Assembly (NCBI GenBank): GCA_020912385.1
Contig: CP087210.1
Span: 682,001-746,000 of the forward strand
Direction of reading: 5' to 3'
DNA length: 64,000 nt
Source of the DNA: Neofusicoccum parvum
Lineage: Eukaryota; Ascomycota; Dothideomycetes; Botryosphaeriales; Botryosphaeriaceae
The notes beneath the pieces are model-generated. The model was not told where the DNA came from. It did not search any database and was given only the letters and a program-made list of their open reading frames with translations. Within the stretch, counting starts at the first letter, position 1. Each line of letters starts with the position of its first letter. Of this stretch, positions 1-64,000 are shown in pieces. Position numbers and translations under genes: made by a program.

Positions 1-345
1 TTTTCTTCGCGCTTACTGTCAGCTGCAGGCTATAGCGCCCCTCTGCACGTTTCTGTCTGGTCCTGCATATGCACCACAGAATCACCCCACTTTCAAGCCC
101 TGGGCCATTAGCCGATCAAAGCGCTGTCAGCTTATCTCATTTTTCCTGTTTTCTTTTCCTGTTAGCATATTTGGAAATACGAGCTCATGGAGGAGGAAGT
201 TGATGTGCGCATAAGCCCCCACAACTAAGAATAAAAGCGGATAGCTCAGCCTAGTAAATTTGCATCACTCTTACCATTGAACCATCTTTACAGTCACGGG
301 AAGTGGAAAGGAGAGTGATATAGCCATGCCGCCTGGATCAGACAC
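1..345. other. Upstream flank of the AAA+ ATPase gene
   Basis: No gene is recognised here. The frame of the downstream exon is closed by a TGA at 316-318. An ATG at 326 is in another frame and stops after seven codons. A short upstream exon of the neighbouring gene could lie here, but none can be demonstrated. Confidence 0.4.
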
Positions 346-3300
346 TTGAAGGATGAGGGCCCGACACCTGAAGCGAATGTTCTCGACGAAACGAATGTCC
401 GCCCCTCACCGCCAACCAAGCCGGACATCAACGAGCCTGCATCTTCAAGCAGGACAGCCCTGGAGATGACTTCCACGGATACAGATATTCCGGAGAAGGG
501 TGACCACGAGGCGAATGCTCTGGATAATAGCAGCTCCGAGGCAAATGACCCAGAGACAAAATTTCCAGAGATGGATGCCTTAGAGACGCATGCTCAGGAA
601 GACGCCTACCCTAGGTCAAATTCCTCGGACTCTGCTTCACAGAGGATACCAGATGAGGGACTAGAACATGTTTCCGAGAAGGAACCTGATTCCCATCCCG
701 ATGACTCGCTTCACTATCCATCATCTCCAAACGCCACAAATGAGAAATCAAAGATCGATGCAGAAATGCGCGGACGTGGTCAGCCACTACCACTCCGGTA
801 CATGCAACAAAACGCTTCTCAGAGGATAGATGATCATGGGAACCTCTTGAAACTCCTATGCGACCGGGTAGCCTACTTGGAGCACGAGTTGGAGAGCATT
901 CGGGCAGGACCAAGGCCAGTCGGCACCAAACCAACTGAGACTTTGCCAGTTGAGAATTCGCCGCCATCACAACCTGAATTACTCTCTATCATCGAATACG
1001 GAGACCTTCAATGGTTCAGTTACCCAGAAAACCGTATAAAGTATGCCATCGAAGTCGAGTTGGTGGAAAGTAGTATTGGTACCCTGTCCCAGTCAGCAAC
1101 CAGGACTCGAGAAGATACTCATCGTGATTTGGACGGCCACAAACTCGCGCCTTTGGTTGAGGGATCTCCGGTCTTTTCGTCCACTTCTGATAATTTAGTC
1201 CCGCGGCGGATCCGCATTCGCTCACCTTTCCTACTGGAGTATTTCAAAACTATCAGCGGAATAGGTCTATCTTTTCCATCTACCACAAACTTCATCTTTC
1301 CATTCAAGCTACTTGTTGGGCATGAAATGGACATCAGACGGATTTTTGGTGACCTGGAAACAAAGATGCAGGCGAGTAATCAAGGCGAGGACTCGGGAAG
1401 TGACAAGGAGAAAACACAAGGAAAAATCGAAGACTCAGACCTGTTGGAAAGTTTGGATAGTAATCACGACGGCACGCAGCGACTTACATCCACTCCCAAG
1501 GACTTTCCGGCCAGCCAAGGGCTCAGCAGTCCAGGTTCACTGACCCACGAGGTATCAAAAGACGTCGAAATCGCAGAAATCAGAGACCGCCATGAACATT
1601 TGCGGCTCTTGGTGGAGTTGCTTGACAGCTATCTCAAGCCCAACCTCGATCAATTTCATTCGATTAAAAACAAAACAACATCTCAGATCTCTTTCGATTA
1701 CCTCTGGTGCTTATTCGAGCACGGACAGGAAATAATTCATCAAGGTGGAGAATTCCAGATTTCCCGAGTGTTCAGCTTCACTGGAGGGCGTGATATTATG
1801 CCATCGATGGAAGAAACGAATGACCCGCTGAGGCTGCCCCCTCCACCAACTCCTCATTCGGATCGAACGATCATAAAAAAGCCTTTTTATGTCGATTGCT
1901 ATCGATGGGATTTTGACGGAGAGAGCTACCAACCGGTTTCCATGCAGTGTCAAATCAAACCATTCACCGGATTCAAACAAATCACGTCTTTACCAGTTTA
2001 CCCTTTGTCTTTTGATAAAAGAGGGAACGAAATCAAGCAAGAGTTGATCCAGAGGGGCGAGAAATTCATGAGCCTGACAAGGAAGAATGAAGTTATCCAT
2101 CGCCATTACACGGGAACTACTATTGGCACTGCTATAACGAAAGCCGAGGAGGTAAGTAATTACTTCCACGAGAATGTGTTTGCCTTATCGGTCTAATCAT
2201 TTCGCAAGATTGATTCACATGTTATCATTGACCCGCGTCTCGCTATTCTGGAGAAGCCTGAATGGGAACTGAATAGAACTGGCCTGACGAGAACCCCCTA
2301 TGATACCCGTGAACTTGTCTTTGTGGGATCGTCTCTCGAAGATCGTCTGGAAATGGACCTGTATGTGGACCACCTCAACTATTTGCGGTGGTTTTCACCA
2401 CGGAAGCATCTTCTAGAGCCTTCAGATGACCCCGTGGAGCCCAATGAACAAGACAGGATGCTACTCCCAAACTCTTTGTACGGCTTTGTCCTTAGATCTC
2501 GAAAATGGGGTAAGTGATATATCAGACCTACTACCGAAAGGCTAAGGCTTATTTGCGAGCAGTGAAACTACTAGTGAAGCGCATCGACGACATCGTATAT
2601 CAAAACTCGTTCGACAATCTCGTACTGTAAGTAAATGGGCTGCTCCTCTTTTCACTTAGCTTTGATTAGTTTGTTAATATATGACCGATCAACGATGAAA
2701 GGCCACCTGGGCATGCCGAATCTATAAAGGCGCTTGTGCAAACTTTCAGCAGAGGGTCAAAAGCTGACGGAGAGGCTGACCGAATGGAGGTCATGATGGA
2801 TCCAGTCAGGGGAAAAGGTAGGAATACGGGTTGCCTTTCCAAGACATTCATCTAACCCTGCACAGGGAAGGGCGTGATAATTCTTTTGCATGGGGAACCT
2901 GGTGTTGGGAAGACCTCTACCGCTGAGTGCATTGCGGACTACACCTCGCGCCCACTGTTCCCAATCACCTGTGGGAATATCGGTCAGAATGCGGTAGACG
3001 TAGAGGAGAGCCTCGAAAAGATCTTTCAGCTGGCACATAGTTGGGGATGCGTCTTGTTACTTGATGAAGCCGAGTGAGTAGCAAGTTCACTTTTCACATC
3101 CAAGCTCGCACACTAATACTCGGCAGTGTATTCCTCCAGGAACGCAACAAAGATGACCTCGTCCGAAACGCAGTGGTCTCAGTATTCTTACGGGTTCTTG
3201 AGTACTACAGCGGAATCCTCTTTCTCACGACCAACCGAGTCGGAATTATGGATCAGGCCTTTCGAAGCCGCATACACTTGAGCCTGTACTACCCTGCTCT

Positions 3301-4163
3301 GGGCAAGAAGGCGTCACTGAAGGTCTGGAAACTGCATCTAGAGATGGCCAAGAATCAATTCAAGACAAGTCGCAAGAAGCTTGAGTTCGACAGAGACGAG
3401 ATCTTGGACTTTGCCAAGGAGCAGTACCAGAGGCTGAAAGAGGAGGAGACATCACAGAGATGGAATGGAAGGTTGGTACCTCAATCAAATCTTGGAGACA
3501 GCTATCATTGAATTTTAATGCCATAACAGACAAATTCGAAACGCTTTTCAAACAGCCATTGCCCTGGCTGAATACCAAGCACAAGAAAAACGGCATTCAA
3601 AGAAGATCAAGCTTACCCGCAAGCAATTCGATATTGTGCAGAAGACTTCGGATACGTTCGATGAGTATTTGAGGACTACCCAGAAGGGAAGCCAAGCAGT
3701 ATTGGCGAGGCAAGCTAAAACACGGGTCGATGACTTCAAGGGAAAGGGTCATGGCGTCAAAGACAATCACCGTAAAAGAGGTGGCCGGAGAAAGACGCCA
3801 GATGAGGTGAAGGCTGAAAGTGAAAGCAGCAGTTTCTCTGAGAGTTCCGAAAGTGAGATGAGCTCTAGCTATGGTGACACGAGCAGCGATGGTGATGGTG
3901 ATGCGAGGAAGCACAATCAGGCTCGGCAAGCCTTTAATAGCAGCGATGATAGTGAAAGTAGGGTGGAAGAGGAGGGAAAAGGCAAGAGTGAAAAGAGGAA
4001 ATCCAAGAAGAAAGAAGTAGAGAGCGATCGTGAGATACAGAAAGCAAAAGAAAAGAAGGAGAGCTCCAAGAAGAAACATCGCTCCAAGCATAAGGAGGAG
4101 GGATCCAGTGACGAAGATAGCGAACCCGAGGCAAAGACTGGAAAGAGGCGCAGCAAAAAGTAG
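346..4163 (+). CDS. AAA+ ATPase with fungal N-terminal (DUF7025-like) domain
   Basis: Seven exons fit one frame: 346-2151, 2209-2509, 2563-2626, 2702-2817, 2866-3073, 3127-3471 and 3530-4163, about 1157 codons. The N-terminal third is charged and low in complexity. A conserved region before the ATPase (GDLQWFSYPENR, then FVLRSRKW across an intron) matches the large fungal family of AAA proteins with a DUF7025-type domain. The ATPase core has Walker A GEPGVGKTS (about residues 772-780) and Walker B LLLDEAD (ending near 832), split by the fifth intron. It is followed by a sensor segment LFLTTNR and the lid motif WNGRQIRNAFQTA. The tail is rich in Ser, Glu and Lys and ends in GKRRSKK, possibly a nuclear signal. 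Family members are thought to remodel or unfold proteins; the substrate is unknown. The 5' end is uncertain: 346 is a TTG, the first in-frame ATG is 466, and an upstream exon is possible. Confidence 0.82.
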
Positions 4164-5184
4164 TCGGACAGGCCTTAGTAGGAGCTGAAGCGGACCAGAG
4201 TCTAGTGGAGATTGCGGTTTTCTTCGTCATTCGTAGTCATTGTATTTCCCAAAAATTTCGGCCATACTAAATCAATGGGGCACATATTTGTCTTCAGTTG
4301 TGTCACAATTCATCAGAAACTTCGAGTAGAGCATTGGCAGGACCCCAAATTGTCAGGTGTCAAAATCTGTCAATAGTACCATGATACCCGTTCATACCAG
4401 TACTCCCACCCAAATTCCTTTACCTGAGTTCTCTTCCGCTGAGAGAAAGAATTAAACCCCTAATCAGCAAAGACTACTATCCGCCAATCCGCCAATCAGC
4501 CATTTGCTCCTTTGTAGACGTGAGGATATCAACAGCAACAAAAGGCAAAACAGATGGATGAGCCGATGAAAATTCCCTTCGCAATAAAAACTACTAACTT
4601 CTGTTGTGTAGGGCTACGTAGAAGAAAGACCTCGTACGCCCTCCCGAGAAAAACAAAGCTAAACAAGCAAGGATCCCGATCAACCCGAATTCGTGTGGGT
4701 TGTTCCATTTCAAGTTTCTTCTTCTTCTTTCCACCGATACTGATATTTCATCAGCTATGCAATTTGCGCGCAGTTGAAAACAAAACAAAAAGAAAGCCAT
4801 TTGTGACTTTTCAGCATGAGAGGGGAGCATACTCGGGCATTAATGACTTGATGAAAAGAGGAGAAGAGCCCCAATCGCGCCCAGCCAAGCCAATTAAAGC
4901 AAAAAGACTGCAATATGATGATGATTGTCATGAGTCGCCGAAAGGGGGTAAAGAGAAGAACATCTACGCCATGTTGAAATGTACCCCTGGTCAAAAAAGG
5001 AAAATGCCCGATGATACCCCTCCCGATAGCTCCGATATGACGAGAATGAAGTGTCTGACTGTTTTGTTTTTGGATTCCCGCGCCGTCCTAATCGAAACCC
5101 GATGATCCCGCCATTTCTAACCATTACGACAATGCCAAAGCGATGAGAAGAACGACTCGACTATGACGATAATGCATGGTCAGC
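4164..5184. other. Intergenic, convergent gene ends
   Basis: This is the stretch between the 3' ends of the AAA ATPase and UFD4 genes. It is AT-richer than its neighbours. A 183-codon open frame at 4554-5105 (+) has no recognisable domain and looks like chance. I see no RNA gene. Confidence 0.5.
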
Positions 5185-8100
5185 TCAAGACAGGTGGAAA
5201 GCACCCTGGCCTTCTTTGATTGCAACGAAGAGCTTCTCCTTGAGAATGTCCAGGGTGCTGTAATCAGGCATCTTCAGGTAGTTGACGCAGGTCATGACGC
5301 TGGGAAGGTAGTCATCGGACGTGTACGGAGGCTCGCTCGGCTTGCATACGACCGTGAACATGGGCGTGAGAGCCTTGAAACCTATTTCAGTGGTTAGCAT
5401 GGCCTGCTGAGATACATACGAATGCAGATGAACTTACCACCGATGGGGAGCTTGGGGCTACCAGTGACGAACTGAAGGAAGTCGCGGCGTTGTGACGCAG
5501 TAAGCTCGCTCATGACCTGCAGTAAGTTGCGAACACTCTTGCTGTCAAGGTTGTAGCCATGATCGGCCTTGATAGAATCCATGAGCGTTTCGAGCGACCA
5601 ATCCTCCTCGGTGCGGCCGAAGAGCATGACAAGCTCATCCGAGGTGAACGCCCTCAACGCGGAGTAAGGGAAGACCTGGGTGAATCCAGTGCGGAATGCT
5701 TCTGCCTGCTTTTGGACACCACTGCCGAGAGTCATGTCCAAGACCTTCTCAACGTACTGAGCGACGTTGTCAATGGTTACCGCGGTATTTACTCCGTCAG
5801 GGATGAGTTCGATGGCCGGGTAGCCGGGAAGGGTGAAGTCAAGACCGAGATCTTCCACATGAGCTCCGTCGACTGTAATCGCCTCGATAGCGGGGACCTT
5901 TTGCGCGGCGGTCAGGTTGCGATTCTCGTCAATCTTCTTCTTTTCCTTGGAGAACTTCTTGAGCAACACCAGAGCCTTGGCGAGATCGGCATCCACGGTC
6001 TTAACAGCACCAAGAGATGGCGGGACGGCGGTGCTGTCTCCAACACGGAAGAACGTAGGGTTGAAGGACACGTCGATAATGCGGGAGTCGAGCATAGAAC
6101 GAGCAACGAACTTGCCGAGAATCTTGAACAGGTGGAGCACCTTCTTGCCGTCCTCAGTGTCCGCCTGCTCCGCACCGAGAGGAGCGGGGAATAGTCCACG
6201 CTTGCCAAAAGCAAAATCATCCTTCTCATTTGACTCGTTCTCACGCCAGAGCTTGAGCTTCTTTTTGGAGAACTCCTTCGAGACCGTTGAGTAGAATTCC
6301 AGGGTTGGCCCGAGGCCGGTCCCGACTTCCTCGAAATACTCAACCTCCAGAACGCTTGGAGACGAACCGTAGAGCTCCATGACCTTGATAGCTGATTCGA
6401 GGATCTTGTTGCGAGAAATCCGCACCTTCTGGCGCTGCACCCTACCGAGGAACGGTCTCTCGTCCCGGTGGCGATCATGACGCGAGTCGCCAGTGGATTG
6501 TGCATTCTGCCACCTCGCCATCGACCTCGAGTACCCAAACGACGTCGACTGAAGGAATAGATGACGTGTCTCGAATGGGAACAAAAAGGGATAGAGCCTG
6601 GCGAGATCCTCGCTCCAGCTTGGGAGGCAATTGCTGGCAACGATGAGCGGCTCCTCGAGCTGCCTGTTCAGCTTGGCAGTGAGTTTAGTATTCACGAACT
6701 GAGACAAAGGCTCAGCGTTGACCTTGATCGCATCCTTCTTTTCGGAGAGAACGTCATCAAGGTTGGCGTTAAGCTCGTGAAGAATGCTAAGCAGGCGCAA
6801 GATGGACGAAGTAGTCGGGTTCTTGTTCAAGGACTGAGGAATTCCAACAGTATCCGAAGCGGATTCCGGAGGTGGAGTCAGTGAACTAGACTCTGCAGGG
6901 GGAGGGCCGGTTGCCTTCTTAAACTTGATAGTGTGTGTTGGCGACCAGATGTTGCGAGTGGCATCAGCCCCCTCAGTCTGGCTCATGTGGACGGCACGAT
7001 AGATCGTCGTCTCGTTGGAAATGGGCTGCTCGTTGACGCAGAACTCAATGTGCCAATCCTGAGGCACGGCTTGGATCGCAGCGGCGTAGGACATAGGTCT
7101 CGACGAAGTTGGGGTTCCGCCGAGCAGATTGCGCTGATACGCAAGGCTGGCGAGCTGCTCGGTCGCCATCCGCTCAGCAAGGGAACGGTCAGCCTGAGCG
7201 GCACGTGCCGACGACGGTGTGGCGCCACCCAACGGAGTTGCAACCCTGGTTCCATCTTCCTTGTGCGCTGTGGCTCTACCATTCGAAGCGACCTCTACAC
7301 TGACTGCAGACGGATCCGGAAGGTCTTCGTCCATCTCGTCCTCGAGATCGTCCACGATAGCATCCAAGCCATCTCCATCGCCTAGATCATCCTCATCGGA
7401 GAGCTGAGCCTCGTCGGCGCATTCAAGAGGGTCTCGAACGTCGTCGAGCGAGGATGGAGCAGGCGGAGGCGGTGGAGGCGGTGGATGTGTTTGATCTTGA
7501 CGCTTGCGGCTGGAACGTCTAGGCCCAGAGTCGGGCTGCTTTGCCGGAGTGCTTGCCTCCGGGTTTGTACTCGAGCCAGCTATTGCCTTCGATTTCGTCG
7601 TCTTCTTTGATGAAGATGGACGGTTTGTGCTATCGGTGGGAGCGGACAAGGGCGGTGTCGATGGAGAGTCCCTGCCTCCGAGGCCAGCATTACGCCCGGC
7701 AATAGCTGCAGCATACGCTGCAATGGCGCCAGATACTCCGTCTCTGTTCCTACCCGAGGGCCTGGGGCGCTCAGCAAGAGCAATTCGAGGTCGAAGGTAG
7801 TCGTCTAAAGCCTTGAATGTGGCAATCGCATGAATGGAGACCATGATATTCCTGTACGCCCGAGGAATGCCAGAGTCCTCGTCCGCAACAAGCTTCAGCC
7901 TCAGCTGCTTGGCGAGCATCGAAGCAGCGGAGCTGCGGTTGCTGTCGAACGTGTTCTGATGAACGGTGATGACTTCGAAATGCTCAGCTCGACTGAGCAA
8001 GTCTTGCAACTTGCTCACCAAAATGCTGAAAGGCGTGACTGGCGAGGCAGTGCTTGCGGTCTTCTGCTTGCTCTGGTTTGTTGTCCCCATGAATGCCTCC

Positions 8101-10961
8101 AGAAATGCTGTTCTAGCCTCTAGCTTGCTCGAGACATTAGTGTCAGCGAAGAGGTCGAGAAGAACGTCAACGATTCCCGAGGTCAGGAGCTCGTAGCTCG
8201 TGATGCTTTCCAGAGCATCTCCGTCGAAATACTCAGCTAAACGAATGAAGAGATCCTCGCCTCGGTCGCAGACTATGCCAGAGTAACAAGTCTTGATGTC
8301 CTGAGCCAGAGTTTTGAGGTCCTCCAAGATAGCCAGGGCTTTCTCGCGCATATCTTTACCTTGGTCCGTCTCGTGGACCTCCATGAACTTCTTAGCACGA
8401 AGAGTAATGATGTCGTCGATATTCGGTACTGTGAGACTGCCATAGCGCCGATCTGATGAGGACGAAGAATCAGAATCTTCGTCATCGTCGTCGTGGTTAT
8501 CATCGTGATCCTCGTTGTCCTCGTCATCGTCGTCCGAGTGCATCTCGGCGTCCGGGCCATCATCCATTTCACGGTCGATGTTCTCGCCACCTGCGTCACT
8601 ACTGGCTTTGCTGGAAGATTCAAAGGGTTCGGCCTCCAAAGCGGGTTTGTGCGGCTTCGGCTTTTCCTCTAGGGTCTTGGTGGGACGTTCGGCCAAGCGA
8701 GATACCTCAGATATGACACCTTCGCGGTAGAATTGATAGCGGTAGATGGACTCAAGGCGCTTTAGGAGGAGTTCCGCGGCCTGAAGGGCAAAAGTGACCA
8801 GGGAAGGATGATCTTGCTGTGACAGGATGGAGGCCAGGTAGGATGCATAAGGAACAGCCCGGAGGGCTTCCTTGAGGATTTCCTCGTCGAGATTCGACAA
8901 CATCTTGAGCTGTGCCGTTAAAACCTTCTGGCGAACACTCAAGTTAACTGTGCTGGAGTACGCGTCTGTGAGGGTAGGCAGAAGGATGACCGCAAAACGC
9001 CTAACTTCGTCCTTGCAATCCTCCAAGAGTTCCAGCCTCTTCTCGTTCGGAGACTTCCTTGACCTAGTGGACATCGAAACGATATCATCCCCGGGATAGC
9101 CCGCATCGTAGATGTCATCCAGATACGTCAGACCTTCTTTCTGGACGTTAGGCAGCAACTCGCAGATGACGTTCAAGGTCTCGAAAACTTGCTCGCGGGG
9201 GCGATGGATAAGGGCCTGCATGATGACAACGCTGTCGATCTTTGTTGCAATGTCTTCCGTGCCATCGGGTGGTGAGACACCGGTCAGAATCTGATAGAGT
9301 GTATCAACCACCTTCATCTTGAAGAGCTCTACAGAGAGTCGCGGAGAGGCGCGTGCCGTGATAGATAGGACACGGAGGAATAGCGTGTGGATATTCGGTC
9401 CAATCAGATTTGTCGTGCCCGGCAACAGGAGACGAAGGATCGCCTGTAGCAATTCCGGGCTGACCAGCTCTTCTAGCTTGCCTTCTTGATACTTGAAGCT
9501 CTCCACAATCCGCGAGACGCAGTAGCAGCCTTGCTCAACCACTCGCTGATCGCTGCTGTTCAAAACGTTGAGTAGGATGGGCATGACATCGCGGACAGTA
9601 GGAAAGCAATCCTCCGGAATGTTGCGGCAGCAATTGGCAGCTGTAGTCACCGCAGTCCTCTGTGTGCTGGTGGGAAAGAAGTCGAGGTACGTCAGACAAG
9701 CGTTCAAGCCCCCCTCGCGGACAATTGATGCTGGGAATTCCACGGAAATTTTCTCCAGGGTCTAGAGCAATCAGTAAAGGCAAGAGGAGATAGAACGCCA
9801 GCACTTACACTCAAAGCCTGCTCGGCCAAGTCAATGAAGTGGATTTCAAGCAGCTTCTGGCACAGGATCGGGACCGCACCGCCATAGACGACGTTCGCGG
9901 TGGCAGCGGGAAGAGCCTCCATCAGGTTGGCTATGCAACGGCACGCGAGGAGCATGATTTCCGGGTTCTCGTCACCGAAATCGTTGGGTTGCATGAGCGA
10001 AACAAGCTCTTTGACATACTGATCAGGCGGGAAGTGGCCCGCGAGGTTATCTTCAGTCGAGACCAGCAAGATCTCGGATAGTTCCTGTAGGGCAATCAAC
10101 TGCACTGACGGGTCGTCTTTCTGTCTTAAGTTCTCCAAGATGTTGCGCAGGCGCGAGGTCATGCCTGACATCATGCCACTCAGTGCTCGCAGCGTATTCG
10201 ACAGGCCAGACGGTCCTCCAGGACGGCCAAGGAAGCCTCCTCCAAACGGATCGTCGTCGTCATCATCCTCGTCGTACCGCGGAGGCACGCCGCCCTCTCC
10301 AGTGCTGTCGTCGCTCATTCCATGCCGACCTCTGTCTGCACCCTCGTCTTGTCCTTCCGCGATGTCATCGTCATCCCTCATTGTAACATCCTCGTCGGTC
10401 TTTGTTGACTGCTTCTTCGAGCGCCGAGTCGACGGGGTGGTGGAGGTGGACGGGTCTGCAGTACACGTCAGTGTTGGAAGATCGCGGGTGAGGTGACGTA
10501 GCGTGGTGATACGCACCTTGAGTGTCCTTCTTGCGGCTGCTCTTGCGCCTTGATGATGACTGGGCTGCTGCGGGGTTCGACTTTTCCTCTGAAGGTCCCG
10601 ACGACGGTCTGCGTGCGTCAGCGGGATGCATTGCTGACGGCGAATTGCCGGAATCATACCCAGCGCTGGACATGGCCGTGTCTGCTCGGCTGCCCTTCCT
10701 CCGACGAGTCGTGGCGGACGGGGCGGGTGCGGGGGGCTCCGGAGCGTCGACCTTGGCCCGCTTAGTGCGTCTCGAAGCTGGAGCTCGTGCGGGCTCGGGC
10801 TCCGCGGGCTGGTCGGGGCTGGTCTCGCGAGCGGGTGCTTTCCGTTTCCGCGTCGACGGTGGCGCCCTCGCAGGTGGAGCTGTGGTGGGCTGGGCGGGCG
10901 ACTGATTGGAAGAACCTGCTGCTGAGAGCCTCGCAGAAGAGCGAGTGACTCTTGAAGACAT
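5185..10961 (-). CDS. UFD4: HECT-type E3 ubiquitin ligase Ufd4/TRIP12
   Basis: Four exons: 10961-10517, 10455-9809, 9761-5438 and 5381-5185, giving 1870 residues, the usual size for Pezizomycotina Ufd4. The start ATG at 10961 opens a basic, Ser/Pro/Arg-rich leader, followed by an acidic stretch with a run of Asp. Armadillo-like repeats begin around residue 240 (LRNILENLRQKDDPSVQLIA). The middle is acidic and low in complexity. The C-terminal HECT domain shows VGTGLGPTLEFYS and ends with LPSVMTCVNYLKMPDYS, where Cys1837 is the expected thioester residue. In yeast the homologue ubiquitinates ubiquitin-fusion and some N-degron substrates for the proteasome. The last 65 codons, including the catalytic Cys, are on their own exon behind a 56-nt intron. 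Introns are 47-61 nt and join in phase, so the model is solid. Confidence 0.95.
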
Positions 10962-12476
10962 GAGAAACTGACTTGAGCTGACGGTGGTGCGGGTTAGATC
11001 CTGACTGTGGCGCGGCGTAGAGGGCGTCGCAGCGTCGTGGATCAAGGAAGGCGGGAGGGTGGAGGTGGAGCCCGTTGCGTTGGTCACGACCGCGGCCGCT
11101 TCGCAGTGCAGGGCGGAGGAGAGGTGGCGGGGCTGTACCTGGAAGAGAAAGGCGGCGACGTCGAAGTGCTGTGCAGCTGTCCAGGTGGTGAATGTGCTGG
11201 TGAACGACACTCCCGGTCCATGCCACAAATCTACGACCTGGCGGCCATAGGCGGGGCGTGCAGGCGGTGGTCGAAAGCGGATGCGGTGTGGTGCGAGCTG
11301 CGGATGAGCCGTTCGGAGGGACCAGGTGCCGCCAAGATGGAAAAGGAGGATGGGGAGGGCGTGTGGTGGATGCCGTTGAGATAGACGTAGATGGGGTTCG
11401 CTTTCGGCGATTAACGCATTGGCGGTGCTTAATCAGGCGTTTCAGCGCAAGGCCATTTCTACCCGCGCGCTTGAACCACCCGGCGGCCGCCCACGCGCCG
11501 CGCTTTACGCCGCGGCCTGCACCCCAGCGCCCTGGCCAGCTGCACCCAGCGCGCACGCGAACCGCCGTGAGTCTCACTCCGCGGGCCCGTTCGCTGCGTC
11601 TGTCGCCCGCCTCAAACGGCTCTGTCACGCTGTCGCAGCGCTGGGGGGCCCGCCGGCAGCCGACGCCCGCCCGCAGCAGCACGGATCTGCCGCTCACTGC
11701 CCGGCGCAACATGGCGCGCCGCGCAATTGCTCCAAAGCGGCAGGGCATGGCGCAATGCCGCACCTGGCACCGGGAAATGGTTGCCTCGACTGGGCAAGGC
11801 CACGCACGACATGGATCTGCCCGCGATAGCCGGTGCGCGGCCGCAGGCTGAGGCAGCAGGCGCGGACCGTGGGGTCACGATGGCATAGTGCAAAGCGATA
11901 TCGGGTAATGGAGCTCGCCTACAGCCACGGCGCCGGCCTTAGACTGCTGCGCGCCAGAGCCAGAGCCGGAGCCAGAGCCTCACGCTTCATAATGCGGCAG
12001 CCCGTCCCCAGCCCGCCAGGTTATAAGCAGCGCGGCCCGCCGCAAGCAGCCCAGGGTCTCGATTACTTTTATTCCTCCGCGCGCGCGTGCTAGACCCCAA
12101 ACTGCCGTAGCCCGCCCTGCAACGCCGTGACCCCTCATCGTAGTTAGCTCTATCGTTTCCGACCCCGCTAGACCAACCCAACCGCAGAAACGTTGCCCTG
12201 GCCCTCGTCCGCCCAACCATCCTTTCCCTCAAGCCGGCTGCCGTCCGCCTACTTCAACCGCTCGCCCGCCCAGCCTTATCTTCGCTGCACGCTTCTGCCG
12301 CCGGTTGTAGCGCCAAATCCACCGCCCCTCCACGCCCTCTTCTCCGGCCGATCCGCCGCCGGCGCGCGCACAGCCTCGGACGTCATACTCTCGACTCATC
12401 GTCGCCGCCGAGCGTCAACACGCGACAAAACCTCCGCCCGCCCCAACCGTCCCCGTCGCCTTCACCTGCGTTCCCG
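10962..12476. promoter_or_regulatory. GC-rich divergent intergenic region, UFD4 / NMN adenylyltransferase
   Basis: These 1.5 kb separate two head-to-head housekeeping genes. The region is GC-rich with many CpG sites. It has a short hexamer-like run of GAGCCA/GAGCCG around 11950-11980 and a pyrimidine-rich tract on the + strand from about 12150 to 12470, typical of a fungal transcription start and 5' leader for the adenylyltransferase. Open frames on both strands (for example 10762-11763 and 11258-11851) have Arg/Pro/Ala-biased content and no domain. I infer they are products of GC bias. Confidence 0.5.
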
Positions 12477-14070
12477 ATGTCGCAACAACAGCCTGCCGTC
12501 CAGAACGGCATCGACGACGCCATGACGCTGCCTGGCTACGAGTTCCCCACACGGCGGTTGAAGAACGTGCTGAGCGACAGCGGCAGGACGCCCTTGGTCC
12601 TCGTCGCTTGCGGCTCGTTCAGCCCGATCACATACCTGCACTTGCGCATCTTTGAAATGGCTTTGGACTGGGTCAGGTACAACACGGAGTTTGAAGTTAT
12701 TGGTATGCACAAGATCCCGGTTCCTGGCATGTTATGGTCAAGACGCTGACTTAGGCCTACAGGCGGCTATCTTTCGCCTGGTAAGTGAGATATGTAACCT
12801 CGTGCAGGTTGCCATGTGCTAACAGTCTTGTGTAAAGTCGGCGACGCCTACAAGGTACGTCATTTTTCTCCGACTTGCGACACTCGCGCATGGACAAAGA
12901 CGTGCTGCCCCCAAATAATGGCTCCTCTTTCACCATCCCCTCGGCGTAAAGGCATCTGAAACAGCTTGCAAATGGGCTCCACATCGGCTGTGAGACAGAT
13001 TGATAAGCCGAGCTGACTCAACACGCAAATTGCGACGATCCTTCTTTCGGTCACTGCTGACAATCCCCTAGAAAGCCGGTCTTGCTTCGGCTGAACATCG
13101 TATCCGGATGTGCGAGTTGGCAGTGGAGGACTCTACATGGATTTCGGTTGATCAATGGGGTATGAAGAAATGCCGATGCAGGGCTCATGCAGATGTGCTG
13201 ACGTCACGTGACCAGAACCGTTGCACAAGGAGTATCTGCCCACCGCCAAGGTCCTGGACCACTTTGACCACGAGCTGAACGAGGTTCGTGGCGGAGTCGA
13301 AGACCGCAGCGGTCAGAAGAGAAAAGTCAGGGTTGCGCTTCTTGCCGGAGGTGAGTTTGCCACAATGGTCTGATTGCTTGCCGAACGTAGCGCTGACAAT
13401 ACGATTTACAGCCGACTTGATTCAGGTGAGGTCAATGGTCTGCGTGTTTTGAATGCGTGCTAATGTTTTCCTCTGCAAAGACAATGTCCACACCGAGTAA
13501 GTTTTCAAGAGTGTATAATTCAGACAAGGACACTAATTCGGTATGCAGACCTCTGGGCACCAAAGGATTTGGACCACATCTTGGGGCACTGTAAGTCTTG
13601 GTTGTATTTGGCTTCTGGAGCTTGACTGACGTTCTTCAGATGGCGCATTCATCGTGGAGCGCGAAGGTACCGTTATCGAAAATTACAGCCCCTACTTCGG
13701 TACTAACGGATATCAGGCACGGATATCGATGACGCCCTTGCAAGTCTCCAGCAATGGCGTGACAACATCTAGTAAGTGCGTGCAAATAACGAGTAAAATC
13801 AGTGTCTAACCGTTTCAGCGTCATCCACCAACTCGTGAAGAACGACGTCTCCAGCACCAGGATCAGGCTCTTCTTGAAGAGAGACATGTCTATCCGCTAC
13901 CTTGTTCCGGAACCGGTAATCAAGTAAGGCCATGGTTTTGGTCAACACTAGGAAGCAATGCACTAACAGCAGTTAGGTACATCGAGGCAAACGGCTTGTA
14001 CAGCGAAGAAGCCGACAAAGACAGAAAGGAAGAGAAGGGCAAGGAAGCGCAGGCTTCCAGCTCCTCATAG
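12477..14070 (+). CDS. NMA1: Nicotinamide/nicotinate mononucleotide adenylyltransferase
   Basis: Twelve exons join in phase: 12477-12702, 12763-12780, 12838-12854, 13072-13159, 13216-13350, 13412-13425, 13481-13496, 13549-13590, 13640-13666, 13717-13771, 13819-13923 and 13977-14070, coding 278 residues. The enzyme makes NAD (or deamido-NAD) from NMN or NaMN and ATP. The nucleotidyltransferase motif GSFSPITYLHLR is at about residues 46-57 and the second ATP-binding motif SSTRIR at 225-230. GYLSPVGDAYKKAGL and WEPLHKEYLPTA are typical of fungal members. The N-terminal extension and the Lys/Glu-rich tail are also normal for fungi. The exon structure is unusual: four exons of 14-18 nt and others of 27 and 42 nt, all with regular GT..AG junctions, and the rebuilt protein is collinear with the family. 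Confidence 0.93.
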
Positions 14071-15127
14071 TCGATCTTGCGAGTGATTCGCACACTCGCC
14101 CTTTTCCATCGACGCGCACTTGGCGCCGACAAAGACAGCATGCAGCATTTCGAAGCCCACCGAGACAGCGTCAGGCTTCACGAGACTTTCACGCGACAAG
14201 CGTGTATTGCATGAATTACGTTAGGATACCACGCGAGGGCCCGGTTCGGGGCCGGGGTGGCTTACAATGAGATTTTGGGCGTTTTTCGGAAATTAGAGCG
14301 TGAAGAGGAGCCGCCACCGGCACTGCAGGACGCCTGCACCACCACGCTTCGACATACGTGTATGTGTAGGAATAGCATGCAGAGAATTCATGATACCACT
14401 GCTGGAGAATTTTCACATGGTCTGATCTACGCACGTCCTCGTGAGAGATCTAGGATGCTTTGGTTCCGTCCCTCGAGTAATGCACGAACTGATCAGCTTT
14501 TGTACGGACGTGGTTGCTAGACTGCCGCAGCGAATCTATTATTATTATTTTTTACAGACATGTAGTCATGGGCACCGCAGCACTCTCTTGCAGTCAGTAG
14601 AAGCATTGCTCCGGACACGGAAGTACGGCGAAGAGCGTGCCGAACCCATTTGGACGGATTTCCAGCCGCCAACGACAGTACATATACGATTTCACCATCG
14701 GAAATCAACTTATACACTTCGCATGCAACTGCATTCACGCTACTCAGTGGCTGACCACGAATTCGGGCAGGCGCGGTTGATCGACGTCATCAACGCATTG
14801 ACGCAAGGATCCCCCAGACGGCACAGCGGATGGTGTTGATCTGATCTGGCAGCGCTCATGTTGCCGTAGCAACACCGCCGCGCACGCCCAGCGTAATCCA
14901 GCCACATGTTAGAGATGGGCTGGCACAACCGACATTACCCTTCTTCAGAGCCGCTACTTTTTTGCAACGCCATCGCCGTTATCGTCTATTCCATTCTCCA
15001 TTCTTCGTTGCTGTTCCCTACATCCTGGGCCCTGCGGCATTCCTTCCCCGCATTTTTAGGACCTACAACCACATTCCCCAGCCCTGCGCCCAACCTAGCC
15101 GCCCAGATTTCACCCTCGCGTTCCCCA
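14071..15127. other. Intergenic and probable leader of the glucanase gene
   Basis: No conserved gene is seen. The last 170 bases (about 14955-15127) are pyrimidine-rich on the + strand, fitting a 5' leader for the downstream gene. The frame of that gene stays open up to 14906 with another ATG there, but the added 74 residues are not typical of the family. Confidence 0.5.
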
Positions 15128-17770
15128 ATGCCGCGGGACCACGACTCCCCCCGGCGCGACCGCGACCGCGACCGCAACTACTCCCGCGACCGGCACCATC
15201 GCTCCGACCGCGAAGAGCGCGACCGCGACCCAGAGCGTCGCCAGCGCCGCCGCACACGCGAGCCCACCAGCGACCGCGAGTACGACACCGACCGGTCGCA
15301 GCAGCAGCGGCGCCGCCGCCGCGGCCACCGCGCCACCGACTCGACCGGCGAGCCCATCGTCCTGCGGCACCCGGAGCGCTCGTACGACTCGCCGTACCAC
15401 AGCTCGTCGCCGTCGCCGACCAAGGCGCGGGCGCACCGCCAGAGCTACAATGGCGGCGGTGGTCGGTCGCGCGGCACCGACACGCCGGCGAGCAGGGACT
15501 CGGGCGCGAGCAATCGGGCGCTGCTGCAGGCGGATGCGCTGGCGCAGCTGGACCAGATGAACTCGAAGAGCGGGTGGAAGGCGAACCGGTACGATGAGGC
15601 GTACCTGAAGCAGGTGCAGGAGCAGGAGCGTCAGTTGGAGAAGGAGAGGCAGCGGGAGGAGAAGAGGGAGAGGAGGAGGGCGAGGGAAGAGGCGGCGCGT
15701 GAGAAGGAGAAGAGGAAGGGGTATGAGGAGGAGATGGGGTTCAGGAGGAGTAGACAGGTTGACGCCGAGTTAGAGGACGAGGAGGATGAGCCGCTGGCCG
15801 CAGCATATCCGAGCGGCGGGGATGGGATCAGAGTAAGAGGCTATGATGAGTTCCCGGAACCATACACTGATGAGCCGTACACGGATGATCCTGGGGAGCC
15901 GAGGAGACGGAGAAGGGAGTATACCGAAGAAGAGAGGGAGGAGAGGAGAAGGAGAAGGAAAGAGAGAGCATTTGCAGCAACTGCTGTTGCGGGCAAGAGT
16001 AAGAAGAGCCGGGTCGTCAGTGGTCCTCTGCTTGAGGAAGGCGGCAAAGAAGAGTACGAGTACCGCATGGCTAACCGCGGTGGCGGCGGGAGCGGTGATG
16101 ATTATTATGACGAGGAGCTGAAGAAGAAGAAGAAGCGGAAAAAGATCTTCATCGGCGTCGGAATCGTCATTCTCATTCTAGCCATCGTCATCCCCGTCGC
16201 TGTCGTTGTCTCAGGGAAGAACAGCGGTAGCGGCGATTCTTCGTCCAGCACATCATCATCATCAGACTCGGGAAAGCCAGACAACAACAATCTGAATGGC
16301 ATATCCGAGGACGATATACCAGAATACGCACGAGGCGGTCTTTTGGATCCGTTCACGTGGTATGACACCGAGGATTTCAACGTCACCTTCACCAACGATA
16401 CCGTCGGAGGCCTCTCAATCATGGGTTTGAACATGACATGGGATGACAGCGTCCAGGCCAATGAGCATGTCCCTGCCTTGGACAAAGAGTTCGGATACGG
16501 CGAGTTACCTATCCGCGGCGTCAATGTGGGTGGCTGGCTTAACCTAGAACCCTTTATTACACCTTCCTTCTTCGAATCCTACAGCACGCGAGACGGTGTC
16601 ATCGACGAATGGACGCTCACCACAAGCATGGGTGCAAAGTCCAAGTCGAATCTGGAAACACACTATTCGTCCTTCATCAACAAGCAGACGTTCATCGACA
16701 TCCGCAACGCAGGCTTCGACCACGTCCGCATTCCATTCAACTATTGGGCTGTGACCACATACGACGGTGACCCATATGTTGCCAAGATCTCCTGGAGGTA
16801 TCTCCTCCGTGGTATCGAATATGCACGGCAACAAGGCCTCCGCGTGAACCTGGACTTGCACGGCCTGCCTGGCAGTCAGAACGGCTGGAACCACAGTGGA
16901 AGACAGGGTGCTATTGGATGGTTGAACGGCACAGATGGCACTCTCAATGCGCAGCGCAGCACGGACATCCATGATCAGCTTTCAACGTTCTTCGCCCAAC
17001 CGCGCTACAAGAACGTCGTCACCATGTATGGTCTCGCCAACGAACCGCGCATGGTTGAGCTCAGTACAAGCGACGTGCTCGCATGGTATGATGAGGTAAT
17101 TCCAATGATCCGCAAGAACAACATCACTGCCGTTTTAGTCTTCGGCGACGGCTTCCTCGGTCTAGACAACTGGCAAGGCAAGCTGCAGAACTACGACAAT
17201 CTCCTCCTCGACGTGCACCAGTACGTCATCTTTAACGTCGATCTGATCAAGTTCTCGCATGCGGAGAAGGTCAACTTCGCCTGCAAAGGCTGGACACAGC
17301 AATCTCTCCGCTCGATGAACAAGAACACCGGCTTTGGCCCAACCATGTGCGGCGAATGGTCGCAGGCCGACACGGACTGCACGACATACATCAACAACGT
17401 CGGCTGGGGCACCCGCTGGGAGGGCACGTACAACACGGGCAACAGCAGCACCTCCGTCCTCACGCCCACCTGCCCCACGGACAACAACCCCGTCTGCTCT
17501 TGCGACAATGCCTTGGCCGACCCCTCCGACTACAGCGACACATACAAGCAATTCCTACTCGACTTCGCCCTTGCCCAGATCTACAGCTTCGAACAGGGGT
17601 GGGGTTGGTTCTACTGGACGTGGAAGACGGAGAAAGCAGTCCAATGGAGCTGGGAGAGCGGCATGGCGGCAGGCATTCTGCCACAGAAGGCGTGGGATCA
17701 CAGTGCGTTCTCGTGCAACACAAGCGATATTCCAGACTATTCGGGATTGGGATTGGCAGAGAACTACTGA
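15128..17770 (+). CDS. exgD: Membrane-anchored glucan 1,3-beta-glucosidase D (GH5 exo-beta-1,3-glucanase)
   Basis: Single exon of 880 residues from ATG 15128, chosen because MPRDHDSPRR gives the Arg/Asp-rich cytoplasmic tail typical of ExgD. The protein has a long charged N-terminal tail, a single hydrophobic segment at about residues 338-362 (IGVGIVILILAIVIPVAVVV) that makes it a type II membrane protein, a Ser-rich linker, and a GH5 (subfamily 9) domain. The catalytic acid/base is Glu639 in GLANEP and the nucleophile is Glu743 in CGEWSQ. VRIPFNYW and GVNVGGWLNLEPF are also family signatures. It trims beta-1,3-glucan at the cell wall. The total length is slightly above the usual for the family, because of the charged tail. 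An earlier in-frame start at 14906 is less likely. Confidence 0.93.
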   Translation: MPRDHDSPRRDRDRDRNYSRDRHHRSDREERDRDPERRQRRRTREPTSDREYDTDRSQQQRRRRRGHRATDSTGEPIVLRHPERSYDSPYHSSSPSPTKARAHRQSYNGGGGRSRGTDTPASRDSGASNRALLQADALAQLDQMNSKSGWKANRYDEAYLKQVQEQERQLEKERQREEKRERRRAREEAAREKEKRKGYEEEMGFRRSRQVDAELEDEEDEPLAAAYPSGGDGIRVRGYDEFPEPYTDEPYTDDPGEPRRRRREYTEEEREERRRRRKERAFAATAVAGKSKKSRVVSGPLLEEGGKEEYEYRMANRGGGGSGDDYYDEELKKKKKRKKIFIGVGIVILILAIVIPVAVVVSGKNSGSGDSSSSTSSSSDSGKPDNNNLNGISEDDIPEYARGGLLDPFTWYDTEDFNVTFTNDTVGGLSIMGLNMTWDDSVQANEHVPALDKEFGYGELPIRGVNVGGWLNLEPFITPSFFESYSTRDGVIDEWTLTTSMGAKSKSNLETHYSSFINKQTFIDIRNAGFDHVRIPFNYWAVTTYDGDPYVAKISWRYLLRGIEYARQQGLRVNLDLHGLPGSQNGWNHSGRQGAIGWLNGTDGTLNAQRSTDIHDQLSTFFAQPRYKNVVTMYGLANEPRMVELSTSDVLAWYDEVIPMIRKNNITAVLVFGDGFLGLDNWQGKLQNYDNLLLDVHQYVIFNVDLIKFSHAEKVNFACKGWTQQSLRSMNKNTGFGPTMCGEWSQADTDCTTYINNVGWGTRWEGTYNTGNSSTSVLTPTCPTDNNPVCSCDNALADPSDYSDTYKQFLLDFALAQIYSFEQGWGWFYWTWKTEKAVQWSWESGMAAGILPQKAWDHSAFSCNTSDIPDYSGLGLAENY

Positions 17771-19372
17771 GGTGTGTACGTGGCTACCCTCTAGTCACGG
17801 CCTTCTCTTTTCTTTCCTTTGTAAACTTGCATGTCTGGACTTTTTGTTTTAGTGTGGCTTCTTGATGATTTTGCATAGCGTATGAGCGACAATATTCGGT
17901 TGCATCATAGAAATCATGTCGATAATGGAGATGCTCCCTGACATTTCGGTAGATATATGTCTGTACAGTGGGGAAGCCCATGGAATATGGAGTCTTAAGA
18001 ATTTTTCAGAACTTCTTTTAATTTTTGCCACAGCACTTCATCCGTACTTGAGCGTCACGTAAATGCCAGAGTGAATATTGAAGCTGGCGCTTCAGTGGGG
18101 TGTATGTACTTACGGTCCAAGATTTCAGAGTACCTCGCGAACTTGCCACAATAATTGATGATTTTGGTAGTTCACCAAGGAGTGCTTTACAGGTAGTTTT
18201 TTCAGCAAAACGTCTTCTCAATGGACACCCTGATCCAACTCAGGACCCTATGGTTCCATTGTCGAATTGACATATCACAAACTGGTCAAGCTCCACACGA
18301 TGAGCAGGTGGATTGATGGTGGTCTGGATACTCCGCTGATAGGTATGTACAGATACCGATCATGTTACCCATTGGGCCACGTTATTGATCGTCGCGCACA
18401 AGTCAGAGGTGTTACAGATTAGGCAGTCCCACCTTAGCTGTTGTGTGGAAAACTTGAGGTCAGACTTGCTTACATGCACTGCGCCACAGCGGGGTAGCTG
18501 GTGGGGGAAGGTCTCCGCTCGTGGTTCAGTAGCCATCTTCTCGTATTTCAGCCATCTGTCATACCGATGATTTGCATGTGAATATGCCCAATGACAGCAA
18601 ATGCAGCCGAGATTTCTTCTCAATGCCGACTCGAAGTTCCACCTATTTTTGGCGTTCTGCACTCGCGTATATTGATATCGAGTGTCAATGCGAGAAGACA
18701 CCATTTTACTGGCTTCTTAGTATATAAGTCCACAGCAGGCCACGAAAGGAATGGCAGTACAGAGAGAAATGTTGCAACCGACAGGCCGTGTCAGCTGTAA
18801 AGGTTAAGTGTATAAGCACTTGGAAATTTCAACCGGGCGGCTTTGGTAATTATATTAAAGTACTTCTTCATCTGGATGAATGCTTCAACTGCCTATGAGG
18901 ATGTTAAAATGAACCGTTTCTTTTGTGATCTACTGTGTGTGATTCTGTTGAAATACCCAGGACTCATCGAGCCGAAAGAGTACGAGTAGAACGCTAGCCA
19001 GCTGCATCGGTAATATAGGGCGCATCCAAATGTACAAGCAACCGTGTCAGAGAGTTTTCGTAAGTTTTTGAATGTGGAGAGTGCTTCAAAGCTCCGACAT
19101 TTAGGGTTTCACTATGCAATCAACTTTGGGATCGTGATAGGACAAAGCGCCCTGTCGTATTGTCCAAGGGATACCTTTGACAGTATCTCAATGAATATGC
19201 ATCGGTCTATCTTCCCATGAACCCCCAATATCAAACTTCGTCTCTTTCTCTATGCCTGTATGTCCAAAAGGTGCATGGAGTCAAGTGAAGACAAATCAAA
19301 GCTAGAGTCCCGTTTCCGTCTACCTCTACACGCTCATCTTCCCCAACCCCTCTCCATCATCATTTTTTCGTT
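17771..19372. other. Intergenic, 1.6 kb, no gene recognised
   Basis: This lies between the glucanase and kinase-like gene ends. It is lower in GC than most of the window. Only short open frames without domains are present (the longest is about 114 codons at 18360-18704 on the - strand). I see no tRNA-like box, repeat array or mobile-element signature. Confidence 0.45.
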
Positions 19373-20551
19373 CTACTTCTCAACCTTTTTGAATATGTCC
19401 GTCCTCTGAATCTTGGCCAAGTTGTCTGCATCTCCCGGCTCATCAAAGTCCAACCAACCGGACTCCCAGATCTGCGCCGAAGTCGGGCGCGTTTCCGGAT
19501 TGGGATCAAGCAGCCACTCAAGGAATGAGACATCATCGTCCCGCAAGCCTTTCACCCTCAGACGCTCGTTCCAGCGTGGCATCAACATCCGGGCCGGATC
19601 ACGCTTCAGATTGAGGTCGGCGTATAATGGGACCGTGTCAAGAGCGAAGTCGTGGAGCAGTGCGGAGCTGTAGGGTGTGTGGTTGGGTGATGACGAGTAG
19701 CCGAAGTGCAGGTCCGAAGAGGCGTAGATGCCGCGAGAGGGTAGGTCCGCACGGGCTTCGAGGAGTTGGGTGAGCTGTATGTTGTGTATCAGTAAATATG
19801 GGAGACAGTGAAATAGTCGAAGCCTTACGATGATGCTCCAGGACCAGATGTGAGCGGGATAAGTCCAGGGTTTACCAAAGTGGACCTCTGGAGCGCGGTA
19901 CTGCGGTGATCCAAGGACGGCTTGCTGCGGCGGCAAACCTGAGGAGAGTCAGTTCCTGATCTTGATTTTGATGTTGCGGGGGAACTTACAGTGAGAGAGG
20001 TTCGCAAGCTTGGTGACCAAGTAAGGAGACTCGGAGAGGTCTTTTGGCCCGTCGTGGTGGTTGTTGAGGAGCATATTCTGCATTCAAAGGTCGATGTTAA
20101 CCAAGCCTTGCGCTTCAATGTGCATCAAAGCGCTCAGCGTCTGCTTCATAATCCACTTGATCTCCTTTCGGGTGAAGGTCCTCTGCCACCGCGCGTGCCA
20201 GACAGACTTCTGCATGAACTCCAGCACCATGCGCGGCGGTTCAATGGTAGCGCCGTTGTCTTCCGAGACTACCTCCTGAGCGGTGTCAAATTGCCGGCGA
20301 ATAGAGAGGACGTCTTTGAACAGCTCTTGCAACTCCAATTCGTGCTTGAGTATATCGATCTGAGTGGTGGTGCGGTAATAAGGCTGTTTGATGATATAGT
20401 GTTCGTGAGGGCGGTTGTAATCGAAAGCGAACCAGGTGGAAGACGGCACTCCATCGCGGGGGACGACGCAGGGTCCTTTGAGCTGATAAGTGCGACCGCT
20501 AGCCCCGAGGAGCTGCATGCCACGCGAGAGAGAGGCACGCAAGGAAGACAT
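19373..20551 (-). pseudogene. Protein-kinase-like gene with in-frame TGA in the catalytic loop
   Basis: Three exons: 20551-19990, 19938-19829 and 19774-19373, 357 positions in frame. The fold is a protein kinase: an N-lobe with YIIKQPYYRTTT, then MHIEAQGLVNIDL, then MQNMLLNN, APEVHFGKPW and HIWSW, and a C-lobe ending PNPETRPTSAQIWESGWLDF. The catalytic-loop codon after Asp-Leu is TGA (20086-20084), exactly where the conserved Lys of HRDLK belongs. The HRD Arg is Ile, and the magnesium-binding DFG/DLG equivalent reads ANLS, so its Asp is also lost. Splice sites are intact and the frame is otherwise open on both sides of the TGA, so decay looks recent or a readthrough product is made. I find no intron that could remove the TGA. 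It could be a true pseudogene, or an assembly error at one codon, but the loss of the DLG Asp argues for decay. Confidence 0.7.
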
Positions 20552-21534
20552 GACTCGCAAGTTCTGTGCTGCTGTCAATCCAACGGAGATGAATTGGATG
20601 GGTCGGGAGAGTTACGATTGGCAGAATATATACGAGTGGGATGTGGTAGCGTCGTGCATGTGTTAACGTTTATGGGCGATCCATCGCGCCTGGCATCCAA
20701 CTCTGAATATTCGCCGTTGGGCAGGACTTCACCGAAGAGTGTATTTGTGTTACGCATAGTGTTAGAGCAAAACATAATCAACTCTTAACACATATCAGAG
20801 TTATGACTGCCGCCCAATATGGTCTTCGTCGACGATAATTCCAGGAATATAATCTACTATCGTGCGGATGATACAACTGTCTTCTACCTTCTTCAGCAGC
20901 TCAATATCATCGGCGAATAGTGTCTTGTGGCGATTGCCTGAGCTGAAAAGTTACTTCATGATAGATTTCTCGAAATGGCTGATCGGTGCAAAATTCGAGT
21001 CATGTAAAGGAAAGAGAGCCATCGCGATGGATGATAATAGGCTTGTAAAGTCTGAAGGTTTTGCCTGTTTTTGCCAACAAGTCTCATGCGGCGGGACAGA
21101 AAGGCGTGAAGCCGCTGCTCTTGGTACCGGTTGCCGTCAAGGAAGGTGGATAGAGCAGAGTATACTTGGAGGTTAGGATAGAAGCTCCAGATATCCATGC
21201 AGAACACGGTTGCTTCGGCGTGTGCTAGTGACTAACTCACTCAAAGAGTAAACATGGTGAGCAGCCAGAAACCCAACGTCAAGCATATTCTAGAGGCTGA
21301 GGATACATTCATGCAATAGTCTGTGCTGGGTAACTTTCAATTCGGCAGCACAGAACATGCTATCTGCTTCATCAATCCAAATGACTACTTCGACTACCTA
21401 TAAGTCTCCAAATAAGCCTCCTTGAACTCCTCCTCATTTGATCCACCATGTATGTATATACCAGCATTTCAGGTCGGCTCAAGCCATTTCCCCCCCTTCT
21501 GTAGTCCCACTTGCTCTCCTCCCTCCATGCTCCC
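20552..21534. other. Intergenic with coding-like fragments, possible decayed gene
   Basis: On the - strand an open frame at 21207-20956 contains MDIWSFYPNL, and another stretch from 20943 to about 20800 reads like ordinary protein (TLFADDIELLKKVEDS) to a TAA. On the + strand a short segment before 21405 ends CFINPNDYFDYL. No arrangement of splice sites that I tried gives one convincing gene. The fragments may be relics; I do not assign a function. Confidence 0.25.
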
Positions 21535-22682
21535 CTACTTCTCTCCCTGCCCCGAGTACGTCGCCCAATCCCTCATATTCTCAAACACACCCAAGCACTC
21601 CGGCCCCTCCACCTCCGGCATTTTCTTTGTAACGGCCCTCAGCAGCTCATCTCCGATCTCCACACACTTACTATTATGGATCAAAATCGTCTGCCCATGC
21701 CTTTTCCCATCCGCCATCAGTAGCGCCGCGCCGGGAGCGACCACAGAGACAGGCTGGACGGCGGCACCCAGGTCTGCAAGCGCGGCGGGCACCATGCCGG
21801 TGGCGGTCCAGGAGGGTGCGAGCGCGTTGATCCGGATGTTGGGCTGCGGGCGGAGAACGCGCAGGTTGTGGGCCACGGAGCGCATGAAGCCGAAGACGGC
21901 ATGCTTGGCAACGCCTTTGGACTGGTCAGTCTTGCCGAAGATGGTGGATTACGTGTTGGGAAATGCTTACTGTAGTCAAGCTCGGGGAATGGGATGATTG
22001 CTGTTGAACGATCAGTCAACTGACCATGTGTCTCAAAGGCATGAGTTGGGATACCCACCCGCGATGGATGCGCCGATGACTATGCTGCCGCCGGACGGTT
22101 GCTTCTTCATGTAGTGCAGGGCAAGGATTGTTGTGTTCATGACGCCCTTTTGGTTGATTTCGAAGCTTCCGTAGCTGGGCTGTTGCAGCTCTCCGCTCTC
22201 ATTGAGGATTTCGTCGAGGAAGTTGGACGTGGGGGAAACACCTTTGCGCGGCGAGAATATCATCAGAAATTTGACCATATGACCACGATTCCACTACCCC
22301 TCAGATTCATTTCGAATTCCTTGACTCGAGGTCTTACCGGCATTGGCAAAAACGTGATCAATTCGGCCGTGGAGCTCGTTCGCTTTCTTGAAGAACGAAG
22401 TCTGCGAATCCCAGGAAGTGACGTCCAGAGGCAAGTAGGTTACATTCCTTCCCTCAATCTTGACGTCCGCCGGTAATGGATTGATGTCTCCAACGACAAC
22501 CTTGGCGCCATTTTCCTCTGCCAGAAGACCTGTGGCGAGACCGATGCCGGAGCAACCGCCTTTATTTTTGTGAGCTGAAGTGCACGCTTACTCAGATGGC
22601 TCCGCTCCCACATACCGGTGATCAAGACAACCTTGTCCTTGAGGTCACGGAAGTCCTGATCCTGGAGAATGATGTCTGTCAT
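21535..22682 (-). CDS. Short-chain dehydrogenase/reductase (classical SDR)
   Basis: Five exons: 22682-22616, 22559-22338, 22241-22059, 22000-21971 and 21914-21535, 293 residues. It is an NAD(P)-dependent oxidoreductase with a Rossmann fold. The cofactor motif TGGCSGIG is split by the first intron, NAG is in FANAGV, the catalytic Ser is in IVIGAS, and Tyr-x3-Lys is in LDYSVAK, split by the 56-nt last intron. An acidic residue after the second strand (VVVGDI) favours NAD over NADP. The overall pattern resembles fungal SDRs related to 15-hydroxyprostaglandin dehydrogenase; the substrate is not predictable. It is flanked by the kinase relic and a secreted-protein gene, with no clear pathway partner. 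Exon 4 is only 30 nt. All junctions are GT..AG and in phase. Confidence 0.9.
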
Positions 22683-23359
22683 GCCTGCTGTCTTCTCGAG
22701 GGCACTGTGATGTGAAAAGCAGGATGTTGACTGAGACAATGTAAGCAGATAAATGGATTCTAGGGATCCATGACCTTGCTGTAGAGTCCAATATATAGTG
22801 GGTCCGACGACGTTAATCTTAGCAAGTACCAATGCTAAGCTACTGCTGACTGCAGTAGCGTGGTGTTGACGAATGACTTCAAGCGTCCAAATTCTGAAAC
22901 ATTTCCGCGTACGCGCACTGTGAAGATCCACACGTGGGGCGACAAAAATCCTCCGGTCGAATAAGATCAGACCACCATACATCATGTCTCTACGCGAGCA
23001 CAGGCAGTGGAGCGGGGTAAAGACAGATGAGGGCACGCCGTGGGGGCGGAAATGGATAAAGAGCGGACCCCTCCATGAACCCTGCAGGCCTCGGCAGGAG
23101 TCATGAAGTTGCCCGATAAGCTGCGACAACCTCGTCTTCTTGATATCGGTTCTACTTGCATATGAGGTAGGAAATTCCGCTACATTGACGTCTTGCCGCA
23201 CTGCCATGGCCCCCAAAATCCAAGGGATCTTCAACGGCCACGCAAAAGACCAGAAAGCCCCTGGCAGGCTACATTGAAACCCACCCACTGTGCCCTACAT
23301 CCGAAACCAAGCCCACACCTCCTCACACCCGGTCGAAAAGCGACAGATGAGAGAATCAT
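22683..23359. other. Intergenic, upstream of the SDR gene
   Basis: No gene is seen. The open frame at 22440-23288 (-) overlaps SDR exon 2 and reads through its intron. Its part upstream of 22682 has no domain. Confidence 0.5.
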
Positions 23360-24649
23360 CTACGGCGCCGCCGTTACCTCCGCGCTCGTCTCCTTCGGGC
23401 CCCTCCCAATCTCCTCGGCCCCCTCAACAAACAGCCCCATATACGAATCAACCGCGCAGTTCTTCCACGCCGGATCCAAGCTGAACACCTGATCCCCGTC
23501 CAGCGGCCACGCGATGTTGGCCTCGTAGTCGTCCCGGATGGTTGCGCACCTGCCGTTCGGCGCCGTCATGGCCTGCCCGTCCCAGCAGCGGTACATGCCG
23601 TTGTACGCGTCCGCCGGCACCAGCGGGATGGCGGTGCCGAGCGTGCTGGTGTAGGCGTAGTCGTTGGGGTCGAAGGGGTGCGCCGCGCCGTTCCACCCGT
23701 GCCGCACGCTGCGGAAGGTGGACGGGTTGATGGAGACCATGGCGGCGGCGCCGGTGGGCTGGCTGCCGCAGCGGATGAGGTTGTAGTAGTCGGAGGCGAC
23801 GATGGAGTGGAAGGAGAGGTAGAGGTAGGGGGAGGTGAAGGTCTTGCCGTCGGAGATGACGGTGTGCGGTGGGGTGGTGAACTCGAAGAGGGAGGGGCTG
23901 GAGCGCGATGTCGGGCTGGGTGGGGACGTGGCGGGTGGTTTAGTGACTGACAGTGACCCGGGAGGGGTGTTGGTGCAAGTGACTGAGGGCGTCAGGGGCC
24001 AGTGGTAGAGTTTGACTTTGCTCGCCTGGAGTACGCATTGGGCGCATGGCCGCGTCCAACATGGTATATCCCAAAGTTCAGGGAAAAGGGTTCTATGAGA
24101 GCTCGCGTATGAGTGTAGAGACGAGCAGTCTTCGTCGTTGATGTAGCAAGATGGTGGTGGGCAGGCGTAGCTTTGTGGAAAGATTGTACTGTGTACGGTT
24201 ACAACCGACTCTTCAGGGATAGTCGTTTGGGCTGTAGTCCGTTCAGAAAGACTACCTGCACGCGGAACACCATCGCATAGTGTAACGGTGGGTAAACCTG
24301 AAGTCATGGTCTCCACAGAATATCCTGATACATCAGTTCCGGTCTCCGTCGTGAGAACTGGAATCACTGTTGCATATTGGCTGCTCCAAGCTCTTCTTTT
24401 TTCCCAGTACAGAGATTGCTCGTTGTTGCACTTAATTGCAGATGTAAGATATGGATGCGTGGCGGTGCTTGTTTCTGTAGCAAGATCCTTCGGCGTTGCG
24501 GCAGACCAGGCATCATCGTTTGTAGCAGACCCCGGAGAATCAGTCGTGACTAGAGTCTTATGTTAGTAGGTATCACTGTTTTTCAAAGATGACCTACATG
24601 TATTGCAAAGCTGCAGAAGCAACGCAAAGTACAAGAGGAAAGAATACAT
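23360..24649 (-). CDS. Secreted protein of unknown function, Ser/Thr/Pro-rich
   Basis: Two exons: 24649-24598 and 24549-23360, 413 residues; a start at the ATG at 24673 would add eight. The first exon encodes a signal peptide (MYSFLLYFALLLQLC). The first half of the mature protein is rich in Thr, Ser and Pro, like an O-glycosylated stalk, with scattered Cys (ACPPPSCYINDEDC). The second half is more ordered, with YLYLSFHSIVASDYYN, MVSINPSTFRSV and NIAWPLDGDQVFSLDPAW. Such proteins are widespread in plant- and soil-associated ascomycetes and have no assigned role. I recognise no catalytic motif. GC is very high in the second half, unlike the 5' part. Confidence 0.72.
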
Positions 24650-24673
24650 TATATCGTGTGCAGGTGCCCTCAT

Positions 24674-25939
24674 CTTGATCGGATGTTGAGACGAGTGGAT
24701 TCTGTCAGAGACAAAATGGTAGGAAGAGGTTACCACGGTTATAGCATACGGCTGAAAGTACTCACCTGATGCAATTGCTGAGCGTGCTGAGCCATTATGC
24801 GGATGAAACATGCCATGTGCGAAGCAGCTATAGGGCAATAGCGCGTTGTAGCATTGTCACACGCGGGATGGCAATGGGAAATTTGTCAAACCGACCTCCT
24901 GTAACTCAAAATATTGTTTCCAGCCCTTCGGCTGGTCAATGCTGTTTCACAGAATGAGAACTCCCGCGCTTGGAAGCGGAATCTTTCTTTTAAGGGGCTT
25001 GAGGTAGGACCTATCATCATCTCCAGATTTCGTAACAATCCCAGAATGTTCAACGCTCCGAGCTCCACCATCGTGTTGCTCAAACTGTTGGCAGTTGCAA
25101 TCTCAGTAGTTTTGAGACACTGTCGTTGTGGTTTGCATTGCATTTCCGTATACTGCCGTGATTTGAGGGATGCGCAACACGAATGTTTAGCGTGTGCAAC
25201 TTCAGAACCACGGGCCGAAAGGGAGCAACAGAGGGATGCAGAATAAGGAGAAGTTTTGAGTCTACCAGTGTAAAGACTTGGCGCTTGTAACCGTTAGACA
25301 ATGTGCTACGGAGAGTAGTAATTGGTAATCATCCGCGATGTCGGAAGCGGTAGCCCACCGGGTACCACGGAGCGTATGTACTAGCGTCAACCACATTCCT
25401 TTTCAAATCATGATCAGGCCATTAAGGTTCGTTTTCTAGGTCTTTTTTCTCTTTGATTTGGTTGACTCATTTGATTAGAGGGGCCCGGGGTTTGGGTGTT
25501 GGGACATCTGTAGCTATCAAGCGATATCGTTGGGAGAGCATAGAATCGTAGGCGATACATTACCTAAAATGCGTGAAAAGCAGTAGGTACGGACAAACTT
25601 TACATGGAGAGGCCGCACTCGTTAATGTCAACAACACCAGATCCTCGTCAGCATCAAAGGAATATGACCAAGACACGGTTGCTTGTTCCCCACCCGTACA
25701 TAAAAGTCAATCAACTCTGGTTAGATCTACACTCACGCCGATATCTCCTGGGTTCATCCACTCACTTTGTTATGAGAACTCACAAATCTGACCCATGCAT
25801 TGCCGTATCCAGCCACATCTCCGAAAACGTCCATACCTAAATGCCCGTATCCTTTTACTCCGACGCTTGCCATGCCTACGTCACTCATGCCATTTATAAC
25901 AAAAACCCAAAGCAGACCTCACCTCACGCCTCCTCTCCT
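24674..25939. other. Intergenic, 1.27 kb
   Basis: This stretch lies between the 5' end of the secreted-protein gene and the 3' end of the CUE/SMR gene. Only small frames without domains are present. It is AT-richer around 25000-25700. No repeat or RNA gene is seen. Confidence 0.45.
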
Positions 25940-27584
25940 TCACACCCTCCTCAACCCCGTGACCGTCAAAGCCCCACTCCCCACCTCCACCTTCCACCCA
26001 TCCCCCACCAACATCTTCACCACCGCCGGCCCGATCTTCGCCTTCCCCCCATCACTATGCCTCCCCAACCCCGTCACGATCCTATACTCATGCTGGCCCG
26101 CCTTGGCCCCAACGCGCTCCTCCCCCAACGCGGCCCACCACGCCGCGACCTTCTGGCGCGCAATACGCTTCGCGTCCGCGACGCTGACGCCGTGCAGGTC
26201 GAGCTGGGCGGGCGTCGACTGCATTGCGACCAGAGCGTCGGCCTCTTGGGCCACGGCCTCGCGGAAGGCGCGGTGGCTGTCACGGCCGACCTGGCCGTAG
26301 TAGCCGGCGGCCGCCTTCATCAGCTTGTCCGACTTGCCCTTGCGGTGGTACTCGGAGGCTTTGGTGAAGGCGGTGGCGCGGGCGGCGCTGAGGGAGGCGG
26401 CCGTCTGGGGGCCGATGGGGGAGGAGAGCGACGAGGAGGCGGCGGCACCAGGCTCGTCCTCGTCTGGGTCGGACAGGTTGAGCGGCGCGTAGCGGGCGAC
26501 CAGCTCGATCCCGCCGGGGGACGAAGGGCCGCTGGGGGTGCGCGTCAGGGCTTTGGCGAGCTCGTGCGCCGCGGCGGAGGAGGGTTGTGTGAGGCGGATG
26601 AGAGCGTGGGCTTGGGGAACGTCAAGCGAGAATTCGTTTTGGAGGTCGAGCACATTTTGGACGGTGATGTCGCTCTCCTCCTCGAGCGTCTTCTTGTTTG
26701 TCTTTGTCTCCAACTCGATCAGGGCCGTTATGGTGGCCTTGACAGATCCGCCGCGTTCGTGATATAACGACTTTACGGTTTTGTGAGAGACATTGACTTT
26801 GTCGGTGATAAATTCGACATCTTGGGAAATAGTCTGCCACTTGTTCTGCGTGAGTGATGCTGGTTCCGAACTCGACCTGCCGTGTTCGTCCAGGGTGATG
26901 TAGTTGGTCTTCTTGTTCTTCTTCTTGGCCTTGGTCTTGCGTCCGCGGGGAGTGGCGCCATCTACGGCAAAAGTGTCTAGACCCTTCCACGAGATTTTTT
27001 CTTCACCATCCTGGTCGTCCATCTCCTGGAACGCGGCGTGGTTCAGCAGTTCGTCCGTGGCTTTCTCATAGTCGCCCTTGTTCTTCTTGAGAACGAAAAC
27101 GATGGTGGCGGCGTTCAAGGTCGGAAACGTCTCGATGAGCTGGGCTTCCTTGACTGGGATATCCAGGTTCTGGAGCCATGTCATGTTCCCACTCGGTTCG
27201 GAGGGAGTCGAGACGCCCGAGCTCGACAGGGCGAGAGAAGACACTCCATTGGTCAAGCTGGTGACATCAGTCTGTGTGGGAGACTTCTGGCTGTGCGCTG
27301 CCTGGTCTCCTTGGTCGGCCATGTCTCCATTTTGGTTCTGCGTACTGCATCCAGAGGGATCGAAGTCTGTGAGCTGTTCGACGACGGCAGCATCTTTGAA
27401 GACGGCCAGGATGCCACGTGCTTGTTCGACGGCGTCAGGCTGGCCTTTGAAGTCGGAGCATATTGATATAACAAGGGCTGCGTCCAGAGGAGGGCAGAAC
27501 TCGCTCTGTAAAATGTTAATTCATTCATGCAAGGGCGTCGGATTGGGGCGCACATGCCTCGAGTCGCGCCAGATCTTCATCCAT
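25940..27584 (-). CDS. CUE2: CUE and SMR domain protein (Cue2-like)
   Basis: Two exons: 27584-27558 and 27505-25940, 530 residues. The start MDEDLARLE plus SEFCPPLDAALVISI matches the conserved N-terminus of fungal homologues, but joining them in frame requires a 52-nt intron with a GC donor (GAG/GCATGT ... TTACAG). The only nearby GT donor gives the wrong phase. A CUE/UBA-like domain lies at about residues 117-168 (ETFPTLNAATIVFVLKKNKG). A DUF1771 helix region (KASEYHRKGKSDKLMKAA) is followed by an SMR domain at 444-530, with LDLHGVSVADAK and TGLGRHS. Yeast Cue2 is the endonuclease that cuts mRNA at collided ribosomes in no-go decay; I infer the same role. If the GC intron is wrong, translation could begin at ATG 27322. 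Confidence 0.87.
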
Positions 27585-28371
27585 GGCTGTGGAACGCGAG
27601 CTTCTTCGGAAATAACGGTCGCGAAATGTGCATGCTCGGAATGGACGACCAGTCTTTAAGCAGGCGCGTCGTGAAACAGACCTTCGACGCGGCCTGACAC
27701 TTGGTTCGGATGGAAGAAGAAAAAGGAAGGAGAGGTTCGGTGCGCGGGCGAGGCTGTCGATGACGCGCCGCATCCTTGGTCTTCGTTTGCCTTCGGCCCG
27801 ACGCGGCCAAATGTTTCGCCGGGTACGCTTGGAGGGGGGCAGAGTGAGCATGGCAGACCACCAGGAACAAAGCAATTGGACCATCTCTGCAGCTTGTGCT
27901 TGGTTGCTAATGATACTAGTATTCCCCACCTCGAGATACCATTCGATTAGCCCCTCATCCCGCCCGTTGACCTCAACTTCATGCAACCCTGCACGAAATT
28001 CAGATGGTCCCATTGGCCAAATCGCATTGCCTAGAAAGGCAAAGGCTGCCTGCAAATACCTGGAGATACAGCAAAGTCCCTACGCCATGTCGTTGTGAGA
28101 TTTTCCTCCTGACGCCGTGCAAATAAAGAAGCCCAGGTCCACTGCTCGAACTCTTACACCACCCATATCTTGATGGCCAGCGCTATTCCAACCCCGAGGC
28201 CTGATCCGGTTCCCCCCCCCCCCCCCCCTTGGTTGTTTCTTAATGTCCTGATATCGAAGTCCTTGCTTGGCCCGAATCGTTTCAGTACTCATCGGCACCG
28301 TTGCTGGCGTGATAATCGTCGTCCGTATAGAATTTCCTTGGAACGATTATTAGCCGCTCAACGTTGGGGGA
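27585..28371. other. Intergenic with a 17-base C run
   Basis: This region lies between the HP1 stop and the CUE/SMR start, both on the - strand. Open frames here (27525-28055 on the -, 27628-28098 on the +) have no domain. The only clear feature is the C homopolymer at 28212-28228. Confidence 0.5.
28212..28228. repeat. C17 homopolymer
   Basis: Seventeen consecutive C bases, about 145 bases beyond the HP1 stop codon. The exact length may be unreliable in the assembly. Confidence 0.9.
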
Positions 28372-29315
28372 TCAGTTGTAGTTGAAGTACAGATGCTGTT
28401 CATAATAAGCGAGCATCTAGAGAGAAGTCAGCAAGCACTCGCACCAATGCACATGGACAGACTTACCTTCTGCGGGCATTTCTGGTTTAGCACGGCGAGC
28501 TCGTGTCGCGTCTTCCGGCCAGTATTCCAGACGACCATGGCAAACCGCTTGCGGACGCCATGCTTCTCGTCCGGTACCTCCTCAATAGTATCTACGCTCT
28601 GGATATGGGTTTCCCAGCTGCCCTTGGGGAACTCGGGTTCCTTCTCCTTCTTAACAGGTTTTGTGATCACCTCCGGTTCGGCTGAAATGCTTTCGTCCTT
28701 GGGCTTGCGGCCACGGCCACGTCCCTTCGCGACTGGAGTGCCTGAAGGCGTCTGGGATGCCTTCCTCTTCTTGAGCGTCGGGCGTCCTCCAACCTTTGCG
28801 AAGTATTCTTCCAGGGCTTCCTTTGCGCCTTCGCTTCGCAACAGTTAGTTCTGCATTCCCAAAAGACCCGCGCGTACTCACAGGTTCTCCTCCGGCTCCC
28901 AGGTCCTATCCGACTTCCTATCGTATCCCATCCATTTTATTTCGTACTTGATTGATCCCTGGGCGGGCGTCAGCGGATGGTCGAGCGAGCAGTTGGTGAA
29001 GCAAAGCGAAGCTTACATCTTCGTCGAAGATGTGGCTCATGATCTTCTCGACGACGTAGCTGCGATGTGTATTAGCTAAGCAGGTAGTAAAAGTGAGGTG
29101 TAAGCTCCATACACTTCTTCTTCTTCATCATTCTCCTCATCGTCGTCTCCTTCCTCTTCATCCTCCTCGGGAGCTGGCTTAGGGGGTTTCTTGTAGGGAA
29201 TCTCGGCATCGGACGCAGAGCTTCCTCCTTCGTCTTCAGAAATGGCAGCTGTGTAGAGACTTTTAGCTGGGTAGCTCGACCTGCGCGAGCGCGTGGAGCC
29301 AGACGTACGCGGCAT
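28372..29315 (-). CDS. HP1: Heterochromatin protein 1 (chromodomain plus chromoshadow domain)
   Basis: Five exons: 29315-29113, 29059-29017, 28958-28882, 28833-28467 and 28416-28372, 244 residues. A short basic N-terminus and a long acidic tract (PEEDEEEGDDDEENDEEEE) lead into the chromodomain at about residues 69-120: YVVEKIMSH, IKYEIKWMGY and RTWEPEENLEGAKEALEEYF. The Tyr, Trp and Tyr of the methyl-lysine cage are present. A Lys-rich hinge with GRGRGRKPK follows, and the chromoshadow domain is at 179-244, ending in a 15-codon exon (MLAYYEQHLYFNYN). Homologues (HP1, Swi6, Neurospora HPO) read H3K9 methylation and link it to silencing and DNA methylation. Fungal HP1 also affects secondary-metabolite clusters. 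All introns are 48-57 nt. Confidence 0.95.
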
Positions 29316-29718
29316 TGCGGGTGACGCGGCGTGACGCGCGAGGCCGGGCCAATTGAAACGCGTCGGATGGGAGAAGGAAGCGACTCTGGCGGTCGGGAGG
29401 CAGGAGGGCGCGGGCGGCGGGCGAGGTCGTCGCGTCGGCGAACGGGCGAGGGTTTGGTGGATGATGCGCGCCGCGCGGGCGTGGAATCGCGCAGACGGGC
29501 CGCGACAGAAAGATGGACCGAGCGCCGCAGCGGCGGGCGGTGGGCGGCGGCCGTGGGCAACTTCACGTACTCCAGAATTTTGTCCCGCAGCGACACCACT
29601 CATCCCCCCGCAACAGCCCACCGCGCCCTGTCAACATCCGTCCACGCCTTCCGCGACGCGCCCGACCCTCCTGCCGAGCTAGCAGTCTGGTCCTTTGCAA
29701 AGGACGCCCCACGCCAAC
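29316..29718. promoter_or_regulatory. Divergent promoter between HP1 and CCT5
   Basis: These 403 bases separate the start codons of two head-to-head genes, so both core promoters and leaders must fit here. The HP1-proximal half is very GC-rich and purine-rich on the + strand. The CCT5-proximal half (29580-29718) is pyrimidine-rich on the + strand, consistent with a leader. No clear TATA element is seen. Confidence 0.6.
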
Positions 29719-32700
29719 ATGGCTATGCGTACGTTGTCCTGAGCTCCCCCGTGCTGCGCCCGCCCCCCTGCTACCAGCTGTCTTCTACTCCTTGAATAGC
29801 TAAAGCTGACCGAGTTACTCCGCACAGAGCTTGACATGTCTAATGGTATGCCCGGCATCGCCTCATCCTCGCCGACCGCGCGTCTCCGAGCCCGTTCCCG
29901 CTGACCCTGCTGCACAGCCCAGGTGATGAAGGATGAGTCTGGCCGCCCCTTCATCATCGTCAGAGAGTGCGTCATTACCCCAAGAGTAGCATATCCAGCT
30001 GGCCATAAGAGTGGGAATTGACGGACATGCAGTCAGGGCAAGAAGCAGAGAGTCCACGGCACCGATGCCGTCAAGCAGCACATCCTCGCCGCCAGGACTG
30101 TCGCCAACATTGTGAAGTCCTCGCTGGTATGACACACAGGAGCTGCGCACACAGGAGGAGGGCTGACACGAGTGGCTAGGGACCGAGAGGCCTGGACAAG
30201 ATTCTGATTTCCCCTGATGGAGATATCACCGTGACCAACGACGGCGCCACCATCCTGGGCCAGATGGAAATCACCAACCACGTCGCCAAGCTTCTGGTCG
30301 AGCTCTCCAAGTCGCAAGATGAGGAGATCGGAGACGGCACCACCGGTGTTGTCGTCCTGGCCGGCGCGCTGCTCGAGCAAGCCGCCGACCTCATCGACAA
30401 GGGAATCCACCCCATCCGGATAGCTGACGGCTACGATGCTGCCTGTGAGGTTGCTGTGGCCGAGCTGGACAAAATCAGCGACGAGATTCCCTTTTCCAAG
30501 GAAAACACTGAGAATCTCTTCAAGGTCGCGAAGACGAGTTTGGGTAGCAAGATTGTGTCCAAGGCCCACGACCACTTTGCTCAAATGGCCGTCGACGCCG
30601 TTTTGTCCGTCGCCGATTTGGAACGCAAGGACGTCGACTTTGAGCTTATCAAGGTTGACTCCAAGGTCGGTGGTTCTCTGGAGGACTCTCTCCTCGTCAA
30701 GGGCGTCATCATCGACAAGGACTTCTCCCACCCTCAGATGCCTTCAGAAGTGCGCGACGCAAAGATTGCCATCCTCACCTGCGCCTTCGAGCCCCCGAAG
30801 CCCAAGACCAAGCACAAGCTGGACATCACCAACGTCGAGGAGTTCAAGCGCCTGCAGCAGTACGAGTCCGACAAGTTCAATGAGATGATTGCGCAGATCA
30901 AGGACACTGGCGCCAACGTCGCCATATGTCAGTGGGGTTTCGATGACGAGGCGAACCACCTTCTCCTGACCAACAATCTGCCCGCCGTCAGGTGGGTTGG
31001 TGGCCCCGAGATCGAGCTCATCGCCATTGCCACCAACGGAAGGATAGTGCCCAGGTTTGAGGATCTCAGCGCGGAGAAGCTGGGTAGTGCTGGCGTGGTG
31101 AGAGAGATGACTTTTGGCACCACGAGGGACAAGATGCTTGTGATCGAGGAGTGTGCCAACACAAGAGCCGTCACCGCTTTCCTGAGAGGAAGCAACAAGA
31201 TGGTACGCTGTTCTCGGATCCAGCCGTGGCGTGTTTCTCGAAGTGGCAGTACTGACGGTCTACCAGATCATCGACGAGGCCAAGCGTTCGCTCCACGACG
31301 CCCTGTGCGTTGTTCGCAACCTGGTTACGGACAACCGCGTCGTCTACGGAGGTGGAGCGGCAGAAATTGCTTGCTCTTTGGCTGTTGAGGATGCAGCGGT
31401 CAAGGTATGTCTGACAACGTGTCAATCGTGTGCGCATTCGAAGTTTATTGTGGCTGACGCGGTTATCAGAGCCCCGGCCTCGAACAATACGCCATGCGCG
31501 CGTTCGCCGACGCGCTCGACGCAGTCCCGATGGCGCTCGCAGAGAACTCGGGCCTGAGCCCAATTGAAACCCTTGCATCCATCAAGTCGAGACAGGTCAA
31601 GGAGAAGAACTCGCGGCTGGGTGTTGATTGCATGCAAGCAGGCACCAACGGTAAGCTCCCCTTTGCATCATCACATCTCGCGGCATGCTCCCTGCACATG
31701 CCGTTTGCTCGCTCCCTGCCCACAATCTGCAGCCACAAGTGCCAGTTGTTATCGGCACTGCATGTGGCTGGCAGTCAGATGCGGTTGCGCAATGGGATGT
31801 TGCACATCCCGGACGCACACAATCGAGATCCCGGTCGCATGTGCAGCGGCTCGTACCTTCCGCGTTCCCATTTCACCACCAATAATTTTCCGTTCCGTAT
31901 CACTCATCACCTGGGCCGTCACACTTCACGCCAAACGAAAATGCAGGTCGCAGCAAGGGCTGACATTGAACGTGACAGACATGCGCGAGAACTTTGTCAT
32001 CGACCCGCTCATCTCCAAGAGACAACAGCTCCTGCTCGCGACGCAGTTGTGCCGCATGGTTCTGAAGGTATGTCTGCAGGTTTCTTTGGTCGCCTCACAA
32101 TTTCCCGGTTGTCCTTCACATGCAGCCCTCTTTCCCCAGTCACATTATTTTCGGGGCCCAACGGCGTCTGCGGTGTATCATCCCCCTACAGCTGCAGTGC
32201 AAGCGCGCCATCCCGACGTCCCCCTAAGCCACGGTTACACAGCGTGGCGTCTGGGCCTTTGAAGCGAGTCGCAAATCGCCTCGACCCTAGGCTTTGCACT
32301 GCAGCCATAGGTGTCACAAATAACGCCCATCCCCCATGTCGACCGTTTTCCCTGCCCTCCACTGCCATGAGAGCTGCCTGCATCCAATCTTCTCTTCTTC
32401 CCCACACCCCCATGTCTCTCGCTTCTCGCCGCGCCGCCCCTGACGTCCGATCTGCTGGGATTGGGACAACGGGCTGGCGCTGCTGGCCAGTGAGAGCATG
32501 TCGCCTCACGTCTTCCCCGCTTCCCCGTCCGCGCTGTGCGCATCATCACCCACACCCACGCCAGCCCCCTTTCCAACAAGGATCTCGGCCAGGCTTCTAG
32601 CCCACCGGGGTCCGGGTTGAGGACCCGATTCGCGAACGCCCCTTCACCGCTTATCTGAATGGGAGTCTTGGCTAACGCGTGTACCTTCTTTCTCCTTGCG

Positions 32701-32749
32701 ACAGATCAACAATGTCATCATCGCTGGAAGCGACGAGAACGAGTTCTGA
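29719..32749 (+). CDS. CCT5: T-complex chaperonin (CCT/TRiC) epsilon subunit
   Basis: Nine exons: 29719-29728, 29828-29845, 29918-29966, 30033-30126, 30180-31202, 31267-31404, 31470-31650, 31979-32067 and 32705-32749, 548 residues. It is one of eight subunits of the cytosolic chaperonin that folds actin, tubulin and other proteins with ATP. Group II signatures are present: [40 protein letters not shown] and [14 protein letters not shown]. Exon 1 is only ten bases (Met-Ala-Met plus one base) and exon 2 is 18 bases, both needed to give the conserved start [20 protein letters not shown]. The last exon encodes only [14 protein letters not shown] and lies behind a 637-nt intron. Retaining that intron would keep the frame open for 64 more codons to 32262. 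Confidence 0.96.
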
Positions 32750-35700
32750 GACATGTATCAGCAGTGACGTGGATTGGGAAGAAAACGGAAAAATCAAGAA
32801 AGGGACGAGGAAGGGAAAAGGGTCCGGTGAAGACCAGCAGATGATGATGATTGCAGATAGCACGCCCCGCCGGCGGTGGGATGCATGTATGATGTAGCAT
32901 CAGGAGGTTTTTCCTCTTCTCAACACCTACGCAATTGGCTTTAGAAAGGAACAAGAAAACTCCGGCGGGCGCTACGGTGGCAATTGAAGTAAGTAATGTA
33001 GTGGGGCACATATTTACGATAGAAAGATAGGAAAGACGAAATTTTCCTTGGATGTGTCTCTCATTGTTTCGCTACAGCCTCATCCCTTGCTCCCCTCGTG
33101 CTTGCTTGTGCGCTGCGCACGCGGCTGTCGTTCTCCGCTTCTAGAATGCAACTCAAATCTACTCTATTGCCTTTGCACATGCCTACTGTCTACTGCACCT
33201 GTCCGCTTGCTGCGAGATCTGCGTCACCACGTGCCCCTTTCTCTTTTTTTTTTTTTCCTTTCTTATTTCCCCCCTTCTCCATGCGCAAGTGGAATTTGTC
33301 ATTGGACGAGAACGAACGCAGGCAAGTATTCGAAATACCGTACATGACATGAGAAACACCACGTCATGTATGTGTATGTACATGCACATGTAGTGGCAAG
33401 AATTCTCGGTCTGCCGCGTCTTGCCGCCAGACACCTGCTGCTGCTGCTGCTGCTGCCTTCTGCATCTGCATCATGCCTTGCCTTGCCTTGCAGGTTTGAA
33501 CGTGGCCGAGACAATGAATTGGGATACTGCATTTGTTCATCTCGCGTACCCCGCTTCTTGACTTTTTTTTTTCATTGTTTCTTCTTTGTCTTGTGTATGT
33601 GGGATGCTGTTGTGTCGTATGCTGATGTTGTATTTGACGGGGTCTTGGAGGGCTTGGGATCATTTGCTTTGGCACAAGGGAGCGAGGGGAGTGAAGCGGG
33701 GGGTTGTGCCACGATCGAGGGATGTTCCTTGCTTGGATCTGGTGTAACAGGTGGCGAGTTGCGGACAGCTGGAGGCAGTGACGTTGTGGGGATTTTGGTC
33801 ATGTTTGGTACGTATGTTGAAGTGGTTTGGAATTTTAACGCCGAGGACGGTATTCTGGGCGGAATTGAAGTGAGTGGCATGTTCTAGTTTGAAATGCGCG
33901 AAGTGTTGTAACAAGGTCACATATGGGCTGTTGAGGTATTCATCCTGACAGATTTGACTGTTTTCACGGTATATTGGGCCTTGGACGAATAAAATAAGTA
34001 CCCGGAAAGGCATGCGCATGTTGTAAAACTTTCTGAATCGAGCTCGCAATGTGCGTTTGTGAAAAGGCAGAGGTTCACTGCTCCTTGGATGTGTTGAATT
34101 TTTTCTCCAGCTGTCTTCCAAAAAAAAAAAAGAATTCCAGGGCTCGTTTTTTGCTGACCACGTTCCCAGGTGTCTCACATGAATTTGGAACGCTAAGAAA
34201 TGATAGAAAATACCTCCTTACAAGCCCTTCCACCCTCTACCAACGTTCACTTACCCTATCCGGGCTGTTGGGACCACTATGACTAAGGGATCTCATGCCT
34301 TCCGATCTGGGAAAGTGATTGACTGCTGTTTGGGGTAATTTTGAGCGCAACCCAGAAGGTCTCCGGCGCCATCAGCGTGAAGCTGACGGCTGACTGTCAT
34401 CACTGAGACTTGACAGGAGATCCCTCCATTCTCCAGGCACATCTGCCACACTCGAGTACAAGAAAATTCTGAAGTGTCATCCGTGGCTTCCTCGGGCCAG
34501 GCCAGATCCGCCGTTGCTCCAACGCAGACGTCATTAGGCCACCCCACGATATGGTCGAGGAACCTCACTCCACGAGGAGTATTGGTTCCTCTTGACTTCC
34601 ATCATCTACCCACGTCACACCTTCGAGTCAATGACTAGAATTGCGTATCATTGGCAGGCAACAAAAGCCTTCCCGCGATGCCCTCATTCCCACGGTGCCA
34701 CAGCCCAGTTCCTCTGGACGAGCCTGCCCTGCCCTGGCCAGCTCTGCCCTTCCCCGGAACAAGAGAGAGCCGATGAAGATCCGATCCGCTGACCCTAGAC
34801 ATCGTGACATGACAAGCGCGGCGCCAATGGAGAGATCCCCCAGATACGAGAGGCCAAAAGCAGGCTGGCATCTGAGCGCGCCGGGGAAGTCGGCGCGATG
34901 GCGTCAATTCGGCCTCCCACTTTGCTCCATTCCCCCCAAACCCCGGATAGTGCCATGGAGCCGAGCGCTGATTGACGCTCGAAAGTGGGAAAGGGCGACG
35001 CTCGTCTCGTCTCTCGAGTAATGTGGCTCTTGTTGCCCCCACGGCGGCTGTATAGCGAGGTGCGAAGGGCGAGTGCCCGGTGATCCGGCCAAGCTGAGAG
35101 GCGATGGCATGTTTATGCCGAAGGAGATTAAGACATTCGCGCTCCCACCCGGGCAACCAAGCCACATGCCAATCCGCATATCGTGACCAACTGCGCGCGC
35201 CGATCAAACAGTCTAGGCCTGCGACCTTTGGCCTTTTCGCCAGCCCTACTCATGGCCGCCCTTTCCACCACGCCCGTCTCACCACCTACGTCATCAGCCT
35301 CGCTCTCCACACTGGCCCTCGCTTGCCCCTGCAACAGCGACTGCCAGCAGCGCCAACTGCAAGTCACGCAGCAGGCAGTGCCGGCGATCCGCCCGATCCA
35401 GAGACAAGCTCAACACAGAGGGCTTAGGCACGCGCTAGCCACCACTCCAGATCCCATCTCCAACGTCGGCCGAAGCCGCCGCGACGACGACGTACGACCG
35501 CCGTAAAAGCAGGGACGGAATACAGGCGGCTCAGCCCACCACATCTCACCACGCACTTGCCCGCACCTTTGCGCTGCGTGGCATTGGCCGGCCGGGGGGA
35601 GTCATTGCAGCACGTAGCAGCTACCACCTCTCTATCTCGCACGCCTCTCCTGTCCGGCATGGCGAGAGCCGCGTGAGCCTCCCCAAGTTACGTAGCTACG

Positions 35701-37535
35701 TCGCATTTGCCCTCTCGCCCAACAGCGCCGGAGCCAGAGTCGGACCCTTCCCCCCTTCCCATGCGCACATCCCCCCTCCCTCCCCCCTCCCTCCAACCCT
35801 CACACCACGGGACGGGCACGCGAGGAGAGACACGACGAGCGGGCACGGATGGCCGGCCACGTTGTTTTTTTTTTTCCCGCTGAGCTTGCCTCTCGCTTCA
35901 GTCGGGCCTTCTGCCTCTTCTTTCGTTGCCGCCGCCGCGCCCGACTTTCGTCGCCCCCCCCGTGCATTGCCCCCTCTCTTCCCTTCCGACTCTCCGTCGC
36001 GGCGGCGGCTTCCGATGGCCGTCTGGGCAGCGTAGTTGCGCGGTTGCGGACTCGGGTGTCGCCGGGCGTCGCCGGGCATCAACGGGCACGCAGAAACACC
36101 GCGTTGCGCGTTCTGCGTCTGTGCCCCTCCGCCCCAACGACAATGATTACTCTTCCTCCTCAATGATTTGCGGGAAGGGGGGAGAGTGGGAGGGGGACAT
36201 GGACCCGACTTCCGATTCCGACGACGAGGGCGGGCAGGGCAAGAGAGAGGGGGAGGGAAAGAAACCCGACTCAGGGCGAGACCGGGCGGGTGCGGAGCGA
36301 GCTGAGGTGCGAGAGAGAAAGCAGATTGCGGCTCCGAGCATTTGGGAACGACATAATAATGGAGCCCAACTGCAGTGGTGTCGCTCGTTCCGCATTCCCC
36401 GGCGCGGCAGGCAAGCGAGCGAGGCACGCTGCTCTCGCCGGCACGGCAGGTTACCCGCATGTGCGAACCATCACACCCCGCCGGGCCCCAATCAATAAAA
36501 GAAGAGCGAAAAAAACCGTGTGGACGACAGTCCGAGTTTTCGCGTTCCCCGCTGCCCCACCGGCGCGAGGCGCCTTTGAAGCAGGACTCCGGCGCTCCTA
36601 GGACGCAGGATCTTCGAGAAGAGGGAAGGCCGGCGGGAAGCGAAGTTGCAGAGAGGCCATTTGCTGTCGCTCGGGCCGATCCGAACCAACGGCGTGGCAC
36701 CAGATTCGAAGGTCCAACCGCCGCAATATATCGCACTCACATGCAAGGCCCTCGCCGCCAGACGTGCCCTCGCCGAGCGGAAGCTCAGAAGCTTCCGCCG
36801 TCCGCCTGCTCGGCGCACCACGTGGGCGTTTCCTGATGGATCGGCTTGACCGACTTGTCCATGCCATGCCGTGAGGACGACCGACCGACACCACCGCAAG
36901 GGCAGCGGAACAGCAGCCCTATCGCGGGCCCGACACGTAGGTAACGGCGTCGGCGAGCAACTCCACACCCACAGCCTGCAGTCTAGAACACACGCACACC
37001 CCGTCGACGCTGCTGCGATCAGCGCCGCAAAACCCAAACCCCCGATTCACGCGTCACACGTCGCAAGGCAGCAGCATCCTTTGCCTGCAATGCCCGCCAC
37101 AGATCAAACACAAACCGCGTGTCATCGCGGCCATTGCGTGTATGGAAGGGGGAAGAAGCAGCAGCAGCACAGAAAGTCGCCGACCGACGTTGCCTGGTCC
37201 AATGCCTGCGCGCGGCACCCCGACTCCCAGCCACACGGCATCCTTCCCGCCGCCAGCAAAGAAAAAACAAAACACGAACTGCCCACGACACGTCTCCGAA
37301 CCCGTCTCAATCTGTTGCACACCTCCTCCCCTTGACACCCTACTCACCTCCCCAAACCAGTATCCCGCCAAACGGCCAGCGCGTGCGCCGTAGGAGTTCC
37401 CTCCGCCTCCTCCTCGGCATCCCTACCGCAAATCGACGATCATGCTCCAGAAGCAGCCGACGCGACTTATTTTTTCCCTTTCTCCTTTCGTCGGTGCGCC
37501 TTCGGTGCGTGCGTTGATGCGTCCGTCTTGCGTCT
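32750..37535. other. 4.8-kb region between convergent gene ends, no gene recognised
   Basis: This region lies between the CCT5 stop and the CHY zinc-finger stop. The first part (32.8-34.6 kb) is mixed in composition, with T, A and CTG runs. From about 34.6 kb it becomes GC-rich. Frames such as 34635-35207 (-), 35696-36736 (-) and 36492-37037 (-) are Arg/Pro/Ser-biased and domain-free. Pyrimidine-rich blocks on the + strand around 35.7-36.1 kb resemble fungal leaders, so a small or heavily split gene cannot be excluded. Confidence 0.4.
33244..33256. repeat. T13 homopolymer
   Basis: A run of 13 T in a pyrimidine-rich tract downstream of CCT5. Confidence 0.85.
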
Positions 37536-40500
37536 CTACGACGACGGCGGTTTGGTGCCCGGTGCGCGCTTGTACTTCCGCGGGTCTTGCGGTGTGAGAA
37601 AGGAAACGAGTCAGCCCTTTTTTCTCTCTTGTTTTCCCGTGCCCCTCCCACCCCCCCCATGTCAAGATTGCATGTGTGGCACGGATTTCTCCACGGGCCA
37701 TGTGGCCGCCATCCGCGCGGGTGTGAGGGGTGTGTGTTACGAAAGCAAAACGTAAAACGAGGACGGAAGAAAAAGCGACGGGTGGGCGTGATGTCAGCAG
37801 CGGAAAAACCGAACGGTGCTCTGACCGGGGTTGAGCACCCGGATACAATTCAGAGAGAAGAAATATAGAGAGAGAAAAGGAAAAGTAGAGAGAAAGGGAC
37901 AAGGCGCGTGCATGATGTGAAGGGGGGGGAAATTTGAGGAAAGCGCTCGAGCAGCATGGCGAATATTGCAATACCCTCGTCGCCTTTCCCCCATCCCCAT
38001 TGCCATATCATTGCCGCAAGGCCCCCGTCCACACAGACACACAGACAGCAACAACAACACATGCACGCACGCACGCACGAACGCACTGCCCCTCGCCAAA
38101 AAAAAAAAAAAACACTCGCCCGCATCCGCCCGTGGGGTTCCCCGCTGGTATGTGCGGCCGTCATCTTAATCCAGGCGAGGCTTGACGTGCTCGACGACGT
38201 GCTCCGACGACGTGCTGAGCCAGAGTGTGGCCGCCGCGGCACGACTCAAACCTCAACCAACCCCTCACGCCTCCTCTCCGCTCTGACACCCGCTCCCCTG
38301 CCTGCCAGACCGCCCGCCGGCGATGGCGGTGGAGGGGAAGGGAGGGGGCCAACGTTTGCCGGCCGGCCGAATGACCGACCGGCCAACGCCGGGCGGAGGG
38401 AAGAAGGGGGGGACGGGGGAGGGTGTGAGGGAAAGCCAGCGCAGCAAAGGCCGCGGCGGGCGGGCGAGTGTCGGCTTGCAAATGTGGGATGCGAGCGTGG
38501 TGTGTGTGTGTGTGTGTGTGTGTGCGTGTGTTGTTTGCTTATGGTGGTGTGCGTACGTGTGCGGCGTAGCGGGCAGGGAAGGTCGAAGGGAAAAAAATAA
38601 AAGGCACGCGGGACAACCACACAACAGACGCGGAATTAGGAGCAGCGAGTCGAAAAAGGAACAGGACAAGCAAAGAAGATGAAACCGCGCGCGACGATTG
38701 GTCGAGCAGGGAAAAGGTTGCCGGTGTGATGCGCAGAAAGCAAAACCCGGCGCAACGGTAGGCACGGCTCGTTGGCTGGAAAAAACAATAGGCTGAATGA
38801 CGGGCGACGCGGGCGGGCGAAGGGGAGGGCGGGATGCGGGAGAGCCAACCATCACACCACCGCGGGAGAAAGCCAAAAGTAAGGAACAACAACAACACAA
38901 CAGCATGGACATACCTTTTCTCGACATCCGCGTGCGGTCACGCGTACCTGCATCGGCGCCAGCGTCAGCGATTCGCATCCTTCAAACAAAGCGCGCGTGC
39001 GGGTGTGTGTGTGCTGCGGCAGACGGGGTAATGGAGTATCCGGCCGGCGGTTTCTGCGAGAAATCTCCGCGGGCGTCACGCGCCAGACTTGAAACAGCAG
39101 CAGAGAATCGCCGAGCACCGCTGCGGAGCGGAAAACGGAAGCTGGTGGCGCGCGGGCGGAGAGAGGCGCGAAGGCAACGACAGAGCCGGCCGGGCGCCAC
39201 CGCAGCCCGCATGACTTTGGACGCATTCCAATTGCTGCGTGTCTGCCTCGCCGCGCTGCCGCGCTGGCGCAGGGGGCATCCCCCAGCGTTTAGATGACCA
39301 CGGCGCGCGAGGCTTGCAAGGCGAGCAGTCCCGTGGCTGGCCAGCCAGCCAGCCCGATGCCAAGGCCCCGAGGCAGCGAAAGCGCGCGCTGCATCGGCGG
39401 CGTCGTGACGAGATTCGCAGGGCTGGCGCGCCAAGCAGGGACCCGGATTCCGGCGACGCAGTCTGGGGAGCTGGGCGGTCCGGAAAAGGGGAGCGGCAGC
39501 GTGTCGAAGGGGGACGCCGACAAGGAGCGCGACCCCAGATTTGCGAGGCCAAAACCTGGGGCACAGAGTGGGGCGGGGGGGGGGTGCTGCGCACGTGGAG
39601 GGCCTGCACGCCGGGGCGCAGGCCTGCCCAAAACCTTCTTCTGCTACGCTTCGTGTTTGCCGAACGAGACATCCCTCTCGGCTCGTCCGTCGGCAACCGC
39701 TGGCGTGTACCTCGGCCGCCGGCGCGGGGTGGTCGACGAGCAGACGTGAGGAGGCGGCGCAAAAAAAAGGCGCAGCCAGCGACGAGGAACCTTGGTTGCA
39801 ATGCTGTCGAGGGCGCGCGCCCGGGAAACGTCCATGCGCGCGCGCGCCAGCCATCAGCCAGCCAGCAGCCACCGCCGGAGGGACATCGCGAGACAGACGA
39901 GACGAGTCGCGGCCAGCGCCCCTGTGCTGCAAACGGTCTGTTCCCCGCGACCGCTCCCCCAGTCCTCCTGCCAGCCGGACAGGGCCTGGCCCGCGCGCGT
40001 CGCCCTGCCACGCTGAAGACGACGTCCAGCGCAGCCTCGCGCAAGAGGTGCGACGCTGGCTCCCCAGTCCATCGCGCGGTCCCCGGCGCCCGGGTCGCCG
40101 GCTGCTCGACACAAGGGACGAAGCCCGTGTGCTTTGGGTTTGGCTTCTGACAACGGCGTGCCGGAAGCGGGTGTAGACACCCAATTCCCCTAGTGGCCGG
40201 CTCCTTCTTCGTCCTGGGCGAATCGCCGTCCGCTAATTGCAACGGCCAGCTTACGGCGTTCCGCCGCCCAAGGGCGAGGGCACCGAAACTTCGCTTTGTG
40301 GAGGGTGCAGGCGGGAATTGGAGATGAGGGGCGTTTAAGCCTTTCGCGATCAGATGCTGGTCATCCACGTACCTTTTCCGCCTTCCCAGAAGCCTGTGCC
40401 CTTCTTGCCGACGAGCGTCGCGTGGCAGATTCCGCACTCTTCCGGCCGGTAGTTCTGCTCGCGGGAGCCTGTGATGGGGAGATGGAGCCGTTAGCAACGT

Positions 40501-43500
40501 CCGCCTCTCCGCGCAGCCGAAATGACTGGGCGTCGCCCGGGGGATGGTGGCTCACAAAATCCACTATGCACACGCGCAAAAGACGTCGTCAGCAAGTCGC
40601 GCTCCATGACTGCATGATGATTGAGGCAGAACGAAATGATCGACGGCGCGCGGTAGGGCTGCAGCTGGCTCGGGGGAAGAATGCCGCGAGCCCCCAGGGC
40701 ACCGAGTCAGACCGCCCACTCCCCCCTTGGCCACGCACAGCCGAAACAGGCAGCGCGTGCGGGGGAAGCTTGACCGGGGATAGATGTGGGTGCGACGTCA
40801 CTGCGGAGCATGGATCTGGGGAGCCTCGAGCCAGATCGAGCGCCGGTGGGCGCAACACACCAAGCTACTTACCAGATCATTCGGTTCGCGTGTTCGTTCG
40901 GGTGATCAGCCTCGTCGTCGTGGCATCTGCGATCGCACGTCAGTCGCCGTCCATCAATGATGCGCCCGCGATTGCGCCCGCAATGCCTGGCGATCTCGCG
41001 ATCTCACGACCTCGCGACCGGGCGGTGACGATACCTGTCACATGGGTACACTTTGTTGCAGCACGAAAACCTGGTGTTTACCAACAAGGCGCGGAGTCAG
41101 CGAATGTCCGGCTGACGGGACGAAACTCGGCAAACGTTGTGGCTTGCGGCGTACCGGAACCACCGATTGCTCCTGCTGTAGTGCTTGCAGCGCCCGCGCC
41201 GGGGCAGCTCCTGGCCGGCCACGATCCCGAGCTTCTCTTTGGCCTTCGGAAAGGGTCAGCTGTGGCCTCGACAGCAGCGTGAAGCCTGCGCCGACAAGGA
41301 CGAGGCCCGACGAACCTTCTTGCGCGGCAGCGCACGGGTCGCTTGCGCTGGTCACACCGACATCAGTTGTTATGCACCGTGACACGAGTAGGCTCGCCGG
41401 GAGCGCCTCCGCCCGTCCTAGCCCCGGGCCCGACCTGCCCACGATACGTACCTGACGACGCGCTGACAAGCAGGAATTTAACCTCTGCAATTCGAAATGC
41501 TAAACGGAGGGACAAACACCGGTTAGCGTCCGTCGCAGGGCGTGCAGCGCAGCCGTGCCCAATCCGCTGCGCGCATGTCTCAGGAGAGCACCTACTCATC
41601 TTCTTGTGGCACTCCCTGCAGATCGCCATCGACGAATCTCCCCGAACTGAGACAACGCCGGGGTCGGGGTGCTGCGTGGAGCATCCAGAGCACGTCGGCA
41701 GAAAATTGCTGGCAGGAACAGCGTCAGCGATCAAGACTCTTCCGTCGGGCACGAGGCAGAGCTGGGGCGAGAGCCGCGACACCATGGGAGCTTCAAGTAT
41801 TCTCCAGATAGGTCGAGCAACTGTCTTGCAATAGTTTCGCATCCACAAGAAAACTCTTGCTGCACGGATGACGCGCCCTCGACGTTGCGCCCAATCGGGA
41901 GATCGCACCTTGGAAGCATGTCGACGGGTGTGCACCCGTCAAGATCAAGGTAGCCAGCCCGGACAGAGTTTGCATGCATCAAATCCATGCGATATCCTTT
42001 CCGTAGATTAGTCTCATGACCCCCAAATTTTCATTTTCCCCATCGCCACAGCCGTACCTATGCCCAAGGGGTTTGCGCATTTCTTGCAGGATTCATTTCG
42101 GACGCCGGTGTAGTCTGCGTTAGCGTTGTTCTTTAGGTTCTTGACATCCATTGTGTCCTTGCACCGGGTGCATTTGATTGTCAGGCAGAGGTTGACGAGC
42201 TCGAGCAATTCAATGCCATGGAGCTCAAGGTGAGGCAACGACAGCGTAATCCCCCGCTCGGGAGCGGGTGTTTGAGAGCCTTCCCCGGGGCGGTCTGAGC
42301 CACCTCCTTCCGCCTCCCCGTCACTATCTGATTCATCTGGGGAGGAGTCGTAAGAGCTTTCGTCGTTGTCATCATTATCAGATCCGCGCCCTGCCATCCA
42401 CTCCGGAGGCCTTGGAATTGTAATGATGTGACTCCTGTCGTCAGCAGAGTCAGTTCCTACCGGTGCAGATGCCTCGGCCGCAGGCGTGCTGCTTGCTTCG
42501 GCTGCCTGGTCCTGTGCGGTGAGGCCCTTCATCCGGCCCTCCAGACCTGAGTCCTGAGCGTCCGGCCTTTTCTCCGGCCGCGCAGGGGGGGCTTGGGCCA
42601 TCGAATGCATGTTCTGCGAGAAGTAGTTAACGTGGTTCAGCAAGGACATCTGCGCGAACTGTCTCGCCCTATGCTCGAAGGCCTGCTGGGCGGGCAGGGC
42701 ATCTTGCCTCTCGATGCCCATGAGCTCGACTCTGCACGGCTGCAGGGGGTAGAGCTCAGGTACCAGCAGCTTCACCGTCTTGATCGCCTGCAGAGCAATG
42801 GGCAGACTCGCCCTCCGCCTGGGGTCGACCGGCACGACAAACGCGCCATCCGCCAGCGCGGAGAAGTGAGGGAGGCGGCCGAGACGAGCCTCAAGCTGGC
42901 GTGTTTCCTGGTCACGCCGCGCTTTGGCGTGGGACTTGTCCTCGGGGCTATATGCAGGCTGAGGTGGCGGTGGCCTTTCCTTTAGCTGCGCTGGCAGTTG
43001 CGGCATGGGCGGCGCGGGTTGCACGACGAGCGGCGGCGGCGGTGGAGCGGGGACGGCGGCGGCATGCTCCCCATGCTCCGGCACGGCCCTGGCCGCCGCG
43101 TTCGGGACTATTTTGATGGAGAAGGTCGCGGCCGGCTGCGCGGTCAGTAGCTGCTCCAGCTGGCGGTCCAGGGCGTTCATCAGGCCCAGCAGCGTCGGCG
43201 CGGGGTGCGTCGCCTGCAGGGCAGCGAAGCCCTTCTCGACGTTGATCTGGAAGCCCCGGTCCATCTCGGGGTTCGACACGCGCAGCGACGGACGGCCCTC
43301 GTCCGGGAAGGTGGCAGGCACGCGGAGGCGGCACTGCAGGGCGTCAATGGCAAAAGGGAAGTCGGGGTCTGAGGGTTTCATTCCGAATGCCAGAATGGTC
43401 GCGCCGCCGTTCGCTTCGAGCGACTCGGCCGGGCTGAATCTGCGGCGGATCTGCGCCAACTGAAACTCCCGCGGATCGTCCTGCTGCGCGCGAGGGGTGG

Positions 43501-44101
43501 GACGCTCGACCGCGCGCTGAGTCGGTGTGGTGTTTGGCGGCGCGGCGGGCGCTGCAGCAGAAGGTTCGCCGCGTTCCGGATCCGCAGCAACACCAGCTTG
43601 GCGCGGCCCTGGCGGGCGTTGACGCGCAGGTCGGGCCTTTGCAGGCTGACCGGTGGAGACGCGCTGCGAGGCGTCATTGTCATGGGCAAACGGGCACTGG
43701 TCGCCGGCACGGCAGCCTAGAATGCACCGCACTCATATCAGCGGACGGCGCTCGTCAGGGATCGGGAGTCCGGTGATCAGCGGCAAAGCCGGACTCCCCC
43801 ACGGCCTCGAGCACTCGAAGAGCAGGTGTTGAACTGATAGGCACGGCAATAAGAGGGTCGCGTAAGCTTTACCGGACGGCTGCCCATGGAAGCGGCAGGG
43901 CCTCCCGCGCGGTGGCGCAGCGGGCGGAGAGGCTTGGGGTTGAGGCTGTGATGCGCTGGCAGCGGGCGACCCTGAGGCCGCTTGCATTGGGGGTGAGCAG
44001 ATGACCGGACGTGCAGCGGCTAGAGCGATGCGTTGGCAGAACAACGTACCTTCAGCGCTGCTCGTGCCGCTGCGGATGCTGGATCGCCCTTCCGCGGCCA
44101 T
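37536..44101 (-). CDS. CCCH and CHY zinc-finger protein with kilobase introns
   Basis: Exons: 44101-44050, 43980-43873, 43716-42058, 41996-41909, 41708-41596, 41499-41452, 41236-41155, 41070-41035, 40926-40873, 40563-40556, 40468-40373, 38947-38915 and 37585-37536, about 808 residues. A CCCH finger (Cys46, Cys55, Cys61, His65) is split by an intron. An RWD-like middle follows (PFAIDALQCRLRVP, RGFQINVEKGF), then an acidic Ser/Asp stretch, paired Cys motifs (IKCTRCK, SCKKC, LPTCSGC, CRECH), and a CHY zinc finger from about residue 704 (GRCKHYSRSNRWFRFSCC, YPCDRCHDDEADHPNEHANR, MICGFCSREQNYRPEECGIC). The tail FWEGGKGTRDRTRMSRK plus DPRKYKR is strongly conserved in fungal homologues, which is how the last two exons were placed. 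Role unknown; zinc and RNA binding are inferred. The first intron is in frame and optional (831 residues if retained). Confidence 0.85.
38098..38112. repeat. A15 homopolymer next to ACGC repeats
   Basis: Fifteen A bases, preceded at 38030-38090 by ACAC, CAA and CACG short repeats, all within the intron of the CHY gene. Confidence 0.85.
38500..38524. repeat. TG dinucleotide microsatellite
   Basis: About twelve TG units, continued imperfectly to 38531. The - (transcribed) strand therefore carries CA repeats in the intron, roughly 400 bases downstream of the donor. Confidence 0.9.
38948..40372 (-). other. 1,425-nt intron of the CHY zinc-finger gene
   Basis: Donor GGAAAAG/GTACGT and acceptor GATGCAG/GTACGCG, joining GFWEGGKG to TRDRTRMSRK in frame. 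Very GC-rich. Both strands carry frames of 300-470 codons (for example 39076-40497 and 38982-40184 on the -, 39239-40150 on the +) that overlap each other and show only compositional bias. Confidence 0.75.
40556..40563 (-). other. 8-nt microexon of the CHY zinc-finger gene
   Basis: The exon TGGATTTT is flanked by TGCATAG on the left and GTGAGC on the right, with GCTGAC as a branch site upstream. It supplies part of a Cys, then Gly and Phe, then the first base of the next Cys, restoring the family sequence MICGFCSREQNY. Without it the neighbouring exons do not join in frame. Confidence 0.78.
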
Positions 44102-45656
44102 GGTGATAGGCACGTTCTGTTTTTAGACGCCGATTATGAAGACAATCGCGGCCGGCGCGGCGATCTGGGGGTCTGAAGCTTGCTGCGTCGCGGGCGAGGT
44201 CAGCAGGCCCGGCGATGGCGATGGTGTTGAGCCTTCGCCAGCGCAGCCGCGACATGTTCACGCCGCCCGCTCGCGTGCCGTGACTCATAAGGCTGCGCCG
44301 GCCGGGCTGCATGGCACCGGCAGCGGCAGCATCGTGTGCGCGACTGCGCTGCGCGATCGCCCAAGGGCCGCGCGCGACCCGTGTTCCGCGTGCGCATCAT
44401 GGTGCCATCCGGCCGCCTGCCTCTGCGCGCTGCCGCTGCCACTGCCACCTGCGCGCTGCCACCTGCCACGGGCGCCGGCCGCTGGCAGAGGCTGCGTCGG
44501 CCCGAGGCCACCACCTCGCCGCCGCCGGTCGCCGCCAGCCGCCGCAAAGGGGCAGCTGCGCAGGCACGGGCTCTGCGCGCACGCGCAGGCGCAGGCGCAG
44601 GCTCAGGCGCCGGCCGGCGAGCTGCCCAGCCCAGCAGCACATGCCCGTCCCCATGCCTTGCCCTCGCTGCACTCTTATCGGCCTTACCGCCTCTTGCCTC
44701 CGCGCAGCGCGGCGTGAGGGTGTGCACGCGCTTATGCACTCGCGAGGGACCGCCGCTGGCCGGGCCAGGCGGAGGCCTTCTCTTGCATGTGCCTGTCACC
44801 GTTTTTTCGAGCCAAGCTGGGCCCGCGGGCTGGGGCGGTGGGGAACATGGCAGAAATCGGCTGGCACCGGGCTCGCGTCGCCATGCCGCGCCCCCCAAGC
44901 CCCTCACGGCCGGCCCTCATCCATCAGGAACGCACGCAAGCCAGACGCATCCATGAGGCAATCCGCGCCTGCGCCGTGAGGATTGTCCTCTAGCCCCTCC
45001 CACCGGTGAATCCACACAAGCTTCGCTCAGGGCCATCATTTGCGCGCGTCCAGTCCGTCCCTCTCACATCCCGGTGCAGGCGCCATTGGTCTGTTTCGAA
45101 ATCCACTTTTCCAGTGATTACGCTACCTAAGCTGATTACCATCTACAAGCCGTGAGGTAATTGTGCTCCTCGAGGCCTTCCAGCCCCGGTGGAGTCCGTG
45201 GCTGCCAGAATGCGACTCGGCTCCACCCCAACGCTTCCCCTACAAGTACAGAGTCCGTATAGTGTTACAGGGCATGGACGGCGGCGGTATGCTCCGTTCG
45301 CATGTGAATTCGCCCAACCCCCTCCAATGCAACCAAGGCGCGAGCCAGTGTCCATGTCTTCCGATGATCCCGTCCGCCGTCCGATGAAATAAACCGCACA
45401 AAGAAAAAGAAGATTCGTAGCATCGTTGTGCTGTTGTCAACAAGTGCAAAATGGTATCCCGAAAAGAAATTTCAAAGCAGTCAGATGTGACCCGTGCCGT
45501 TTCCGCCTTGAAGCCCGTGGAGCCCATGAACACCGTGAAAAATTAAAACGACTAGAAGCAAATCGCCAAACACCGTCACGCTATGTTCGCAAGAAATGCA
45601 ATCAATGACCCATGTGGTGTGATACCGGCCCGTGGAAAGAATTCAATCTGACTTTT
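44102..45656. other. Upstream region of the CHY gene, GC-rich
   Basis: This region lies between the regulator stop (45657) and the CHY start. It is GC-rich with CAGGCG/CAGGCT hexamer runs around 44580-44620. Frames 44136-44979 (+) and 44200-44907 (-) are overlapping, Arg/Ala/Pro-rich and domain-free. No RNA gene is seen. Confidence 0.5.
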
Positions 45657-47455
45657 TTACCACCCCCGCTCGTGGTACTCCTGGAGTCCGGTGTCGAAGT
45701 AGTTCGTCGTCCAGGAGTTGTTGCTCTTCGTGGCGTTCTCCTTGACCGTCGGGAGAGCTGCCGGCTGCGGCTCGCCAGGGTAGTGCTTGAGGTTCTTGAC
45801 ATCCGTCGAGGTATGTCTCCTCTTCAGCACGGCGTTGTTGGTCGAGTTCTTCTGCTGGCGCTCCCACAGCAGGTGCTTGCGGAGAGACTCGGTCAATTCG
45901 GTGGTGAGCATGTTCCGCCTGGTGGTCCGAGGAGAGAGTGCCGGAGGGGCATGTGTGTTGGAGGTGGTCATAATGATGGGCTTGGACCTGGGAATCTGGC
46001 TTTCCGGCTCAGGCTGGGGCTGGTACCGCAACGTATGGGTGTTGGGCGATGCCGCCACAGAAGGCCCGTTGGGCGAAGATGTCCTCGATCGGCGCAGAGC
46101 GGGGGTGGATCTCGAGGCGGCGTTCTGGAGTGCCTGGGCTCGGTCGCCCTCGTGCATCAGGGTGGTCAGGAGCGAGCGACGGGAGGTGAGGTTGGGCTTG
46201 GAATCGACCCTCTGGAAGGAAACCTTCTCGTTGACGCTGGACGGACCGCTCTCGTCATCCGAGTCCTCCCATTGATCCTCGTCGTCGTCCTCGATGGCAC
46301 TCTCTGAAACCTCCTCTTCCTCGCTGTCGCTCTCAAAGACCTCCTCGCTCTCGTACGCCTTGTGCTCGGGAATCCTGGAAGACAGCTCATCCTTGAAGGA
46401 TGTCTGTTTGCGGGGTCCTCCCGTGGGCCTCCTCAGGCCATCGGACAGCGAGCTGCGGAGATTGCTCATCTGGCTCATCTGCATGTGAGTCTCCAGTGAG
46501 CTGTTTCCATCCTCGTCTGATGAGCCGCCGAGAGTGAACATGGCACCCTTCTTCTTGTTGTTGTGCACAGGGGTGGGCTGCGTGTGTTGGGGCGGCCTGA
46601 TGATGGGAGTGGGCATGGCGTGCTGCTGGAGGTTCGTCCTTGACCTATACGAAGAGGAAACACGGCCAGGCGAGAAACCGCGGACAACGCTGTGCGAGCT
46701 GCAGTCGGTCGAAGTGCTGGTGTCGGAGCCAACGACGGGAGGACTCATCCTCGAGCTCGAGAGTTCGCTGTCGGCAGCTGTGGCGACGGTGGATGTCGAG
46801 GACTCGGGAACAATCTGGGGCTTCGTGGCCGAGGGAAGAGGCTTCGACTGCTCGACGGGCTGCTCCTTCTCGGTCTCCTGGGCCTGCTCGGGAGCGGGTA
46901 TGGACAAGGGGGCGAGAGGCTCCAGATCCTTCTTTTCTTTGATGCACACGACTAAACTCTCAAGGTCAACAGGTGTAATGTGCTTTTCTGTTCCTCGGTT
47001 CCGGCTTTCTGTCGAGTCGTGTCTCCGGATGTGCGGGCGCGATGAGGAGGTGGACTGCAGGGTGGCGGCGCTGTCGACGCGATAGTCGGAGTCGTCCGAG
47101 TCGACGCTTGATGAGAGGGCAGGCACGGATAGCGAGCCCGAGTCGGAGGTCTTGCGTGAGTAGGACCAGCGCGGGGTGGTGAAGAGTGCTGGTGAGTTGG
47201 TGCTGTGCTCGGGGGCGCAGCAGAAGGTCTCGCGGTTCCATAGACGCCAGCTGAGGTTCTCGAGGCGTCGGCCCTCCTCCATGGTCTCGGCGCACTTGGA
47301 GAAGACTGCAGGGGCGATCAGCGACACAGCGCGCAGAGAGAGCGCGACAGCTTACCCGACCAGAGGCCGAACAATTGCTCGGCGGAGCGGGTGTCAACCG
47401 TGTGGATGGCGGTCGACTCCACATGGAGTATGGGAACCTGGGGTTTAAAAGGCAT
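45657..47455 (-). CDS. AreA-GATA-like (DUF1752) / DUF3295 regulatory protein
   Basis: Two exons: 47455-47356 and 47305-45657, 582 residues. The N-terminus carries the domain known as DUF1752 or GATA_AreA: AEQLFGLWS, then VFSKCAETMEEGRRLENLSW and RLWNRETFCC, split by a 50-nt intron. A long Ser/Thr/Pro-rich disordered region with acidic blocks follows (SEEVFESDSEEEEVSESAIE). The DUF3295 end at about 491-582 contains TTRRNMLTTELTESLRKHLL and finishes YFDTGLQEYHERGW. Relatives are fungal nutrient-signalling regulators, but there is no GATA zinc finger here, so direct DNA binding is doubtful. The 9.2-kb empty region upstream is remarkable for such a gene and may hold a long leader or distal control sequences. 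Confidence 0.88.
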
Positions 47456-50400
47456 GGTGGGCGACGGCGCGGCCGTTGCGATGGTCGCGGTCGTGGTCGT
47501 GGTGGCGGTTATTTGAGGTGGGAGAGCGGGTGGTGCGAAGGGCGAGATGGCTGTTTCCGGAGCAGACGATTGCGTCAAGATCGGCAGGCCCAAATACCAC
47601 AGCGCTGGCGATTGAGTGCAGGCGTTCGGCGCGGGCTCATAAGTAATGCGGCATGCCCGGACAGCGTGGCAGGCTTGGGCGGGTGAGACAGCAGGTGTGC
47701 GTTGTGCGGGTGGGTGGTGAGGGTGAGGGTGAGTGGCGGCCTTGCAGTTGGCAGGTGTGGTGTGTGTGTGGGCGCGGGCGTGGGCGTGGACCTGCGGAAT
47801 GGGAAGCTGGGGGGCGCTGGATCATAAGAATCCGGGAGAGCGAGAGACAGTGCTTTTGTCTGACAAGTCAACCGCACAAGCTCGCGGTGCCTGCGACCAC
47901 CACGACCAACCGGCGCCGTGGGACTTGAGGCGTTTGCGCATGGGCAGAGGCATGGAGCGGCAGAGCATGGGGGGGGGCGCACACGCCGGGGCGCGCCCGG
48001 GGGCCGCGGGCACGGAGGGCACGCGGGCAGCGAAGACGCGCACGGGGGGCAACCTCGGAATGCAAGTCACAAGAGCACACGCTGGATCTGCCTCAGCCTG
48101 CGGCGTGCGTCCAAAAACGTGCAAGGCCACCGCCAGCGCGTACGAGTCGCGGTGGAGCCGGCTGCAGCGCCAGCGACGCTTCCGCACTTCCCCAGAGTAG
48201 CGCCGACGTCCCCTGGCAGCCCAGCGCCCAATGGAGCGCCGCGCGGCTGAGCTGCTCCGGCGGCCTGAAGAAGCCTCTCTTCCAGAACCGCAGTCGAACA
48301 AAGCCCGCCCGAGTCAGTGCCCGACGCGACACCGCCAGCCGCTGAGCGCTCAGCGCCGGGCGCTGGCCTCGCACGCTGCCGCACTGCGGCTCGCTAGCAC
48401 TGCTGCCCCGGCGACGGCGACACCTGGCGGCCGCCTCTCTCCAACCGCGTCCGCACGCGGCGCCGTGCGCGCTCAGGCTCAGGCTCAGGCGCGCAGGCCG
48501 TGGTCTGGCCGCCTTTTCGTTACAGGCGGGCGTGGGTAAATACCGGGCGCGGGTACTGCTCGCCCAAGACGGCCAGCGCCTAGCCGCAATCGACGCCCAC
48601 ACGAGCGCGCGCCGGCCGGCTTCGCCCCAAACGTCGCGCGGCCGCTCTCCGGGCGGGATGATTCAAGCGCGTCTCGAATGCCGCATTGCGCTGGCCCGTA
48701 CCAGTACGTAACGCGCGCCGCTGGACTTCTCTCCGCGCGCTGCCCGCCGCCCGCCAGCTGCGCGCGTCCGCGGCGCGGCGAGTGGCCGCCAGGCAGCGGC
48801 AGCGGCAGCGTCTGCAGCCCACCGGTGAGCGCGCGGGACGAGGATGGTACTTGAGCGGGCGGGGTCCGCGTTGCGTGTCGCCGTCGCGCTCGCCAGGTAC
48901 CACAGGTCGCCACGCCGCTGTTGTCGCTGCTGTGGCTGGAGCATCACATGTGCGCGAGGAATTTTCCGCTTGCAGCTGACTTGCTCTTCTCGGCCACCCG
49001 CTCGCCCAGCGTGTCGCAATTTGAAGTGGGCATTGGCGAGCCTGCACTGGGCAGGTGGGCTGGCCGTGGGGAGCTGGCAGCTGGCTGCCCTGATGATGCG
49101 ACGCGCCCTGGCCGGGAGGATCCAACGGCGGCTGCTTGATCTGACGCTCTCGACGAGGCTGTCGAGCATCAAGCGCGCGCTGTGCCGCCGGGCTTGATGA
49201 AGTGGCAGTCATTTGACGAGTCTCAGCACGCTGCTGGCCATCATGTGCGACCGGCTGCTTTCAGCGGCGGCGATCGGCCAGCGCTGGGGCAATAGGCAGC
49301 GCGTTATTGCGCCCGCTCGCAGCATGATCTCCAGGAGAAGCAGATGACCAGAGCCGGGGCGCGGTGTCACGGCAGGCAGCTCCGCCAGCCAAAAGCGACG
49401 GCCGTTGTAACTGCCTGCGTGACCAGACCCTGAGCTGCGCACCCCGGCGCCCGTCTCCGCAGCCGCTACCGGGGGGTACACGGCCGCAGGCGACTTTGCC
49501 ACTGGCCGCAAGTCTCGGCCGGTACCTCTCGAGTCCACGCACTGTTTCTCCGCCATTGAGGCGCCGATCAGGGCCAGTCCGGGCCAGGCGGGAATCTCGT
49601 CGGAGCATTAGCACCCATGCGCCTCCCCGTGATCGTCCTCCTCGTGCGCTCCGCCTCCGCTCCCACCTGGTGCCCATTGCCGGCCGCCCAGCCGTCTGAC
49701 AGTCACAGTGCTGCGCGCCCTCCGCTGCGCGCCTGCCCGCAGCCGCCCAAGCGCCGGCGAGTGACACGATGTTCAGGCGGCGGCTGCGTGCGCTGCAGTC
49801 CCCGGATTGCGACGCCGTGCCGCATGGACGCAAACGACTTCCCCGGACGGACACTTGGACCACTCACGGCCGGCGCGGCCAATCCGTCCCGCGGCGCCGA
49901 TGCAGCGCTGGCGATGTATCGTCTGCAATGGCGGCCGTTGCACACAACCTCATTGCTGACGCGAGGGCCGGCCGGCGTGGCAGCAAGGGGAGCTGGCCCT
50001 TCCAGAAGGCGCGGCGTGTGCGATGACGGGGCGGCGCTGCCAGCGGCCGTGAAACAGGATGATTCCCGTCGCGCATGAAGGCGGTGAAGGTCAGACCTGT
50101 GAGGCCTCCATGTGATGGCACAAACGTCTGAGACAGCAATGCCTTCCACGCTCCAGGCATCGCGACACCCATCAGCTGGCGGGCATGCCACACCCACCAC
50201 GCCCACCGCGCCGTCGCTGGCGGCGCTGCCAGAAGCGGCAGCGGTGCCGAGGGCGACATGGCGCGCCCGTCCGCTCGCTTCGGGCGGGGCCTGTGGGCGT
50301 CGAGCACGCCGCGGGCAGAGGCAGCGAGGCCGATCGCGCGATCTGAGGCCGGGCTGGGGGTGATCGCAGAGGGCCGTCGCGCTGGCGGTCTTGGAGGGCG

Positions 50401-53400
50401 AATCTGATCTGGCGGCGGCGCGAGACACGGGCAGCAGGGAGCGCGGGCGGGCGCAACACATTCCTCCACGATGCGACGCTGCGGGCTCGCGCGGCGGGCG
50501 GCGGGCGGCGGGCGGCACTGCGACTCGGCGGTCTCAGAGCAGCTCGGGGTGGTTTGGACGCTGGTATCGCGGGCGCCCGTTGGGTGGGGGTGGGCGAAAG
50601 GCAGCAGAACACCAAAACCAGTCCCCCGGAGCGCGCCATCGGACCCGGCGACCTGGCACGGGCTGGCCGACTAGGCCCGAAGAGGGGCGGGACGAGACGG
50701 GCCTGCCGTCTTTTGCAGGTCTCGTGGATGCGGCCGTGGGCGGGCTGACGCCGCGGGGCCTTTGCAAGTGCCGGCGCCGGCAGCCTTATCACACACTGCG
50801 GGCTGCGGGCTGGTGGTGGTGGTCGTGGTCGTGGTCGTGCTGGCCTGACTCGGGGCCGGCGTCGCTTTTGCCGACCGGCAGCGGAGCGCGTCGTGCTGGC
50901 CGCGCCTGCTGGCCCTCGCGGCACCGCGCCGTGCCGCCAGTCGCTGCCGCGCCGACTGCTCCCTCCGACCGCCCCCAATCGGGCATTTCGCGTTTCATCG
51001 CACCGCCAAGCGAGCGCCGGCCGCCTCGTTTGGGCTGCGACAGCATCGCGAGCGCTGGCTCCGCGGACACGGCAAGGGACGTCAATGCGGCGCCTGCCGT
51101 TGCGCTCCGCTTGGGCAACTGCGCCGGCCACGGCCAGCACCACGGCGCCCAAAAGCAAGCGGCCGGCCCTGCCGCCCCACGCACGAGCTGGTCATCTGCG
51201 CGCCGGCGCTGCTCCTTTTGCCGGCACTGCGCACCCAGCACCCGGCGGCGCGGGAGCGCAGTCCACGCCCCGGCGCCGGTCAATCGCGGAAATTGGAGCT
51301 GCGCGCGCGCATTGGCGAATGGGCGCGGCCAATTTGCTGCGCGCGACACCACCGGCCTGGGCTCTGGGACGCGCAGCCGTTGTGTCGGCAACGGCAACGG
51401 CGGGCGCTGCAGCAGCTGCACGCTGGCATCATCGGCGCTGTGAAGACGGCCACGCACGGACGCGCTCGCCCGCCGTGGGGAAGGCAAAAGGAACGTCCGG
51501 CCATCAATGCGTGTATCACCGCTGGCCTGCATGACCTGCTGCTGTTGGTAAGTCTGCCTTGCGCGCAGCTTATCCGCGCTCCTGCGTGTCGCCTGCGGAC
51601 GGCGCTCCCTATCACCCGGCCGCCAGCGCTGCTCTCCCCCACGCCGCGCGCACCGGACGTGGGCCCACGTGCTCCCCGGCACGCCGTTCCGCTCCCTCGG
51701 GTCGCTGCTGCGGTGCCGCGCCTCATTTCGGCCGCCGTCGAGCATCCGCAGATTGCATTCTGGCCGTTCCCCTGAGCTGGAACGATGGCTGCTTCCCGAA
51801 GCCAGCTAGAGCGCCAATCCGCGCGATCGCCGCGGGCAGAGAATACATCCAGTGCAATCCCAATACGAGCGTCGCGTCTGGTCTGACCGCGGCGTGTACA
51901 TGGATCCAATACTCGCTGCGGTAATCCAAATAACAGCACCTCCCTCGGCCGCCCTCACCACCGCGGGCACCCAAGATCTCCTCTGCATTGACAGCACGAC
52001 AGATCCCTCATCTTGCGTCAACCAACGACGCCCGCAAATGCACGATGGAATCGGACGTGCACGGCGCCTCGAGCGCCCCAGCAGCACCGCAGCCAAACGC
52101 CGCGGCATGTTTCAGCAGCTGGCAGGCCGCGCGCCCTGAATAACTGGCTGCCGTAAATGCGCAGCAGGCAGCGAGCCGCTGCGCCGGGTCTGAAGTGTCC
52201 CAACCCCAGGATTTCTATATATTGACCCCCGTACCACACTCCCGACTCGCCTCTTGCTTGCCGCTTCTGCTGTCCACGCGGACGCCGATTGCAGCGGCCA
52301 CCCCTGCGTCGCGCGCTCAGCTCTTGTACAAGCAATTCCCGCCCGAAGGGATAAGCACGCCCGGCTCTTTTGCCCCTGGGCGCTCCTCCACTGCTGCTGC
52401 ACCTGCAGACTATCTCGGAAATAGCAGCAAGATAATGCGGCCAGAGACACGTTGTTTCCCGACCGCCCTTTTGCCTCACCGGCCGCCCTCCACAGGCTGC
52501 AGGCACATGTCATCACCGCCGCGCCTTGCAGCAGCCGTACCTGGCAACAGTGCCTCCAGCTGGCTGGTTGAGTCATCATGTGCGCGTTCAGCCCCCAGCC
52601 CCCGGCCCTCAGCCCTCAGCCTCACCCGGCGGCCGTTGCGCTGCTCAGACCCTACTCACATGGTCCAAAATGGAAGGACACGATGGAACGGTATACGGGG
52701 GCGGTTGGGTTTTGGGGCCGTCAGCATTCATCCGGGGGTGGTTGTGTCAGCGCCATCCCTCAGCTCCCCTTCCCGCCCACCACCACCACCCTCGTCAGCG
52801 CCTGTTCCGCGAACCGCCCCCAGATTATCTCTCCGTCACTCGGCTCCTCCGCCCCCGCCAGCCCCATCCTCCCGCCTCCCCCGGAAATTCCGTGTCCAAG
52901 TCTGGCTGGTCTGTCGTAAGCCGTGTGTATGTGTTGATGTGTCCGTTGGTCCCCCGTCTATTCTCCCGCCCAACCCTAACTCCGCACAACCCGCTTCCGT
53001 CCGCGCGTCGTACAAGTGCGGGCGCACCAATAGCCGGCCGGCGAAGTCAGCAGCGCAACCTCCACCAAGATACGCAGCGCTGCGGAGGAAGAAATAGTCA
53101 CCGCCAACCAGCCCCGGCTTTGAAATCCACTCTCCGTCTCGCCCGCCAAGGGAGTCCCAACACGTATCCTGCCGGGATCACGGCTGCGCTTGCTCGCTCC
53201 CGGCCCTGCTCTATTTCCTGCTTCCAGCCTTTGTTGTCTCGTCTGCCTTGCCTACCATTCTTTGCGCCTTGCATTGCCCTTACCTCAGCCCTATCCCCTC
53301 TGGAGGTCATCTGGCACGCTGGCTTTTGCCCCAGCCCAGCCTCACCAAAATCGAACCACCAAGATTAAACCACGCTCTTAGGCCACCGGACTTGCAAGCC

Positions 53401-56400
53401 ACGATAGCGAGAGCGAAGCGGCCGGTGGCAGCAGCAGCAGGAGCAAGATGCCACACACGGCCGTCCGGCACTCGCCTCCGCATCAATAATGCAATCGCAC
53501 CAAGCACAACCACCGCCTCCGCTGTACCACGGATCGCAGGCACGCACTGTTCCCGCTTACCCCATAATCTCGTGGACTGGGGCTTGTGGCCGCTCCCCTA
53601 GCGTCGTTCTCCCCTTTGCAACCCCCCCGCCGCCCTCCTCTGAACCCCGCCCCGCGCCCGGTCGGCCGCCCGCATCTATTCCGTGACCCGCGGCGCACAC
53701 ACACCCTTACACACCCTTCCCTTCCTCGCACCGAGCCGTCCCGTAATCCCGCACGCGCGCACGCGCATTCCCGCCCGCTTCGCAACAGGAGAGGGAAAAA
53801 AGCCCCCTCCCTCCCTCCCCGACGGGAAGCACAAGCGAGCGCAGACGGGACGAGAAGACATGTGCGCATGTACCTCTGTACCTCCCTCCCACCGCGCCCA
53901 CACCGCGACGGGTGCGGGCCAAGTCGAAGCATCACGGACGGGGATCAGAGAAGAAGAAGAAAGGCGGTTCTGGCCGGAGGTCGACGACGGTCGATCCGCT
54001 CCCAGCCCTAAAGCGCCCTCGCGCAAAACGCACGTCAGTCAATCCTCTCGTCCTGTCCAGCCTGTCGGCGAATTTTTGGTTTTGCTGGCTGGCGTGGGGC
54101 TTGACAAATCAATCCTCCGACACGGCCCCTTCGCCGCGTGATTGGGGATGTCTTGGGCGGGCGCGGCGAGCGGTGGCGGCGCGAGGCGGAGCGCCTCGCC
54201 CGTCTGCCCGCCGCTTGGTGGTGTGTGGTGGGCAGGAGGTAGGTGGGTTGTGGAGGGTGGATGGGGAGGAGGGGGGCGGTTGGAGCGCGCAGGGGAGGAT
54301 GATGGGAGATGATGGCTGGGCGTCGGACAGAGTTTGATCAGCGCGGCGCATGTCTGTCATCTCCTCTCTTGCGCCCTCTCTCACCGTCTTCGGAGGTTTA
54401 TTCTGTTGGTGCGGTGAGTGGTGGGGGAGGGGAGGGGGCAAGGGAGGCGAGAGACATGGAGATAAGAGAGGTGTTGTGACGCCTGGCTGCCACAATGACT
54501 GCATTTAAGATTGCGACTCGACTGCGGATGCATTTGCTATTGTCGTTGACTGAGACAGACATATGTATTTGCCAGGACAGGGTGGTGCCGCCGTGCCGGG
54601 CCCGCCTTTGTTGTTGTTGTTTTGCAGAGCTTTAGATGCCAGACGGGAGGTTAATTAAACTCACTGCTGTGGAGGATTCAGCACGTGTGCGCGTGCATGC
54701 ATATGTTTGTTGTGCGGTGGCGATGTCGCGTGCGGGCTGGCCGCCGCAAGCAGCCCCATCAGCAACCAGTAACGCAAGTAGGCAGTCTGTTGCGGGGATT
54801 GTTCTGCGGCGGTCGAGGCCTGTCTCCGCACCGAGCCGCACGAGGTCAGATGCGAGAGCAGCGTGGAGGCAAAGAAGGGCCGTTTTGGGGTCTTGGGGCT
54901 TTCTTTGCCTGCCCGTCCCGCATGCATGCAGTGACGCCCTACCGCGTCGTCGTGCGTTGAGACCGGGACCGAGGGGCCTTTGTTATTGCTCTAGCTGCGG
55001 GAGCGTTGAGGGGGATCGTCAGGGTCCCTGGGCGCTGCTCACGGGATCGTGCATGTGCATGTGTTGAGGGATTGACCACTGGCAAATTGGGCCTTTCACA
55101 TGTGAGAGAGCCACGGACGGCGTCAGCGAAGGGAGGTCAGATGGGGTGGCCGTCTTGCGCCATCAGCATCAGCACAATCAAGACCTGGATTTTGGGTTTC
55201 CTGATTGCGTTCTGACTGTCTGATCAATGACTGTTTCGTGCTGATTTTCCCCATCTGCCGGCGTCGTGCAGCGATCTGGTTCGTGGGGCGGCCCAGAGAC
55301 TGGCGGGCTGGCTTGCTTGGCCGTTGCGATGACTTCACAGGCGCTTCATAATCTGACGTCGCTGGATTGCGCGTCGCCAGCGCATCGGGCGTATACTCCA
55401 TCATCCGGTAAGGTCGGCAGTGGCTTCACATGAAGTTGAGGCGCTGTTTGAGCATCAAAAGTCTAGACCGTGGCGCCTCCGACGCATCCGCATGACTGTT
55501 TCGGGTCAGAGGTGCATCAAGCGTGAGGTGATGCATACGAGAGGCTCAGGTCATCATTCTATGTGTTCCTTCGTATCCGAATGTTTCGGAATACTCATGA
55601 CGTTTTTAAGATGCCCGGGTCGTGGGAAACAGAGTTCAAGTGATTTGCTGCGCATAGTTGCGCCGCTCGGACCCGGGTATGGATGGAATACCTAAAACGG
55701 AAAGTGACCACCATCATCGAACCACTCCAAGACCTGCGAACAAAATGCACGAGGTTCTTTGGAAGAGTGATTTCAAAAATACACATGGTTTCCGCTGGGA
55801 TTGAAACACTTGTCGAGGCGTGGAGACGTAGCGTGCCCTCCGCAAATCCCATCCGGACGAATCACTTGACTGCTTCTGTGGCTAATAAGCTCTAGCGATG
55901 CTTTCGGAATCAACTCAGAATCAACCACATGGCCTGCTCCATTATTCAACAGACCTCCGCACACCTTCCGCTTAAGCGGATGCTCTTTGTTCCGCACCAA
56001 GGCAAGCCCGGTTTTGCAAAGCCTGGGTCACTTACGAGCATTATCTTTGGAAACCCAAAAACACGGTGGCTAAAAAGAACACGCCACCAGCCAAGTTTTT
56101 GATGGCAAGGTGATTGAGCAGATCTTTATACTCAACGTTTTCAATGGAACACGTGGTCAGTTTGTGCAGTTGAAATCTATCCAGACACAACTGTGTACCC
56201 AAAGAAATACCAAATGAATCCAGACGAATAAGGAATGCACGTTTCCATCATTTCCCAGACCAACCTCGTAGTTCTTGAGAGACTTTCTCTGATGAGGATC
56301 GTAAGTATTATTGGATGCAGCAAAGTCTATTCTTCCTCTCGCCATGCCCCAGCGGGCCACAAAAGAAATGAATCTCATGCGTAATTCAAGCATTCGTCTA

Positions 56401-56694
56401 GATGGTCTTGGGGATTCAATCGAAGCATCTCTGCGTCCAGACGAGTACTTGAATTACCTATAAGCCAGTCAAACTTATCCATTCCCTTTGCAACCTACTG
56501 TAATGCCTATTTATTACGTACATCAGCCGAATTTTAGATGGCATAGAACAACCTGTTCATCAGTTGCGGCTTCTAAGCACCGTCTAAACACTCAAAAGGT
56601 GTTCTTAGGCGCTTTCCGTCAATGAAGCCCCTATTCATGATTATCCACCACCTTCAACACCTCAGTTCAACACATTCTCTCCTCTTCCTCACGC
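47456..56694. other. 9.2-kb GC-rich region without recognised genes
   Basis: This is the upstream side of the AreA-GATA-like gene, reaching to the 3' end of the hydrolase gene. The part at 47.5-53 kb is extremely GC-rich with short GGC, CAG and CTCAGG runs. A TATA-like stretch lies at 52214-52224. A long purine-rich tract on the + strand (54.2-54.5 kb) is pyrimidine-rich on the - strand, like a fungal promoter or leader pointing toward the regulator gene. From about 55 kb the DNA becomes AT-richer. Frames up to 350 codons on both strands (50391-51443, 50172-51158, 50789-51745, 52195-53097) are compositional. Confidence 0.4.
48473..48497. repeat. Short CTCAGG tandem run
   Basis: Three to four copies of the hexamer CTCAGG or a close variant. 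A similar CAGGCG/CAGGCT run is at about 44582-44612, upstream of the neighbouring gene. Confidence 0.6.
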
Positions 56695-58078
56695 TCACAC
56701 CTCAGCCTTCCCCCTAATCCACTCCTCCACCACGGCCGCAATCTCCAAGTTATTCAGCTCATTGTGCAAAAAATGCCCGTTCCCTCTCACGCCCCTCTCC
56801 CACAACCGGATCCACTCCGCCTCCACGCCGGCCTGGCGCAGGAACCCCACCGTGCAATGGTCGTACGTGGCGTGGGGGCTCGCCTCGCCGGTGGCGGCGA
56901 CATACGGCACGGCGGCGACGCGGGGCAGGCTCCTCGCGGCTTCCGGCCTCTGCATGACGCAGCTGCGGCGGGCGGGCAGGTCGGCGCCCACGGTCTCTGT
57001 GGCCAGCTGGCCGGCGTCGGCGGCGGCCGGCTCGTACGCGAGCGGCGTGGTGGTCAGCCCCCACGGGCGCGCGGCGGTGCGCCCGACCGCCGGCGCGCTG
57101 GCGTTGCCGTAGTACGACTGGAACGGGATGTTGCCCGGCTCGAGCGCGACGTTGCCGGCCACGAGTGTCGGGCAGTCGTTGGACAGCAGGATGCCGTACA
57201 GCGCGCCGATCGAGTGCGTGATTAGGAAGGCGGGCGTGCCGAGCTGCGCGAGGAGCGCGCAGCCCGACGCCCGCATGCTGAGTTCCTGCGCCGTAAGGTT
57301 GGAGGTGCGCGGCAAGATGGTGGATTCGAAGGCGTCAAAGATGGGGTCGCCGCGGGTGCCGTTCTGTCGTCGTGGGGTGGGGCGGGTTAGTGGGAGGGAG
57401 GTGGAGGGAGGGGAGATGAACGTACGCCGGGCCATTGCGTGTGGTTCTGGGATTGGGGGTAGGCGTTCGTGAGCTCTGGTGCCGTGTAGCCTCTTTCGCT
57501 GCCTTCAGCAGTGCCGCCGATGATCAGTGGGAATTCAGCGAAGTTGTTTTCAGTGCCACGGCCGACGGAAGTTTGATCAATGACATAGACTTGATAGCCT
57601 TGATCCAGGAAATAGCTGGCAAACCCCTTGCGGTTGTCCGGAGTGTTGAGCCATGTCTGTTTGAGTATTCGGGTCAGCGTGGTTAGTAGTTGAAGGTGAA
57701 TTGATGTTGATACATACCGTGCCGGTAATTGCTGGTGGTTCCAGTCAGCCTTGGACGGTATTGTGGGATTCGAGATGTCCTACCGTGGAAAAACACAATC
57801 GGGTTCCGCTTAGTGACTCCAGCAGCAGGCGTGAGTTTCTCAACGTAAACTTGATCGTACGTCAAGGTTCCCACGCTGGTGTTGACATATCTCCCGCCAA
57901 TGTAGAAGAAATCGCGGTAGTGGAGCGACTCATTCGAGGGACAGTTTGGAGAGATGGCATTGATTCCAACGCAATCCGTGGCAGTCGCATTTCTACGGTC
58001 AAGAGAATGATCACGGTTGAAAGCAGAAACGACAATTGAGCTGCAAATACAGCTCAAGAAAAGAGGCTGGAGAATCAT
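56695..58078 (-). CDS. Secreted alpha/beta-hydrolase (esterase-like)
   Basis: Four exons: 58078-57784, 57731-57718, 57656-57426 and 57363-56695, 402 residues. A signal peptide (MILQPLFLSCICSSIVVSA) is followed by YVEKLTPAAGV and the oxyanion-region PIVFFHG. A 14-nt second exon adds the residues leading to TWLNTPDNRKGFASYFLDQG. The nucleophile elbow is THSIG (Ser231) and the catalytic His is in GNGHFLHNELNN near the C-terminus. The sequence YVIDQTSVGRG and the NGTRGDPIFDAF block are typical of a fungal family of extracellular hydrolases with unknown substrate. Several NxS/T sites are present. GC is much higher in the last exon than in the first. Confidence 0.88.
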
Positions 58079-59446
58079 GACAGCTTGGGGTGCCGAAAGG
58101 GAATGAAGAATTGAAAATGGGACTACAATGCGGCGGGAGCAAAAGCTGCAGGATTCAGTGTTCAGAGAAACTTATATTAAAGAGCGAGAGGTAGGTAAGG
58201 CTATCTCCGGGGCGCAAGAAGTGGATCTTCGGCGAAGGTGCTCAAAACATGGTGCTGCCCCGCTGCAAGATCCCGTCCCCCGATTGCCTCGTAGTTTTCG
58301 GAAATTTGTGAGCCAGTCATACAATATTCTGTCCCTATCCATTACGGAAGGCGTTCGCTTGGGCATGAAGACTACAAGGTGTCTGCTGAAGACTCGGTGC
58401 AGAGTAATCTCATAAATTTTGCCTGGGGATAGAATTCCAATCCGCCTCGCGTATGTACAAGATAGGTGGGGAAGGGAATGCGAAATTCCCCACACTGAGC
58501 CCCACCGCCATTGCGGGATCTAAGCAAGCCTGGTGACAGTGAACACATGGGGAACCGAGCGGACGTGGCTTTTGCAAGAATTATGGATGAGTGCTGTAGC
58601 CGACGGCTAGCGTGAGGATAAACTGGCTCTGGCCTAGATTCACGCCCGGCTATAGGGAGGCGAAGTATACATCGGACATACTTGAACACCCAACGTAGGA
58701 GTAAATGTCGAGCATTTCTGCGTTAGCAGTAGGCTGCAACACACACTAATTAGTCATCCATGATCAGCCACCACAGCGCAAACACATATACGGTGAGCAA
58801 GTGAACTTTCAACGTCTTCAATATTCCACCCTTACTACCAATAAACAACTGCTCCCCTCCTAACCCCTCTAGAAGCTTCCGCATAACCTCCCAGACCACA
58901 TCACGGAGACAGGTGCCTTTCCCGAAGAACTCCAAGCTGAACAAAGGGCCCATGCGTTCTCAAACCTAGCGAGTCAACCCATCTTCCGCCTTGACGGCGA
59001 AACCAACTCGAACCCAAGGACTGTAGTAATACTATCCAAGAGGAGTCCAAGTTTCGAGCCCAGAGAGGGGAGATATGAGAACTCTAGCAAGGTAAGAAGT
59101 GAGAAATACAGTAGCCAGCTCTTTAACTCCAAGTTCTGTGTAGAAGGCAACTAGCGTAGGTGATGGAGGTATGAGAGAGATGGTTGGAAGATCCGGAAGT
59201 GGGTGCAGGATGAGGAATGACGAAAGACGCAACGGAATGCCGTAATTCGAACAGACCAGAAAGAAGCAAACGGGAAGAATTTGAGCCCCATACCAACACC
59301 AGACGTCCAAAAACACTCAAAGGACGATTATACCCCGCTCCCAAGAGTATCCAATAACGCCGTGCCCGTGCCATCAAGGCTTTTGACCCAATCCAAACAA
59401 CCAAAACGACCAATCATTGAGTGAAACTGGAGACAGAAGTCTTAAA
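58079..59446. other. Intergenic, 1.37 kb
   Basis: This region lies between the hydrolase start and the Ppc89-like stop. It is of moderate GC, with small domain-free frames only (for example 58372-58689 on the -). No repeat or RNA gene is seen. Confidence 0.5.
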
Positions 59447-62400
59447 TCAATACACCGCTCTCCTCTTCCAACCAGCGCTAGAGTTGAACTCGGGCAGGCT
59501 CTCGGTATCGCTGATGCCCTCCCAGGGCAGATCGTCGTCGTCGGTGAGTCCACCAATCTCACTATCCTTCTCCCTCTCCTCAATAACGACGCGCTTGCCC
59601 TTCTTTTGCGTCTTCTCACGCATGTCCTCCGGGTCGATACCGACACTCAGGAGGGTCTCTTCGATCTCCTTCTCGTCAACGTCGTTCAACTGGCCAGCTG
59701 CCCTCTGACCTTCGACGACGTCGTATAATGCGTAGATCTGATCCGACTTCGCACTGATGGCTTGCAGCAGATCGGCAATCTTGGCTTCGACAGTCTTGCG
59801 CTTGCGCTTGCTGAGCGCCGGATCGTGGCTGCGGAGCAAGGAGTCATATGCTGCCTTCTGTAGGTTGAGATGGGTGAGCTCGTCCTGCAGCTCCTTGATG
59901 ACGGTGGCTAGCGCAAGCGGCGGAGGCTGTGACGGACGCAAAGTTGCATCGACGTCGTCGGGCATGCGTTCAGAAACAGGGACGGGGTTGGGAATATCCA
60001 CGGGCGTAGTGTGCTCGCCCGAGCAAGATGCCTTGCGGCAGACGGTACAGTCTGCATCGTCATGTTGCTGAATCTTGCTGGGCATGGAGCGAGCGTCGAC
60101 CGTGATGTCGGGAAGGATAAAGGCGGAGGTCATCTCCGTAGGTGCGCTTCGGCGGCGACGATTCGACTGGCTTCGGATAGACTGTTGCGTATCCTGCTTC
60201 GCCGGGCTGGCCGGTTCAGACGGATTTGCGCTCAAGATACGACCAGTGTTGGCCTCAGTGAGATCCATTGGTCGAGAAGCGCTCGTGAGATCCTTCATGG
60301 ATGACTTGCGCGGTACTGAGCGGGTGGTATCATCTCGTGCCTGGCGTGTTTGAGAGGGAGTGCGTGAGTGCTTGCGAGCGGCGGCTCTCTCTTCCTCCAA
60401 CATCTTCCTCAGACGAGCAATCTCATCGCGACCCATGAAGCTGAGCTCAGTGGTATCTCCGGTAGGCTCTTGGGCCCTACTGGCAAGACCAGGAACAGCA
60501 CCGTGCATCGAAGGCGGGGCAGTGCGGGAATGCGTGAAGGCGTCGAGGTCGGTGGTAGACTCGGTTTCACTGTCTGCATCGTCGACGACCTCCGGTTGCG
60601 GAGCAGACATGGAACGACGCTCAGGCCTGACCGCACCGGGTCTCGTTCTGGAGTTCGCACGGGAAAGGGAAGACTCCTGCCTTCTCCTGCTGCTGGAAGC
60701 CCGCCTGTCCCTGCTGTCAAAAGCTCGGGTACCGGTCTCGGTAGGCTCATCACGGGAAGCGCGACGTTGCGAGCTCGAGCGCCTGACGCTAAGCAGCTCC
60801 TTGGTGATGTCCTGTGCCTCCTTCGCGGCCTCCCGGCTCTTCTCCATCTTTTTGCGCAGGCGGGCCTCCTTGCGTGCCCACTCCTGAGCGTCCTCATCAC
60901 GCTGAGTCTCGAGCTCAGCAAGTAGGACCTGCATCTCCTCAATCTCGTTGCGCAAGTTGTCGTTCGCCTCTTCTCCACTCATACCCTTGAGAGACTGAAT
61001 CGTATCGTCTCTCCTGTCGATCCTAGTGCGAAGCTCGGCTTCTCTCTGGTTCCTTGACCTGACTTCTTCCTGACGTTGCGCCTTGATCTGTGCGACCTGA
61101 GCCCTGAGGGCGTCGCTCTCACTCTTGAGCTTAGCGTGCTCGGCTTGAATCGCCTGGGCCTTCTTGAGTTCCGTGTGCAGAGTCTCGTTCTCCTTTCTGA
61201 TGGCGCTGTCCTTGCGGTTCGAGTTCTTTTGCATGCGCTGAGTGTGCTCCTCATACTGCGCGAGGCGATCGTGCAGCTCATCCCTTTCGTTTTGGATTAC
61301 GTCGATATCCTTGCGAAGACACTCGTTTTCACCTAGAAGCGCATCGCGCTCTGTCTTGATCTCTTCAGAGTTGAAGAATGCAACGCCGAGTTGGGTGACA
61401 GCATTATCGCGCTCCTCGGTGATTCTCTTAGTTGCGATTTCGTTGACGGAGTTCTTGCGCTCAGCGCGCTCAAGACGGCTGCGGAGAGACTCGACTTGCG
61501 ATTGCAGGCCTGTTTGGTGTTAGCATATTCCCTTGATGTGTCGAGACTGGAACACTCACGAGTCTTCTCAACCCTCCAGTTGTCCTTCTTATTTCCCTCA
61601 CCGTCGGTGGAGCCCAGAGCACTGTCGCTACGGCGCATCTCGTCTCGTGCAGTAAGCTCAGCTCTCAGGTCGGCCACCTGCGCCTCGTAATCTTCGAACT
61701 TCTTTTCTGCTTCAGCCTTGTCCTGCTCCATCTGCGCAAGTCTGTCCTTGAGCAACTGCAGAGAAGTGTATAACGCCTTCTCTTCAGACGGAATTGGGAC
61801 GCTCTCAATGGGCACATGCTTCCCGGTCGTCTCTTCCCTCAAACGGCTCGGAATGGGCGCAGAAGAAAAGCGGGAACGGGACTTTGCGTTGCGTGAAAAG
61901 ACGGGTGTTCCATCCTTGTAACTTCCGGAGACAAGCTCGGTCAGATTCGGGAGATCGGGGAGCATGAATGACTGGTGGGTGGCAGTTCCTGGCTGTGCAG
62001 CCGAGCGAGGAGTTGCGTAGATGGATTTCTGAGGGGTTTGAGCAGGCGTGTCATCGAAAGCGCCCGAAGTCTGGCGTACGCGGTTTCCGAAGCGCGGGTT
62101 CTTGACAGTGAAAGTCGCTGTAGGAGGCCTTTCTAGAAACGAGGAATCTTCCTCCGCGGCTAGTTTCGCGTGGATTGCAGCCAGTGAGGGGCGGCCGGCG
62201 TTTTTCCTGGGCGAGACACGCTCGCTGTTATTCCTCCCTAGCCGCGCGGCTATGTTCTCGAGGTCCTTTTGAGGTAGCGACGAGGCGCGGCGGAGCTGGG
62301 CGTCGCGTCTGAGGTTGACGCGTTCTGCGCCGTCGCTTTTGCGCGGGGTGACGCGAGACTTGTTGTTTCGCGCAGCCTCTGAGAGGTTGTACAGGCTGTC

Positions 62401-62871
62401 GTTGCCGATGCTGAAGGCGTTGGGTGACATCTCGCCAAGTTTGTTCGGGGTGTTCCTGGTGCTTCTGTTCTGACCACGGCCGATTTCGATAGACCTGCTC
62501 TCGTCGACCTCGTTGCTGTCGGAGAAGTCGTGGAACTCCTGCTGGATCTGAGATGTGTCGATGCGCTGCTCGGGCTTGGGGGGTTGCCAGTACTTGAAGC
62601 GCGCGGCGCTTGACCGCATGTTGGTGATGGGCTGGGTGGTATCGTCGAAGCCCTGGTGGCGGGTGGACTCGGGGGCCTCGTCCAGGGCGGGGTTGAAGCT
62701 GGATTCGGTGCCCCCCAGATCGAGGTCGGCGCTTGGGAGGGTGTTGGTGTCGTTGTGGGCGGAGGACGGGTGGGGAAGGGGCGAGCTGCGTGATTCCCGC
62801 AGGCTCTGGGACATTTCCCGGATGAGGCGGGAGCGCGACTCGCTTGGGCTACCGTAAGGTGATGGAGCCAT
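59447..62871 (-). CDS. Ppc89/Cep57-like spindle pole body protein, coiled coil
   Basis: Two exons: 62871-61560 and 61509-59447, 1124 residues, from ATG 62871 (MAPSPYGSPSESRSRLIREM). The N-terminal 380 residues are basic and Ser/Pro-rich. A long coiled coil runs from about 385 to 740 (LLKDRLAQMEQDKAEAEKKF, ENECLRKDIDVIQNERDEL). An Arg/Ser-rich linker with a Cys pair and His (CTVCRKASCSGEH) follows. A conserved segment before the C-terminus, ALATVIKELQDELTHLNLQK to QIYALYDVVEG, resembles the Cep57 microtubule-binding domain. Fission-yeast Ppc89 is a core spindle pole body component, so I infer a role in spindle pole or microtubule-organising centre structure. The C-terminal acidic tail ends WKRRAVY. 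The 50-nt intron is regular. Confidence 0.85.
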
Positions 62872-63828
62872 AGGTGCTGTGAGTGCGGACGGGCGCTGGC
62901 GTCGGGGGCGGCGACGCGACAGCTGCGGCGCGTCGAGTAAGATGGGAAGTAGCAATTGAGCGCCCAAGGCTGCAAAGATGCTCGGTTATGCTGGGTGAAT
63001 GTGCAGTGCACCTGTTAGTCCATGTCGCGGTGTTGGTGGAGAAGTCGCGTCGCAGTGGGGAGAGGCGGGTGTGTTGTTGCCGGTTCAGAGGTAAACATGC
63101 CAAGCAAACAATGGCCCGTGCGGCTTAGTCACCAACGTCGCCAAACGAGCTCTCCTTCTCCGCGCGAGTCCTGCAACCGCACATCCGTCGTCATGCCCAG
63201 CTCGTGCAAACTTTCTTGGAGCGGTGAAGCTCGCCATCTTCAACAACACGCCAAGAAGGCGATCGACTTGGCAATGGGCGAGCTCGACGTCGGAACCATT
63301 CGGCCGCTGACGCAGGCCTCACCGAGATGCATCCATCCATTCCTCGAGATCGTCTCCATGCCAGGATCGACTCTCGGATATCTTGATCCCCAGGCAACTC
63401 AATGACTCTGCGTTGGTGGCTGGCAAGCACTGCCAGCAAGGTGCATCTCTCGGAGCATGAACCGGTACCGCGGGAACTCCAAGCCTCACTTTTTCCACGC
63501 TGGCGCCGTCTGATAGGGCTGAGATACGTATACTCCGTCACTCGTTCACTCAGTGTCTCAAGCATGGAGCGGCACGGCGGGCACCAACACGGATGTACCT
63601 TGCTGAAGGACGATCGTGTTCAGCGCCAGCCTCCCCAACTCATGACTCTGCGCACGCAGTCGACGCATTCGTACAGTTTCAACATACTTTATTCGTATAG
63701 AAGACTGCAGCCCGGCATCGTCACCCCATCTATGTATCTACAGTTCTACATGACGTCGTAAGTGTTCATCTCATACACCGCTTTTCTCACTCTTGCTGTG
63801 ATGCTCCATAAACCAAAAAAAAAAAAAA
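62872..63828. other. Intergenic upstream of the Ppc89-like gene
   Basis: No gene is recognised. The Ppc89-like frame stays open to 62967 without another ATG. Other frames (63022-63405 on the +, 63191-63565 on the -, 63402-63761 on the +) have no domain. An A14 run at 63815-63828 abuts the stop codon of the next gene. Confidence 0.5.
63815..63828. repeat. A14 homopolymer
   Basis: Fourteen A bases on the + strand, that is T14 on the coding strand directly after the TGA of the truncated gene. Confidence 0.9.
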
Positions 63829-64000
63829 TCAATGCCTCAAACCGACAGAAACACCCCTCTTCGCAACACCCTTCCTCTTCCTCTGGGCACTCCTCTTCTG
63901 CACGCTCCTCTTGGTGTAGCCGTTATCAAACTCGCTACCGGGTCCAAAATCGGGCTCACCGCCCAGGGTGCCAAAGATGTCACCCAGGTAGTTCTCCGCC
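63829..64000 (-). CDS. C-terminal end of an unrecognised protein, cut by the window edge
   Basis: The last 56 codons plus TGA (63831-63829) are open to the window end on the - strand. The end reads GDIFGTLGGEPDFGPGSEFD and then a basic tail with repeated Lys-Arg and Arg-Lys pairs (TKRSVQKRSAQRKRKGVAKR). The ordered, non-repetitive sequence and the sharp stop suggest a real gene, but nothing identifies it. The basic tail could be a nuclear signal or, if secreted, a set of dibasic processing sites. Confidence 0.55.
   Translation of the reverse strand, partial: AENYLGDIFGTLGGEPDFGPGSEFDNGYTKRSVQKRSAQRKRKGVAKRGVSVGLRH

Follow-up and report, generated by a model that had tools for sequence, protein, structure and literature searches.

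The - strand of the 64,000-nt stretch of Neofusicoccum parvum DNA analysed here (hereafter the window) carries, from position 44101 to 37536, a single intact CHY zinc-finger gene, whose coding sequence of 2,460 nt is divided into 14 exons and encodes a protein of 819 residues. Taking all the evidence into account, we are confident that this is a working, single-copy CCCH/double-RWD/CHY gene, that its introns 12 and 13 are expanded and that gene callers tend to truncate its product.

Gene model and protein family

The exon-by-exon rebuild of the 819-residue model revealed no internal stop codon, and all 14 exons are joined by GT-AG introns with consistent phases, one of them (intron 5) having a weak donor, TGA/GTAGGT. 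A preliminary description had proposed one - strand CHY gene that crosses a low-coding stretch by means of two introns longer than 1.3 kb, and the spliced model supports this proposal: the three places given for the tail (40373, 38915-38947 and 37536-37585), the lengths of the two introns (1,425 and 1,329 nt) and their in-phase GT..AG joins were exact. Two of its figures have to be amended, namely the protein length of 808 residues, which is that of the product without exon 13, and the size of about 50-100 nt given for other introns, since introns 1 to 11 of this gene measure 61-309 nt. An 8-nt microexon, predicted from the sequence at 40563-40556, also had to be added to that model to hold the frame. 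The parts of the gene, as read from the spliced model, are the following:

44050..44101, - strand: exon 1, with the start codon
43873..43980, - strand: exon 2, first part of the CCCH finger; joined to exon 3 it gives C-x8-C-x5-C-x3-H (by eye)
42058..43716, - strand: exon 3, which completes the CCCH finger, carries two RWD-like folds and opens a beta domain (folds as seen in relative P0002)
41909..41996, - strand: exon 4
41596..41708, - strand: exon 5
41452..41499, - strand: exon 6
41316..41341, - strand: exon 7, 26 nt
41155..41243, - strand: exon 8, where the CHY zinc finger begins (also a Pfam match)
41035..41070, - strand: exon 9, 36 nt, FSCCNKVYPCD
40873..40926, - strand: exon 10, 54 nt, ending HANRMI, the residues at which D. 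corticola P0122 (partial) ends
40556..40563, - strand: exon 11, predicted 8-nt microexon TGGATTTT, the sole GT-AG solution found for CG.C
40373..40468, - strand: exon 12, SREQNYRPEEC...FWEGGKG
38948..40372, - strand: intron 12, 1,425 nt, GTACGT..CTGAC..GATGCAG, with branch site
38915..38947, - strand: exon 13, 33 nt, GTRDRTRMSRK, 37.3 bits against a profile of relatives
37586..38914, - strand: intron 13, 1,329 nt, GTATGT..CTGAC..CCGCAAG, with branch site
37536..37585, - strand: exon 14, 50 nt, DPRKYKRAPGTKPPSS and stop, 24.6 bits against a profile of relatives

On the strength of sequence and homology we infer that the introns are removed as drawn, the 14 exons being joined, as we propose, via ordinary U2-type splicing. 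Of the 13 introns, 12 have a CTRAY branch site within their last 45 nt, among them the two long ones (CTGAC) and the two that flank the microexon; the exception is intron 1. At other AG sites the motif occurs in 7-11% of cases (33/312 in the gene region, 335/3,866 on the - strand and 298/4,073 on the + strand). In the 44-Mb genome exon 3 matches itself only; within the reach of that search a second copy was ruled out and the gene is single copy.

The search for related proteins returned 1,154, the best 120 of which were listed and compared. The closest record is that of Neofusicoccum ribis, with 99% identity across 469 residues and 100% in the 48 that follow; over exon 3 the figure is 99%. The N-terminus encoded by exon 1 resembles the MAAEGRSS(I/F)RSGTS of Lasiodiplodia P0008 and Diplodia P0124. 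Over residues 560-819, the CHY half, the 120 listed relatives are 63-91% identical over the aligned part; Macrophomina reaches 91% over 246 columns, against 70% for residues 166-559, and this best-conserved half is the one that is fragmented into small exons in the gene. A histidine in place of tyrosine at position 553 was considered as an oddity and dismissed as ordinary, 41 of the 124 relatives matching there having H.

The zf-CHY domain (PF05495) is matched at residues 717-778 with 39.8 bits, above the curated cut-off of 31.3 (E 6.2e-10). The CCCH spacing C-x8-C-x5-C-x3-H was recognised by eye, the window protein falling under the Pfam cut-offs; among 50 relatives, 15 match zf-CCCH (PF00642) with E no higher than 0.1, the lowest value being 8.7e-10. 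In the spliced model the conserved tail GTRDxxxMSRKDPRKYKR comes after the CHY half, as expected of a member of the CCCH-RWD-CHY family. No RING family was found among the six Pfam matches up to E 1, which speaks against a ligase of the RCHY1 type. A search of solved structures with the relatives' profile gave nine weak matches, with E 0.01 or worse, to CCCH proteins and others. The model of relative P0002 combines a CCCH and a CHY finger with two RWD-like folds and with a fold resembling C1orf123 and microsporidian ribosome-bound chains. From fold resemblance in such models, the protein may act with ribosomes or with ubiquitin-type enzymes, and the presence of RWD-like folds beside the ribosome-bound-like fold could point to a ribosome-linked role, on which none of the papers listed bears by its title.

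The same genome carries a separate RING-CHY gene like RCHY1 (G000:C11:794544-794741) and a short CHY gene (G000:C3:2499850-2500056). The latter resembles yeast Hot13. The zf-CHY genome scan missed the gene at 44101-37536, whose domain is distributed among several short exons. Judged by title or by the start of the abstract, none of the papers listed deals with this fungal CCCH-RWD-CHY family; one on Aspergillus cristatus names a CHY zinc finger once (PMC13136136). The kind is already known, whereas for this particular member, and for the way its gene is built, no description appears to exist in the literature searched.

The predicted 8-nt exon and the CGFC motif

Exon 10 ends with NRMI followed by TG and exon 12 opens with GC followed by SREQ, at a point where the relatives carry NRMICGFCSREQ. 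The link between the two exons was sought with every GT or GC donor and AG acceptor between them, for introns of at least 40 nt. A single intron was rejected, since none of the 204 in-frame GT/GC-AG combinations is open. Exactly one two-intron GT-AG solution yields C-G-x-C, by means of the 8-nt exon at 40563-40556; read in one frame with exons 10 and 12, this exon gives CGFC (residues 758-761), introns 10 and 11 splitting both cysteine codons. The first C, the G and the second C are invariant across 50 aligned relatives, and the aligned residues of RCHY1 are also C..C. As read from the sequence, the microexon is needed to keep the frame and to complete CGFC, and it would supply the middle of this motif to the CHY finger. 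Its computed skipping shifts the frame and gives a protein of 792 residues in which the tail and the latter half of the CHY finger are missing. As the coding bases required for CGFC separate introns 10 and 11, the simple reading needs no stwintron.

The pattern AG-YGGNTWYT-GT occurred in 8 of 20,000 random sequences of equal length generated with a first-order model, and a looser pattern, allowing any residue ahead of the second cysteine, in 266 of 20,000. In the whole window the tight pattern is present at two places, the microexon itself and 24696 on the + strand. Penicillium macrosclerotiorum P0152 seemingly retains intron 10 yet continues through GFCSREQ, so that it would have neither intron 11 nor the microexon. 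At introns 8-10 and 12, lone relatives (P0192, P0207, P0152 and P0057) seem by eye to read through or stop, in numbers too small to count.

The conserved tail and the two long introns

Profiles of the two tail pieces were built from 190 (exon 13) and 151 (exon 14) tails of relatives and searched against the window and 24 loci of the same genome, on both strands; two of these loci (L003 and L004) carry the gene's own tail and were left out as rivals. The exon 13 piece (TRDRTRMSRK) scored 37.3 bits, with the next best at 8.1, and the exon 14 piece (PRKYKRA) 24.6 bits, with the next best at 11.1. The tail motifs claimed in the preliminary description are thus real and exceed chance by a wide margin. 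An alternative tail exon nearer to 40373, the end of exon 12, was sought in the same scan and none was found. Comparison with the fungal CHY proteins showed that the whole tail is kept in 99 of the 120 listed relatives (98 by the strict pattern, and P0068 with a substitution), while 16 end or change directly after MSRK and five change earlier.

The records that depart after MSRK could mean that the main transcript has its end inside one of introns 12 and 13, by early polyadenylation or intron retention, and that the tail exons belong to a minor form or are a relic. Retention of intron 13 indeed leaves the frame open to 1,019 residues, and that of intron 12 to 799. We consider this very unlikely, because a relic would have lost the tail that most listed relatives keep and that scores so highly here, and because the stretches after MSRK vary between species as intron read-through would, unlike protein. 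Of the 16, 15 continue with G, the residue that failure to splice a phase-1 GT donor would produce, and seven with GM, as encoded by an unspliced GGTATG donor. They include records of Aureobasidium, Elasticomyces and Penicillium, so that the position of the last intron is common to Dothideomycetes and Eurotiomycetes. Judging from these sequences, the last intron, after MSRK, is at an old, conserved position.

To compare lengths at this junction, 210 proteins were surveyed: 162 are clean, three have inserts (one of them unclear) and 45 have no match to the pattern. Read from mispredicted proteins, the intron at the intron 13 position seems to be retained in frame with 54 nt in P. macrosclerotiorum P0152 and with 51 nt in Xylographa P0193, on which reading intron 13 is about 25 times longer here. 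In P0082 (Elasticomyces) there is an insert as well, the last exon being seemingly in another frame, and no length was taken. On the evidence of the two in-frame proteins, intron 13 looks expanded in the Neofusicoccum gene. At the intron 12 junction, after FWEGGKG, 190 relatives are clean and none has an insert from which a length could be obtained; the position of this intron is probably conserved too.

Introns of this size are indeed unusual in this family; the preliminary description had called them rare in filamentous ascomycetes. Mean intron lengths reported for Botryosphaeriaceae are 116 bp in Botryosphaeria dothidea (PMC7325678), 102 bp in Neoscytalidium dimidiatum (PMC10714984) and 85-87 bp in Diplodia sapinea (PMC12693491). 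As a background from the same genome, 139 kinase-domain matches were used; five neighbouring pairs that are not consecutive in the profile were dropped, leaving 26 gaps. The 10 that change frame measure 49-106 nt; the other 16, which keep the same frame and span 51-603 nt, may represent either introns or insertions in the protein and were not used. The sugar-transporter family, with 12 matches, gave too few exon pairs to extend this background.

The excess length, together with two open frames (416 and 491 codons) that overlap intron 12, raises the question of whether a nested protein-coding gene, a structured RNA, a transposon or a regulatory element lies within the long introns. In both introns each of the six frames has a negative hexamer score (best -0.47 and -0.58), compared with +0.20 and +0.34 for two neighbouring long frames used as controls, in a test that is weak, exon 3 of the CHY gene itself scoring merely -0.03. 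A nested gene in intron 12 was rejected on the same test, the coding signal being absent from the eight long frames examined; the DNA there is GC-rich. Each long intron has a single match in the 44-Mb genome, itself, in a search that skips simple repeats, and a transposon or repeat was therefore rejected. With Rfam, over 34500-45600 and with E up to 1, no match falls inside either long intron; a structured RNA was rejected, the lone match, to a microRNA family, scoring far under the cut-off of that family and lying outside the gene. No tRNA gene was found in the window. We regard it as unlikely that the introns carry any such element. Intron 13 contains a CA repeat and pyrimidine tracts, and both introns would have grown through accumulation of unique sequence that is non-coding and in part of low complexity, with no recognisable gene, RNA or transposon gained. 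Neutral growth would then be the simplest reading. Downstream of the gene, in the about 4.5 kb from 33001 to 37500, one of 15 hexamer windows of 300 nt is slightly above zero; with almost no coding signal, the low-coding stretch continues beyond the gene end.

Exon 13 opens with GTACGC (38947-38936) directly after the acceptor AG, so that removal of intron 12 recreates a donor, AAAAG/GTACGC. This may be a recursive splice site, whose second step would delete exon 13, that is 11 residues, in frame. We regard it as unlikely that 3'-terminal splicing acts, through skipping of the microexon or removal of exon 13, as a regulated switch of the CHY finger; if it did, the very long introns would slow or tune splice choices.

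Truncated records and comparison with known systems

None of the five named Botryosphaeriaceae records from two protein searches, read as cluster representatives, has a complete tail. In N. ribis P0121 and Diplodia intermedia P0124 the protein runs on into intron 3, with different ends; D. corticola P0122 (partial) also lacks exon 9 and stops at NRMI just ahead of the microexon; the tail of Lasiodiplodia P0008 is wrong, and Macrophomina P0001 (partial) breaks off at MSRK. Two more, P0126 and P0127, end after exon 3, possibly come from callers that do not splice, and were left out of the count.

The two records annotated as ending in intron 3, whose retention gives 620 residues here, might be taken to mean that the exons after exon 3 are decaying and that the real product, of about 620 residues, ends in that intron. 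This seems to us extremely improbable: in exons 4-14 the phases, the splice sites and the CHY cysteines and histidines are intact, the CHY half is as close to Macrophomina as stated above, and the ends of P0121 and P0124 differ from each other.

The expectation that automatic calls truncate this protein therefore holds for its outcome, all five records being affected, and less well for its cause: three of the five stop before the long introns, which cannot be the sole reason. Nor need long introns always lead to truncation, since CodingQuarry, a gene caller for fungi, accepts introns as long as 5,000 nt where transcripts support them (PMC4363200). Exons of 8, 33 and 50 nt among the last four, in combination with very long introns, would lead callers to truncate the protein, and exon size and intron length together are the likely cause of the truncated records. 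The model presented here corrects a gene misannotated in the records of plant-disease fungi, the record of the closest relative losing the whole CHY finger, and offers gene callers a clear test case, in which exons of 8, 33 and 50 nt are combined with introns reaching 1.4 kb.

The predicted 8-nt exon, splitting two zinc-finger cysteine codons, joins the few tiny fungal exons reported, among them a short exon of Phanerochaete at 15226-15233, which counts to 8 nt, cited in PMC12940212. The microexon of Xlr2 in Trichoderma virens, also a filamentous ascomycete, is likewise tiny, contributes to a zinc-binding domain and was absent from the gene model, but it measures 20 nt and is glucose-dependent (PMC11121469), whereas that of Neofusicoccum has 8 nt and is predicted from the DNA. 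The one-nucleotide exon of Fusarium CYP621A and other small P450 exons also lie within a conserved motif and were found by homology; they belong to another gene family and are supported by transcripts (PMC12940212). The CHY finger aligns over about 70 residues with the RCHY1/Pirh2 structures 7ynx, 2k2c and 2dkt (best E 9.3e-4); unlike RCHY1, the Neofusicoccum protein was found to have no RING finger. The filamentous ascomycete CHY proteins (zf-CHY, PF05495) have the same tail and CHY half as here; compared with them, the Neofusicoccum gene would stand apart by its two terminal introns longer than 1.3 kb and its predicted 8-nt exon in the CHY motif.
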